A DNA stretch of 64,000 bases, from NCBI RefSeq assembly GCF_026914185.1, contig NC_070561.1, forward strand, positions 2,604,001 through 2,668,000, given 5' to 3'. The notes under the pieces are model-generated. The model worked only from the letters and a program-made list of their open reading frames with translations. It made no database searches and was not told the DNA's origin. Made by a program: the position numbers and the translations under genes. Shown in pieces: positions 1 through 64,000 of the stretch. The stretch comes from Puccinia triticina (Eukaryota; Basidiomycota; Pucciniomycetes; Pucciniales; Pucciniaceae). The stretch's first letter is position 1, and every line of letters begins with the position of its first letter.

Positions 1-246
1 CCATGGAGAGTTTTTAACATCCAATATTCTTATTTAATTGCGGAGTTTACTGTGTGCAAGCAGAGCCGCTTACTCTTACGTAGACCAGACAGACCATATC
101 AGGCTCATAGCGGAGCGCTGAAGAGGTTTGAACGTTGCGAAGAACCAGCGCCAATAACCATAAAAACCCGGAGTTATCTTGAAAGGAGGTGGAGTGCCAT
201 TTCTTATCAGGTGACACACTTTTATTTTGACAGCAATCAGGTCAGA

Positions 247-577
247 CAACGGTGGGCCGCTACGCTACATTTAGTCCGTAGTTCAGCGCAGCGTAGCGGA
301 TCTAAACTACAAATGACAGGGTTTTCCGTTAGCGGGCAGTGATTGCCCGCTACCGCTAACAGGCACCCCTTGAAACTACAGGGCCTCTATCGCCGCTATC
401 AGCGCTAGCAGTGCTATTCAACCGCTAAAAAAGCTGATAGCGCTGTTAGCGCCCGTTAGCGTAGCGTAGCGGCCCGTAGCGGGCGCTACAACTAACGGCA
501 ATGTGTCAGGAACTACGCAACGCTAAACTAGCAGATAGCGCACGCTACGGATAGTTTAGCGTAGCGGCCCACCGTTG
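247..577. mobile_element. 331-bp palindromic CAAC/GTTG-ended MITE, copy 1
   Basis: The left end reads CAACGGTGGGCCGCTACG and the right end is its inverted counterpart (CGTAGCGGCCCACCGTTG, with slight variation). A perfect 7-bp direct repeat GGTCAGA flanks it at 240-246 and 578-584. The interior is almost entirely built from TAGCG/CGCTA words that pair with each other, so a single strand could fold along its whole length. It has no coding capacity. A second copy with the same termini lies at 43,229-43,674 and a relative with other interior words at 16,555-16,945. Confidence 0.82.
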
Positions 578-584
578 GGTCAGA

Positions 585-3557
585 GGTTGACGGGGTTGGA
601 GCTGGCAGTGAAAAGAATATGTTGAAAATTCTGGGGGGCCTTCACTTTCTCAAAAGCCCACCTTTTATATTGGTTTCTGTTCCTTAGGAGGCAACGAGTT
701 TGTGATAAACCTCTTTGCCAGTCCCCAAGTACCTCAGCCTCTTGGCCGGGTTAAGCTAAGGACCTTGTGCTATAGATCTACTTATCCTGGTTCTGCGCAC
801 AAGATCAAAACAGTGTTTGGCTTTTCTGAAGTGTTTGTTGGCCATGGGCAGAGAAGTATTTACCATCTCTCTCTGCCCGGAGATTGTTATAAATCAAGAT
901 CCCTTGAAATTCCTCTTGGGTGCTCTTGAAGCCTTTTGTCAGGGGATCTAGGTAGCCTCCACTACTCAATCCTCATCCTATGTACACAATCAGAGGAGAT
1001 TTTTAGATGGAAAGCACGCGGTGCTTCATCTAATCTTCTCATTATAAGTTCTATCCACTACCTTGGCTGGTGCTGGACTTGTTGAGGTAGTGATGTACAT
1101 ATCTGGTCTCTCAGCCGGATCTGGGGTAACCAGTAATGTGATTTGATAATTGCAGGATCCTTTTTCTTAGCTTCTTGGGTTCAGAGAGTGTGGTATGAAC
1201 TCAGCCTCTGGACCTTAGAACGCTATTACACTACGTGCTCATCCTTAGCATGCAGGTTATATATTTTTGATTCACCTGGTCTCACCTAGTCTTTTGATCT
1301 CATATTGTGTGGTATTCACCTATCCTCTGATCTTGAGGCATCTGGGTGAAGCTGTTTCTTTCCATCTCTCTGCCCGGATTTGAGGGGCCAACATGTCATC
1401 CCTCTCTGCCCCTCATCTAAATCAAAGGTACATTGTTTTCAAAGTTTCTCAGAGATAAAAGAGCACTTTTAACTATTTACTTGTGTGCAGCGCTCCCGCG
1501 CCTCAGCTCATATGTAATGTTACATTTAATTGATAGTTGATTTGTTTTTTATCTTTTTCTTATGTGGTGCTACCTTGCCACAGCTTATTTTAATCTGCAG
1601 TAATTTACATAACAGGACAGCTGGGCTATTTTTAATATAGTAGCCCAGCTGACAAATATGAACCCAAGGGGGGTACCTTGGATTTATATTTCATCAGTTG
1701 AGGTCCTGGTAGTATTTGCTCTACCAGCCTCCTGTGCTACAGGGCAACTTTATACAGCTGTTCACGCAGTTTACATTTGTTGGGTTACCACAGAAGAGGA
1801 GCCTGCTGACAGGACTCAGGAAAGAACAGAGTTTTTTTGGTGCAACAAGTTTTTCAGATTTGGCAGAGAAAATCTTAATTCTGCGATAACTTTTCATCTA
1901 TACCAGTTATGCTGGCACAGAAAAGATTATGAGAAAGGCCTTGGTCTTGCCTTTCTCCTCATCCATTTTGGGGATCAACCTTCACCACCTTCTCCAAAAA
2001 ATTGGCATCCAAAGACCAATATTTTGCCAGTTTGCATGGCCGCGCGGGGCTGCAAAAAGCATGCCTCGGCGTGGGAAAAGGCTGAAACCCCCATTTCCTT
2101 GTTTTTTTCTTTGACAATTAGTTGCTCAAAAAATACAAAAAAATGTGAGTGGAACTGAGTTTCTTGGCTACACAAGACATATTTTATGAATAATTTTGGA
2201 TGATCTTTGGCAAAGATACAGCCAAACAAAAAAGGTGTGTTTGTGCGTACCTGTCACGCCAAAAAACTCCGTTCTTTCCAAGTCCCTCCTTCTGAGGGGA
2301 GGTGCGGGTGAAGTGGATCAAGTCGAACTTGGGGGGAGGAAAACACTCGTGGCCAAATTCGGCGTTTCCGGCGTTTCGATAAATCAGGAAAAATCACCCG
2401 CAAACTACCCCTCAAGAGGTGTCTCGCGCGGGCTGCGCGTGGGCTTCGAGGTCGGATTATGACTTATGCTCAGGTAGGCTCAGGTGTCAGTTCAGCGTGA
2501 ATGAGGTTCAATAATTACAAATTCATGAGGCCGTCAGGTTCGTATCTCACGTTCTATGGTCACGCAACAATGACCGCCCGACGGCTGAATGGGTCCCCCA
2601 GCACGCAGAGGGTCGGGATGGGCCTCGAGGCGGGCGGTCTGTCTGACTGGTCGCTTTCTTCATCAGACTTCACTATTCCAGAAACCATGGTCTTTCACTT
2701 TGCGGTGCATACATATACTGCTGTAACGGAGGCTTACTGGCGCTAAATTGATCTTTCCGCCACCACATCGTAACACGTCTCAAGCGCCCCATCCTGCCCC
2801 ATCTCCCTCATTCCAAGAAACGTGGCGGTCACCGCTTCCAAAGAAGTATCGTTTGTGTCTCTACTCCGTGACGAATAAAGTTTGAACCCAATCAAGGCTG
2901 CTCTCGCTTGTAGCCGCCCTTCCTCTCGGGAATTACGCCGAATTTGCTATCACCACTAAATCAACATATCTTCGATTTCGAGCCTGGTCACCATCCCCGA
3001 TCATCCAAAAGTTCACACGAAGCACACAATATTGGTAAGTTGATTCCCTTAGGCATAGCAGTTGAAGAGACTTTTCAAGCGCCTGGGGCCAGTTTGATCT
3101 TCCTCTGAAACCCGGGGTTGTCAATCAACCCCACACCTCCGAATTTTGATTTTGTATTAACTTTGTTTTGTCAGTTCATCCGTAGTTTCTGGTAATTTCA
3201 AAAATAGCTTCGCGGAAGTAAGCCTGTTCGGGATTCTTTAAGGATTAGTCGCAGCTCAGGTCGTGCAAAGCTGTTCTCGACGTTGCACTCTGGTATTGGG
3301 GCAGCGTCCAAGATCAACCTGAAAGCCCTTGACTTCTCCGATAGGGACTTCTATCAAAAATAGAGCATTCGTGTTCTGGGCTACGTTGGCATTTCCAGTA
3401 CTGTGTTCTGAAAAGATAACATTGCTCCCCCGGAACGTTTCGCGAAGGGCTCCGACAGCACGAACCAAATATTACTAGATTTTCCGATTTACTAAAGGGA
3501 CGAAAGAGGATCTGTGTGGGCCATAGAGGCCATCACCAAGCAATCTAGCATTCGGTT
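585..3557. other. Intergenic region without a recognised gene
   Basis: No reading frame here shows recognisable protein similarity or convincing intron-exon structure. The open stretch at 1,658-2,158 is low complexity and has no protein character. The last 400 bp are the upstream region of the xylulokinase-like gene. A perfect short hairpin at 1,618-1,651 is listed separately. Confidence 0.5.
1618..1651. repeat. Perfect 11-bp inverted repeat (hairpin)
   Basis: CAGCTGGGCTA at 1,618-1,628 is exactly complementary to TAGCCCAGCTG at 1,641-1,651, with a 12-base AT-rich loop. It could be a transposon footprint or a chance hairpin; no target duplication was seen. Confidence 0.5.
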
Positions 3558-6500
3558 ATGGTACCTCATTCAATGGTTCTAGGCACCGATAAACCTCAGA
3601 ATGTCGCGCCTTCAGGACCTCGTGATCTTGGCTCAGCTCATCAGAAACCCTATTTTCTTTCTCTTGACTTATCTACCGAAAAAATGGGATTGATAATCGT
3701 AGATGAATCTCTGAATGTTATATTCGGTGAATGTGTCAAATTTGATACTGACCTTCCGGAGTATAGGTGAGTCTCAAGCTATACATTGCGATCTCTGCTT
3801 TCTTTATCTAGCCCATTGGTGCCCTGTTCATAACACATCAATTTGTTCATTTATTTTGATTCCGGGTTTGTTGTAAATGCAACAGAACTCAGAATGGCTG
3901 CCACACGGACGGCGAAGTATCGACCTCTCCCACCCACTTACATGTCAAAGCACTGGATATCTTGCTGCAAAAAGTATCATCTCAGGTTGAACTCAAACGC
4001 GTGAAGTGCATTTCTGGATCGGCCCCGGTGAGTCAATCAAACAACATTTGGACAATTATTTTGTGATTTCTTTTTTTTGAAGTATTTATCAATGTTAAAC
4101 ATTGTCCTCTCGCACCACAGCAACATAGTTCAGTATGGTGGTCAAAGGCAGCATCGGCACTTCTCTCCAGGCTAGCCCCTAACAAGCCCCTACATGAACA
4201 ATTACCGCCAGAGCAGACATGGACCCTACCCAACCCTCCCAATTTCTACGATACGTCCACGGACGCGCAGGCACAATCTCTTGAGTGGCTGATTGGTGGC
4301 TCAGAAGAGACGGCACGCAGGTCCGGTGTTCGGGCATTTTGCCGCTTTACAGGTCATTACGCGATTTCTCATTCCACATCTGCAATTTCACGGAGATTTC
4401 GTCTAAAGCTACTGCGGACGTTTAACATTCCTACTCACAGGTGTCCAGATCATGAAAGTTCAACAAACACGTCCAAATATATTGGAAGCCACTGACCGTA
4501 TATCTTCGGCATCATCTTTCTTGTCTTCTTTGTTGCTAGGCAGGTAAGTCTGAGTCATTTTTTCACAATCTCGGGAAGATTTGCCTCGTGCCCAGATTCC
4601 GTATCATTTTTGATCGCTGACGTATTTTCACGTGATCTTTCTCTTTATTGCGAGCCAGTATTGCACCGTTGAGTGAAAGTGATGCTGCAAGCATGAGGTA
4701 CTTGATTTGCAAGACAAAAATTCCCCCCTTATCGATAAGAAGTGAAGCTAATTTATCCATATGTGCGGCCCAGCTTATGGAGCATGAACGACAAGAAATG
4801 GGATCCGCTAGTGCTTAATTTTATCATGGGCAACGATTCTTCACAGTCCGGTACGTCAAACGAAGCTACCAAACTGAGTCAAAAATTAGGAAAACCTTAC
4901 CTTGATAACTCAGTCTCGGTCAGTCGTGATATCCTCTTTGACCAAGGCAGTTGGAGAAGCTTTCTGACCGGATATCAATTCCTCTCAGCTAGGACCCATT
5001 GCGAGCTATTTTGTTCGCCGGTATGGATTTTCAGCGGGCTAGTAGCAAGTTTATGATTCAGACGCTGTAAATGCAACTTAAAACTAATACCTTAACCTGT
5101 AGACTGTCAGATTGTCGGCTTTCTGGGCCACCATCAAGCTACATTTCTGAGTCAGCCCCTCAAGCCACGAGATGTGATGATTTGCTTGGGGGACTGTGAT
5201 TCGGACTCCGTTCTTATGCCGCTGCCACATTATCTACCCGATTCAACTCGTCAAATCCTTCCCAACCCAGTGAAGTCTTCGTCGAATTTTGCCAGTCACA
5301 TGCCCTTCATGGCGCTACTCGAGTTCGTCAATTTTCTTTTACACTCACACCATGAACCTCCATGCTGAATGAATGATTGCACGGTTTTTCAGATATAAAG
5401 ATGCTGATTTGGCGCGACATTTTCTTCGAGATACATATTGTAATGGGTCTTGGCATACCTTTGACACACTCGTAACTTTGATTGCGGAAGGTGGAACGAT
5501 AGGGTGCGCACATGTGATTGCGTGTGAACATTTTCATTTTCATTGCTAACGGGGAGCCTATAGTCTTGATGACAAGCTCTACACCTTTTTCTGGCCACAT
5601 GGAGAGTTGGGGAGCTGGCAGGGTATTTCAAGATTTGAAGCAGGCCAGCGTATCAAGGAATTCAAGGATCAGCGAGTCAACCCACGCTCTTTACTAGAAT
5701 CTCAGTGTGAGTAACCCCCTATTGGATTTGTCAATTTGTGACCGTTCTCCATGTATTCACCAATAAAATCTCTCTATAGTTCTCACAATGCGCCTCCAAC
5801 TTTCTCGTATCAGTCAAAGGCTCAGGAATCTAGGAAGTATAGATGAAACTTTAGCAACTACCTACAGCTTACTTGGCTTCAATCCATATGACCATTCAGT
5901 TCTACCAAAACGTATCATTGTCATGGGGAAAGCATCAGGAAGTCGCGTGATGATTGATTTGCTATCATCAATAATGGGTGTTCCGGTCTATCAGTCCGTT
6001 GCTCTTTCTCCCATCACTTACTCGACGGTTTTCTTAGGAAACCAGCTAGCTATCACGCCTGCTGCCCTTGGATCATGCTACAAGGCTGCTTGGACATATA
6101 GTCGCCAGTTTAACGCCAATCAGTCCTACGATGATTTCCTTGGGGAGCGGAATATACAGCGCTCAAAGCGTTTGAGGAGTTCCGATACCCGAAACACATC
6201 CACGTCACTTATCCAGACGCCTATTGCAAGACTTGAGAAATCCGATGTATCTACGCCATCGTCACTACCGGATCAGCGGGCAAGCGGGGGACCTTCGAGC
6301 GCGAATGCTGCGCCTCCCATTTGGAATCAAGACCCTGCGTCACCGGACCTATCCAGCGATTCTACAACGCCGATTGTTTCCATCCTGACTGACTCAAAGG
6401 ATATGGAAGATGGATTAGTCAAGGTGGCAGAGCCTGATGAAGACTCGTGAGTAGATGTGGGCCCGCAGAATGTGATTGCTTGGCTAACAAGACCTTATTG

Positions 6501-6585
6501 CTAATTTACTAGCTTTCAAAGATACGGTGGACAAGTTGAGGAGTTTGCACGACTTGAAAACTGCATACGACGTGGAGTGCTTTGA
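3558..6585 (+). CDS. Xylulokinase-like protein (FGGY family), catalytic Asp position replaced
   Basis: Twelve exons can be joined in frame: 3558-3766, 3886-4027, 4121-4352, 4441-4543, 4659-4697, 4774-4918, 4989-5037, 5103-5322, 5393-5503, 5564-5706, 5780-6446, 6513-6585. The product follows fungal D-xylulose kinases along its length: an N-terminal DLST phosphate loop, FDTDLPEYRTQNG, ISGSAPQQHSSVWW, YFVRRYGFSADC, and a C-terminal RYGGQVEEFARLENCIRRG. D-xylulose kinase phosphorylates xylulose to feed the pentose phosphate pathway. Three features are odd. The family motif TGDNP, which holds the catalytic Asp, reads LGHHQ; the LGT(S/T) loop reads LGDCDSD; and a Ser/Pro-rich insertion sits near the C terminus in exon 11. 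Intron 7 (5,038-5,102) only restores the frame if its donor is GC, not GT. It is probably an FGGY pseudo-kinase or a decaying gene. The start is the first ATG in frame with exon 1. Confidence 0.85.
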
Positions 6586-8034
6586 AATTGAAAAGAACAG
6601 AGCCACCGCTTGCGACCTTTCCGGCCTGCTCGCAGCAGCCGGAGTTTGAATTTTAGTACTGTCCGCATGAATAGACTCCCGCATCGCCCAGAAAGCGTCT
6701 TGACGAGTAATTTTCTATCCCTACACTGTGTTGCATTATAACCTTATTGGTGTCAAACAAACAAAAACCGGCGCGAAATTGGTTGGTTATTGAAATACTA
6801 CTTCGAAGATCTACTAATCAAGTGTGTTGGACAAAGCTGTTGGTATGTATTGTTGATGTCATAATATAGATTTTCTTGGTTAATTCACACCAATCATATT
6901 AAGTTGTGTCAAAACTCTGGAGCAGGTGATGCAAGAGTTCTTAGTATGATGATTTCTTATGGTGGAAATCTACTCCACCACAGCATACATTTTTCAAAAT
7001 AATTTCAATGCTTCTACAGATGTTTGGACAGCTTTGTAGCAACAGTGAAACAATCCAATATGATCCCAGTATTGGATGATATGGGATATCACATTGTTTT
7101 TTATTTATTTATACGGACTTACTTTGCGCACTGCAAAAAACTCTTCGCACACTGCAGTGCGCGCAGTCCCAAACACTTTGCACACTGCGGGTGAAATACA
7201 CAAATTTTTCAAGATGGTTTTTGACCAATCAATAGAAAGCCTTTTAATTGGCCTCTCTGAATTTTTTGGGAGTTTTTGAAGCATTCTTCCGTGTTAAAAA
7301 AATCATGAAAAACTAGAACCAAGGTAGGATGTGGGGGCCTTAAAAACAAGGTTCCCATTGCCCAAAAATTCCAAAATTTTTATCTAAGTATATTAAAGCC
7401 TGTGAATTGTGGAACAAAACTTCAAGGGTTTCCCCTACAACTCTACCAAAATCACAAAAAAAAAAATCAAGGGTTACCCCTCTACAAATGCCAAAAGAAA
7501 AAAAAATGCAAGGGTTTCCCCTCTACAAGTACAAAAACCAATGGAAAACAGAAAATTAACTAGCACCCCACCACCCAACATCAGCAAGCTGATGCACCGT
7601 GGCCCACTGTCCATCCCTGTCTAGCAGGGTCAAAAAACAGTGAAAGGATGGCCCCCAGCGCGCCACATTGAAGGCATTATTCAAAAGGGGGGCCAACGAG
7701 TATTGTCCCCTCAGACTGTGCAAGTGCAACAGCGGAGGGGCTTGAACCAAACCACCCGCTGGAATTACAGCGGCTGGAATTGGCTGAGGAACAAGATACA
7801 AACCCCCCCCTTTTATAGACAACACTTGCCCTCAGCTGCTTTATGCCACACCCACACCTCAAGCTTATTCAAACAGTCACCAACACAACAGTGTCAGGTC
7901 AACTGTTGTCTAGGTGTTACCTGTGCCCCTACCGCGGCAAAATCAACTCGAGCACACTCTCTTGGTCCTCAAAGAAACCAAGCCCAATCCCTCCTTGAAC
8001 CCTTTCTGTTGTCTGGCTTCCAGAAACTCCTGGT
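6586..8034. other. Intergenic, repeat-derived sequence
   Basis: The first part is AT-rich downstream sequence. Between 7,420 and 7,540 the phrase CAAGGGTTTCCCCTCTACAA recurs three times with A-rich spacers; a similar AGGGGAAACCC phrase occurs in inverted orientation near 47,440-47,500. No gene is seen. Confidence 0.45.
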
Positions 8035-8037
8035 TTG

Positions 8038-8640
8038 TGGTCCAACAACACTGGAGCCCTTGAGACCCGTCTGGAAAACAATTTTGAGGAGTTCGCCCGT
8101 CGTGGTCTCCCTGCCTTGGCATTTGCTTACAATGTACCGAATGCCAAAGATGAAGGTTCCGGAAGCAGATTTGAGCTCATTGATTTGCTGTCCATCTTTG
8201 ACCCTCCCTTGATGACACCAAGCAAACTGTAGACGATGCTCAGGCCTTCGGTGTTAAAGTCAAGATGTTAACTGTTGTCCTTTGACTACACATCCAGACC
8301 CGCTTGCAGCTGCTAACCACCCTTTTTTGTTCTATCAGCTGGTGAAGATGCCAACAACGCTCCTGCCCTTGCCTGTGCTAGCTTCGGTATTGCCGTCGAG
8401 TGCTACTAACGCCGCTTGTGGTGCCGCCGACATTGTCCTCTGGAATGCGCGCGGTCATCCACATTTTCAAGCACCCAGTTGCCCTCAACAAGCCCATTCC
8501 CGCCAACCAGCTCCAGGGAACACCTTCCAGAGCTGCCTCCATAAACGAGTCGCTCTACTTCAACCGTGCTAGCTTCATCCCGCGTGCGAACCAAATCTCG
8601 GTCCTCAGAGGTTGTGTCCATGTCGATGACCAAGAACTCC
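8038..8640 (+). pseudogene. Plasma-membrane H+-ATPase (P-type, PMA1-like) fragment
   Basis: Three blocks in order recall fungal plasma-membrane proton pumps. The first, from 8,065, reads LENNFEEFARRGLPALAFAY and continues into SRFELIDLLSIFDPP, the cytoplasmic domain; after a 1-base shift it goes on TVDDAQAFGVKVKML. The second, near 8,345-8,440, reads AGEDANNAPALACASFGIAV then AADIVL, matching the GDGANDAPAL hinge with key residues altered. The third, near 8,465-8,600, resembles the C-terminal tail (SRAASINESLYFNRASF). Sequence between the blocks is deleted, several frameshifts are present and no membrane segments remain. The parent enzyme pumps protons across the plasma membrane; this copy cannot. 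The N-terminal half was not found nearby. Confidence 0.75.
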
Positions 8641-10544
8641 AAAGTTTATTCGCGTCTCTTTCCTACCCCCTGCCAAAAACCAAGCTAAACAATTCATTCT
8701 CTTCGGCTCAAGCTGTAGCATCTGGAGCTGCCGGGGGGATCGAGCAATAGTTGGAGCCTCAAAAGTTGGTGTTCTAAGAGAGGTATAGTGCTCAAGAGTA
8801 ACCAGGCTATCAAATCTTCCCTTGAACTGGCTTTCTCCAAACAGAAGTCTGCTTGATAGGACAAATTGATGGGCACCTCAATATATTCTGAATCTTCCTT
8901 GGCGCGCCAATACTCTTGAGATATCAGAACGCGCCAATCACCAAGTCTAGCTGTATCCAGACAGAGTTTCCAAAGCATCATGTCAGGCAAGGCTCTGTTT
9001 GCAAGTTCAAGTCAATAATTTGGACATGATAGCAATACTATCTTACATACCTCCTAGGACCCAATGCACTTTGTTGAATTTGGTCAAAGTTTCCTTGGCG
9101 GATCCTGCATTATTTCTTGCCCAATTGGGCCAGGTTGTAACTAATTGTGGGTTCAGATTGAAGGTGCAGAATGTAGCTTGTCCTGAGGGCCAGGGAAGTA
9201 TATAGTAAAGTGCCTTGAATTGCCATCCAAGCTTTGTTTGAGTAGAAAAGCATGCACAGTCCCATCAATGCTAATGGCAAATATCCCATTATGAATCAGG
9301 AAAGAGAGAGGAATGCAATATTGGCATGAATTTCTATAGCTCGTCACCCAGCCTCTCTAAAGTTCTACCCCAAGTGTACCATATGCTATATCACAGTCCC
9401 TATGATTTTGCATACTTTGATCTTCTCCATCACTACCCATTGACCTCCCATCATCTTTTCAAAAATTGAACAAGGTGAAAGTTTTGCAAACAAAGGTTTA
9501 CCAGTTTGTGACTCAGTCTCCAGGAATCAGTTTTCTGGCGAGAAGATGAGTGAGTGGCTCAGATTCCTCACAAGGACAGAATCTACAATTTTGCCAAATC
9601 AAGTTTTTCTTATCATTTTTGCATTTTTGTGTAGCAGATACTTTGTGCTCCTGCTTGAATTGAGAGACAACTCATAAGCCTCTCCCACAGAGAGCGCTGT
9701 ACACGGGTCCCCTGGACCTCCGTTCAAGTGGAATTTCATGTGCCTCTTTTCCAACCGCGCTTAATTAAACAATTGGTATGTTGCCATGAATTACAATGGG
9801 GCATTGTATTGAAAAGATGAGCAGTTTGAGACAGTTTTCCTTTGTCACTAGAAAATTGAGTTTACAATCTATGAAAAAGCTACATATTGTGATTCCAGGA
9901 ATGCTTGGACAGATTTTTGAGCTGTGAACTCAAAATCATGGAATCCTGACCAGTGACATTTGAGTTCAGGTTTTCACCCTTCCTGCTGGGGAACAGTAGG
10001 GGGCTGACAATGCCAAGTTTGCAGCTGTGTTGGTCAGAAAACCAAAATTTTACCGGTGCTGTGGCTCAAAGGCCATAACTTTGGCCCACTGAAAATCTTG
10101 AGTTGTTCAAGCTTCAGCAGAATCACAATAGCACAAAAGATGTGCTACCTGGGTGTGATGCTTTTCTGATATTGCCAGCCAACCCAGTGCCTCTCTACAA
10201 GAATGTTGCCCGCACAACACTTCCAGAGAGGCTGCATAACCTTGCAAAAAAAAAACCTCTACAACATGTATTGATGGCTTACATATGGAGCACACCCTCT
10301 GTTCTCCTCAGATCCAAAGCGGCAACACGTGTCTGCTGAGCACCTACAATGGTGGACCATGACGCCGCACAATCTTATATATAAGGGGGAAGGGTGTCTA
10401 TTTGCATGGAAAAGTCTAGGCGAAGTGGGGGACGCTCGAATACGCGAGATGTCGTCTTGGTTGGCAGGGGTGGATTGAGTCTGAGGGGGGAAAGGGGAAT
10501 GGAAATGGGGCGATAGAATTAAGCACTCATTCCCACCAACGCAA

Positions 10545-10571
10545 ACGAGAGAGGGAGAGAGAGAGAGGGAC
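10545..10571. repeat. GA-rich microsatellite
   Basis: An uninterrupted purine run of GA and GGGA units lies in the 3' flank of the beta-tubulin gene. Confidence 0.7.
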
Positions 10572-10657
10572 AAACGAAAAAGAGCAGAAAAAACAAAAAC
10601 CAAAAACAAATAAAGCAGTAATAACAGTAAGACAAAACGTGATTGGGCTGTGGGTTC

Positions 10658-10674
10658 ATATATATATATATATA
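10658..10674. repeat. (AT)n microsatellite
   Basis: Eight AT dinucleotides in a row, followed by T- and CT-rich sequence. Confidence 0.8.
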
Positions 10675-10977
10675 GTTTTTTCTCTCTCTCGCGTTCGTTG
10701 GTATGCCATATGCCTGGTGGCTATAACCTTCCGTTTCAATTTATTGTAATCTATGCTTCAAGAACAAAGAAATCACATAGAACTTCAAAAGAAACGATCA
10801 CTGGAAAATTCAACTCGGTTTGCTCTTTTTCCTTAGGTCTATCTTCAAAGAAAAACAGTTGATTCAAGTCGAATTACGGGGAGACTGTTATTAATGTTTT
10901 CTTACAATATCCTTCGGGTGGACACTCCACTTCACTCTTCGGGTGGGGCCTATTCAAGCGATTCCGACACATCAGAA

Positions 10978-12943
10978 TCACTAGCGAACTTTTTCGATGA
11001 CTTAGCAAAACACCACTCACTTCATCTTCATAAGCCTCCTCAACTTCCTCATCATCATCCATATGAGCCTCTTGGTACTGCTGGTACTCAGCAACCAGAT
11101 CCTGCATGTTGGATTCTGCTTCCGTGAATTCCATCTCGTCCATTCTAATGAGAGAACAAGCGCCAAGAGAGAGAGATGAGCCAACTCGTTGACATACAAA
11201 ACATCTGAGGAATACCTAGACGTACCCTTCTCCAGTGTACCAATGCAGGAAAGCTTTACGTCTGAACATGGCCGTGAATTGATCGGCCACCCGCTTGAAC
11301 AAATCTTGGATGGCAGTCGAGTTACCGATAAATGTCACAGACATCTTGTGTGCACGAGGTGCGATGTCACAATGAGCGGTTTGGACGTTGTTTGGAACTG
11401 CCATGAGATAAAGAGAGGACCGCGATCAGTAGAGTACACCGAGAGGCGTAAAGGGATAGTCATCTGCGCAAAATGTGACTTACTCCACTCAACAAAGTAG
11501 TTCGAGTTCTTGCTTTGGACTGACAACATGTTTTCTTCGACTTCTTTCATCGAAACCTTACCACGGAAGTAGGCGGCGACGGTCAAGTATCGGCCGTGTC
11601 TCGGGTCTGAGGCAGCCATCATGTTCTTGGCATCGAACATTTGCGAGGTCAACTCAGGCACGGTGATCGCACGGTACTGCTGGCTCCCACGGGCGGTAAG
11701 TGGAGCAAATCCGACCATGAAGAAATGCAATCGGGGGAAGGGGACCATGTTGACGGCCAGTTTACGCAAGTCGGAGTTCAGCTGACCGGGGAATCGGAGA
11801 CAGGTGGTGATACCACTCATGACGATCGAGACCAAGTGGTTGAGGTCACCGTAGGTGGGTGTGGCCAACTTCAGGGTGCGGAAACAGATGTCGTAGAGGG
11901 CCTCGTTGTCGATACAAAAGGTCTCGTCAGAGTTTTCGACCAGTTGGTGGACCGACAAGGTCGCGTTGTAGGGCTCAACGACGGTATCAGAGACCTTGGG
12001 CGAGGGGACGACGGAGAAGGTGGCCATCATACGGTCGGGGAATTCTTCTCGGATTTTGGAGATCAGCAAGGTTCCCATTCCAGCACCGGTTCCACCACCA
12101 AGGGAGTGGGTGATCTGAAAACCTTGGAGGCAGTCGCATCCCTCGGCTTCCTTGCGGACGACGTCTAGGACCGAGTCAACTAATTCGGCACCCTCAGTGT
12201 AATGTCCCTTGGCCCAGTTGTTACCGGCACCGGACTGTCCAAACACAAAGTTGTCGGGGCGGAACAGGGAGCCAAACGCGCCAGATCGGACCGAGTCCAT
12301 GGTTCCGGGCTCCAAATCTATCAGTACCGCTCGGGGCACGTATTTGTTAGTAGCGACTTCATTCTGCAAGTCGATAGGAGGTTGATATGTGGAGGCAATT
12401 AGTCAAGGAGGCAGATAGGACATGTGAAGGACAAGATGACTCACGTAATAGACGCTGATCCTCTCGAGCTGGAGATCGGTGGTACCCTTGTATCTGGATG
12501 ATGGATCGAGTGGTTCTGATCAGCGGTCTCGATCATATATGGTGGGGAGCTAAGCTCAAGAAAGATCGACGTACTGCCCATCAGTAGCGATACCGTGTTC
12601 GTCGGAGACCACCTCCCAGAATTTGGCACCTGAAGAAGACGAATGCTATGTCAGATTGGGTGATTCCGGGTAAGCAGTGAGCCAAGGATTAGTGAGGGGA
12701 GCAGTGCTTACCGATTTGGTTTCCGCACTAGTTCCGCCAGAGAGACCCCGGTAAATGGGCAAGACAAAATCAGAGGCGGTTCATTGGAGGATGTGATGTA
12801 GTGAAACTGGGCAATCGCGAAGGATCAAGATACTCACCTGACCGGTTTGGAGGTGACTGCAAATGAAGCAAAGCGCACACGAAGAATCAATCACAGCCAG
12901 CCATACGAAAAGAAGAATAAGTCACTTACACGATTTCTCTCAT
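10978..12943 (-). CDS. Beta-tubulin
   Basis: The exons on the minus strand are 12930-12943, 12838-12856, 12712-12727, 12575-12629, 12445-12493, 11484-12363, 11226-11397 and a last exon starting at 11144. The first four exons are tiny and encode MREIV, HLQTGQ, CGNQIG and [17 protein letters not shown]. The GTP-binding glycine loop reads GGGTGAG. Residues that decide benzimidazole sensitivity in fungi look wild-type (His6, Phe167, Glu198, Phe200 by family numbering). The protein polymerises with alpha-tubulin into microtubules. The C-terminal end is uncertain: a 40-nt GTGAGT...CTAG intron (10,981-11,020) would give a normal acidic tail ending YEDE at 10,978, whereas reading through extends about 45 unusual residues to 10,874. 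I prefer the short tail because beta-tubulin tails are acidic and about this length. Confidence 0.96.
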
Positions 12944-13760
12944 GATCGAATATTAGCCGGTTAAGCTCGAGGAGGTTTTATAGTTTCTGAAAGACCTATG
13001 GCAACAAACAAACGCAAGTCGAAGAGGCCCAGGTCAGCAAAATGAGAGTCAAGCCAGAGGGGGGGGGGGTGAAGAAAGCGGGCCGGGTGGGGGTGGTCAG
13101 CTCAGTCAGCAAGATATGCTGAAGCAGGTGCAAGAGGGTTTGGGACAGCAGCAGTGCGGAGTGAAACAGAAACGATCGCGATCGAGAAGATGGCGGGGGA
13201 AGGGAGGGCAGCGAAGTGTAGGACAGGGCTTGGAGATGGAAGACGGGGGTGAGGACAGAGGATTGAGGGAAAGGGGGACTGACGAGGAGTGTTTGGAATT
13301 TAATGGGGGGCGATGACGGTGGTACTGTTACTGCTGGCTGGTGGCAGAGGGGGAGCGGAGATGGGGGGAGGGGTGGAGGAGGGGAAGAAGGAGGTGCTTA
13401 GCTTAGCCAAACGACTGCCAAACTAACTTAAAAGCTAATTACAAACTCAAGCCTCTCTCTGGTGTACAGGCGCCAGCTGCTCTCAGACGACTTTGAAAGA
13501 CTTTTGATGATCGAACCGTGCGGAGAGGAACTGTGCTCGAGCTGGTGGGAGAAGCTCAATCGGCCGATCGCTGCGCCGCAACCCTCACCCAAAATCATCA
13601 ACCAATCACCAGGATCAGATCTATAAAAATCCATCGTCTGAAAAAAGCTACAGCCACAGACTGGCCGGAAATCAGAACAAAGAGAAGAAGGCCTTCAAGA
13701 AAGGAGAGGACTGAACAAGCGGCTAAAAATACACAAAACTTAAATCCCTTCAAAAATTAA
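12944..13760 (-). promoter_or_regulatory. Upstream region of beta-tubulin
   Basis: Sequence 5' of the tubulin start codon. The plus strand is G- and GA-rich from about 13,050 to 13,390, so the gene's sense strand is pyrimidine-rich, as is common in fungal promoters of strongly expressed genes. No definite TATA element was identified; the extent is a guess. Confidence 0.35.
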
Positions 13761-15124
13761 AATCTGCAAAAAAGAATCAAATGGGAAAGTGTTTTCACTT
13801 ATCACCAGGTCCACGATCACATACCAAATTTGCCTGGATCAAATCATTTGGGATTGCTGGCATATCTGATTGTCAGGAAGACTGATGGGACTTGGCAGAG
13901 CCAAATCAATTCCCTCCAAAGTATTTTCCAATTGAGAGACGTAGCATAATCTTACTACCAGAGGGGCTGTAAGAGGACTCAAGATATGATCTTCAAAAAA
14001 GATGAAGCTTTGGTGAAAAAACTGGGCTGGCATCCGCATGGAGAAATGGGCCATGAATCCAACCAGGGAGAATGGCTTACAGTTTTGTTAGTGCGGCCCA
14101 CATCAGAGAAAATGAAAGACAAAAAATCATGAAAAGATTCCAGTGCGTACATACATTGTTTATTCGTCATTCTGAGTACTGCGTGACTCACTTGATTTCA
14201 GAAACCGAGACAAAGGAGAAGGGTGCTTAACCTGTTTAGCTCATCGTAAATTATATAGTCTGAGCTGGTGAAATTTCATACCACCTGAGGCTGAGTGCCA
14301 CCTCTTGTCATCGTGAAGCCAGTGCGTAGTGATTTCCATCGGGTAGGATAGAAACACTTCAGAAAAATAATACATGCAAACCTTCCAAGCTGAAATCTTC
14401 TCGGAACTCACATACATCCAAACCGCCCAGCCGGTTTCCTGACCCGCCCCAAGATCAATCAACAACGCAAAAAGGATGAATAAGATGGCCGTCGAGAGCA
14501 GAAGTCTTTATGATCCATGAGTCTAATCGGTATGTATACATAGGGCCAGTTTAAAATCAAACCCCATCGATGCGGGCTACACGGTGCCTCTCAGGAGGAG
14601 GGCCCCGGCAGGGTCTCTCACAGGAAACGGGTGGTCACACTTGCCCCCCCGGCAGCGACTTGTGCTTCGCACACAGGCGGGCCATCAAGCGCGTCCTTTT
14701 GTGGGTCGCTGTACTGCTCTTTGATTCGACTCCAGAGGGCCTTGCAGTTTTAATCCGTCTCCGTGTGAAAGACCATCCGGAGACGCCGTTCTGAGGGGCT
14801 TGCACGGGAGGCTCTACTCGGTTTCGTCCATTGTCTAGTCACAACCCCTATCACCCCAAATTGTTTTGTTATTTGACAATGTGCTCCAACTAGTAACATG
14901 TTTTTTATCTCCACTCCAGGGGACTTCGCAGCCACCCACATTCATGCCATAAACCACTGGTCTATGGCCTGTTTACTGAGCCGAGGATGCTTCGACAGAA
15001 CGAGAATGGTGGGCTTGTCCATGAGCCGCTCGCTGGGTCGAGAAGCCTTGGTATAAATCAAGAGTGGGCTTGAATCAATGGAATATAATGGGACTGGTCA
15101 TTTGTGCTGATGGCTCGCGAGGCG
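13761..15124. other. Intergenic, degenerate transposon ends
   Basis: No gene is seen. Around 14,570-14,700 there is a phrase of the type CTCTCAGGAGGAGGGCCCCGGCAGGGTCTCTC, related to the CCTCTCTGGAGGAGAGCCCC segment at 26.2 kb and to 38.36-38.44 kb, so this is probably a remnant of the same terminal-repeat family. Confidence 0.4.
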
Positions 15125-15620
15125 ACCTTAACACAAGTCCCAGCCTCCGTGCGGGCGTGCAGCATTTGGCTGGTTGCAAAGTGACCCCGACCGGAGGGAG
15201 GGCCTTGCACACTAAAACACTTTTCTCGCGTGAGCCGATTCCAAGGTTTGGCTGGGAGCAGCCTTGTTTGCATCACCCCACTCTCAACACTCAACATAAT
15301 CTTTCTAGGTTTTGATACCTCATACTTCTACATGTTCTTAATTTTTCCGTATTTTTTCTATCACAAAATGTTGATTGTATCCAGTGAAACAAAATTGTCC
15401 AAGTTCAAGATTTTGAACTTTGATTTGGCTTGCGCTCCATAGGGCAAGGACTGTGCGCAGTTATACTACTTCTTGTTGTCAAGTTTGAAACATGAAGCGG
15501 GGAGAGTACAGAAATTACAGAAATAGAAAAAATACTGAAAAATCAAGCAGATGGTGATCTGTCAGAAAAACCAGAAGAGAAAAAATTCTGATGAGTGGAA
15601 TAGAAACCAGGGGAGAAGTA
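15125..15620. repeat. Dispersed repeat, inverted partner at 37.5-38.15 kb
   Basis: From CGACCTTAACACAAGTCCC to the GTTGTCAAGTTTGAAAC segment near 15,490, the sequence reappears in reverse complement at about 37,530-38,145 with scattered substitutions and an internal insertion. The end CGACCTTAAC resembles the Mutator-like ends at 26.2 and 39.15 kb, so a non-autonomous DNA transposon is likely. No protein is encoded. Confidence 0.6.
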
Positions 15621-16554
15621 ATGGTGTGTACAATATCACGTCCGGCTCACGCGAGCTTTGTGCTTTTGTTCGTAAGAGCATCTCTAACGGAGCCGCGACT
15701 GGGCGTTCGGGGAGGACCCTGGAAACCCCCTATAGAGGTGGGTAACCAAAATGTATGAATTTTTTGGCCAAAACCAAAAAGGGTACTCACCAAATATGTA
15801 TGAATGACCTTTCTTTGGCATGAGGGTACGCACGGAAAATGTACTTTGTTTCTCATGGGGTTGGGGGGTTGGTAACAAAGATTGTATGAAAGTTCATGGT
15901 TGAGCAGAAAAGCACCCCGGTAACCCCCCCCCCCCTTGGCAGCAAGCCAAGGCCAGCCAACAATTTGTTTTTTTCAACTGCCCACCAGCAGGAGGAGGGG
16001 TTCTAGGGGGTTTGAGAGCCCACAACTAGTAGCCAGCTTAATCCTGTTTAATCTAGGCTCTACTTGAATACACAGAAATTCAAGCTAATTCTCAAAAAGG
16101 TAGAAACATGTCAGGGCTCATCAGAGCAAATCAGAGCTCATCTAAGTTTAATTCATCTTTGTAAAAATGTTGGTCAATACTATTGTTCCAGATCTGTTTG
16201 AAAAATTCTTCTCAATCTCTCTATCAGATTCACAGATACCTCGCAGAACACAAAATGACTTAATCTTTTGGCAGTTTAGCTCTCCTCCAATAATCCCTGA
16301 AGATGAAGAAGATGAGGGAATGTGGTATGTTGTGAATAAAAGCATGGATGTGATCTTTGGTGTTGAAAACTGCAAATAAAATCTCAGGTGTGGAAAGTTT
16401 GGCATTGAAGTTGTGCTTGAGTACTTAAAGAAAGCTTGTGGTCACCCCTCTTGGAATGCGGACGAGCTCCCAATTGATCTTTTGTGGTTTTTAATCCACT
16501 TGTTTTTCATTTTTTTTTTGAATTAAAATGCTACAGCTGCCTATAAGATGCTAT

Positions 16555-16945
16555 CAACGAAGGGTAGTTACGCTACGCGTAACGCGTAGATAACGGCAAT
16601 GTAACAAAATTTTTGCTGTTATCTACGCGTTACGCGTAACGGCAGTGCAGTTACGTTATTGCAACACGTTGAGCCGGTTTTTTTTATGCTTGTTGCGTTA
16701 TCCAGGCACGCGGAGCCCTTGAGAACGGGCAAAAAATGAGGCTAAAAAGCCTTAAATAGTCCATTATTGCGTTATCCGGGGGATAACGCAATCACGGGCC
16801 TCACATTTGTGAGGCCCGTTACGTTACGCGCGGGGCCTGAAATGACCCCGTTACTAGTAAAGTAACAGGGGGCCCCGGATAACAGGGGTAGTTACGTTAC
16901 CAAAATTGTGCGGATAACGCAACATAACATAACTACCCTTTGTTG
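16555..16945. mobile_element. 391-bp palindromic CAAC/GTTG-ended MITE, nested
   Basis: The left end is CAACGAAGGGTAGTTACG and the inverted right end is CAACAAAGGGTAGTTATG. A perfect 7-bp direct repeat ATGCTAT flanks it at 16,548-16,554 and 16,946-16,952. The interior is made of ACGCGTAACGCGTAGATAAC-type words that pair with one another. The end sequence CAAC and the 7-bp duplication are the same as in the copies at 0.25 and 43.2 kb, while the rest differs. Confidence 0.75.
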
Positions 16946-17429
16946 ATGCTATGCAGTGAAAAGAGCGGCAAGCTGGCTGCGCAAAAAGGCCCGCTGTGGG
17001 GTTTCTGGGCCAAAAAAAGGGTACGCACCAAATTTGTATGGATTTTTGGGCAGAGCCCTGAGGCTACGCACAAAACTGGTATGAATGCCTTGTGAAAATG
17101 TATGAATTTTGGCCAAATCTTGGATTTTTGGTTACCCACCTCTATAGGGGGTTTCCAGGGTCCTGTTCGGGGGCGAACTTTGGCCGCCCAGGTTCCTGTT
17201 TTGCGCGCTAACGGACCCGCGGAACGACCCTGGGAACATCGCCGGGGGCAGTCCAACCCGCGATCACCTGCTGACTTCTGGGGGTCGCCTCCCGGCCGCA
17301 ATTGACCACACACACCTGCATCCGCTCGTCTTCATACCTCGCAAAGACGGACGACACAGTATAAACACTTGCAGCTCACCAAGGAAGAAAAAAAAACTTC
17401 AGCAATTGAATCAACGAGCCTCGTCTTGA

Positions 17430-17900
17430 TAACGGTGTCTTTTCCGGTCATCGAGAGGAGTAAACACTCCCCTGGATGACCGGTTCTCTCTAATCATTGA
17501 GAGGAGTAAACAAGTAAACACTCCCCTCATTGACCGGTTCTCTATGATGATCGAGGGGGGTGTTTACTCCCCTCGGTGACCGGTTCTCTCCGGAGAGGAG
17601 TAAACACTCCCCTCGAAGACCGGTTCTCTCCGGAGAGGAGTGAACACTCCCTTCGATGACTGGGTCCGTTCCGGTCATCGAGAGGAGTAAACACTCTCCT
17701 CGATGACTGGGTCCGTTCCGGTCATCGAGAGGAGTAAACACTCCCCTCGATGACCGGGTCCGTTCTGGTCATCAAGAGCAGTGTTTCCTCCACTTGATGA
17801 CCGGGTTTGCTCCGGTCATCGAGATACATGCGTCCCGACGACCAGAACGTGACCAGAATGTTACAGTCATCGATATTTGTGCATCCCGATGACCGGAATC
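17430..17900. repeat. Hairpin minisatellite, locus 1
   Basis: Roughly a dozen degenerate units alternate GGTCATCGAGAGGAGTAAACA with its near complement CACTCCCCTCGATGACCGG. Each pair of units is a palindrome. The array lies inside the 15.7-18.1 kb element. Similar arrays are at 39.93-41.11, 47.83-47.99 and 55.22-55.68 kb. Confidence 0.8.
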
Positions 17901-18314
17901 AGGCTTGCAGAGGGTGGTGGGTGGCACTGGGAGTGAGCTTTCAGTCGGATTGCGGGTTGAACTGCCAGTCTATAATCGGAGCTGAGCCGCGACTGCTGTG
18001 AAATGTGTCTGCGGGCCGGGGAACACAGGCCAACTGCCCCCCGGACCGTTGGAGATGCTCTAAGCCCTCTGGTGAGACTGGGCTGCCGCCCAGACCCGCT
18101 CACCACGAGTGGCTGTTAAGCTCGCTCGCGAGGACAGTGTCTCCTCAACAGCCCACTCGAGCAGCCCAGCGAAGGCTGGTAACACCGGGTTGGTGGGTTT
18201 GCTGGGGCGATTTCGAAAGGGACTGGCCATTTTCTCCTTGTTTTCCCGCCAAACATGAGAGAAGGCTGGCACAAACCCTCGGAAAGGTACTGTTGGAGTT
18301 GGTGCTCGTAGCTT

Positions 18315-18330
18315 CCCCTTTTCACTATTT
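18315..18330 (+). promoter_or_regulatory. TATA-like element upstream of the secreted DPBB protein
   Basis: CACTATTTATAGCG lies about 215 bp before the start codon at 18,542. Whether it serves this gene is inference; the leader after it is CT-rich. Confidence 0.35.
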
Positions 18331-18541
18331 ATAGCGAGCCATCAATCGCTGCTTTCTTCCGGCCAGGTCACTTCTCTCCACATTTCCATTCTTTACACTC
18401 CTCTAAATCAATTCGGCCAGGCCGTTGATCATCACAATCTTTGAGCATACTCCTCCCACACCTCATCTTTCCGACTCCTCGCTTAATCTTCACGTGATCT
18501 TTCTACACCACGTGCACTCACGAACCAAATATTCTACGAAA

Positions 18542-19238
18542 ATGTTATTCCAAAACCGATTCTTAATGATGGCATTGTTCATGGCGCAACTAGTCATTAA
18601 CCCAATCCACACATTACCCTCTAGTCAACCGGCTTCTAGTGGATTGGGCGACAATGCCCCGGGCCCTGCCTATGGTCCAGCAAAAGGAAAACTCAGAGAG
18701 GAGGACACCCATCGAGGCGATGCCACATGTAAGTCTATTTGATGAATTCTAGCGGTAATGATAATGTGCTCATTAGTGTGTGTGTGTGTGTGTATCTCTC
18801 AGACTACTCTCCTGGATTAGGCTCATGTGGGCAACAGAGCGGTAACCAGGATCTCATTGTAGCGGTTTCACACTCTCTGTATGACAGCTATGAAGGAGGA
18901 AATCAGGATGGCAATTCGTGAGCAGATATTTCCAATCTTTTGTGTACACAGTCCGCATGCTCTAACGCTCGAGAAATTTCTTCCATCAGTCTCTGCGGAA
19001 AAAGCATCCGGGCATCCTATGGTCCTAATTCCATAGTTGTAAGCGTTGTTGACCGCTGTGAAGGCTGCAGTACCAATGATTTGGATCTCTCGCCGGCCGC
19101 TTTCCGAAGATTGAGCCCACTCAACACTGGAAGGCTACATGGAATCCGAGTAAGCTGATAGGTCTAGCTCCACCATACTCCCTTTACGCGAAATACTAAT
19201 CTTGAACGATCTATTTTAATTAGTGGACCTTTGCTTAA
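18542..19238 (+). CDS. Secreted RlpA/expansin-like double-psi beta-barrel protein
   Basis: Four exons join in frame: 18542-18728, 18803-18917, 18990-19149, 19224-19238, giving about 158 residues. The N terminus is a signal peptide (MLFQNRFLMMALFMAQLVI then a polar stretch). The mature part is one double-psi beta-barrel domain: YYSPGLGSCGQQ, LIVAVSHSLYD, LCGKSIRASY, VVDRCEGCS, DLDLSPAAF and a final GIRWTFA. The Cys pattern and the VxDRCxGC and DLS(P)AAF motifs are typical of the fungal RlpA-like/barwin-like secreted family, related to loosenins and expansins but without the second expansin domain. Such proteins act outside the cell, probably on wall polysaccharides, and are candidate secreted virulence factors in plant pathogens; that role is inference. 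Confidence 0.88.
18776..18793. repeat. (GT)n microsatellite in intron 1
   Basis: Nine GT dinucleotides in the first intron of the DPBB gene. Confidence 0.8.
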
Positions 19239-21066
19239 GGCTTATCAGCACATCTGGCACAAAACTTAGTTGCCGACACCCCTTCAAGATTCGACAACCA
19301 ATTCCGAACAATCACTATTGCATCAGTTTAATATATCTATCAATCACTTTCCTTACTACAATCATTTTACTCTTTCATTCAATTTTGGGGTTTTTTGCTT
19401 CATCATTCTTGGGTTTTCTGGCTCCTCGTCTTTTATTAAATCGTCTTTTCCGGGTTTCAAGTATCTTTCCTCTATAATCCTTCCTTGACTGCTATTAATA
19501 ACTATATCACTATGAATTATTGTATCTTAACACAAACACATTGTCACGATCGCTTGCGAATTCAATATTTTCAAATGCTTCAAAGTATTCTGTCATCAGA
19601 TTTGCGAGTGGGCTGGAAAGAGTTAAATAATTTACAACTCAGTTTTCTTGAGGGTCAATATTTATTCTCTCCGGGACAATGATGGGGATGAGCCTTGAAC
19701 GTTCAGGTACAATCATCAAATCACCTTATCTTATCAAATTCGTATCTTACAAGTACTGCTAATAGTCCCCATAGTGAAATAATCAGACCATGAGGTTGTA
19801 AAGTTACGCGATGAAAATCATCCGCGGTTATGCAGAAGCCGCAGCACGATTTTCACTGCGAGTCCGACAGGTTTCAGTTTTTTCTCTCTGAATCTGGCTT
19901 GAGTCTCGTCGGAATCACAATGACAGGGGTCTTAAACCGAGGTCCACACTCGGCCCTGATACTTGTGGTAGAAGGCCGCGATGAAAGAAGAAAACATGAC
20001 TTCCAGGGCCTGCGCCACATTTCTCGTCACGGTTGTTTTTGTTTATCGAAACAAATTTAGCATTGAGGCATTGCGGTACCCAGGACCCTGGTGACAAGTC
20101 ACAGTGTCTGAAACTTTTACATCATGCTTTATTCGCTCAGTCTCCGCGGTGAGCATCCGCAACTAGATTGACATAAATACAACAATCCCGCTGATTTATT
20201 TTGAGGGCGGTGAGCGATGCGATGCGATGCTATAAATATATGGTTTACATGGATAGATGACATTTTATCGCTATAAAGTTTCGCTGCAACCAGCTTTTGG
20301 CTCACCGTTCTCAGTTTGTATGTATTTAATTAAACATCAATGGTCCTTATCGTACAACAGACAAACCAAATTTCAGATCTTCCCCATCTTTGCTTCGAGC
20401 CCATGCTGACTTGGATTCACAGGTCTGCACCTAACTTAATGCAAGTCTCGTCGTTTCACCCTCCGTTCGAGAGGCTTAGTTAGCTAGGGTCTCCACTACT
20501 TTTGAGTGTTAGTATGTTGTCATGGAAGACTTGGTGCCTTTCAACAAAAATTTATTGATCTGTTACGCGGCGGACACGCAGCGGGTGAACAGCAAATGAG
20601 TTACCAGCGGTTATGCTGAAGTAACTTCTCCACACATCTCCAATAATCAACACCGACTGCAATTCTACATAAACAAAGGTGGAAGTTTTAGTCACAGTCA
20701 GGGAAACTGCGATGCGCACAAAAATGGGGAAATCAGCTTGTAGGTAGCCTGAAAGCCACTCGGTGAAACAATTTGTATGCATTATGAGAGACTACGCTCT
20801 CCAATCGTAGTGCCAAGAATGAAAGCCCATACGCCGAGTCAAATTGTGCCTCCTGGGATCAACAACTGGTAGCTCCTTAAAACCAGTACAAGGTCCTAAG
20901 GCGGTTTCAGGTAATCGATTTGGCGACAAGTACCGGGTCGGTCATCTGATAACGTATATTTACATGATAGGAACAATCGTTTGGAAGGTTGAGAAACACC
21001 AAGTTTTTTCCTCTTTCCATCTCTTTTAGAAACTCATTCGCGTCCTTCAATCTTTTATAAAAAAAG
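19239..21066. other. Intergenic region, no gene recognised
   Basis: Only short, non-conserved open stretches occur. The right 100 bp is the leader of the transporter gene. A short GCGATGCGATGC tandem lies near 20,212-20,229. Confidence 0.45.
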
Positions 21067-23325
21067 ATGGCCCACGAAATCGACGAAGCTACCGAGAGGC
21101 GATCCGGCATGGTCGATTACAAGGTGTGTACCAGGCATCCTCACCCAGGACACAGTCAGCGGCTCCTAAAGAACCAGAGACTGTCGCGATATAGATTACC
21201 GAACCGGACAACGGGGCTGTGACGATACAACAAGAACCATCTGACCTTCCTCCCGCTGACGGAGGCTGGCTTGCTTGGAGATTCGCTTTAGTAGCCTTCG
21301 TCATTGATGGTATTGTTTGGGGTAAGAGAACTTGGCATCGTCGTCAATAAAATGAACAAACCAAACTTTTATCATCCAATCATTCGAATATCTGTCTTGG
21401 CTTCACAGGTCCAACACTCTGCTATGGTATCTTTTTACCATTCAAGCCATACTCTGAACTTAACCCTTCCCTGGCAGCCTTAATCGGTATGGAATACCCC
21501 ATTTCATGTTTGGAATTTTTATTCATGTCGTGGATCGTATTCGCGTCAATCAGGAACTTCTTGTCTCGGCTTACTCTACACCACAGGTGTGGTGCTGTCG
21601 CCACTGACATTGAGATATCCGACATTTTGTATTTGGTGTCCTTGGATTGGCTCTATACTCTGTTTCGTTGGCTTGTTTAGCGCCAGTTACACGAAAAATG
21701 TAAGATCTCAGACCAACCTCAAAGCTTCCTATGATCTATCGAGCTTTTTTTGAGGGAATGCGGTATTTAGGGCGTGTTCCTGATCCTCGCTCAAGGTGTT
21801 TTGTATGGAATCGGAGGCTGTAAGTCAAAAAATAAAGCCGCTCTTTCTTCTCGTCGATGGCCTGCTTGCGCACTCCTTTAAATCTTCGATTGTCAATCTG
21901 ACTCTCCCCCTCTCATTCAGCGATGATCTAGTGAGCTATCCCCAATGACCAAGTAGCTATGATGAAGCTCAAAGAATTTCGAATTCGAAATCCCTAAATC
22001 CTATTTGTAAAACTTCAGTACTCCCAATCTAATTTACCTCTCCGAATGGTGGGTACTCAGGCGAGGCTTAATTGGAGGATTGACATTCTCAGGTGAGTCT
22101 ATGCTAGGGAATCATCTATACAATACCAATTATAAGGGCTAACGTGCCTTATGTGCTGTAATAGGCTCGGCTGTCTTGGGTTTGGCTTGGGGACCTGTAA
22201 TGCAATTGATCTTGGAGAAGCATCCTACCCATATAACATTGCGGTATTATGCCGTCATGTGGCTAGCACTCATGCTTATGCTTCTCCCATTCCTCAAGTG
22301 ATTCTGCCCTGTCTTCTTCTTCTGGATTGGCTGAGCGCTTACTGATGATTCCACATACATATAGCGGGCGGCTTCCTAGGTCATCAAAAACAAAGTCAGA
22401 TAGTATAAACATGGAATACTTGAAGTTACCTCTTTTTTGGTTCTTGATTGCAGTAAATGTGGGCCCGATGCCTCTCATTCTCAAAATACAAGCATTCGGA
22501 TACTAGCTAACCTTCCCGACATGTTCATGTTTTCTAGTGTGTGCAAAGCTTGTCAGTTTTTTTTACCGCTCTGTCCGACTAATATCTTTATTGGCTGATA
22601 TCCATCTTTTCACGCATCTTTAGAGCTTTCTACACTCCAGTGATCTACATGCCATCGTTCGCTACGAGTATGGGAAGATCTGGGGCGCTTCCACTTGAAT
22701 TTTACTCAGCAGCCAGTATCCCTAGCCAAATAATAGGCGGTATGGCGAGCGATTTCATGGATTGTAGCTGGATCTTATTCATATCCTGCATGACAAGTTC
22801 AATCAGCGTCTTCTTCATGTGGGGTTTTTGCAAAGACTTTGCCATGTTTTGCGGATTCTGCACTATATGTGAGTGTGTTGATCGCTTTCACCGTAAGTTA
22901 ATTGATTTCAATGATTCATTTTTTCTCTTCAAGATGGCCTCTTCGCGCCGTGCTATACATCACTCTGGCACCGGTTCTCGATGATCATTGCTCCCAAAAA
23001 CCCCAGATCGGCCTCAATCATCAATTTCTTTTTGGCCTCACGAGGACTTGCCAACATTATCACCGGGCCCCTTTCTGGACAGCTCCTCACAACCCCGACC
23101 CCTTCGATGAAAGACTACCGCGGAGTTATCAACTGCTGTGGAGCACTGTTGCTGATAAGTTCATTAGGGGTGGGGATGCGGCTTTTTTATGGCAGTGCAC
23201 CCGAGGGGTCGTCGAAAGAGGAACCATATGGAATGCGTACCACCTCCACCGACCACTGGAACCATGTAACGTCAAAAGAATTACGAAACAGAAAGGAAGA
23301 CTCGTACGAGATGAACGGTCTCTAG
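21067..23325 (+). CDS. MFS transporter, monocarboxylate-transporter-like
   Basis: Exons: 21067-21123, 21195-21321, 21409-21486, 21586-21699, 21771-21819, 21921-21930, 22019-22092, 22165-22297, 22365-about 22503, about 22626-22868, 22934-23325. The N-terminal half carries the family signature PPADGGWLAWRF before helix 1, then GPTLCYGIFLPF, LIYLSEWWVLRRGLIGG with the conserved RRG, and FSGSAVLGL. The C-terminal half has PLFWFLIAV, IQAFGY, YTPVIYMPSFA and GLANIITGPLSGQLL. It should be a 12-helix proton-linked carrier of a small acid or similar solute in a membrane; the substrate cannot be told. Two oddities: exon 6 is only 10 nt, and between exons 9 and 10 the frame hits TAG (22,504-22,506) without any GT donor. 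The latter means either a non-canonical intron or a disabling change. Confidence 0.8.
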
Positions 23326-25009
23326 GAAGAGAGAACTCTACTTTAATGTACCAATTCTTGGCGTGATATAACAAATAAAAGAAAATTGTCAGAGATTTCT
23401 CTTGTTTCTGATCGTTGGCTAGATATTCCGCTTGAATAGAGCAGATATGTACATATTAGATATTTACGAATTCCTTATCAGTTTCTACTCACATGTGTTT
23501 TTATAAAGTCAAGGCAGATGGAACGATAATCAAACACGAAATTTCTCAACCCAACTGGGAAGTCTCGAACGCTTTATTCTGTGTTCCAAGCAAGTTTTAT
23601 GCATTTGAAGACTATCCATCGCTTGAATGTCTTCAATTAAGTAGAAGGCGGGTCTGAGGAGGACTTCCCGTTGTATCAAAATGTTCATTTACATAAGAAG
23701 GCAGCACAAACCTCAGTGGCTGGTGAAAATTGATTGAGATCAAGTTTTCACCAGCAAACAAGGCTTAGAGCGTCAAGTGTTTTATATGATGTGGGCCCTT
23801 TCGGTCGTGGCTTCTATGCGATTTATTTACCGACAGCACTCAAGTCTCATGGTGATGGGGCGCGATGTCAGAGAATCAGAAAAGTGGTCGTTCATAAAGA
23901 TTTGTACACATGACGACTAATGGCCGCGTGTTTTTGTATCTCCCAGCCTCATGAAGTGAATCATCATTGCATCATCGCCTCTTCCGCGGCGGAGCCTCGT
24001 CCTTTCAGACAAAGATCAAGACGTTCACGGTGTGAGACTGGCAAGACAGCCGGTGGAAAGTGATGGTTTACACTATGTGCACACAGTAATTACATATGTA
24101 CTGTGTTGTAGCCCGTCGGAGTGCTTGCGCTGTTCGTTCCGTCTCCGGATCAGAGTAGATCAGAGTACATATTAATGGCGTTGTGTTGGATGATGTTATG
24201 TTTGGTATATGTAGTTGGAGCGGGTGTGTTGTGGATAAAGGGGGTAGATTATGGCTGAGTGCCGAGCATTTTCAAGCAAGGTGGTCCGGCATTTTCACAA
24301 GGTTGGTCTCCAAGCGGCACCCGACTTGATCCGGATGATGGATTCTTTTTAAAAAAAGCTGTGGGAGAGGCTGGGCTGCTGTGGGATCTGGGTAATTCTT
24401 CGTCAAGTCATCTTGTCCCTCCTCCTCGGAGATAAATACAAGTGCACTGCCCTGCATTCCAGCTGAAGGCGCTCGGTTTAAAAGGGTCAAGTCAGCGGCC
24501 AAGTAACCACGTACAGCCCTTCTCTCCGCTACTCGAGAAGAATTATCCCGGTTTAACTTAAAAGACTTCTCAGCCCTGGGACTAGCGACAGTCCACACCC
24601 CCAATCAGTCCTCACTTTCCCCCACCTCAAGGCCCAGCCTCCATCCAAGCCATTATCTTGTTCCGATCCCAGACCATTCCCGCTGCCGCCTGCCAACCTC
24701 GCCTGGCTCTCCATCGCTCTGGAGCTTATAGCTGCGTACATGTTTGTGATCATCTGACCAGCCATCTCATCGCCATCATACCCAGCCAACTTGCTCACTT
24801 TTTTTCCCCTCTCCAGCATTCACCTTGATTCTTGGGCCACCCAGTCCTACCAGCCCACCCAAATCAGAATCCTCGCGACCGCTTGCCTCTTTAAACTCTG
24901 TCCCTCTTCCACCACCTTTGCATCCCCCATCCCCTCTGCTTCCACCTCATAATATCTTTTGATCACCTTCAGTCACTACAAGTACACACACACACCAGGC
25001 CTCAACGAA
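23326..25009. other. Intergenic region
   Basis: No gene is recognised. From about 24,850 the plus strand is CT-rich with CCTCATAATATC before the next start codon, consistent with a promoter and leader for the small reading frame at 25,010. Confidence 0.4.
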
Positions 25010-25417
25010 ATGGCGCCTCCGCGTTCGATTAGTCCGGATTCGCTGCAATCCTCTATTAGTAGCTGCAGTGGCCACAGCTTTGGCTCCGTTAGATCCGCTG
25101 CCTCCTCAAGTGTACCGATCCATCCGACCCTGTTCATCCGTGACCCTCGTAGGAAGAATCCTCGGAACGCCCACCAGCGTCACCAACTGACTGAGAGTGA
25201 CTTTGGCTTTCGTTCACCAACCAGCCTGTCCACTAAGATTCGTAGACTGCTCTCCGTCCCTGCACTCCTCCCAAAGGCTCTCCTCAACCGCCATCATCAC
25301 CAGCCTCAATCCCCCCTTTCTCAGTCTTCCTCCTGTCAACCTTCCTCTCCATTGTCTCGACATCACCCCGCACAATCAAGTCAAAATTTTATCGGTGAAA
25401 GACCTTTGGACAAATGA
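25010..25417 (+). CDS. Hypothetical Ser/Pro/His-rich protein
   Basis: An uninterrupted frame of 135 codons starts at the ATG in CGAAATGGCG, a good eukaryotic start context, after a CT-rich leader with a short CA repeat. The product is rich in Ser, Pro, His and Arg, has no signal peptide, no membrane segment and no domain I recognise, and looks intrinsically disordered. A 3' CT-rich tract and TATA-like sequence follow. It may be a real small regulatory-type protein or the first exon of a larger gene; support is only composition and context. Confidence 0.4.
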   Translation: MAPPRSISPDSLQSSISSCSGHSFGSVRSAASSSVPIHPTLFIRDPRRKNPRNAHQRHQLTESDFGFRSPTSLSTKIRRLLSVPALLPKALLNRHHHQPQSPLSQSSSCQPSSPLSRHHPAQSSQNFIGERPLDK

Positions 25418-26092
25418 AGGACAATCACAACGTACTATAAAGCAGGTTTGTTTTCTTCCTCTCCACCTCGCCAAGCTGCCTGAGCTGATCAACCTTCTTT
25501 CTGCGTAATCTTCTTGATAGCTTGCCACCATCAGACACTCTCTTGATCTCCCTAATATCTTCTCACTATCCTAGTTCGCGATTCTCTTACTATTTTATTT
25601 TATTTATCTTTGCAATGTGATCAATCACATACATCATAGGCTCACATGCCAACTTATCCGTTCAGCATCATCATCTTCCTCTTCCTATTCTTCTTATATA
25701 AATAAATTTAAAGAAAATCAAAAAAAAGGTTAGACAAAATCATCTGTTGGTACTTTTTCCACCAAAAGAGCAAACCTCTATCATTACTTGTATGTATGCT
25801 ACTCGTTTTCATCTTTCCATCTGTTTTTTCTTTCTTTTCTTTTTCATCCAAGTTTCATCCGACCCGCCAAAATACACTCCCACAATGTAACCAGTAACTA
25901 TTTCAACGATCTTGTTTGATTTTACATCATTTTCTCTTGATTTGTGGGCGCATCGGTCAAGGCCTTGTTATGTTTTAATTTTTTTGGGTGCTGCTTCTTA
26001 CCTTATGTATAATAAGAGAAGCGTGTTTTTTTCGAAGGACTATTTTGCAAAGCATGTCGCTCCAATGCTTCCTCTATTGCTCTCTCTTCAAG
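25418..26092. other. Downstream AT/CT-rich sequence
   Basis: No coding signal. Several long T- and CT-tracts occur. Confidence 0.4.
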
Positions 26093-26429
26093 TCCGCTCG
26101 AAGGGTTTTGCTCCCTGTTGAGCAAATGGATAGCGGGCGCTGACTGCTTGGCCATAGCATCTGAACGCAAAGAGGGCCAGAATCAATCCGAGCTTAACCA
26201 AGCCTCTCTGGAGGAGAGCCCCGCAGGGTCTCTGTCTCACAGAGACGGAGGCTCGCGCTTCGCGCGAGGGGCGCCAGCCTGCCAACTCAGAAGGGAGGAC
26301 TGACTAAGTTCGGAATCAACCAAGTGTGGAAAGACTGCAACACAGCGCAGCACAGTGCCGAAGTGATGGCCAAGCGGTCAGCGCCCGCTGTCCATTTTCT
26401 CAACAGGGAGCAAAACACTTCGAGCGGAG
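26093..26429. repeat. Fold-back element with about 65-bp arms
   Basis: The left arm starts TCCGCTCGAAGGGTTTTGCT and runs to GCTTGGCCAT near 26,155. The right arm, ending AGCAAAACACTTCGAGCGGA at 26,429, is its reverse complement with about four mismatches. A 124-bp Mutator-like MITE sits in the loop. No convincing flanking target duplication was found. Confidence 0.65.
26189..26312. mobile_element. 124-bp Mutator-like MITE
   Basis: Ends CGAGCTTAACCA and inverted CGAACTTAGTCA. Flanks GAATCAATC (26,180-26,188) and GAATCAACC (26,313-26,321) form a 9-bp duplication with one mismatch. The interior holds further small palindromes (CTCTGTCTCACAGAG). The termini match the 39.15-kb element (CGAACTTAACTAAAG). 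Confidence 0.62.
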
Positions 26430-26965
26430 TTCTCTGTGGATGCTAGCTTCCAACCATGAGATTGCCTCGATTCAGCTCGATTCGGCACATGTTCCGGCGA
26501 TGCCGATAACACCAAAAACTGAGAGCATTCTACACTGAATGCCGGAACCTTCATCGTAGGCTTAATAAGTCACTGTTTGAATCGGACATCTAGAGTTTGA
26601 CCTCGATGACCGGTACAGTACAGGCTATGTACCGAGGAGAAACCAAAAATGTAACTGTAAGGTATTTTCTGACGTAATCATTCAAAGGACAAGAGACAAT
26701 GCCTATGGATCAGGATGTCGGATGATTGGGTTCGAGTGCACCGCCACGACAAAAGGCTCAGCCCTTCCTGAAAAAGGCAAGCTACACAGGCTTTCCCCGC
26801 TAGTAACCTAGGCACTTATCTCCGTTGGCAGCGGCAGGGTTCAATAACACCGAAAAATGTTCAGAGGTACCAAAAGTCGCGTTGGCCGGCTGGATTGTCC
26901 GCAAAGAATAAGCACGGCAGGTAAGAAGTCTACTGATAACGTCTAGCTTAAATGCGGATCAAAAA
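26430..26965. other. Intergenic, downstream of the secreted small protein
   Basis: No gene is seen. CCTCGATGACCGGTAC near 26,601 is a single unit of the hairpin minisatellite. Confidence 0.4.
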
Positions 26966-27539
26966 CTACGGCTTACTTTTCCCCCACATTTGTCCATGCC
27001 TCGGTCTATCGCAATTAACACATCATGATATCTGCTGTTAAACAATGCATCCAATAAGTGATTTTTACTGCCACCTGACCTGGGGTCATTTCAATTCAAA
27101 AAATTGAATACTCACGCGGTGTGTTGGATCTGGTTGGGTAAACTGGGTTGAGTGATGGACATCTATTTCGGAAAGCCAAAAGTTAAACCAATGGTCAGTT
27201 CCAATGAAAACATGGAGGATGTATGATACCTTGGGCCACGTACCTTACAGGTTCCGCAAGATTGGACGTCGCTGTCACTCCAGGAAATGAAGCCTCCCTT
27301 GTGACTGAACTTGCGCAAGCTCCTGCAAAAAATAGAGAGATTGGTGATCAGGATGTGATTAACTTTCGAGCCTCTTAACCATTTCGATTCGTAAGAGGGG
27401 GGACTGACTTTTTACAATCGTCTCTGGTGATCGGAGGTCCTTCGACAATCCCACAAAAGACCACGGGTGATTGCTGCTTCGCTTGGATAATACTCAGCGC
27501 AGCGGCCAGACAGAGTATAACATAGACTGAGATGCTCAT
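26966..27539 (-). CDS. Small secreted cysteine-containing protein (candidate effector)
   Basis: Exons on the minus strand: 27409-27539, 27244-27322, 27116-27162, 26977-27067 or read-through to the stop at 26,966. All junctions are GT-AG and keep frame, which supports a real gene. The product is about 115-120 residues. It begins with a signal peptide (MSISVYVILCLAAALSIIQA, predicted cleavage just after) and has five Cys in the mature part (FCG, DDC, QSC, GTC, DKC). No family is recognised. A final intron with donor GTAAGC at 26,976 would end the protein four residues earlier, because the next acceptor is followed at once by TAG. Size, secretion and Cys content fit a rust candidate effector; function is unknown. 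An upstream in-frame ATG at 27,620 is less likely, as it would bury the signal peptide. Confidence 0.72.
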
Positions 27540-28234
27540 TTTGGCGTTGTAGCGTCTGATGAAAGAGATTGGATGGGATATTTGGCGAGTTGTGCTAGCT
27601 CTCTGGATGATGGCCTCCAAGAGGCTTGCCTTTCTGATACAGTCTTTCCCAACCCAGCTCGACTCCAGCCGGCAATGCAGGCAACTGCACAGCCAAATTC
27701 AGCCCACAGGAGTTAATACATACGTAATATGCATTCTTCCAATCCTTCGGACTTCTTCCCTCTCTGACTCTCCCCGGGTGACCCCCGGAGGGCTCTATAA
27801 CTGAACTCAACTTGAACTGGTCGCGTCGGGCCGTACATACCATCAAGTCCTCGCCTACTGGTCGGCAGGGGCGCAAAGCACTGTGAGACAGATACCGTGT
27901 GGGGCTGCCCTCAGGGCTCTGCGCTATGTAGAGCCTAGCTTATCTATTTCCCTTCCTCTCCGGGTTGAGTGGTGAAAAAAATAGACTAATTTAAAGACTA
28001 AAATGAACCACAAGGAACTAGATGAGAAAACAAAAGTAAATACCAAGAGATTTAATTTAAAAAACAAGGATGAAAGAAAGTATATAATAAGAAAAAGGAG
28101 TGGAAGAGGAGTTTATCTAGTGATAATTTCAAAATTTCATAGGTCAAGTTTAGATTGCTATATTGCTAATTAAATATTGATTTTGATATTTGAGTGCAAA
28201 TGTGAAATGGTCAGATAATGAAGTAAGTTTAAAT
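27540..28234. other. Intergenic, between two minus-strand genes
   Basis: It contains the upstream region of the secreted protein gene and the AT-rich 3' flank of the 909-residue gene. No further gene is seen. Confidence 0.4.
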
Positions 28235-31099
28235 TTACATTGACACTGTGCGTTGCAAAGTGGGACTGTTTTTCTTCTCGCCCTTTTTTAATTCATTGGC
28301 TATTTCTTGGCTTCTTTTTGCTTCCTTGATCTTCTTTTCCCTTTTCTCTTTTTTCTTCAAGTGATTATGAGTATTACTGATTTCCAGCTTAATATTAAAT
28401 AGTTCTTCTTGATCTTTTTCTTCCATGCAGAACTTCTTAAATTCTGACATATCAATACCATCTGGTTTTCCATGACTTTCAATCATATCAGAAATTAACT
28501 TCCTATTGTTGATGAAAAGCTCTTCATAGTGCTTCTCTATGTAATCAAGGGGTGAAATAACTTCATCTCCATTTTTTTCTGAATACTTGATGAAGTTTGG
28601 AATTTGAATTGGATCATATCTCATGCGTAAATAAAGCTTGAGCTGGTCTATTTCTTCAAAGAACTGGTATCTTGCTGACATGATATTGAGCTTTTTCCTT
28701 GTAATTTCATCCAGGATTCCTACTTCAATCAAGTTTTTTCCCCCTTCAGCTTCAACAAACTTGATAAAACTGAACAAAAACCTAAGCTGCTGGCCTTCAA
28801 CTTGAGGAAAAATGCGGAACATCTGCCGGATGGTTTTTTTCATACCTCTATATTCACCACTTGTGTGGAATCTTCTTAGCTGTTTATCCATAGACTTTTC
28901 TCCATTTTGATACCTTTCTAAAGCACTCCTTCCCTTTTCTTCACCACTAATTTCTGATATGGCTTTTCTATTTGAAACATATTTTAAAAACGGATCTAAA
29001 AAATTATCATCTGAAAACATTAGTTCCCTTGTAAGTGCAAATTGATTGTTGACACTTTCAACTTTTGATTTTCTATCAAAGGGATAATTCAGATCTTTAG
29101 AATAACTGAAAATTGCTTTGTAGTTATAGTAAGACAACCTTGTGCATTCCCTCTCCCCAAGAACTGTGATTAACAGCCAATAGAAAGACAAAAAATAAAG
29201 ATTTTCAGCTTTGGTAACCTGTTAATGAAATAACAGTGAAATATTTAAGTGTATCTTACCTTGCATGATATAGCTTGCATAGGGTACCAACCCTCTTACA
29301 AGTAATGCATACTCATTGGTGTGGTAAGAAATCCAATGTTGATTTTGGGAAACCAGTGAGTAGTAGATATTTATTGCAGCAATTTCTAGTGTGTTATCCT
29401 TCAAGAAAAACTCTTGATAATCTTCTGTTGTGATATAACCATATTTGTGCATATAATTGATTGTGTCAAATATATTTTTTCGTAACAGTAGGCCTTTCTT
29501 ATAGAATTTCTCATCAAAATTATCTCCCATCTCAATCTCTACTGGTCCAATCTTATGCAATATTTTGCTCAAATTTTCTGAAACAGCTTTATAGAACTGG
29601 CGTATTGATTTTTTATCTGAATTGAACTTTGAGTGAGTCTCATCTGAGTCAGTTTCCCCTCCCCTCATGATTTTAATTAAATTTTCAACTTTCTCATGAA
29701 CTTGGCTGTAAAATTTCACATTGTCTTCATCTGGATGCTTTTTGAAGAAAATGGTTGAAAGATATTTGGAATCATCCTTGGAGGAAACTGCATTATTCTC
29801 TAGATCTTTGGAGATTCCATTGGCCTCCTTTCCTTGATCAAGAGTTGCTGGAGGAATGGAATCAATATGCTTTGAAAGTAATGCACTCTCTTCCGGAGAT
29901 ATTTTTCCAATGAATTCCAATCTTGATCCAAGATTAACTAAAAAAAGCTGTTCAACAAATTCCTTGTAGGGTTCAATCAATGTTGATTTCTCTTTCAAAA
30001 TTTTACTAATATCTTGTTCAGCAAGTCTCATCCGGTGATTCCCCTTTCTCAAAATTTTCTGTCCACTTTCTATGAGTTCTTCTGCATCTTGCAACATTTT
30101 CAAGCCAGCCATAGGTTGATGTGGATGAACTTCTATTTCATCTTTTGAATCTGAAATAAGTCTTTCTCCATTTTCTGGAATAATTTTTCCTGCATCTTCT
30201 GGATCTCGAATGACATTTGCATTTTCTCCATCTGGAATAACTTTCACTCCATCATCGGGATCTGGAAAGATTTTACCTCCTTTGGAAAAATTTGAGCGTG
30301 TATAAATTTTCCATCCCTTGTGCAAAAGCTTCAAACCATCTTCCTCTAGCTTTTTGCCTGTCAAGATTTCCTTTTTATACAGTTTGATATCACTCCCAAG
30401 TGTTTCCAGAGCATTCTTGTTTTCAATCAACTTTTTTGCATGTTGTGTCCAAAACCTGATAGTCTCAAGATCCGTGGCCATCTCGTGGATTCTGAGTGCC
30501 AAAGCCGGGTTATTTTCAACTGTTTTAAGACTTTGCATGAAGCCAAGAACCGGATCAACTGGAAGGATTTCTAAATATGAAAAGCATGGAATGTTTTGTT
30601 GTTATTAGCTCCTTGGAATTGAAAGTTGGATAAGTAAATGTTTTGGGGACTTACCTTCTGACGGATCATCATATTCTTCATCCTTTTCCTTCTTCTTTTC
30701 CCCTTTCTTTTCCTTTTTCTTCTCCGCCGTCTTCTCCTTTTCTGTCGGATCCTTTTTGATTGAATCAGTTGCGATCGCATGCTCTTTGGCTGAATCATCC
30801 TTAAGGATAACATCCCTGGAAGCATCCTGCCGAGAGCCATCATCTTGAGGGCCGTTATCCAAAGTCAAATGATCTCTGGAAGGGGCCTTGACGTGAACAC
30901 CATTTCGCAAAGAATCCACTGCAGCGGGATCATGTGTGGAACTAACAGAACTTTTGTACAACATATGTTCTCCTTTTTCGATTGCATTATCATCGCCCAC
31001 TGCAGCTACCCCATTAGATTTGGTGATAGTCGGTTCTATAATGATGGTCGTGGCACTCCCTGGAGTTGCGCTTTTACTATCTGTGAGTGAATCTTTCAT
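28235..31099 (-). CDS. Orphan 909-residue charged protein
   Basis: Three exons (30655-31099, 29260-30570, 28235-29208) add up to exactly 910 codons. Intron 1 uses GTAAGT...TTTAG and intron 2 GTAAGA...AAAG. Residues 1-150 are disordered and end in a Lys/Glu block (TEKEKTAEKKKEKKGEKKKE). The middle contains a run of PDP(D)-type repeats (KIFPDPDDGVKVIPDGE, VIRDPEDAGKIIPENGE) and long helical stretches. The C-terminal 60 residues are again Lys-rich coiled coil (HLKKKEKREKKIKEAKRS). There is no signal peptide, and I recognise no domain. The coding DNA is distinctly more AT-rich than the neighbouring PPR gene. It may belong to a lineage-specific expanded family of the fungus; this is inference. Confidence 0.72.
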
Positions 31100-31639
31100 T
31101 TCTTTTTTTGGGGGTTAAGGGAGGATATAAATAGTCAGCCTTCTGTGTTGGCAGAATCTAGCAAGACGGTGAGAGGGGACGGGGCATACTTTCTGCCGAC
31201 TCGTACGTATCCTCAAGTAAACTTTGGTGCATGCTTTGGGTGGCTCGAACGTAGTACAGAGCCAACAAGATGATTTGGCGATATCTTCTCCATGAAAAAG
31301 GCATGGCGAATAAGCAGATGAGGAACTATTAACGAGTGACACTAACAAATTATCGTAGACCAATTATTGCGCGGGGGGAGAAAGGGAGGGCCCTGCTCAT
31401 GATTTCATCCTCATTTATAACCACACGGTCCTAGCTTTTTTTTTTTTACCTCGGAGTCGTATTACGATGCGCGTGGAACCAGCCGGCAGAGAGTTTCGTC
31501 TGACGGCTAAAGTATTGCATTCTGTGGACTGTCAGCGTGAGGGACGTCTGAGCGGAGAGGCCGAATCAAGTGATCATGTTTTGAGAGGCCAATTGTTGAT
31601 AAGTCAAACTTAACTTGTCACGGCTGCAGGCCAGCAACA
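31100..31639. other. Upstream region of the orphan gene
   Basis: On the minus strand a TATTTATATCC motif lies only about 20-30 bases before the annotated ATG, so either transcription starts very near it or translation begins at a later ATG. Nothing else is recognised. Confidence 0.4.
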
Positions 31640-31689
31640 AATTTGCTGACAGCCACCTGCTCGTCTCAACCGACCAACGGGAATCGACC

Positions 31690-32205
31690 GCAGAAGGGAT
31701 GGTCGCCAACGTGTGGTAAGGGTTCATCGAGAGCTCCATCAGTGACAGGGCTAGACTGGGGCCACGTAGCTGGACACAATGTTCAGGATGATGTATTCAT
31801 AGCAGCTGTCGGACTCGATGAGAAAGTACAGAAAACCCTGGACTTTGTTGTGAGTCTGACCCCAAAACCGAAAACCATAGACCTTGTTGTGGCTTCAAAA
31901 CATTTTTCCTTACAGCCAGCAGCTCGGCCAAACCGTCCATCCAATATCTACCAGGGTCTCGAGCGGATGGCTAGCTGGTAATGGTTCATCGAGAGCATCC
32001 ATATAGCTGAACACATCGTTCAGGTGATATATTCACAAAAACTGTCGATGAGAGAATACACAAAACCCTGGACCTTGTTGCGGCTTCATCAACTGCAAGA
32101 GCCAACGACGAAGCATCTGACGACACCATAGGTTATGTCCGTCACACACCGTCTCGCGAAAGGTTTCTTGTCCGGTACGGGCCGTCGGAGTTGCTTTTTT
32201 TTTTG
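31690..32205. repeat. Diverged tandem duplication, unit about 270 bp
   Basis: The phrases GGTTCATCGAGAGC, GTTCAGG(AT)GATGTATTCA, GATGAGA(A)AGTACA(C)AAAACCCTGGAC and TTGTTGTGGCTTCA occur in the same order twice. The first copy starts near 31,700 and the second near 31,970. Confidence 0.6.
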
Positions 32206-32299
32206 GGCGCTGCGCTTGTCAGTAGGCCAGGAAAAGGTGGGTACGGGTTAACATGACAGTCTCAGACGGATGAGACCCGACAAATACCTCGAAAAAACA

Positions 32300-32745
32300 A
32301 GTGCTCGGACCGTCCCTTCCGGCGCGGCCCAGACTTCGGAACAGAACCTCACAGCAACAACAACAATAATATCGCTCTTTCGGTTCTGTTTTCTTGCGGA
32401 TTGCTGTTGGACCTTATAGGGGTCCGAAACCACTTCACGGATAGGAGGGTGGGCCTTGTTAAGTTAGCTTTTGCCTGCCGTTTGGTTGCTGATGAGGGAC
32501 CCCAGCCCCAGGGACCCTAGGCTCCGGCCGATCGGTGCAATGAGTGTTAGAGGCTTTGTCTCGGGATGGCACTGCCCGTTGCGACGAGTCACAGTCCACC
32601 CTGACATCAAAGCTGTATCTCACAATACAAGTAGACCGTCCCTTCCGGCGCGGCTCAAGGTTCGGAACACAGCGGCGGAGTAACAAGTAATACATTTTTT
32701 TTTGGTTCTCGTTTCGCGTTCGCTGTTGGTCCGCCTGCCGTGTGG
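32300..32745. repeat. Direct repeat with 330-bp spacing
   Basis: ACCGTCCCTTCCGGCGCGGC followed by a TTCGGAACA block and a GTT(C/G)GCTGTTGG block is present near 32,308 and again near 32,636. No open frame of note is present. Confidence 0.6.
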
Positions 32746-33078
32746 ATTGCTGATGAGACTCGGAGTAGGGTCTAGGGAGTACAGAAAAAGTATTATGCGC
32801 GATTATACATCCATGGACAACGTCCAAAGCAGTCATGACATGTGTAGGGCTGTTTATCCGGTGTTGTCTGTTCTCTCATCAAGCAAAGCTAAATATCTTA
32901 AGATTGGTGGAGCATTAAAGTGCGGGCAAGAGGTCATTTGCATTGTGCGACACACATCGTCAAACTTCTTTAACTTGTTGTACGTTATCACGACCACCAT
33001 ATTCATCTCGTAACACGACCCCCACCCAAAAAAAAAAAGACAACTCAAGATATATATAAAGCAAGAGAGGGGTGGTAA

Positions 33079-34116
33079 TTACTTCGAGTTCTCGAAACGA
33101 TCGATCAGTTTCTCGATCCAGAGGGGAACGAAGGTAAACATTTCGTTCCGAAAGTGATGATAATAGAGGGTATGAAAGAGATCGAGCTGGCCGAACTGGA
33201 TAAGTCTCCGGAACATGATGCCGTAGGAGTCGATGAGTCCGTTGCCATACAACTCTATCCCCTCCTTCTTCTTGCTACCGGGGGAGGAGCTGTGGGCGAG
33301 TTCGGCGCGCATGACCTTGAACACTTGCATCCCGCTCTCGAATTGGCGGGTAGAGAAGAGCGCATTGAGCAGCGCGTTGTACACCACTTGGTTCAGCTTC
33401 CCGCGTTCCTTCAGCCGTCCAATCAGCTCCGTCGCCCGCACTAGCTTCCGCCCCTCTCCTTCCGCCCCATGCGTGCCGCCGCCGCCTGCTGATGATGATG
33501 GCTGGTGGAAGCCGTCCGTGCGCGCTTCGTATTCTTGGATGTGCGCTCGCAGGAACCCTTGGATCAAGGCCGTGTATGTGATGTCCGTCGTCGCTCTACC
33601 ATACATCCATGAACAAAATGAGAATCATCGAGTGCTAGAGAAAGAGAGAAAGGGGAAGACTTACATGCCTCTTTCTTCGATCTCTTCGAGCAATTTGTCG
33701 GCCACTTCGACGTCTTCGATCTTCCCGCTGCGACAGAGGTGATGGATGATCGAGCCGTAAGTGATCGCATTAGGTTCGACGCCAGCAAGCTCCATCATGG
33801 CGAGGAGCTTCTGGATGGTGTGCTGGCCACTGCCGAGCTTAAGGAGGATGTTGAGAAGGATGGTGAAGCTGACGACGTCGGGCTTGACGTGTTGGTCCTC
33901 GAACCGTTTGAGATGGGCGAGCACATGGTCGAGGATGGGGTGTTGGAGCCGGGAATGGTAGTTGAGGAAGTGGTTGAGGGTGGTGGTGTTCGGGACGAGC
34001 CGGTCGGAAAGGGCCTCCAGCAGGCTCTCGGCGCGCTCGAGCATCTGGTGTCTCAAAAGAGCGGAGACGATGGAGTTGATTGCGTCAATCGGGAGCTTGC
34101 TGCCCTTCTTGCGACC

Positions 34117-34152
<36 letters not shown>

Positions 34153-35640
34153 CGAGCCGCCCGGTTTGCCTCCCGGAGCAGCAGAGTGGACGAGCAGCTC
34201 GTCGATCGCCGCGAGTGCGCCGTCCAGGTCGCTCCCGATACAGCCGCTGATCTGGATGCAGCGCATCGTGAAGTCCAGCTCCAGCCCGTCCTCCGCCTCC
34301 ATCCGGCGCACAAACTCCTTCATCAGGGCGCCCGCCTGGCTTTGTTTCGTCACGCCCCGCAGAACCGCCGACCAGAGGTACCGGGACATCCCGCCGAGCC
34401 GCCTGGAAAAGCCGATCAGCTGCTCGACTTGCTCGATCATCCCGTTCTCCGCGAATCCCGTCAACAGGGTCCCGACCACTTTCTGTGTCAGGATGATTTC
34501 CCGTTTTTGGGATGGTTTCTTCTTGGGATCTTCTGAGGAGGAGGGTGTGGTGGTGGTGGTGGTGGTGGGCTGCGGAGTCCAGTCGACAGGCAACCAGCCG
34601 GGCACGCCCTCTGCGCCCTTGACAGCCTCCTGGATCCGCTGCGAGAGATCGAGACAGTACTGGAGGGAATGGGGGTGCTGCGCGAGGAAGTTGCGGCGGA
34701 TGAGATGGACGATCCGTTCGTCCTGCTCGACGAGCCAGTCGGCATGCTCGGGCTCGTCCTCTGCGGGCCGACGCCAGAGAAGGCCGAGCTCGACGGCGCG
34801 GAGGAAGAAGCGGGCGCGGGCGGGCTGGGGCAGTCGGTCGAGCGGGAGCCGGTCGGCAGGCCGGACGCGGGACCAGATCCGGTCGACCAACGAGCCGACC
34901 AGGCGGCCCAGAGGCGGGCCCTCGTTCAGGGTGGATGAGACGACGACCAGTGCGGTGAAGAAGCCTTCGTCCAGGCCGATCGTCGGTGGCGGCTGGCTGG
35001 GATCCGCTGGGCCGTGCCTCCGATCGACGATCTCCAGGATGCCCGTCCAGACCCCGGCCAGCCGGTCGTAGTTCCCCCGCCGGATCTCTTCCCACGCCCA
35101 CTCGCCGACACTGGCCATCCGGGGTCGGAGCGCGCAGTGGATGATGACCTGCTTGGAGGCCTCCCAGACTGCCGCGCGGTGCTGGTGCTCGCTGTTTTCG
35201 GAGAGGCTGAGCTTCTGGCGGACGATGCTCAGGAGGGCTTCCATGACCTGGCGGGACTGGGCGAACTCGAGGCCGGTTTCGAGGAGCAGGATCTGGTTGA
35301 AGCCTTTGGTGACCGCGGAGAGGAAGGGCTCCTGCGGCTGCGGGGCGACGGCTGGATGGAGGGCGGGCTGGGCGGAGTGGATGGCCAGGCCTCGGTGGAG
35401 GTAGACGAGTGCGGCATTGTGGAAGGATGCGATGGCCCGGCTGAGTTTGGGGGGGGCGTCGGCCGGATGGGCGGGATATCGGATCGGCTGCTGCTGGTGT
35501 TCCGGGGGCTGCTGGCTGTGTGTTGGGAACAGGAGCGGGTCGGCTGTTCTGCTGCCTGGCTGGTGGGGTTGTTGTTGGTGGTAGGGTGGGATGTTCTGGC
35601 GGAACCAGTGCTGGGCTGCTGCTGGTCGGAGGGCCCTCAT
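33079..35640 (-). CDS. Pentatricopeptide-repeat (PPR) protein
   Basis: Two exons, 33665-35640 and 33079-33595, are joined by a GTAAGT...GTAG intron that restores the motif ERGIATTDITYTALIQGFL; the product has about 830 residues. Tandem PPR motifs are clear in the C-terminal part: PDVVSFTILLNILLKLG, VEPNAITYGSIIHHLCRSG, TDITYTALIQGFLRAH and LNQVVYNALLNALFSTR. The N-terminal 60 residues are Arg/Gln/Pro-rich and lack acidic residues, which suits a mitochondrial presequence. Fungal PPR proteins bind specific organellar RNAs to stabilise, process or help translate them; the RNA target cannot be told. A Ser/Gly run (about residue 500) comes from a trinucleotide repeat, and a Thr run from a second. 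The gene is unusually GC-rich, which causes long open frames on the opposite strand. Confidence 0.88.
34114..34152. repeat. ACC/ACT trinucleotide repeat inside the PPR gene
   Basis: About 13 triplets encode the Ser/Gly homopolymer run on the minus strand; likely length-variable between strains. Confidence 0.8.
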
Positions 35641-36870
35641 CTTCTGGGGCGCCCTCCTGCTGCTGCTGCCCCGGGCTTAGTCCCTACGGGGGCGGGCTCG
35701 GGGGCCCAGACGACACAGGCGGACCCGCGGCCGGAGGACAGCCAAACTTCCTGGCCCCGGCGGCAAGCATTCCTTCCCCATGCTCCTGTAGTGATGCTCC
35801 TCTCAGCTTCCTTTCTGCTGAGATCACAGATAAATATGTGACCTTCCCCTCCATTAAGAGTGCACCAGAAGATCCCATCCCTATGTTAGCTCCCCCTCCA
35901 TGTGTATCCCTGCCGTAAAAACAGCCCAGATGGGCACCTTGTTGTATCTAAGTATGTCATAGATGTCTCCTTCCTTGCTGTTTTTAGGAATATAAGATAT
36001 ATCCCAATATTTTAGTCAGCATGCCATTGCCTGTGAGACCCCAGCCATGCAACCTATTTTCAGCCCAGTGCTCCCATCCACCATGTCACAGCGTTGGCCC
36101 CAGGACAATGCACAGATGCCACCCCAGTCAGGATCATGGGGCCCAACCTGACCAATTTATAGCCTCACGGTGGCCACAAGGCCCCTCAAGGCATGTCATC
36201 CCGCTGACCCCAGTGGCCGGAGCCTGCCCTCCTCACACCCGTCTCCCTTGCGTTGCAGTAGGCGCCATGACACCACCCTCAAGAACAATCTCCCAAGGAG
36301 GTCAGCATGGATGGCCGTCGGAGGTCCAGCCCTTGCATCATGAGGTTGCCACCCCTGCGCCTTGGTCAGGTTGGCGCCACCAGATACAGGTGCAGGGCAT
36401 GGCTACATGACGTCCTGGCGGTGTGTGGCAGAACGGCGCCATCTGGGAGTACAGCCACTGCAGGGCCCTGCTGGCGTCTGGATGGCCGCCCTGCTGGCAT
36501 CCCAGTTGCCCCGCTGTGTACCAACGGGTACCCGGCGGCATTCCTTAACGTAGATACAAGCAAATTTATTGTGTTTATTGTACCAAGAAATACATGTATT
36601 GTAAGGGTTGGGAGATCCTTTACTGTTTTGAGGCATTGAGGCCTTGGAGCAGTTCTAGACACAATCTTGGGGCTTTATTTCATAGAGATAGCTCAGTGAG
36701 AGAGGGATCAGTCTGGAGTCTCTCTACATACAAGATGGATCATAGAGGAAGGAGGCAAAAGGGAATGAGAAGCTTACCTACCTCAGTGAGACTCAGAGAG
36801 GGATCAGTTGGGGGTCTCTACTGAGCTAGGCCGGGAGCAAGGAAGTGTGGACTATGTAGATGAGAGCTTA
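35641..36870. other. Intergenic, no gene recognised
   Basis: The PPR promoter region should be at the left. Between 36,650 and 36,840 the phrase CTCAGTGAGAGAGGGATCAG(T) recurs twice, about 120 bp apart. No protein is recognised. Confidence 0.4.
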
Positions 36871-37215
36871 GAGCATCCGCATCCGTTGCTAGATTAGCCT
36901 GGGCTAAAATAGCTTGGATTACAATTGGCCATCCGCATGGGTGGGGATTAGTGGGTCCAAGCTGTTGGAGGTTATGTGCTTAGGTGCCTATATGTTATGT
37001 GTTTGGCACCTAAACACATAAAGTTCATGCTTACAGGCATGATGCATATTCAATTTGAGATTAGTCCCAGGATTAGTGGGGTCTACATTTAGACCCCACT
37101 AGCTCCAAACAGAGCTCTGGGTCAAGTTGATCCCCGGTTGATCCAACCTGATGCGGGTGCAGGGTCAAACTAAGCGCCCTAATCCAGGCTAACTTAGCAC
37201 CCGGTGCGGATGGTC
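36871..37215. mobile_element. 345-bp PIF/Harbinger-like MITE
   Basis: Left end GAGCATCCGCATCCGTTGCT and inverted right end GACCATCCGCACCGGGTGCT continue to match for about 30 bases (TTAGCCTGG). A 3-bp TTA duplication is present at 36,868-36,870 and 37,216-37,218. A third internal GGCCATCCGCATGGGTG shows the end motif again. No coding capacity. Confidence 0.72.
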
Positions 37216-37320
37216 TTATAGAATCAAGGGATAGTCTTGTGTAACCTTGTGAAACCCAAGAGGAGCTCAGGGCTTCACATGTAGACATATATAGACATAC
37301 TCTGCCCACCCTTCATCATC

Positions 37321-38440
37321 AAGCTTAACTAAGCCACTCGTGGTGAGCGGGTCTGGGCAGCAGCCCAGTTTCACCAGAGAGGCTTATGAACTAAAACACA
37401 AAGCTCGCGTGAGCCAAGCGTGATATAGAGGCCACTCTTTCTCTCCTGGTTTCTATGCCACTCATCAGAATTTTTTCTTTTTTTGTCTATCTGACAGCTT
37501 ACCATCTTCTTGATTTTTCAGTATTTTTTTTATTGCTGTACTCTCACCCCTTCACATTTGAAACTTGACAACAAGAAGTAGTATGACTGCGCATGGTCCT
37601 TGTCATATGATGCGCAAGCCAAATCCAAGTTTGAAATCATGAACTTCAATAATTTATTTCCAGTAGAAACAATCAAGATTTTGCACTAAGAAATAATGAA
37701 AAATCCAGAACATGTAGAACTATGATGTATCAAAAGCTAGAAAGATTATGTTGAGTGTTGAGAGTGTGGTGATGCAAACAAGGCTGCTCCCAGCCAAACC
37801 TTGGAATTGGCTCACGCAAGAGAAGTGTTTTGGTTATGGGATTCAAAGTTGGCCACGCATGACTTGCATGTACTTTTGCAAGTTGGTGTTCAAGGCTTTT
37901 CTTGAGCACCAACACTCAAAAAACTATTCAAGAAGCTTTGGGGGGTGTAGTGCAATGTGACTTGCATGAACTTTTGCAACTTGGTGTTCAAGAATAAACT
38001 TGAACACCGACTTGCAAAAGTGCATGCAAGTAGCACCTGGCCAACTTTGAATAGTATGCAAGGCCCTCCCTCCGGTCGGGGTCGCTTCACGACCAGCCAA
38101 ATGCTGCACGCCCGCACGCAGGCTGGGACTTGTGTTAAGGTCGCTTCATCATCTCTTCGATGTTTTTATCTGCTTTAAGAAATGTGCCGTTTTCAAAGTA
38201 AGAGTCAATGAATACATGTCACATGGCTGGATGCGCGAGATGAAAGCCAGGAGGTCCTGAAACCTTGAAGAATTGGAATACATGTAGGATCTTTTATATA
38301 TAATAAGGTGTATAATAAAAAATGCACATTTTTCAGTACAGATGATCACCCCGGACTTCGGGCTTTGGGAGCAAGCCTCTCTGTGAGACAGAGACCCTGC
38401 GGGTGCCTTTCGCGCTCTCACCGAGAGGCTTGTGTTAGGC
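37321..38440. repeat. Cluster of degenerate inverted-repeat elements
   Basis: At 37,322-37,390 the phrase CTTAACTAAGCCACTCGTGG...AGAGAGGCTTATGA is the complement of one at 18,061-18,125. At 37,530-38,145 is the inverted copy of the 15.1-15.6 kb repeat, with an internal TTGCAAGTTGGTGTTCAAG phrase repeated three times. At 38,368-38,437 is a copy of the AGCCTCTCTGTGAGACAGAG segment seen at 26.2 kb. These look like stacked remnants of one or two non-autonomous families. Confidence 0.55.
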
Positions 38441-38452
38441 TTGACCTCTGTA

Positions 38453-39009
38453 CTATTTCTTCTTTTTCCCTTTCTTCTTTTTGGATCCAGGGGGCTGTTT
38501 GGCGGCTTCCTTAGCAGAAGTGGATGGACCAAGCGAACCAAGATCTTTGGGCTTGTTATCCGTCGTGGTCTTGTCGGTAACCTCGGGCTCGTTGGTGGCC
38601 TTCACGTTTTGCATCTGCTGTATCGTTGCCCGGGTCATGAGCTCAAATCGGTTTAAGTAGACCGCCGATCGAGTCTTGAACTTGATACACTGTTATATTT
38701 TAAGGTCAGGAATCGATTGGTAGACACTTGTTGATAAGCGTCTTGGAAGAGACTCACTTTATTATCGTCTGTTACCTTGAGTATTAGCAGGCCCAGACTG
38801 TGACGCCATTTCGTGCAATATCGGGTCTGCCATCGAGCATAGTCAGTGTGTAAGCCCCATCAATCAGGATCGTATGTGTATGACGGGCTTGTTCGATCCG
38901 CTGACGGATCCGCTGACGACTGCTATGATGGACGTACCGTTACAGGCGATGACTCGTATAGTTTGTTGCATTCGGACACAAAGCTGTCCCAGCTCCGGTA
39001 GTAAACCAT
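38453..39009 (-). CDS. SRP9: Signal recognition particle 9 kDa subunit (SRP9)
   Basis: Three exons (38938-39009, 38758-38826, 38453-38689) with phase-0 GT-AG introns encode 125 residues. The start MVYYRSWDSFVSECNKLYES corresponds to the SRP9 N-terminal helix. TRYCTKWRHSLGLLILKVTDD follows as the beta strands, with the family motif KVTDD, and CIKFKTRSAVYLNRFELM completes the fold. SRP9 pairs with SRP14 to bind the Alu domain of SRP RNA and slow translation while ribosomes dock at the ER. The C-terminal 50 residues after the fold are low complexity and end in a Lys-rich block (GSKKKKGKKKK), longer than in animals. A DNA transposon with a 9-bp duplication lies only 130 bp upstream of the start, so it occupies the promoter. 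Confidence 0.88.
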
Positions 39010-39149
39010 CGATCGTTGGTGAAAGGATCTTGATGAAGCCTTGTCTTCTTCAGCACCAAGAAACGAACAAGTCCGAACTTGCATAGTCCCTCGAGACTTC
39101 GGGCCCCCGGGGGGTAGGCTGAACTCGGGAAGCGAGGGGCCTGTACCAT

Positions 39150-39728
39150 CGAACTTAACTAAAGTCCCTCTCTCGCCTGAGGCTTTGCCGGAGGGACTTG
39201 TGACTTATCAGGAATTCTCGCGTGAGAGAACCGGGTATTTCAGCCCTCATTTCGTTACATCCGCCATATCTCATGTAATTCTCAACCATCATTCACAAGA
39301 CCAACTTTTTATACATTGCATACTTTTTCTTATATTTTACACATTTTTCAGATTGTCTATTTCTTAACTCAAAGTTTTTAAACATTTGATTGAGAAAAAA
39401 ATAATTCAATAAAAGTACAGCGCTTTGGCTGAGCGCGCTCGGACCTTTTCTGTGTGATCCGGTCAATTTCTTCAAAAATGAGACTTTTCAAAAAATAAAA
39501 GAGGGATGAAGATTGAGGCAAGGGAGTCTAAAATTATATGAGAAGGAGGGGCAGATGCAGGTGTACCATCCACCAAAATCTTAGAAGGTTTACAATGGTC
39601 AGAAACAAGTTCTGGTGGTTCAAAGGAAATCACCACCAAAACGAAAATATCTCTCATGCAAGAATCCCTGATTAGTCATAAGTCCCTCCGGCAAAGCCTC
39701 AGGCAAAAGAGGGACTTAGTTAAGTTTG
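39150..39728. mobile_element. 579-bp Mutator-like MITE in the SRP9 promoter
   Basis: About 65 bp at each end are inverted copies: left CGAACTTAACTAAAGTCCCT through CCTGAGGCTTTGCCGGAGGG, right the complement with few mismatches. A perfect 9-bp direct repeat CTGTACCAT flanks it at 39,141-39,149 and 39,729-39,737. Nine-base duplications with long inverted ends indicate a Mutator-like origin (inference). The interior is AT-rich and non-coding. Confidence 0.82.
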
Positions 39729-39914
39729 CTGTACCATAGATTTCTGCGGATTCACACCTTGGATTCCGAGCTGCCAAAAATACCGGTTCGTCAAGATTAT
39801 TTTCCCTGCACGGTTTCCCCAAGCTGCTCCAAAAGGCGTATTTACCATGGGACCGCGGATTCATCAACAACTCCTTGATCACCGGTACTGACCGGTACAC
39901 ACCAGCCATCGGGA

Positions 39915-41110
39915 ACGTATTCCCCTCAATGGCAAGTCTGTTTGGTCATTGAGGGCTCCCTTTGATGGGCTGTCCTCTTGGTCATTGAGATGAGTATACA
40001 CTCCTCAAGATGATCGGTTTGTTCCGGTCATCGAGAGGAGTATGGACTCCTTAAGATGACCGGAACAAACCGGTCATTGGGAGGAGTATAGTACATCAAG
40101 CGCGTCTGGGCACATGCCCCAGTCCCGCGCGGCCGAGCGCCACTGGGGGTTTGGGGGGTGCCCAGAGGGCTTGATCGGGGAGGTCGGGCAGGCGGCAGAT
40201 CTTGGCACATGTCCAAGTCTGGCTTGGCCGACCCCAAGCTCTGGGCCAATGGGATCACCGCGATAACATATCTAGACTGATGTGTGTACCGGCCATCGGA
40301 TGTGTCAATACACTGCTAGTCTTGGGGAGGAGAGCCCCCATCAAGGAGAGAACTACCCCTCCTCAATGGTTGGTCTGCAAACCGGTCATCAAGAGGGAGA
40401 GACGACTCCCAGCTTCTTGGTGGTCAATACCTGTATCGGTCATCAAGAAGGGAAAGTCTTGATGACCGGTCTGTAGACCGACCATTGAGGAGTGAAACTT
40501 CTCTCCTCGATGGCCGGCATCTTTGGCAGGTGTGGCACCCTCGCTTGGCCTTGGCCCAGGGGGGCTTTGTGCCGAACCCCGCCAACTTGGCCATGTGCCA
40601 AGCGGGGGTTTTGGGTGTGTCACACACACTTTGGGCTTGGCCAAGCGGGCTTGGGCTTTTCACCCCCAAACTTGTGCATGTGCCCAGACAGGCTTTATGC
40701 ACTATATGTACTCCTCTAGATGGCCAGAATGAACCGGTCATTGGGAGGAGTGCATACTCCCTTGATGATCGGAACGAACCGGTCATCAATCTACTCCTCA
40801 AGATGACTGGTTTGTTCCGGTCGTTTTGAGGAGTACATCTTTCTCTTGATGACCGGTTTGTTCCGGATCTTGGGGAGTACATACTCCTCTTGATGACCAG
40901 AACAAACGGGTCATCTCGAGAAGTACATCTTCTTCTCGATGACCAGAACAAACCGGTCATCAAGAATGTGGCGAGTGGCTAGTGATGCCCGGTACAGACA
41001 GGGCATCAACGGAGGTGTGGACTCTTATCAATCACTGGTCTCCACCAGCCATTGAGAGTGTAGAACCTACTGACCAGCCATCGGTGGAGGGTGTATGCAC
41101 TCCACTCAAT
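39915..41110. repeat. Hairpin minisatellite, locus 2 (largest array)
   Basis: Many units of the type GATGACCGGTTTGTTCCGGT / CATCGAGAGGAGTA alternate in both orientations, interrupted by a CCAAG/CTTGG-rich segment at 40,100-40,260 and a related one at 40,520-40,700 (GCTTGGCC, GGCCAAGC). The result is a dense set of overlapping hairpins. No protein is encoded; long open frames on both strands are a by-product of the repeat. Confidence 0.75.
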
Positions 41111-41429
41111 GACTGGCTTTGGCCGGCCATCAAGGGTGTAGTGAGCTGCTCTCGATGGCGGGTACTCACTCCATGGGTAGGGGGGGGGGGCGATACAAGG
41201 ATGTGCTGTGTATCTGATGGTGCGGGTGAGGGAAAGGCTGGGGAAGGCGTACATAATCCAAGGTGAAAAAAATAGGTCCGACCTAATTTTCCAATCTGAG
41301 GAAAACAGACCAAGACCATTTTCCTTGGATTACATAAATACTTGTGAAAAATTCAAAAAGTACATCTTTTTCCTTACCTTTTTCCCATCAGATTGGTATT
41401 TTTAATACTAATATATTTTTGTGTTTCTG

Positions 41430-41946
41430 ATTGTGTACAGTGTCCACCAACTTTGACACCCTAACCCCAGAACTTCAATCCCTTGGAGTTACGGACAAAA
41501 ACACGCAACCCCATGAGATTAGAGAGGAAACCACTGATACTAATCAGCGCCCAGATTCCCCAGCTGTTTCCGATAAATCTTCAGGTAAATTTATACAAGG
41601 ATAAACTCAAAGTAGAAGGCAAGATTTCCTACTGAGCACATTTATTTCCATTATGTCTCCCCCATCTCTCAGATCTTGAGGTTATAATGGAAGTAACCAT
41701 AAATCAGACCCAGGCAGAGGATTTCCACCTGCGTCAGTTCTTCCTCAAGCTAAACAACCTGTAGCAGACAAAATCATTTATGCTACAAAGAAAGGAAAAA
41801 TTAAAAATGTATCTTCTACTAATAGTCTTGACGTAAGAGAATTTCAAGCGCTATTATTACAGGATGAAAGGCTACAAGAAGTGGCTCAAGGACGTTGTGG
41901 TAGACGGAAAAGTGGAAAAATAAAAAGTTTTTTCTATGCCACATAG
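41430..41946 (+). pseudogene. Retrotransposon-like coding remnant
   Basis: An intron-like gap (GTAAAT 41,586 to CTCTCAG 41,673) separates SVSTNFDTLTPELQSLG from a second open stretch. The second reads ADKIIYATKKGKIKNVSS then FQALLLQDERLQEVAQGRCG and ends just before the LTR-like region. The style resembles the Ty3/gypsy family at 42.9-44.4 and 56-58 kb, but I do not recognise a domain. It could also be a captured host gene fragment. Confidence 0.35.
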
Positions 41947-41989
41947 TTACTCATACTAGGCCTCAAGATACCATCAAATGGACCCCAGA

Positions 41990-42720
41990 AATGAATTCTA
42001 CGGCCAATTTCACCCCTAGTCACCACTGGAAGCACCCCTGGACCCCCTCTAGTGTGGAAGTTACACCTCATGGACACATATCACACGGCCAGCCCCAGTA
42101 ACCCAGCTGTCACCTGCCTCAACCCAAGTTCACAGTAGTACACTTATACATATCACAGGATACAAACATACATCTCCCTGTCAGGCTACACTCATTACAT
42201 AAACTACATACACTCCTTTATATACATAGTATGACATCATTTACACTGTTTCTGCAGCCTCAGACTTTGTGTATACACTAATTCCCCCTGTATGACAGCT
42301 CATGCAGTCTACTGTCACCTCATGCATGTGTTAGAATTTTCTGTTGTATATTCTGAAATCATGTATGCACCCCTGGCATATTTAGAATGTTCTGTTGTAT
42401 ATTCTGACACCATTCATGCGCCCCTGAGGGGTTATGACATCATTTGTATCTACTCCCACCAGCTAAAATCCCTCACCCTGTTGTCTAGATTAGCTGAAAC
42501 CCTAACCCACAAGCCCCCTCTGGGGCTCCCCTTTTGTCTATAAAAGGAGCTCTCTCCACCCCCAGTGGTCTGCTCCCCAGTTCCTCACCCAGAACTCACA
42601 AGTCACCCAACACTCATCCACACTCAAATCCTAAAACCCTTATAACAATAAATCAACCCTTATAACAACAATTCAACCCTTATAACAAAGTAATTAAAAC
42701 ACTTACACGTTGCCAGTCAA
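41990..42720 (+). repeat. Probable LTR or LTR remnant
   Basis: The region is non-coding, has ACAT/CATAC-rich sequence, a TATAAAAG box at 42,539 and AATAAA sites plus a TTATAACAAYAATTCAACCC triple repeat at 42,640-42,690. It is followed by a gag-like frame from 42,930. That order (promoter, poly(A) signal, gag) fits an LTR; a second copy to fix its ends is not in the window. Confidence 0.45.
42539..42546 (+). promoter_or_regulatory. TATA box in the LTR-like region
   Basis: TATAAAAG preceded by TTTTGTC; it lies about 390 bp upstream of the gag-like frame. Confidence 0.5.
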
Positions 42721-42929
42721 ACAGATTTCATCTGGAACAGACCAGACCTATCACTTGATAAAACTTGCCAAGCTGAGCTTGGTGGGTCTTGTTGACTGAT
42801 AACAGAAGGGCAGAGCTTGCAACTCCACCATACCCTTCACCATTCAGCAAAAGGGTTCCATTACCACTTTTGAGTCTTACAACGTGCGCAATCACAGCAG
42901 CCACACGGCAATGAAGCACATCTCAAGTA

Positions 42930-44431
42930 TTGCCAGGCGGATTTCCAGGAGATGATAGATCTCAAAGGATTGATAACCACCTTGAAGAGGACAAAGTATT
43001 GGAATCCAATGGACATCAGCTCAGAGTCCCTACTACTCCAGAAGCCGTCCCGCAGACGAAACCACTCTCCATTAAGAATCCCTCAGAGCCGCAGACCAGC
43101 TTCAAGACCCCAGTCAGGCAGAGGGGGGAATCTGAATTCCAGACACCTGCGGAACACTGGGCGCAATCAACAATGGCACAGTCAAATATACAAAGAAATG
43201 ATACACCCAGGCAGATCCCTCCAAGGCACAACGGTGGGCCGCTACGCTACACTACGCTACAGGGCCACTTAGCGTTAGCGTAGCGGCAAAAAGCGCCCAC
43301 CCATTTTGAGTAGCGTTAGCACGCTGTTAGCGCCGCTATGCTGCGCTAACAGCGCGCCAATTGTTTGTTAGTGTTAGCGCGCCGCTAAAGTCACTACGCT
43401 ACAGCACTTTTAGCGGAAAAAAAGGCATTTTTTCAGCTAAAAGCACTGTGGCGCACCGTAGCGCGCGGTCTTTTGCGCCCTGCGTGTGTAGCGTTAGCGC
43501 AATTGCGCGCATCTGCGCTAACGCTACGCTAAAAGCTAAATTATCTGCGCACCCTTTGCGCGTAGCTTTAGCGCAGAGAAGGCGCAATTCCGCTAACGCT
43601 ACACTAAAATTTAGCGGAATTCCGCTACGCTACGCCACGCTAATGCTACGGTTAGCGTAGCTGGCCCACCGTTGCAAGGCACTTATCAACATCTGGAGCA
43701 AGACAAAATAGCCCGCCCAGAGCGCCAGATGGACCTAGATACCTGAATAGTTCCCATTTCTTTAGTAGTAATAGTAATTCTGGCTCAGAACACGCATCAA
43801 GTGTCCCAGAAATTCCAAATGTTGTTAACAATCCAGATACTCCATTCAGAAATGCCCTACATTTGTACACAGAAAATCTTAACTTTGTTGTATAAAGAAT
43901 TACACAAAGTAACAAAGAATTGTCTTCAGATCTTAAAAAATTGTGCCACAAAGTTACACAGCGTGTAGATGAGCAAGTGAATTCTGAAGATGACACCTTC
44001 ACTTTCATATTGAATAAATTGGAGAGTATGAATAAGAAGCTTGATGAAGCGCCCTCTGCTCCAGAGATATTGAGTACCCAAGTTACTAGATCCCTAGCTA
44101 GAACTGAAGAACTGGTTGAAGATCAAGAAAATACCAACCAGGAAATATTACAGAAATTGAATTTGTTGGAATCACACTTCAGAACCCTGCAGAATGATAC
44201 TTAGGATAAAATTACATTACAATTCACCACATTTGAAGACATAGTAAATAGGTTTGAAAAGCAAAACATGGACACAGGGTCAAAACAAGATAAATTAGAA
44301 GATATAATTTTACAAGTAGAAAATTCTACTAGAGGCCAAGGCGGCTTTGCCGCTGCAAACTCAATGAACAGCCTCCCACTTTCAATCATCCCTCCTATTG
44401 ACAGGCTAACCAGATTTTATAGCCCAAAATG
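42930..44431 (+). pseudogene. Ty3/gypsy-type gag N-terminal region, interrupted by a MITE
   Basis: From MPGGFPGDDRSQRIDN the frame continues through PPRH at 43,231. Omitting the element at 43,229-43,674 and one target copy makes it continue in frame (LSTSGARQNSPPRAPDGP...). Then come NNPDTPFRNALHLYTENL, a coiled-coil stretch (LNKLESMNKKLDEAP, NQEILQKLNLLESHFRTLQ) and TTFEDIVNRFEKQ. Stops occur at TAA near 43,893, TAG near 44,202 and TGA at about 44,429. No capsid or zinc knuckle is present here; the 56-58 kb fragment would supply the next part of such a polyprotein. Confidence 0.55.
43229..43674. mobile_element. 446-bp palindromic CAAC/GTTG-ended MITE, copy 2
   Basis: It has the same left end as copy 1 (CAACGGTGGGCCGCTACG) and a matching inverted right end (GCTGGCCCACCGTTG). 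A perfect 7-bp duplication CAAGGCA is at 43,222-43,228 and 43,675-43,681. The interior consists almost wholly of TAGCG/CGCTA words. It lies in a gag-like reading frame that becomes continuous when the element is removed, which confirms the borders. Confidence 0.88.
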
Positions 44432-44640
44432 ATATCAAATCTTGCCAGACTGTTGTGAACCATCCAAGGAGACACAAATTAAGCCCAAAGCGGCTTTGCC
44501 ACTGCAAGAAATCATGCCCCCCATCCAGCTATACCCCGCCTACACGGTGGAATGAGCACCCAGGTACCACATCCATACCATGTCTATGTAGATAGATTAA
44601 GATAAGGCCAAGGCAGCTTTGCCAATACAATGCCAGGATT
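44340..44640. repeat. Short recurrent GGCTTTGCC phrase
   Basis: Three copies of (C/A)A(A/G)GC(G/A)GCTTTGCC(G/A), at about 44,338, 44,490 and 44,612, occur within 300 bp. GGCGGCTTTGCCGCT is itself a small hairpin. Confidence 0.55.
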
Positions 44641-45640
44641 CCAGCAAGAATCTCTCTAAGATTATTTCTTCCACATCTTACAATGCACATCACTGATCAG
44701 TATGAACCTCACCAATCACTATGAATCTCACCTAGTCTTTCTTTTCACACAAAAGTGTGTCATTATGTGGCAGTAATTTTGAACCATTTAATTTCAGAAA
44801 CAAATGTTTTGGTGTCACCAAAATTGTGGGAATGCCTTGTTTTCTACAATTTTCCATTATTTTTGATGATTTCTGAAAATTAAAGCAAAAAAAAAAACAC
44901 CTAAAATCCATGGTTGAAGAAGTAGTTTAAACATGTCCTTTGTATCCTCAATGAGTCTCATGTAGTTCACCACAGACAGATCATCCTGTCTGTTGCCAAC
45001 TGACAGATCAAGTGTGCTGTTAGACTCCAACTTTTTATGGCACATTGAATTTATTTTTATTTGTTCATGAAGTAACCCTGATTTTAATGATGAAAGTTCT
45101 TATACAGGGAAATATGTATATGTATGGTTGGGGAAGTCATATGAGAAAAGTATTTGTCTTGGATTTGCTATTTATTCTTCATATGATTTGAGTACATACA
45201 CACATTTATTGCAGTCAGTCAAACCAAAATGCACAGATAAAAAAACCCTAAGAAACCTGCAAGAACAAATCTGGGAGAAATCCAAAAGCTTTGCTGTTTT
45301 GTTTTCTTGGGTATAAAACTATCAATTTGTTGAAAAACATGTGACCAATTCCAATGACAAGTAACTATGAAGTTTTAGAATATATCAGAGGGGGGCCTTT
45401 GAGAGCGTAATTGTAATCAGACAGGGTGCACAAGAAGCTTTGGCAACTTTGACAGGTCTGCTCATATCATGGACCTCATGCGACTTGTTTGGTTGTGATC
45501 TGATGTAGGGGTGTAGTGGGGCGCCATCTGCAGATCCTATTACCGCCATTAGAGCGAAGTTTGGTCTTAGGAAAGAGCAGACAGCAGAGGTTTGGCTGGG
45601 TGACCGAGCTGATCATCGGTCGCGCAACAGCGCCAGGGAA
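44641..45640. other. Intergenic, no gene recognised
   Basis: AT-rich sequence with no protein similarity that I can identify. Confidence 0.4.
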
Positions 45641-45649
45641 TTGTTGCAC

Positions 45650-45900
45650 TCACTTTTTCCTTAGCCAAGGTGTGGACTTCAACTTCTATCTGATGCTTCT
45701 CACACTTTAGTCTGTCAACAGCTTCTGGTTGACTGTCCCTTGTAAATTGCAAAGCAGAAGCTGCTTCATCAACCAAATCAATGGCAATCAACGGCCTGCT
45801 ATGTATCAGTGGAACTCAGGAGAGAGTGGTTGCAGTGACAATGGCATGGTTGAGGATTCCAGCAGCGGGGCCCAAAGTGGGGGAATACCGTTGGTTGGCA
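45650..45900 (-). pseudogene. HSP104/ClpB disaggregase fragment
   Basis: On the minus strand the order GILNHAIVTATTLS, YIAGR, then AIDLVDEAASALQFTRDSQP and EKHQIEVEVHTLAKEK follows the end of the first AAA+ domain and the start of the middle coiled-coil of HSP104/ClpB. There the family reads ILDSALVTAATLSHRYI, ADRRLPDKAIDLVDEA and so on. Stop codons and a frameshift separate the blocks, and neither the Walker motifs nor the second AAA+ domain is nearby. The parent protein resolves protein aggregates; this fragment is dead. The adjoining plus-strand sequence to 46,200 also has a coding look but was not identified. Confidence 0.7.
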
Positions 45901-46569
45901 GGGCTTTAAGTAGTTCCTGCTGCCGGGTCTGCAACTTTACGACCTTCTCAATCAAGACATGGTTGTGTACAAGCTTGCCAAGATCAGCCTTGACAATGAC
46001 AAGGTCGTTTTTCCTGACGGCATGGTCGTCGGCCAGCTCGGCAAGATTGATTGAGTTAGCGAGATAGAAGAGGTTGGTACGGCTGGCCTTGAACCCAACA
46101 ATGTAGAGTCTTTCTGTTCTGCAAGTAACTGCCAGTATTCAACCATTCTGCACGATGAGCTTGGCAAAAAGCTGAACATTAAGCAGCGTTCGCCATCATG
46201 GAGACCACCCTGCTGAACCGTCCCCCCAATGTGGGGGGCTGGTGCAAGCCCGCGGTGGCATGGCAATGGCGGTGGTGGTGTTGGTGGTGTTCCTGTATGT
46301 TTGGTGAGGGTAGGGTGGAATGGATGGCTTGCCGCGCTTGAGCTATGGACAACTTGGAATGGGAGTAACTGGTTCAGCAAGGTCGGTAGTTACATATTCA
46401 TGGCGGCAGCAATGTTGCCTTGGGCATCTTGGTGGTGTTGTTGTTGTGAACCCGGAGGTAAGTCCAACTCAAATCCAGAGGCCCACGGGGGCTTGGCTAA
46501 AAAAGACTGCGAGCTGGCCAGTCAGGTTCTCCCCCCAGGCACATCCGTTTTGTCTGTAATTCCAGCAGG

Positions 46570-46625
46570 CGGCGAGCTTAACTAAGAAGCCTCTCCGAAG
46601 GAGAGGCTTAGGACTAAAGTCGGAT
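46570..46625. repeat. Short palindromic transposon end
   Basis: AGCTTAACTAAGAAGCCTCTCC and GGAGAGGCTTAGGACTAAAG pair as a hairpin; the phrase belongs to the CTTAACTAAG / GCCTCTC families seen at 26.2, 37.3 and 38.4 kb. Confidence 0.5.
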
Positions 46626-47114
46626 TCTTGGCCTGAGGCTGACAAGGTTTTTTGAAGAAAATGAGCAATTTTGTATTTACATTTATTTTATGATTAGCTC
46701 TACAGTTTTACTCCAAATCCCAGCTGATCATGTTGTAGCCCTTGATCTCAGCTATCTTGTACATATTTTTTCAAGTATTCTCAACAAAAATTGGCTGCTC
46801 AGCAGCCATTCTTGCCAGGGCTGTTTCTGAGCAATGTGATGGACCCATTGGGCTACTTGCTGGTCAAGATTGGACAGGTTCTCACAATTTTGGCTCACCA
46901 GACCTCCCAAGGCAGTTTTTTTTACATCACAATTACTTCCAAGGGATGAGGATACAACTTTGATGGGATACATGGTAACATGTACAACAAGGAGCTGATT
47001 CTAATGGTACTGGAGGCTGTGAAGAAATCCGAGGGGTATGCGGTGATATGTGGATTAGAAGGATTTTTTGGCCATTTGGCTGGGCAGCCTAAGGCCAAAT
47101 GTTGGACATTAGGC

Positions 47115-47174
47115 ACAAGTCCCTCCCGCAAGAGGGAGGGTGCTCGCGCCCCGCAAGCACAGGGAGGGACTTGT
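47115..47174. repeat. Perfect 13-bp inverted repeat
   Basis: ACAAGTCCCTCCC at 47,115-47,127 pairs exactly with GGGAGGGACTTGT at 47,162-47,174; the right side continues GTTAAGTTTG, the Mutator-like end motif in inverted form. Confidence 0.65.
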
Positions 47175-47829
47175 GTTAAGTTTGAGCAGGCGGTGCATCT
47201 CAGGCTCCCCCGCTTCTGCATATGCATTTGCACAGCCTGGGGGGTTAAAGAGCTGGCCCCCACTTAGCAGATTTCCACCGCGCTGCTGGGGGCCTTCCTG
47301 ACATAATGTTTGACCCATCCAGTGAGTTGGGCGGCAGTATGGGCCTGGGTGCAGCAGCTTCAGCTGGCTTTGGGCTAGGTTGCGTTTTTTGTGGAGGCTT
47401 TCCTCAGATGAGGGAAGCGTTTTTTGCTTTTTTGTGATTAAAAGATAGGGAAAACCCTTTCTTTGTTGTTTTGTGGATAAAAAATAGGGGAAACCCTTGA
47501 TTTTTTTGGGGCATGCTAAATGCACCCCAAGTTTTTACTTCATGGACACCAAAAAGTGGTACAGCTGATGTGTACCCCAAACCACTTGTGGTGTACACTT
47601 GCACACCCCTGTGAAGATGGGGTACAGCACCTCATACCCCATGGAAGTTGGGGTGAGCCACAGGGTACCCCAAAACAAGTGAAATCTATGGTTTACATGG
47701 CCATGACACCCCATCATAATGGGGTGCAAACCCCCTGCACTCCAATCTGATACTCTGTGATAGGGGTGAGCCCCTTCACACCCCAGATATACATATCCAG
47801 CACCCAGCCCGACTTGTCACACCGGTCGC

Positions 47830-47986
47830 GGCTTGCCACCAAGAGGACAGAACATCAAGGGGAGTGGGAGTAGCAACTCCCCTCAATGACCAGCACCGAC
47901 CAATCATTGAGGGGAGTAGCAACTCGCCTCAATGACTGCTACTCCCCTCAATGACCAACACCAATTGATCATTGAGGGGAGTTGAA
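47830..47986. repeat. Hairpin minisatellite, locus 3 (left of the retrotransposon)
   Basis: Units CAATGACCAGCACCGACCAA / TCATTGAGGGGAGTAGCAAC alternate. The array is cut at 47,986 by the Ty3/gypsy insertion and resumes at 55,219. Confidence 0.75.
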
Positions 47987-48188
47987 TGTTAAGGTCTGTT
48001 CTGTGGAGAGGAAGATGGGGTCTGGGTTCTGGGGTTCTGGGGGTTCTGGATCCAAGATGGTAGATTGCAGGATGAGGAAGAGGCTTGGATCTCCAGCCTC
48101 TCGAACCTTGAGTATGTTCCGTGACATGTACGTGTAGTATATGTACATGTGAGTCTGCGCTGCGGAGCCCGCGCTACGGCTCATAACA
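47987..48188 (-). repeat. 3' LTR of the chromovirus
   Basis: Pairs with 55,012-55,213. On the element's strand it starts TGTTATGAGCC and ends CCTTAACA. Confidence 0.92.
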
Positions 48189-48203
48189 TTATCCCCCCTT
48201 TAA
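48189..48203 (-). other. Polypurine tract of the chromovirus
   Basis: Minus strand reads TAAAGGGGGGATAA directly before the 3' LTR, the usual primer site for plus-strand DNA synthesis. Confidence 0.7.
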
Positions 48204-49479
48204 TGCCCAAGCCGCCCCCTTTTCTGGTTGGTCAATGAGAAAAAAAATCCTCCTCTTTTGGCTCTGCATTCTGTCCCCGGGCAGCATTAAAAAACCCAGT
48301 GGGAAAAAGCTTGCCCTCTCACTTTCTTCTCCGCGTCCTCCAATGCCTGGCCGCCGCCTCCGGAAATTTTGAGTTAAACTCCGCCAATAGGTCTCCGCTG
48401 TTCTTCAAGTTCGCCTCCGGCTCCCAAGAATTTTCCGCCGGTCCAAATCCGCGCCAGCTGACAAGGTATTGAGTCTTCCACCCTCTCCGCCGGCTGTCCA
48501 GTATTCCGTCAACCTCCCACTCATCTCCGCCGTTGACTGTTACTGGCTCCGGGGTCCGCCGCTGTCGGTGGGCAATCTTGTTGGGCTTGTGTTTGCGGAG
48601 TACTGACACGTGAAAAACTGGGTGGAATCCCTGCATGGAAAGCGGAAGGGTCAGTTTGTAAGCGGAGGTTGAAATTCTGCTAGCTATTGGGAATGGTCCA
48701 AGCCAGCGGTGTTCCAATTTGGGGCTGGGGCGTGTTGTCGAGATATTGCGCCCATCTAGCCAAACCTCGTCTCCACTGTTCCATTCCGGTGTTTTCCGCA
48801 CTCCGCGGTCAAACTGGCTTTTCATGGCCTCCTGCGCCGCTTCTAGACAGTGCTTCAGTTCGTCCTGTACCTCCGCAAGCTGGCGGAGTCGCTCCGCCAC
48901 CGCCGGTACACACTGTCCCGCCGATGGAATTCCGCTGTACAATGGGTTGAAACCGTAATTTGCCTTGAATGGTGACACCCCTGTTGACGTGTGATCGTTG
49001 TTGTTGTAAGCAAATTCCGCCGTTGCCAGGAGCGGAGCCCAATTGTCCTGTCAATAGCTCACAAAATGGCGGAGATATTGCTCCACCGCTTTGTTTGCAA
49101 TTTCTGACTGTCCGTCTGTCCTTGGATGGTACGCTGTAGATGGTTGGAGGCGGATGCCAAGTCTGTTGTCCAATTCCCGGGTGATTTGGGATACAAAAAT
49201 GCTCCCTTGGTTGGAAACAATAGTCTTCGGAGTGCCGTGGAGTTTCCAAACGTGCTCCGCCATCAGGTCCGCTAACTGCTCCGCATTCATGGACTTCCTG
49301 CAGGGGATAAAGTGTGCCATCTTTGTCAGACAGTCAACAACAGTCAGTATGCTGTTGTGGGAGCGGGATTCAGGTAGGTCTGTGATGAGGTCATAGCTGA
49401 TGTCCGTCCATGGCCCCGCCGGAATTGACAGCGGCTCCAGTGTCCCAAATGGCTGTTGCGTCGAGGCTTTAACTCTTTG

Positions 49480-49986
49480 TTGGAATTTCGTCCTCTTGTC
49501 CTCTTTTCTTATGCCTTCTGCCTCCTATCCTTTTTTCCTTTCCTCACTCAAGTATCTCCTGATTCCCTTCTCTTCACTTCCTATGACCTGTATATTGTAG
49601 GTCATGATCGTTGTTCCGTACTTGCCTTGTGACATCGTTTCCCTGCCGAGATTAGACTATTGATCTTTCCCCAATATCCTTGTTCTCTGATGTGCGCGCG
49701 CTCTGCTTGTGACAGATTTGTGATATCTTTGAGAGTTCTTGGTCTTTCTATTCATTTCTATTTCCATATTCATTTTCATTGTCACCCACAAGTTGCTATC
49801 ATGTACATAGTCTATTTAAACATAGCCTAGTCCATTGAAATCAACTCATTGGTTCTTTCTCATTTTTTCTCCGCGCCTCCATCCTGAGCCGATCCGGTGA
49901 GCCCTCAACCCTCACTGCCCTTTCTCTTGAGCCCACTGGCTCATCTTTTGCATCCTCGTGCAGCGTTACTCAGTTCAAATCTCAAC
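49480..49986. mobile_element. 507-bp insertion in the integrase region
   Basis: The integrase reading is cut exactly between two copies of ACTCTTTG (49,472-49,479 and 49,987-49,994). The insert begins TTGGAATTTCG and ends CAAATCTCAAC; its ends match weakly as inverted repeats (8 of 12, with a 7-bp duplication). It is CT-rich and non-coding. Type unknown: short DNA element, SINE or solo LTR. Confidence 0.65.
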
Positions 49987-52054
49987 ACTCTTTGAAAAGA
50001 ATCACATCCATCCACGTATTGGTTGACGAACTTCTTCTGGCCGTTCCACACAAAACTCCGTTGGACCAGGGCAAGGGTGCAGGATGGGCCTGGGTGGCCC
50101 GCCGCTTTGGTGTTGTGTCGGCTCTTCAGGAGCTTGGTCCGCAGTGCTGGGTCCGCCGGTACCACTATCCGCCCTTTGTTGTACAAGATGCCATCAGTCT
50201 CCGTGTATCTGTTCCGGTTACCTGTGGGGGTTTTCAAGGATTCTATCCATCCGGTCAGTTGGGCATCGAGTGGGGTCAATTCTCTGATTCTTGCAATGAT
50301 CTCCGCATCAGCCATTGCCAGTTCATTTTCCACTCCGTGCTCCGCGTCTATCCCCAGTACGTCTACCTCAAACCAGTGCTCCGCCTCCGCCAAGTCAATT
50401 GATTCGTCCTCAAACCAGGATTCAAACTCCGATATCTCCGCAAAAGTCCGCTCCGTGATGTTATTGGGCTTCAGCAGCTGTCCAAAGGTCAGTTTTTCAC
50501 CAGGGGCGGGGGCTAGGTCCGGTCTTCTTGATAGGGCATTGGGTTTGGTGGCTTGGCGGCCCGGGCGGAAGATGATTTCAAAATCAAAGCAACCCATGGT
50601 CTCCGCCCACCGCGCCTGTCTCCGAGTGAGCTCCTTGGTGGTCATGAAGCTTTCTAGGTTCCGGTGGTCCGTGTAAACAATGGCGGTCAGGCGGTGCGGG
50701 TTTCCTTCCAGGTACTGCCGCCACTCTTTGAAAGCGGCAACAATGGCCAATAGTTCCTTGTCAAAGATCTCGTAGTTCTTCTCCGCCTGCACCGATGATT
50801 GGGATAAGTAAGCGACGGGGTGGAGCTCTTTTTCTTTGTTGCAGACTTGAGACAAGACTGCTCCAAGCGCAAAGTCGGAGCAGTCACCTTCCAGGATAAA
50901 CGGCTTGTACGGGTCCGCAATCTTAAGTATCGGAGCGGAGGTGAAGGCGGTCTTTAGGCATTCAAAAGCGGAGTTACATTTTTCATCCCAGACAAAGGGG
51001 GTTTTTGCTTTGGTCAGGTTGTGTAGAGGTCTGGTCTTCCCCGAGAAGTGGTCAATGAACCGGCGGTAAAAGTTGGAGAATCCGATGAACCGCTGAAGTT
51101 CCGTAACGTTCCGCGGTGCAGGCCACTCCGTCACCGCCTTCACTTTTGCCGGGTCCATTCTAATCCGGTTACACGCAATTAAGAGTCCAAGATATTCCAC
51201 CTCTGGTTTCAAAAATTCACATTTCTCCGGTTTCAGCCATAATTGATGCTTGCTCAGGGTCTCCAGGATTCCGTTGACCGCCGCCTTTCTGTGTGTATAC
51301 CATAATGTCATCCAGGTATGCGGCGGTGTCCTTTCCAATTTGTCCAAGGAGAATGTCCTGCATGAAGTATTGAAAGTCTCCCGGCGCTCCTGTGGGTCCA
51401 AACGGCATGGTGAGCGGAGCAAATTGCCCCGCCTTGCAGATGAACACTAGCTTATCCTCATCTCCCTCCGCCACTCGGAGGTTTCCGTAGGCGTTGCGGA
51501 GGTCCAGCTTTGTGAAGGTGTCGGCGTCTAGCAGGCTGTCAACTAGGTCCATGGTCAGCGGAAGGGGGTAGCAGTTCTTCACTGTCAGTGCGTTGAGTTT
51601 TCGGTAGTCAAAACAGGGGCGAAGGTTTCTGTCCTTCTTTCCGGTGAATAGAACTGGGGCCGCCCATGATGACGTGGTCCGCCGGATTGTTCCGCTGGCC
51701 AGTCCTTCCGCAATCAGTGTGTTGAGTGCCTGGTTCTCCGCCGGTGAAAGCGGAATGATCCGGCTTGCTTGCGGTGTGGCTCCTGGGACTAGGTCAACAC
51801 AGAAGTCATACTTTTTTCGTGGCGGTAGGCTCTTAGCGCTGGATTTCCGGAACATGTCAATGAATCAATGGTAGCACTGCGGGAAAAGTTCCTCAACGGT
51901 CCGTGTTGCAATAGCGGCCTTTTCCGCCGCTGCTAGCCGGGGGGAGGTCGGCCACGATGTCTTGGCGGCGCTAATCTCTGCAGTGTACAGTTCTAGGAGA
52001 GAAAGGGGCTTGCCAGCTGCTTCGGAAAATGATTGCGGAGAAACTTTATTGGAC

Positions 52055-52410
52055 TCACATTGCGGGGGAGGTAAAATACACACCCCCTCGTCACAAATCC
52101 TAGCTTTCCCCATCATGGGCCCTTGGCCCTCTGTTGAGGATGTTTGCGGAGTGAACAATACCGCCGAAGCGGCAGCAAAATTGTCGGCGGGGTTGGCGGG
52201 GTTCCATTCCAGCTGCGGGGGGGCGGGATTCCTGTTGGGGTGCAGAGTACTATCCACAGGGACAAAAAGCTTGCCAGCCGTTTCAGGGAGTATGGAAGAG
52301 GGTAGTCTATCAAACTCACATTGCGGGGGCAGTAAAACACACACCCCCTTGTCACAAATCCTAGCTTTCCCCATCATGGTCCCTTGGCCCTCTGTTGAGG
52401 ATGTTTTTGG
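52055..52410. repeat. Internal duplication in the pol linker
   Basis: About 95 bp containing CACACCCCCTCGTCACAAAT / CCCATCATGGGCCCTTGGCC recurs 262 bp further on with few differences, so the encoded linker repeats its SSTEGQGxMMGKARICDxGV segment. Confidence 0.75.
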
Positions 52411-52886
52411 AGTGGACAAAGCTGCGGAGGCAGCTGCAATGTCGGAGTGGTCGGAGCGGAGTGTGCGGGTGGTCCAGTCAATTTGGTGTCCGTGTTTGCA
52501 GATTCATGGCATCCCAAGGATGCTGTCATACGTGTGTTTCAGTTGGGTGATGATGAATTTTGAAGGGTGGGGTTCTTCATTCAGGGTCAGGTTGATCTCA
52601 TATGCCGCTTGGGATGTGGATCCATCGAATCCCAACACTGTCCGCCTTGAGGCGGTGGCGTTGCGGAGTAATCCCGCCGCGGCGGCATAGGACTCTCTCA
52701 ACACATCATGGGTTGCTCCAAAATCAATCAAAAAGGAGGCAGGGGGTAAGGGGTTCTGGGGTGTGGCTCTGGGAGTTGTGATGGTGCAAGAGATGAAACA
52801 TCTGGGGTCAATTTCATTTCTGGTTAAAGTTTGACTAGCACCAATACTACAAGACAACTCCGCCACGCTCAGGAAAGGCACAACCT

Positions 52887-54840
52887 TCATTCCTGAGCGC
52901 CTCCATTTTTTGACAAGTCGGCCCGGCCTTTTCCGCCTTTATCCGCTGGTCCGCCTCCGCCTATTGCCGCCATCCCTTCCACTAATTGTCGGATCTGATC
53001 CTCCATTGCCGCAATCCTGGCGTTTCCGCGGCCTTTTCCCTTCTTGGTCGGACAGTCGCGGGAGATGTGGCCCTGCGCTCCGCATTGGAAACAGAGTCCT
53101 TCCCGCATCATACGGGCCTTCTCGGAGTCGGATAGTCATCCGTTTAACGCCAATAGGCCCATGGCGTTGGGGTCGATCTTCTGTTTAGCCGGCGCTGTTC
53201 CGGCCTCCGCTCCGCTCATTGCCGTGTCAAGCTCCAGGGCCAAGGTAGCAACCTCATTAATGGTTGTGAATGCCGTGCGGGAAACAATGAGCGCCATCTG
53301 GATGTCCCGCTTCAGACCTTGGCGGTACTGGCTGAGGAGGGTGGGGATTTCCCATCCCGCTGCGGAGGCGTTGTGGTGCTCCATTCCAAACCATAAGTAG
53401 TATTTTATTGCTTTTCTCTACATATATTCATAATTATATTACCCATCTCCCCATAACCCTTCACAAATACCTCATTATTATTGCATATTCAGATTCTACG
53501 CCAAATTTCACCTATAGTCACTCATACATAGTACCCCCTTATCTCCAATGGTTCAGTAGTTATAGAGGATACAAGACTTACAGAAAACCTACAGTTTTCA
53601 TTAGTTACAATACTCATTTCTTTAGTAACTTACTTGAATCATTTCATTACATTCTTTTCACAGACATATTCTCACATACTAAACCCTTTACATACAATGC
53701 TCATCATGTACTATGCCTATTGTACACATTACATCATTGGATCTGTGCTTACCTCTTTCAGTAGTGCTCATCATTACAAGTTGTTACTATGTTCTCATCA
53801 CTCTTCCCCATTAGTACATTCTTTTATTCCCATAACCAGCATTCCCCTTTCAGCATTGCTCATCATTACATACTGTTACTATGTTCACATCACTCTTCCC
53901 CATTTGTACATTCCTTTATTCCCATAGCCAGAATGCCTCCACTGTCTGTGCTCATCCCTCTTTTCATATAAGAACTGTTCTTCCCCCCCTCACTTGTACC
54001 TTATGCAGAATTTATAGAGAATTTTAGATACAGAAATTATAGTGCCCATTCTCATCAACCCATTGCCATTGAATCATTTCCAATTGCTTTCCCCCTTCAA
54101 CCATTGCTCCAACCCTCTCACCTTCAGTAGGCAGTAGTCAGCTCATAGTACTAGCTCCTAAGATCAAGTAGAAATCAGCCACACCTTTTCTTCTTTTTTT
54201 CTTAGTGTTACTCTCATCCCCTCAGCATTAGTCAGGAAGGCAGCCTCATCAGCACCCTTGCATAGCTTACATTAGTACTAGTGTTGCTATCCATTTCCCT
54301 TCCAAGCTCTATTCTCCCCTTTGAGTAGTTCCACAGCGTGCTGGACAAAGGTGTGGGTGTAGTCCGCCACAGAACCGGTCTGCTTCAGCGCTCAGAGGGC
54401 TTGTTCTGCCTTTGCCTTCTTTTCCGGGTCAAAAAACATGCCCCAGAAGGCCGCCGTGAGCTCCGCGTAGGTCAGGGTGGGTGGTTCCACTGCTGCCTGG
54501 TCAAGGAACGGGGCTGCCCACACGCCCGCGGGTCCGGTCATGTACGAGGACACAAAAAGGATTTGTTTCGTGTCGGTCGGGAACAAGTGCTTGTTCACAG
54601 TCATATAGATGCCAACCTGGCGGGCAAACGTCTCCGCCACCGCTCCGCATTCTCCATTGAACTTGTTGGGTTGAGCAATCTTGGGGGTCTTGGTTGCGGT
54701 TGGGGGAGGGGGTGGATTTGGAGTGCGGAGTGCGTCCTCCAACTTGGCCTCGGCCTGGCGGCGTTTTTCCTCCTCATTGTTGGCCTTCTTAGTAATGTCC
54801 GCCAGTTGTTGTTGGAGTTTGGCGGCTTCGGAGGCATCCA
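52887..54840 (-). pseudogene. Chromovirus gag with CCHC zinc knuckle
   Basis: The frame starts MDASEAAKLQQQLADITKKA at 54,840. The capsid part includes PNKFNGECGAVAETFARQVG and FVSSYMTGPAGVWAAPFL. A TGA at 54,392-54,394 (Arg position) and a 922-bp insertion (53,402-54,323) interrupt it. It resumes with WEIPTLLSQYRQGLKRDIQM and, after another TGA near 53,134, the knuckle CFQCGAQGHISRDC. The stop of this frame (TGA) overlaps the ATG of the protease frame in the sequence ATGA at 52,887-52,890. Confidence 0.82.
53402..54323. mobile_element. 922-bp AT-rich insertion in gag
   Basis: A 6-bp repeat AGTAGT lies at 53,396-53,401 and 54,324-54,329, and gag coding similarity stops and restarts at these points. 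The insert holds a roughly 98-bp tandem duplication (CTCATCATTACA...TTCCC at about 53,766 and 53,848). No coding similarity and no inverted ends, so class unknown. Confidence 0.55.
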
Positions 54841-55011
54841 TTGTATTGCTGTGTGATGTTGGAGCGGGATATTCAAGGTTTCTAGGAGTGGATTGCGGGA
54901 TATTCAAGGTTTCGGAGTCGGGATGTTCAAGGTTTCGGAGTCGGAGGGATCTGGTTCTTGTTGGTCTGTTGGGTTCTTGGTCTTTGTCTCCGTTAAGTAG
55001 ATCCTGCAATA

Positions 55012-55213
55012 TGTTAAGGTCTGTTCTGTGGAGAGGAAGATGGGGTCTGGGTTCTGGGGTTCTGGGGGTTCTGGATCCAAGATGGTAGATTGCAGGATGA
55101 GGAAGAGGCTTAGATCTCCAGCCTCTCAAACCTTGAGTATGGTCCGTGACATGTACGTGTAGTCTATGTACATGTGAGTCTGCGCTGCGGAGCCCGCGCT
55201 ACGGCTCATAACA
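55012..55213 (-). repeat. 5' LTR of the chromovirus
   Basis: Partner of 47,987-48,188. Differences I see: GGCTTAGATC/GGCTTGGATC, CTCAAACC/CTCGAACC, TATGGTCC/TATGTTCC, GTAGTCTATG/GTAGTATATG. Confidence 0.92.
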
Positions 55214-55218
55214 TTGAA

Positions 55219-55680
55219 ACTCCCCTTGATTTCTGGTCTCTGTCAGTCATCAAAGGGAGTAGCGACTCCCCTTCATGATCCGTCTGGGTTGGTTACCAAG
55301 AGGAGTTGCTACTCCCCTTGATGAGACCAGTCATTGAGGGGAGTATCAACTCCCCTCAATGATTGGTTGGCGTTGGTCATTGAGGGGAGTTGCTACTACC
55401 CCTGATGATTTTTTTGAAGGGAGTAGCAACTCCCCTCGCTGACTGGTCTGGGTTGGCCATCAAGAGGAGTTGCTACTCCCCTTGATGACCAGTCTGGGTT
55501 GGTCATCGAGAGGAGTTGCTACTCCCCTCAATGACCAGTCTGGGTTGGTCATCAAGAGGAGTTGCTACTCCCCTTGATGACCGGTAGGGACCGGCGACCT
55601 AGGAGAGTCCACTTAATGCCCGGTATGTGCCGGTCACCAAGGGGAGGTGGGAGTAGCAACTCCTCAATGATTGGTCTGCT
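55219..55680. repeat. Hairpin minisatellite, locus 4 (right of the retrotransposon)
   Basis: Eight or more units GGTCATCAAGAGGAGTTGCT / ACTCCCCTTGATGACCAGTC alternate with little divergence between neighbours. Together with 47,830-47,986 it formed one array before the retrotransposon arrived. Confidence 0.8.
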
Positions 55681-55989
55681 CTGGGCGTCAATCCGAGTCC
55701 ACCTGCCCTCAATGACCGCCTCCAGAAGTGTGTTTGGGGTGCGCCCCTCATGTACACCATCTCTGTTGGGGTAAATTGGATTGCACCCCAATATCTAAGC
55801 TCTTTTGGAGTTTTGATGCAAGTACCCCAATGTTTTTGGGGTGGCCAGGTGGGTACCCCTTGAAGATTGGGGTGTAATCAAGAATACCCCAATTTTGTTG
55901 GTGTACCCAGTAGTGTACCCCTTTTTATTGGTGTACATGAAGTAAAAACTTGGGGTGCATTTAGCATGCCCCATTTTTTTCCCCACAAA

Positions 55990-58021
55990 ACTCTGGTTTT
56001 AATAGACTTGGATTAATAATATTGGACACTCATCACCCATTCCAATTTCCACTGGTGAAAGAGAGCATGAACAAAGAAATTCCACCCCATATGCAGGCCA
56101 GCAGCAGTTCAACTAAATTAAAGACTGATAAAACACCCACTGTGAACTTTCCACTTTAAAAGTCACAGAATACAGAGTCAGTTGATAGTGATGCAGAAAT
56201 TCCACTACCAGCTCCCATCAGAAGAACACCATCTTCTACTCCACATAATTTTCCAACAAATGAATAGGAAAAAGCCATCCATAAATTAGTATTAGCCAAT
56301 TTACCCAGAATAAGTGAATGGGCCACATTTTCTGACAAAGGAGAATATGATCCTTAACAATTTATAGAATGGATTGACAGTTTACAAGATGATACAAATG
56401 CACCAGATCAAATCATTTGTTCTAAACTTAATTCATCATTTACAGGACCAGCTGACATATGGTATAATAATAGAAAGAAAGAAGTTCAAGGACCAAAAAA
56501 TTGGGCTTTCTGGAAAGCAGAAATCATTGAGAAATATAGTTCTCCAGAATGGAAAAGAAAAGTCAGAGATGCCTTTAGAAGATCTAAATTTGACGTGTAT
56601 GGTGAAACTGAACCTTCTGAATGGTTTACCAGCCAAGTTAACAGGATACAAGCTGTGGAAAGACACTTGGACAACCAATCTATAAATGATAAATTACTGT
56701 CTCAACTCAACCCCAAAACTGAGTATAACATGCGCCGAGCCATCAGAACTAATGATGATACTTCAGAATTCATTAACCAAATTGAAAGTATAGTGAATGT
56801 TTGTAAAAAAGACAAAGCTAGAAGCAAAACAAACAGAAAAGAAAATTACAAGGATAAGAGATCTGAGACTAAAGAACCAGCAGCTCCTGCTAAGGAAATT
56901 ACATGTTATGGATGTGGTAAGACTGGGCACAAGTCTACCAAATTTCCCAAGAAGATCAGGAAGAAAATAGCTGTAATTCAGAATGAAGATAACCAATTAC
57001 CATGTGAAACTATTAGCATTTCCTCAATAGAATCCCTTCCTAGTGATTCTGATGACTCAGATGATGAATCAGCAAGCAATTCAAATCACACCATAACATG
57101 TAAAGCAAACAAACTTATATCTAATATTTCCAGGATACCAGAGGGTAAAGCAACACCTAATATTAGGAAGTTACCAGTAGTAAAACCTGACCAAGTAGGT
57201 AATATGCACACTACAGGAGGAACAAAAACTAATAATATACTGTGTAACAAGTATAAAATCAAATGTCTCATTGATGGCGGAGCATTCTGTTCAATAATTA
57301 TTCCCAAATTATTAGACATCATTGTGCCTAACTGGAAGACCAAAATATCCTCAGTCAAGAAAGAGAAATTCTACAGCTGCAACAGCAAATTATCCCCACT
57401 AGGTATTATTACTCTAGATATTATTTTCCCACACACAAGAACTAGTGTACAAATTACAGTTGAATTAGTAGTGATGGCAGATTTTAAGATGAAATACATT
57501 ATCCTTGGTAATGATTACATTATTAATTATGGTATTGACGTCATTAATAGTAATGGTAAATACTTTACAATTAATGGAGATCTCTTGACTAAATTTGAAC
57601 TAGGAATTACGGAACAAATTACATTAGAGTAACTAGAATGTAATGCTGTAGAAGCCTCAAAGTTCCCTAACACCATATCTGAAGCCAGAATTTCACCAGA
57701 TCTGACGCCAGAACTAATAGACAAATTAGTTTCATTACTTCATAAATATAAATTAGCCTTTGCTACAGCTGATGAACCCTTTGGATGCATTAAAGGACAT
57801 GAAGTAAGAATCAAGCTTAATACCTCCAGACCTTATCCACCACCATTAAGAAAAGCCTGTTATATTCCAACATCTCCAAGAAGCAGAGAAGCATTACAAC
57901 AACATGTCAATGAATTAGTCAGAATGAAAGTTCTGCGCAAAGTTGGTGCAAATGAGAATGTGGAAGTTACAACACCTGTAATCATTGCGTGGCATAAAGA
58001 TAAGTCCAAGATGGTTGGTGA
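55990..58021 (+). pseudogene. Ty3/gypsy gag-protease-RT fragment, second family
   Basis: The longest open part is 56,595-57,632. The capsid region includes FIEWIDSLQDDTNAPDQI, FTGPADIWYNNRK and PSEWFTSQVNRI. The zinc knuckle reads CYGCGKTGHKSTKF, with the last Cys replaced by Phe. The retroviral-type protease motif is LIDGGAFCS. The reverse transcriptase start RPYPPPLRKACYI, LVRMKVLRKVGANENV, TTPVIIAWHKDKSKMVG is cut at 58,021. Stops are TAA near 56,157, TAG near 56,265, TAA near 56,356 and TAA at 57,630; all replace Gln (CAA/CAG) positions. The AT-rich codon use matches the gag fragment at 42.9-44.4 kb, so both probably belong to one family. Confidence 0.8.
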
Positions 58022-58380
58022 AGTGTCAGCAGTCTGCTAGTAAAGACAGCGCAGACGGCGACAAGTTACGGGCCGCTGTGAGCAAGAGCAACCCGCAACC
58101 AAGCAATTCATCCAAATAGAGAGCGCACAAATGTGGCGCCCTCGAGTGAGACGGCCAGCTTGAGGGAGCAGGCCAGACTTGGCTGTTGAAGGGAGCAATG
58201 CCTGGGTATCTTCTAATAAGATTCCAAGGTGGATAGATCGAAGAGTACCAATGTGCATCGGACCACAAGTTAGCCCAGCACGGCTGGGGAGTACTAGGGA
58301 TTGTTCCTACCAGGGATAATCCCCAGATCCGTTACCACGCCCACCTTTATTGTTGTATTCAACTCTCAACGCCGACTTAC
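58022..58380. repeat. Non-coding segment, possibly an LTR remnant
   Basis: It begins TGTCAGCAGTCTGCTAGTAA where the reverse transcriptase reading stops and ends GCCGACTTAC where the copia LTR starts. It encodes nothing recognisable. TG at the left and a TTTATTG run near the right suggest a solo LTR, without proof. Confidence 0.4.
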
Positions 58381-59024
58381 TGTTAAGAGTCAAGCTTGTG
58401 CCTCAGCCTGAGCTCCTGACTCATGTAGCAGACATGTCCTGCAAATATCACAAGACATGCAATCCTCTCGGATTCTTCCTCTAGTCTCCAAACTTCTCAC
58501 AACTCAACCTAATTTGTCTCATTCGTCTTGCTCATCCCTTGCCTTTTGCTCCGCTCAACCTTTAATGTATCCGACTCAAGTCTCTGCTCATCAAACTCAT
58601 TAGGAAAGACTCTCTCAGCCAGCCAAACCAACAAACCCGACAATCTCAACATACTTAAACTCAAAAGCATTCTCATTCCTCTTGCCTTCTCCGGGGAACC
58701 AGCTCAATTCTACTCTTGACATTATCCTTGATAGTCTCAACAAATCATCAATATTCATCTTCCTGACTATCCGTTCCTCCAGAAGACAAACAATCAATCA
58801 GTCTTCAAACTCGTCCAAACCACAAGCTCAATCAACCGCCTCAGCAATCAAAGCTCTCTTTGGTCGTATGTTGTGCTCTTGTTTCTTTTTTTATCTTTTG
58901 CCCTTATTGACAATGTTTTTTTTTAGTCTGCTCTTTCTTCCCATCTCTCTTATCATCCACTTTTTGTCATGCTCTTCTTTTGTTGTGTTTGCCTTCAGGT
59001 ACATTTTCTTTTTCTTTTTTTGTC
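58381..59024 (+). repeat. 5' LTR of the copia element (right end not fixed)
   Basis: Aligned with 63,350-64,000, it shares the sequence to at least 59,024; the true end lies between there and the gag start at 59,154. The two LTRs differ by a handful of substitutions and small indels. Confidence 0.85.
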
Positions 59025-59153
59025 TTCATTCTTCTTGTGTCTCTTTGTCTAACACATGCAATTACTTCAGTTTGATTATTAACAGATTTACAGTCTCGCG
59101 TTCTCGGAACCAGTACAATTCCTCAAATCAAACTCACAAGGCAAACATTCAAC

Positions 59154-60092
59154 ATGTCCAACTCTGACAGAGTGGACAACATCAGCCAACAAAATATTCC
59201 TTTACTCAATGGCGACGATTATGCGCATTGGAGTGATTGAATGATGATATATCTTTGTGGAAGAAAGCTTTTCGATGTCTGTCAAATTGATTCCGACAAG
59301 GATGGTAAAAACAACACCGACAAAGATGCAGAAGACAAGACCATGGCAGATTCTAAAGAAAACAACTTTCTCGCAATTTCTCTCATCACTGCTAGACTTG
59401 AGGAAAAATGCTTTAATGAGGTTGTCAACTTGGAGACTCGTCACAGCGCCGCTCTTCTATGGTCAAAAATTGCAGACTGCTACGCTTCTCAGTCCATCAT
59501 TAATCAAGGCCATGTCTTCATGAAATGGTCTGCAATCAAATACACCGGTGACTTGCAACTCTTCATTGACCCTATCCAAAAACAACTTTGTGAAATTGAA
59601 CTGGTCAAAAAGAAGATGCCCGGCGACGTACTTTCCTATGAAATTCTCGGTAAACTCATGGGAAATAAGGACGTCGATATGATTGTAGATAAGATTGCTC
59701 TCTCCGAAGAAACTGTTGCAACTCCTTATAGCTGTCTCGACGCCCTTCGGCTCTTTAGGACTCACACCTTATCTAAAGCCATGCATCAAGACAGCGGTAA
59801 ACAATCCGCCTCAGCCCTTGTTACGACAGCCCCATCTAAATTTCCTCAAAAGATCGTTCATTTATGCGCTGGAAGTGAGCACAATCCTCTGTCAACCTCT
59901 CATCCGGAAAGCCAATTTTATCACAAATACCCAAATATCAGAACTCAGAAGCCAAAAAACGCGAGTGCCTCTCCTGCTCAAGCTTCTGCTTTCGTCGCTT
60001 CCGCCGGAAAACTCTCCGACAAAACTCTTGTAATGGACACTGCAGCCACTCACATCACATGCTCAGTGATGGCGCTCTCTTCACTAATCTAA
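59154..60092 (+). pseudogene. Copia gag and start of protease
   Basis: Starts MSNSDRVDNISQQNIPLLNG; NGDDYAHWSD is followed by TGA at 59,238-59,240, where a Trp is expected. The body (SAALLWSKIADCYAS, LVKKKMPGDVLSYEIL) is a UBN2-type copia gag. The protease motif LVMDTAATHITC is at 60,031-60,060, after which the frame shifts by one base. I see no intact CCHC knuckle. Confidence 0.82.
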
Positions 60093-62242
60093 TAAATGAG
60101 AAAGTCGCCATCACAACTGGGAATCCCAATGACTCTCTCCACGCTCAAGGCCATGGATCCGCAAGGATATTCACCAACGGAAAACACATTGACCTATCAA
60201 ACTGTCTTTATGTTCCCAACATCTCTCAACAGTTGATTTCCCTCGGTCTTCTTTTTCCTGGAACCCTTGTTATTCAGAAACAGAACAATACTTTTTCTGT
60301 CTCTGATGGAGACCAAGTCATGTTTACCGGTAACATAATCAATGGACTACTCCATTCCACCTACTCAGTTCTGGTTGCTCTTCTTTCTAAATCTTTGCCC
60401 GTATCAAATATCTGGCATTTTTGACTCAGTCACCCAAGCAATCAAATTCTCAAATTGATGCGGCTATCATCTCCTGATTCAAACAATTCCTGTGATGTGT
60501 GTCTCTGTTCCAAGATGACTCGTCTCCCTTTTTCCAATCACTTCTCTCCAGCCCAATTTCCACTACATCGTCTTCACATTGATCTAGTTGGACCAATCAT
60601 TCCTTCCACTCTCTCCGGTTTCAAATATTTTTTGACTGTTGTTGACCAATTTTCATCCTTTAAATTCATTTGATTTCTTAAATCAAAGTCAGACAGGCTG
60701 GACTCGCTGAAAACGCTCATCGCATCCTTGGAAAATATTCAGGATTGCCACGTCAAAGAAATCGTTTCCAACAATGGAGGGGAATTTGTCAACCAAGCTT
60801 TTGAAGCTTTTACCTTAGAAAAGGGTATTAGCCACCTCTTTGCTCCTCCGTACACTCCAGAGCTCAATGGATTCGCGGAAAGGGCAAACAGGACCATTCT
60901 CGACAAAGCGCGCTGCTTGTTGTCCACCAGTAATCTTCCAAAGTCCTATTGGGGTGAAGCGGTCAACACAGCCACCTTTCTCTCCAATCTCTTGGTCACT
61001 CCCTCGCGCTCAAACAAATCTCCATACAAACTGTGGACAAAAACCGCTGCTCCTCTCCAACGGATAAAAACGTTTGGTTGTCAAGTTGCTATCTCGGTCC
61101 CAAAACATCGCCAATCGTGGAAATTAGCCAACACTGGCGAGTTGGGCATCCTCGTTGGCTTTGAAAATGATGGAGCAATCTACAGAGTAGTCCGTATCAG
61201 CAATGGAAAGCTCATTTGTACTAGGCACGCAATATTCAAGGAATCAATCTTTCCTTCTTTATCTGGATCTAATCCCATTCCTGTTTCCAGCAACAATCAA
61301 TTTATTGTTGATGACGCTCCCTCTCTCACTTTTGATCCAATTGAAGACAAAGAATTCCACGACTTCCCCAAGCACTCAGACTCCGATTCTGATACCTCAG
61401 ACAGTTCTAAGTCTGACTCTGTCACCAATATCCCTGCTGAGAATCCCGCTGCAACTCCCATCCCAGAGGATCTTCCTGTCACTTCGTCCAACATCATTCG
61501 GGGCGATATTACCTCCAAAAACATTATTCACCATCCTCGGAGACCTCGCGCTTTTGTCATGCAAGTCAACAATGAGATCCCAAAGCACTTTCACCAGGCA
61601 GTCAATTGTTGCGAAGCTCAAGAATGGATCACTGCCATCAAGAAAGAACTTGACGCAATGGAAACTCTGAAAGTCTGGTCCGTTGTGAACATCATTCCCG
61701 GGGTAAAACTGGTCGGTACTACCTGGGTTTTTCGAAAGAAAAAGGATGGATCCTGCGCCATTGAATTTAAAGCCCGGCTTTGTGCACAGGGTTTCTCTCA
61801 AACCTACGGCGTCAACTTTTCCAAAACGTTTGCGCCCACTGGACGATTGAACTCCCTCCGTTTTCTCATCTCATTCGCTGCCGCCATGAACTGGGAAATC
61901 CAACAACTGGACGTTAAAACTGCTTTCCTCAATGCTGACCTAGAGGAGGCAGTCTACCTATTGATCCCTCAAGGTGTCTCTGCCGACAAGAAAACTCAGT
62001 GCCTAAAACTCCACAAAGCAATATATGGCCTCAAACAAGCTCCCCTAGCATGGTACAATCGGCTATCCTCTTGGTTAATTAGCGTTGGCTTCTCTTGTGC
62101 TGTATCCGACCCTTGTGTCTTCTATTGACTTGTCCCTGATCCAATCTATCTCTTCATCCACGTTGATGACATTGCCGTATTTGGACCGCAAGTCGAACCT
62201 TTCAAAATCTCCATCAAAAAGGAATTCAACATGAAAGACTTG

Positions 62243-62454
62243 TAGAGACTGTAAAATGAAGATGTGTCTGGTGAGAGTCGAACTCACAACCTCAGCTATG
62301 CTGAGACACATACTAGAGTGCTGCCTTTACCAACTAGGCTACAGACGCTTGTGGCTGCCAGCTGGGTGGTTGGTTGGTAGTGCTCATGGGTCGATCCGAC
62401 AGCCCTCCATACTGTGGTGATACATCATGGTAGCAGACTAACAGACAACTCAAC
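62243..62454 (-). mobile_element. 212-bp insertion carrying a tRNA-like sequence
   Basis: Perfect 8-bp target duplication AAGACTTG at 62,235-62,242 and 62,455-62,462; removing insert plus one copy restores the RT reading MKDLGKADLLLG. No inverted ends. The tRNA-like part is oriented opposite to the copia genes and is preceded on its own strand by about 105 bp and followed by TTTT. It may be a SINE-like element, although the tRNA part is not at its 5' end. Confidence 0.75.
62263..62348 (-). tRNA. tRNA-like sequence, isotype not assignable
   Basis: On the minus strand an 86-nt stretch has an acceptor pair GCGTCTG/CAGACAC (one mismatch), TA at positions 8-9, a D arm GCCTAGTTGGTAAAGGC with an A-box match, a hairpin CTCAGCATAGCTGAG in variable-arm position and a T arm GTGAGTTCGACTCTCAC with a B-box match. 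The length suits a class II (Leu/Ser) tRNA. The anticodon stem pairs poorly (GCAC/GTGT with an 8-base loop), so it is probably a degenerate or SINE-borne copy. Confidence 0.55.
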
Positions 62455-63335
62455 AAGACTTGGGAAAAGCGGATCTGCTACTTGGAATAAAAATCTTGCA
62501 TCAACCTGGCGCCATCGTTCTAACTCAACAGCATTATGTCAATTCTGTTTTGGATCTCTATGGCATGAAAATGTGTCGACCAGCCTCCCCACCTCTCGTG
62601 CCAAATTCGCATCTTGGACAACCATCAAAGGAAGAAATTGATCAATTCCTTTCTCTTGGTGAAAATTATTGCAGTGCCATTGGGGCTCTCAGTTACCTCA
62701 GCACCGCAACCCGTCCGGACATTGCCTATTCGGTTAGCAATCTTTCTCAGTTTTTGGAAAATCCTGGCGTACAGCACTGGGATGCCTTCAAACACGTGCT
62801 GCAATATCTCAGTGGCACGCCGGACTACGGCCTAGTGTACTCTTGTGGATTGCCGTCCCCTCTCCGTGGTTTCACCAATGCCGACTGGGGCAACTGCCCA
62901 GTCACTCGCCGATTAGTAACCGGATTCCTTGCCCTTTTTAATAACCATCTGAATTGTTGGCAAACAAGGAAGCAACCAGTTGTATCTCTCTCATCATGCG
63001 AAGCAGAATACCGTGCGCTCACCGACTTCTCCTGCAAACTCCTTTGGCTTCGACAACTTTGCATCAAACTTCAACTGACTACTCTTGATGAACCTACCGT
63101 TGTCCACAAGGACAATCAAGGATGCATTGCAGTAGCCAACTTCAAAGCCAACACAAATTCAAAAAAAATGAAACATGTCAAGATCCAACTTCACTTTATT
63201 CGCGATGTAATCAAAGCGTCCAAGATCGTTCTTCAATACACTCTTACTGTTGAAATGCTTGCCAACTTCCTTACCAAGTTGGTCCCTTGTCCTGTGTTGA
63301 TCAAATTTCTCTCTGCCATTGGTCTTCTACAACTA

Positions 63336-63349
63336 GAGGAAAGGGGGGG
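63336..63349 (+). other. Polypurine tract of the copia element
   Basis: AGAGGAAAGGGGGGG stands directly before the 3' LTR. Confidence 0.75.
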
Positions 63350-64000
63350 TGTTAAGAGTCAAGCTTGTGCCTCAACCTGAGCTCCTGACTCATGTAGCAG
63401 ACATGTCCTGCAAATATCACAAGACATGTAATCCTCTCGGATTCTTCCTCAGCTAGTCTCCAAACTTCTCACGACTCAACCTAATTTGTCTCATTTGTCT
63501 TGCTCATCCCTTGCCTTTTGCTCCGCTCAACCTTTGTATCCGACTCAAGTCTCTGCTCATCAAACTCATTAGGAAAGACTCTCTCAGCCAGCCAAACCAA
63601 CAAACCCAACAATCTCAACATACTTAAACTCAAAAGCATTCTCATTCCTCTCGCCTTCTCCGGGGAACCAGCTCGATTCTACTCTCAACATTATCCTTGA
63701 TAGTCTCAACAAATCATCAATATTCATCTTCCTGAATATCCGTTCCTCCAGAAGACAAACAATCAATCAGTCTTCAAAAACATCCAAACCTCAAGCTCAA
63801 TCAACCGCCTCAGCAATCAAAGCTCTCTTCGTTTGTATGTTGTGCTCTTGTTTCTTTTTTTATCTTTTGCCCTTATTGACAATGTTTTTTTTTTAGTCTG
63901 CTCTTTCTTCCCATCTCTCTTATCATCCACTTTTTGTTGTGCTCTTCTTTTGTTGTGTTTGCCTTCAGGTACATTTTTTTTTCTTCTTTTTTTGTCTTCA
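63350..64000 (+). repeat. 3' LTR of the copia element, truncated by the window
   Basis: Begins TGTTAAGAGTCAAGC and follows the 5' LTR to the last base of the window. The target duplication at the far side is not visible; on the left it would be the bases before 58,381 (CTTAC). Confidence 0.9.

What the first reader, a model, noticed from the sequence alone, without database searches (positions are those of the whole stretch)
43222..43681. A family of fully palindromic MITEs defined by CAAC/GTTG ends and 7-bp target duplications
Three elements (247-577, 16,555-16,945, 43,229-43,674) all start CAAC, end GTTG and have perfect but different 7-bp duplications (GGTCAGA, ATGCTAT, CAAGGCA). Two share the end CAACGGTGGGCC and a TAGCG/CGCTA interior; the third has CAACRAAGGGTAGTTA and an ACGCGTAACGCGTA interior. 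The whole body consists of self-complementary short words rather than ordinary sequence. Most cut-and-paste superfamilies leave 2, 3, 4, 8 or 9 bp; 7 bp is less common (P and Dada-like elements are among the few reported), so the mobilising transposase is not obvious. At 43.2 kb, removal restores a reading frame, which proves the borders.
Basis: partly seen in the sequence, partly recalled or inferred. Interest (0 to 1): 0.8.

Follow-up and report, generated by a model that had tools for sequence, protein, structure and literature searches.

The report
Miniature hAT7 transposons in leaf rust
Three short DNA inserts in a wheat leaf rust chromosome are miniature, gene-less relatives of a recently described jumping-gene family (hAT7) that leaves 7-base target copies; two of them look built from short words like those near the ends of full-length elements.

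Summary
In detail: three elements (247-577, 16555-16945, 43229-43674) have inverted ends and perfect, different 7-bp target duplications. They belong to high-copy families: 733 exact CAACGGTGGGCC ends against 4 control hits and 295 exact CAACRAAGGGTAGTTA ends against 0. A perfect 7-bp duplication flanks 47 of 63 examined elements. The 43.2-kb element sits in a repeat whose paralogous copies carry the uninterrupted site in 5 of 5 checked.

The mobiliser is not obscure. Four full-length elements (7.9-9.7 kb) with these or related ends and 7-bp duplications carry hAT transposase and TET-like dioxygenase genes. This fits hAT7, named by Kojima in 2025 (PMC12730594); I saw no hAT7 MITEs described in the parts I read.

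New here: the MITE families; bodies of two of four families resembling hAT7 subterminal sequence, not the interior; high CpG with little TCG and excess CpG transitions. No coding partner was found for the second end type. 'Fully palindromic' is overstated.

The parts
43222..43228 (.). left copy of 7-bp target duplication CAAGGCA
   Evidence: 5 of 5 paralogous sites examined carry the 7 bp once
43229..43674 (+). 446-bp MITE, CAACGGTGGGCC end type, member of the 446-477 bp family
   Evidence: best alignments to 12 other copies at 87-92% identity
43229..43240 (+). left terminal inverted repeat CAACGGTGGGCC
   Evidence: same end on full-length elements L031, L032
43663..43674 (-). right terminal inverted repeat
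43675..43681 (.). right copy of target duplication CAAGGCA
240..246 (.). left target duplication GGTCAGA
247..577 (+). 331-bp MITE, CAACGGTGGGCC end type, different body (331 family; 92-99% identical to three fetched copies)
   Evidence: its right end matches the left end of L031 over 55 bp at 89%
578..584 (.). right target duplication GGTCAGA
16548..16554 (.). left target duplication ATGCTAT
16555..16945 (+). 391-bp MITE, CAACRAAGGGTAGTTA end type (type B); lies inside a 1452-bp stretch with its own inverted ends and 8-bp duplication
   Evidence: aligns with all 20 fetched type-B elements
16946..16952 (.). right target duplication ATGCTAT

Best explanation
These are non-autonomous (MITE) members of the hAT7 group of hAT DNA transposons in what is very probably Puccinia triticina. 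Shown: same or related ends and 7-bp duplications on MITEs and on four full-length elements with hAT transposase and TET-like dioxygenase genes; high copy number; uninterrupted paralogous sites. Inferred: the transposase acts in trans on the CAACNNNGGG ends, cuts and pastes the MITE with a 7-bp stagger (target nTnnnAn, the 7-bp counterpart of the usual hAT nTnnnnAn, the latter recalled), and is loaded by short words (CGCTA, GCTAC, CTAAC and the like) repeated in subterminal DNA. Bodies of the 331 and 446-477 families would then be dense arrays of such loading sites in both orientations, which would explain the self-complementary look without one long palindrome.
For: Full-length elements with the same 12-bp ends and perfect 7-bp duplications: L031 (8572 bp) and L032 (8268 bp); a 7.9-kb copy on C18 with one mismatch in one end. 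A second lineage on C16 (9713 bp, ends CAACACTGGGTC, CTCAGGC on both sides). Transposase and dioxygenase matches lie in all four. L031 pieces hit PF20515 Tet-like oxygenase (4.9e-70), hAT dimerisation region PF05699 (1.9e-10) and PF14372 (9.5e-6, just under its cut-off). Duplications: type A 31 of 42 perfect (two of the 42 are L031 and L032), 38 of 42 with at most 1 mismatch; type B 16 of 21 and 20 of 21; mismatched-pair controls with at most 1 mismatch 15 of 1722 and 3 of 420. Duplication consensus: T at 2 or A at 6 in 51 of 94, binomial p 3e-8 against 0.27, sites taken as independent. CGCTA is 55.6 per kb in 20 type-A MITEs v 0.51 in the window background, and in L031 it is concentrated in the outer ~0.6 kb. 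With 16 bp of each end removed, 5-mer enrichment of the 446-477 and 331 families correlates with subterminal DNA of the two lineages above and of relative L064 (r 0.24-0.47; null 99% 0.16-0.17), not with L031 interior (-0.07, -0.10). hAT7 with 7-bp duplications is described in PMC12730594; Hermes BED domains bind subterminal repeats (PMC10368747 passages).
Against: No type-B element with a transposase was found: of the 100 listed ends (295 exist), the one unpaired end within 12 kb of a listed transposase hit belongs to a MITE copy split by a ~1-kb insert, while that transposase's element has another end. MITE bodies share little alignable sequence with full-length elements beyond the ends, 55 bp at most with L031, so derivation by internal deletion is not shown. 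Word similarity is weak for the 386 family (0.10-0.18 to the same lineages, null 99% 0.15) and for type B (at most 0.23, null max 0.21); the 446-477 and 331 families do not clearly resemble the ends of the more distant relatives L065, L066 and L135 (0.17, 0.04, 0.18 and 0.02, 0.00, 0.15). 16 of 63 duplications are imperfect, 5 of them with 2 or more mismatches. Of 17 of the first 30 type-A ends that had no exact partner nearby, 7 have a GTTG end followed by the duplication with at most 1 mismatch within 1.5 kb and 10 have none. Transposition and binding were not assayed.
Confidence: 0.9

Rival explanations
1. The self-complementary bodies exist for another reason: hairpin or double-stranded RNA formation (a silencing trigger or decoy) or foldback-type structure; resemblance to subterminal words is secondary.
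For: All three elements fold far better than dinucleotide shuffles (z -8.8 to -12.2). Small RNAs map to young transposons in the related stem rust fungus (PMC8444563 passages). Word similarity is weak for two of four families.
Against: In two families the same words mark the outer ends of the coding elements and are rare in L031 interior; dense inverted words give hairpins as a by-product.
Confidence: 0.12
2. Type B (16555-16945) is moved by a different superfamily and only converges on CAAC ends and 7 bp.
For: No type-B element with a transposase found; end and words differ from type A.
Against: Same CAACNNNGGG core and 7-bp duplication, with a pyrimidine at 2 in 15 of 16 and a purine at 6 in 16 of 16 perfect sites; hAT7-like relatives already vary in ends and subterminal words.
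Confidence: 0.1
3. A P, Dada or KDZ transposase moves them (P and Dada were the first reader's examples).
Against: An element with these very ends carries hAT domains; no P, Dada or KDZ domain was hit in 8 reading-frame pieces of L031 at E up to 0.1.
Confidence: 0.03

Closest known systems
hAT7 DNA transposons of Puccinia (Kojima 2025, PMC12730594; abstract, section 4.2 and search passages read)
   Same: 7-bp duplications, hAT transposase, TET/JBP-type dioxygenase in twenty families from six Puccinia species including P. triticina
   Different: In the main text 'MITE' and 'nonautonomous' occur 0 times, 'non-autonomous' once and about TET genes, 'subterminal' 0 times. Its supplement and the Repbase entries were not read.
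hAT MITE families such as Mar (Drosophila) and BniHAT (Brassica), seen as titles and abstract starts in a search listing only
   Same: Short, gene-less elements of the hAT superfamily
   Different: hAT elements usually make 8-bp duplications (stated in PMC12730594); the details of these MITEs were not read
MITEs of rust fungi in the TE survey PMC12210899 (passages read)
   Same: Reports MITEs as 0.6 to 5.0% in Pucciniales genomes, so these copies may already be counted in bulk
   Different: No hAT7 assignment or anatomy in the passages seen
Ac/Ds and Hermes subterminal repeats (Ac/Ds recalled; Hermes PMC10368747 passages)
   Same: Short repeated words next to the ends load an hAT transposase
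   Different: Here the words fill much of the MITE body, and binding is inferred

Membership tests
hAT superfamily | hAT transposase in the partner elements (dimerisation region, RNase-H fold) | tested here: met
   PF05699 1.9e-10 above cut-off; PF14372 9.5e-6, 26.2 bits against a cut-off of 27
hAT superfamily | 8-bp target duplication | tested here: not met
   7 bp perfect in 47 of 63, no perfect 8 bp; hAT5, hAT6 and hAT7 are described exceptions (PMC12730594)
hAT7 | hAT with 7-bp target duplication | tested here: met
   for L031, L032, the C18 and C16 copies, and the MITEs
hAT7 | Position of the transposase in the hAT7 clade | not tested
   No tree was built; the published hAT7 sequences are in a supplement that was not read
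hAT7 | Type-B MITE linked to an hAT7 coding element | tested here: inconclusive
   No such element found; only the first 100 of 295 ends were listed
MITE | Short (under about 600 bp), inverted ends, target duplication, no gene, high copy number | tested here: met
   331, 391 and 446 bp; 75 intact pairs of one size class; absence of a gene judged from length and make-up, no gene search run on them
P / Dada | P or Dada transposase in elements with these ends | tested here: not met
   hAT domains instead in L031; no such domain in 8 pieces
KDZ (Kyakuja-Dileera-Zisupton) | KDZ transposase | tested here: not met
   No KDZ domain in 8 pieces of L031

The most novel reading that the evidence does not exclude
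The transposase-loading words of hAT7 are CpG-rich and thus methylation-sensitive, and the element's own TET-like dioxygenase keeps them usable, so the MITEs parasitise both transposase and demethylase. The bodies would have been shaped to keep CpG words while losing TCG, the triplet most prone to the rust C-to-T process.
Probability: 0.2. Interest if true: 0.65.

Novelty: new member of a known kind. Interest (0 to 1): 0.42.

Why it matters
It names a likely mobiliser for a conspicuous repeat family in a cereal rust and gives high-copy substrates for hAT7. Because the presumed partner carries a TET-like enzyme and the MITEs are CpG-dense with a C-to-T decay signature, they offer a readable record of methylation-linked mutation against transposon counter-measures that existing methylation data could test.

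Tried and rejected
P, Dada and KDZ as mobiliser: no such domain in 8 pieces of L031, hAT found instead. Direct internal deletion of L031 as origin of the bodies: only end-proximal similarity. A type-B partner: 83 transposase hits on C1-C5, typed from two lists (150 scored of 884 and of 823 candidates), were compared with the 100 listed type-B ends, 35 of them unpaired within 2 kb. Two places fell within 12 kb: a paired MITE, and an unpaired end on C1. I first took that end for a broken MITE; on rechecking it is the right end of a 1396-bp element (C1:2777558-2778953, left end one mismatch, duplication one mismatch) that aligns to the window MITE in two parts with a ~1-kb insert between; 3 reading-frame pieces from it gave no Pfam hit. 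Left ends of the C3 and C11 copies were not found in the stretches fetched.

TCG loss: strong in the 446-477 family (14 of 3494 NCG, 0.4%) and in four copies of the 331 family (4 of 244, 1.6%), weaker for type B as a family (83 of 1490, 5.6%) than its window copy suggested (1 of 66); window background 24%. The first CpG estimate on 12 copies (3.5-3.8% v 0.5-0.9%) shrank with 32 copies to 3.8% v 1.1%. CpG inside CGCTA does not decay clearly less than outside: 3.3 v 4.5% in the 446-477 family but 5.7 v 3.1% in four copies of the 331 family, so no selection on the words is claimed. The Pfam scan of the left-flank peptide gave nothing. Paper searches (7 answered): a 7-bp hAT phrase found 0 papers; hAT7 with transposon found 4, of which the Kojima paper is about transposons of that name; two searches on rust or hAT MITEs listed 10 and 12 papers, none by title or abstract start about hAT7 MITEs. 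Many subscription papers are not in that library.

Rows dropped: the CpG counts use 32 of 42 type-A rows (left out: L031 and L032, L034 and L043 of odd length, L038 and L041 of the 386 family, four of the 331 family counted apart) and 20 of 21 type-B rows (L120, 1386 bp, left out). Fetched elements were the first listed with both ends exact, on C1-C4 (type A) and C1-C3 and C5 (type B), besides the three in the window; not a random sample.

Full report
Where it lies. The window is G000:C4:2604001-2668000 of a 122.8-Mb, 18-contig assembly. A protein named PtA15_2A54 of Puccinia triticina lies on a record of 8,997,879 bases, exactly the length of contig C2, so the genome is very probably P. triticina, wheat leaf rust; that the name denotes haplotype A is inference.

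The elements. Each of the three has inverted CAAC...GTTG ends and a perfect, different 7-bp duplication. The 331- and 446-bp elements share CAACGGTGGGCC, but they align with one another and with a 386-bp element only in stretches of up to 26 bp, at the ends and in shared words; so at least three bodies use this end. The 391-bp element has CAACRAAGGGTAGTTA (type B). Exact ends number 733 against 4 control hits and 295 against 0; 75 intact 449-479 bp pairs exist against 0.

Target duplications. Of 42 type-A elements (two of them full-length) 31 have a perfect 7-bp duplication and 38 have at most one mismatch; of 21 type-B elements 16 and 20. Mismatched left-right pairs give 15 of 1722 and 3 of 420. 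No perfect 8-bp duplication was seen, and sliding the register drops identity from 0.91-0.93 to 0.25-0.28. Over the 47 perfect sites position 2 is T in 27 (C in 13) and position 6 is A in 24 (G in 17), i.e. roughly nTnnnAn; the usual hAT nTnnnnAn is recalled. All elements counted were chosen for exact ends. Of the first 30 type-A ends with 3 kb around them, 17 had no exact partner; 7 of these 17 have a GTTG end with a duplication (at most 1 mismatch) within 1.5 kb and 10 do not.

Proof of borders. The left flank of the 43.2-kb element matches 23 places in the genome, itself included. In 5 of 5 paralogous copies examined, left and right flanks abut with exactly 7 bp of overlap. The interrupted repeat was not read through with the insert taken out.

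The partner. L031 and L032 (C2, 8572 and 8268 bp) have the exact ends and perfect duplications. Pieces of L031 hit a Tet-like 2OG-Fe(II) oxygenase (PF20515, 4.9e-70) and an hAT C-terminal region (PF05699, 1.9e-10); the same reading frames are listed in L032. A C18 copy of about 7.9 kb has ATTGTGG on both sides and matches to both genes. A second lineage with CAACACTGGGTC ends has CTCAGGC on both sides of a 9713-bp element on C16, with matches to both genes inside. Other transposase relatives, each seen at one end only, end in CAATGGTGGGCC, CAACGGTGGGCT, CAACGGTGGGCC or CAACGGTGGGTC. The core CAACNNNGGG is common to all of these ends but the first, and to type B. PMC12730594 describes hAT7, hAT with 7-bp duplications, with twenty TET-bearing families in six Puccinia species including P. 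triticina (abstract, section 4.2 and passages read).

Bodies. In 20 type-A MITEs CGCTA occurs at 55.6 per kb against 0.51 in the window background. Along L031 it is dense in the first 500 and last ~600 bp and sparse between. With 16 bp of each end removed, 5-mer enrichment of the 446-477 and 331 families correlates with subterminal DNA of the two lineages and of L064 (0.24-0.47; null 99% 0.16-0.17) and not with L031 interior; with L065, L066 and L135 ends it is near or below the null limit. For the 386 family and type B the signal is near the null limit throughout. Hermes transposase binds subterminal repeats through BED domains (PMC10368747 passages). I infer that the bodies of two families are arrays of loading sites; binding is not shown.

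CpG and TCG. CpG observed/expected is 1.39 in 20 type-A MITEs against 0.66 in the background, yet TCG is 0.6% of NCG against 24%. Against dinucleotide shuffles TCG is low in one copy of each of four families (0-1 observed, 4.9-6.6 expected; 1-3 of 1000 shuffles as low), and also in the ends of L031 (2 observed, 7.1-7.3 expected; 10 of 1000); of 304 CpG-bearing background windows 1 is at or under 2%. Among 32 copies of the 446-477 family, transitions at CpG are 3.8% against 1.1% at other C/G; in 20 type-B copies 9.6% against 3.6%, and 32.5% (26 of 80) at TCG against 7.1-12.5% in other contexts; in four 331-family copies 4.8% against 0.4%. PMC12730594 cites TCG hypermutation in Puccinia repeats, and the related stem rust fungus methylates CG in young transposons (PMC8444563 passages). 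The simplest reading is mutational erosion of TCG, not design. The bolder reading, coupling to the element's TET-like enzyme, is kept as the novel case.

Limits. The sample is the first listed exact-ended elements, so perfect duplications may be over-represented; copies of one family are related, so the CpG counts are not independent; type B lacks a coding partner; nothing was assayed.

Noticed in passing
15713-17164: A 1452-bp stretch with perfect 16-bp inverted ends (AGGACCCTGGAAACCC) and an 8-bp duplication GTTCGGGG; the type-B MITE lies inside it.
   Followed up: no
17437-17820, 39971-40970, 47852-47985, 55214-55650: Four clusters of about 46-bp self-complementary units (GGTCATCGAGAGGAGT...ACTCCCCTCGATGACC), another word-array repeat unlike the hAT7 MITEs.
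   Followed up: no
58381-59021 and 63350-63991: Direct repeat pair about 4.97 kb apart in several blocks at 94-98% identity, probably the long terminal repeats of a retrotransposon.
   Followed up: no
15119-15676 and 37383-38147: Inverted copies of one repeat about 22 kb apart, blocks at 80-93% complementarity.
   Followed up: no
34001-36000: GC 64% against 52% and 48% in the neighbouring 2-kb bins.
   Followed up: no
L066 (up to base 2310) and L135 (250-560): hAT7-like relatives whose outer ends carry GTAAC/GTTAC words (L066) or a mix of GATAAC and GTAGC words (L135), suggesting subterminal words turn over between transposase lineages.
   Followed up: partly
L137:2558-3499 and L136:1-454 (C1:2777558-2778953): A type-B MITE copy split by a ~1-kb insert; the two MITE parts overlap by 5 bp in the alignment, as a 5-bp target duplication of the insert would give.
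   Followed up: partly
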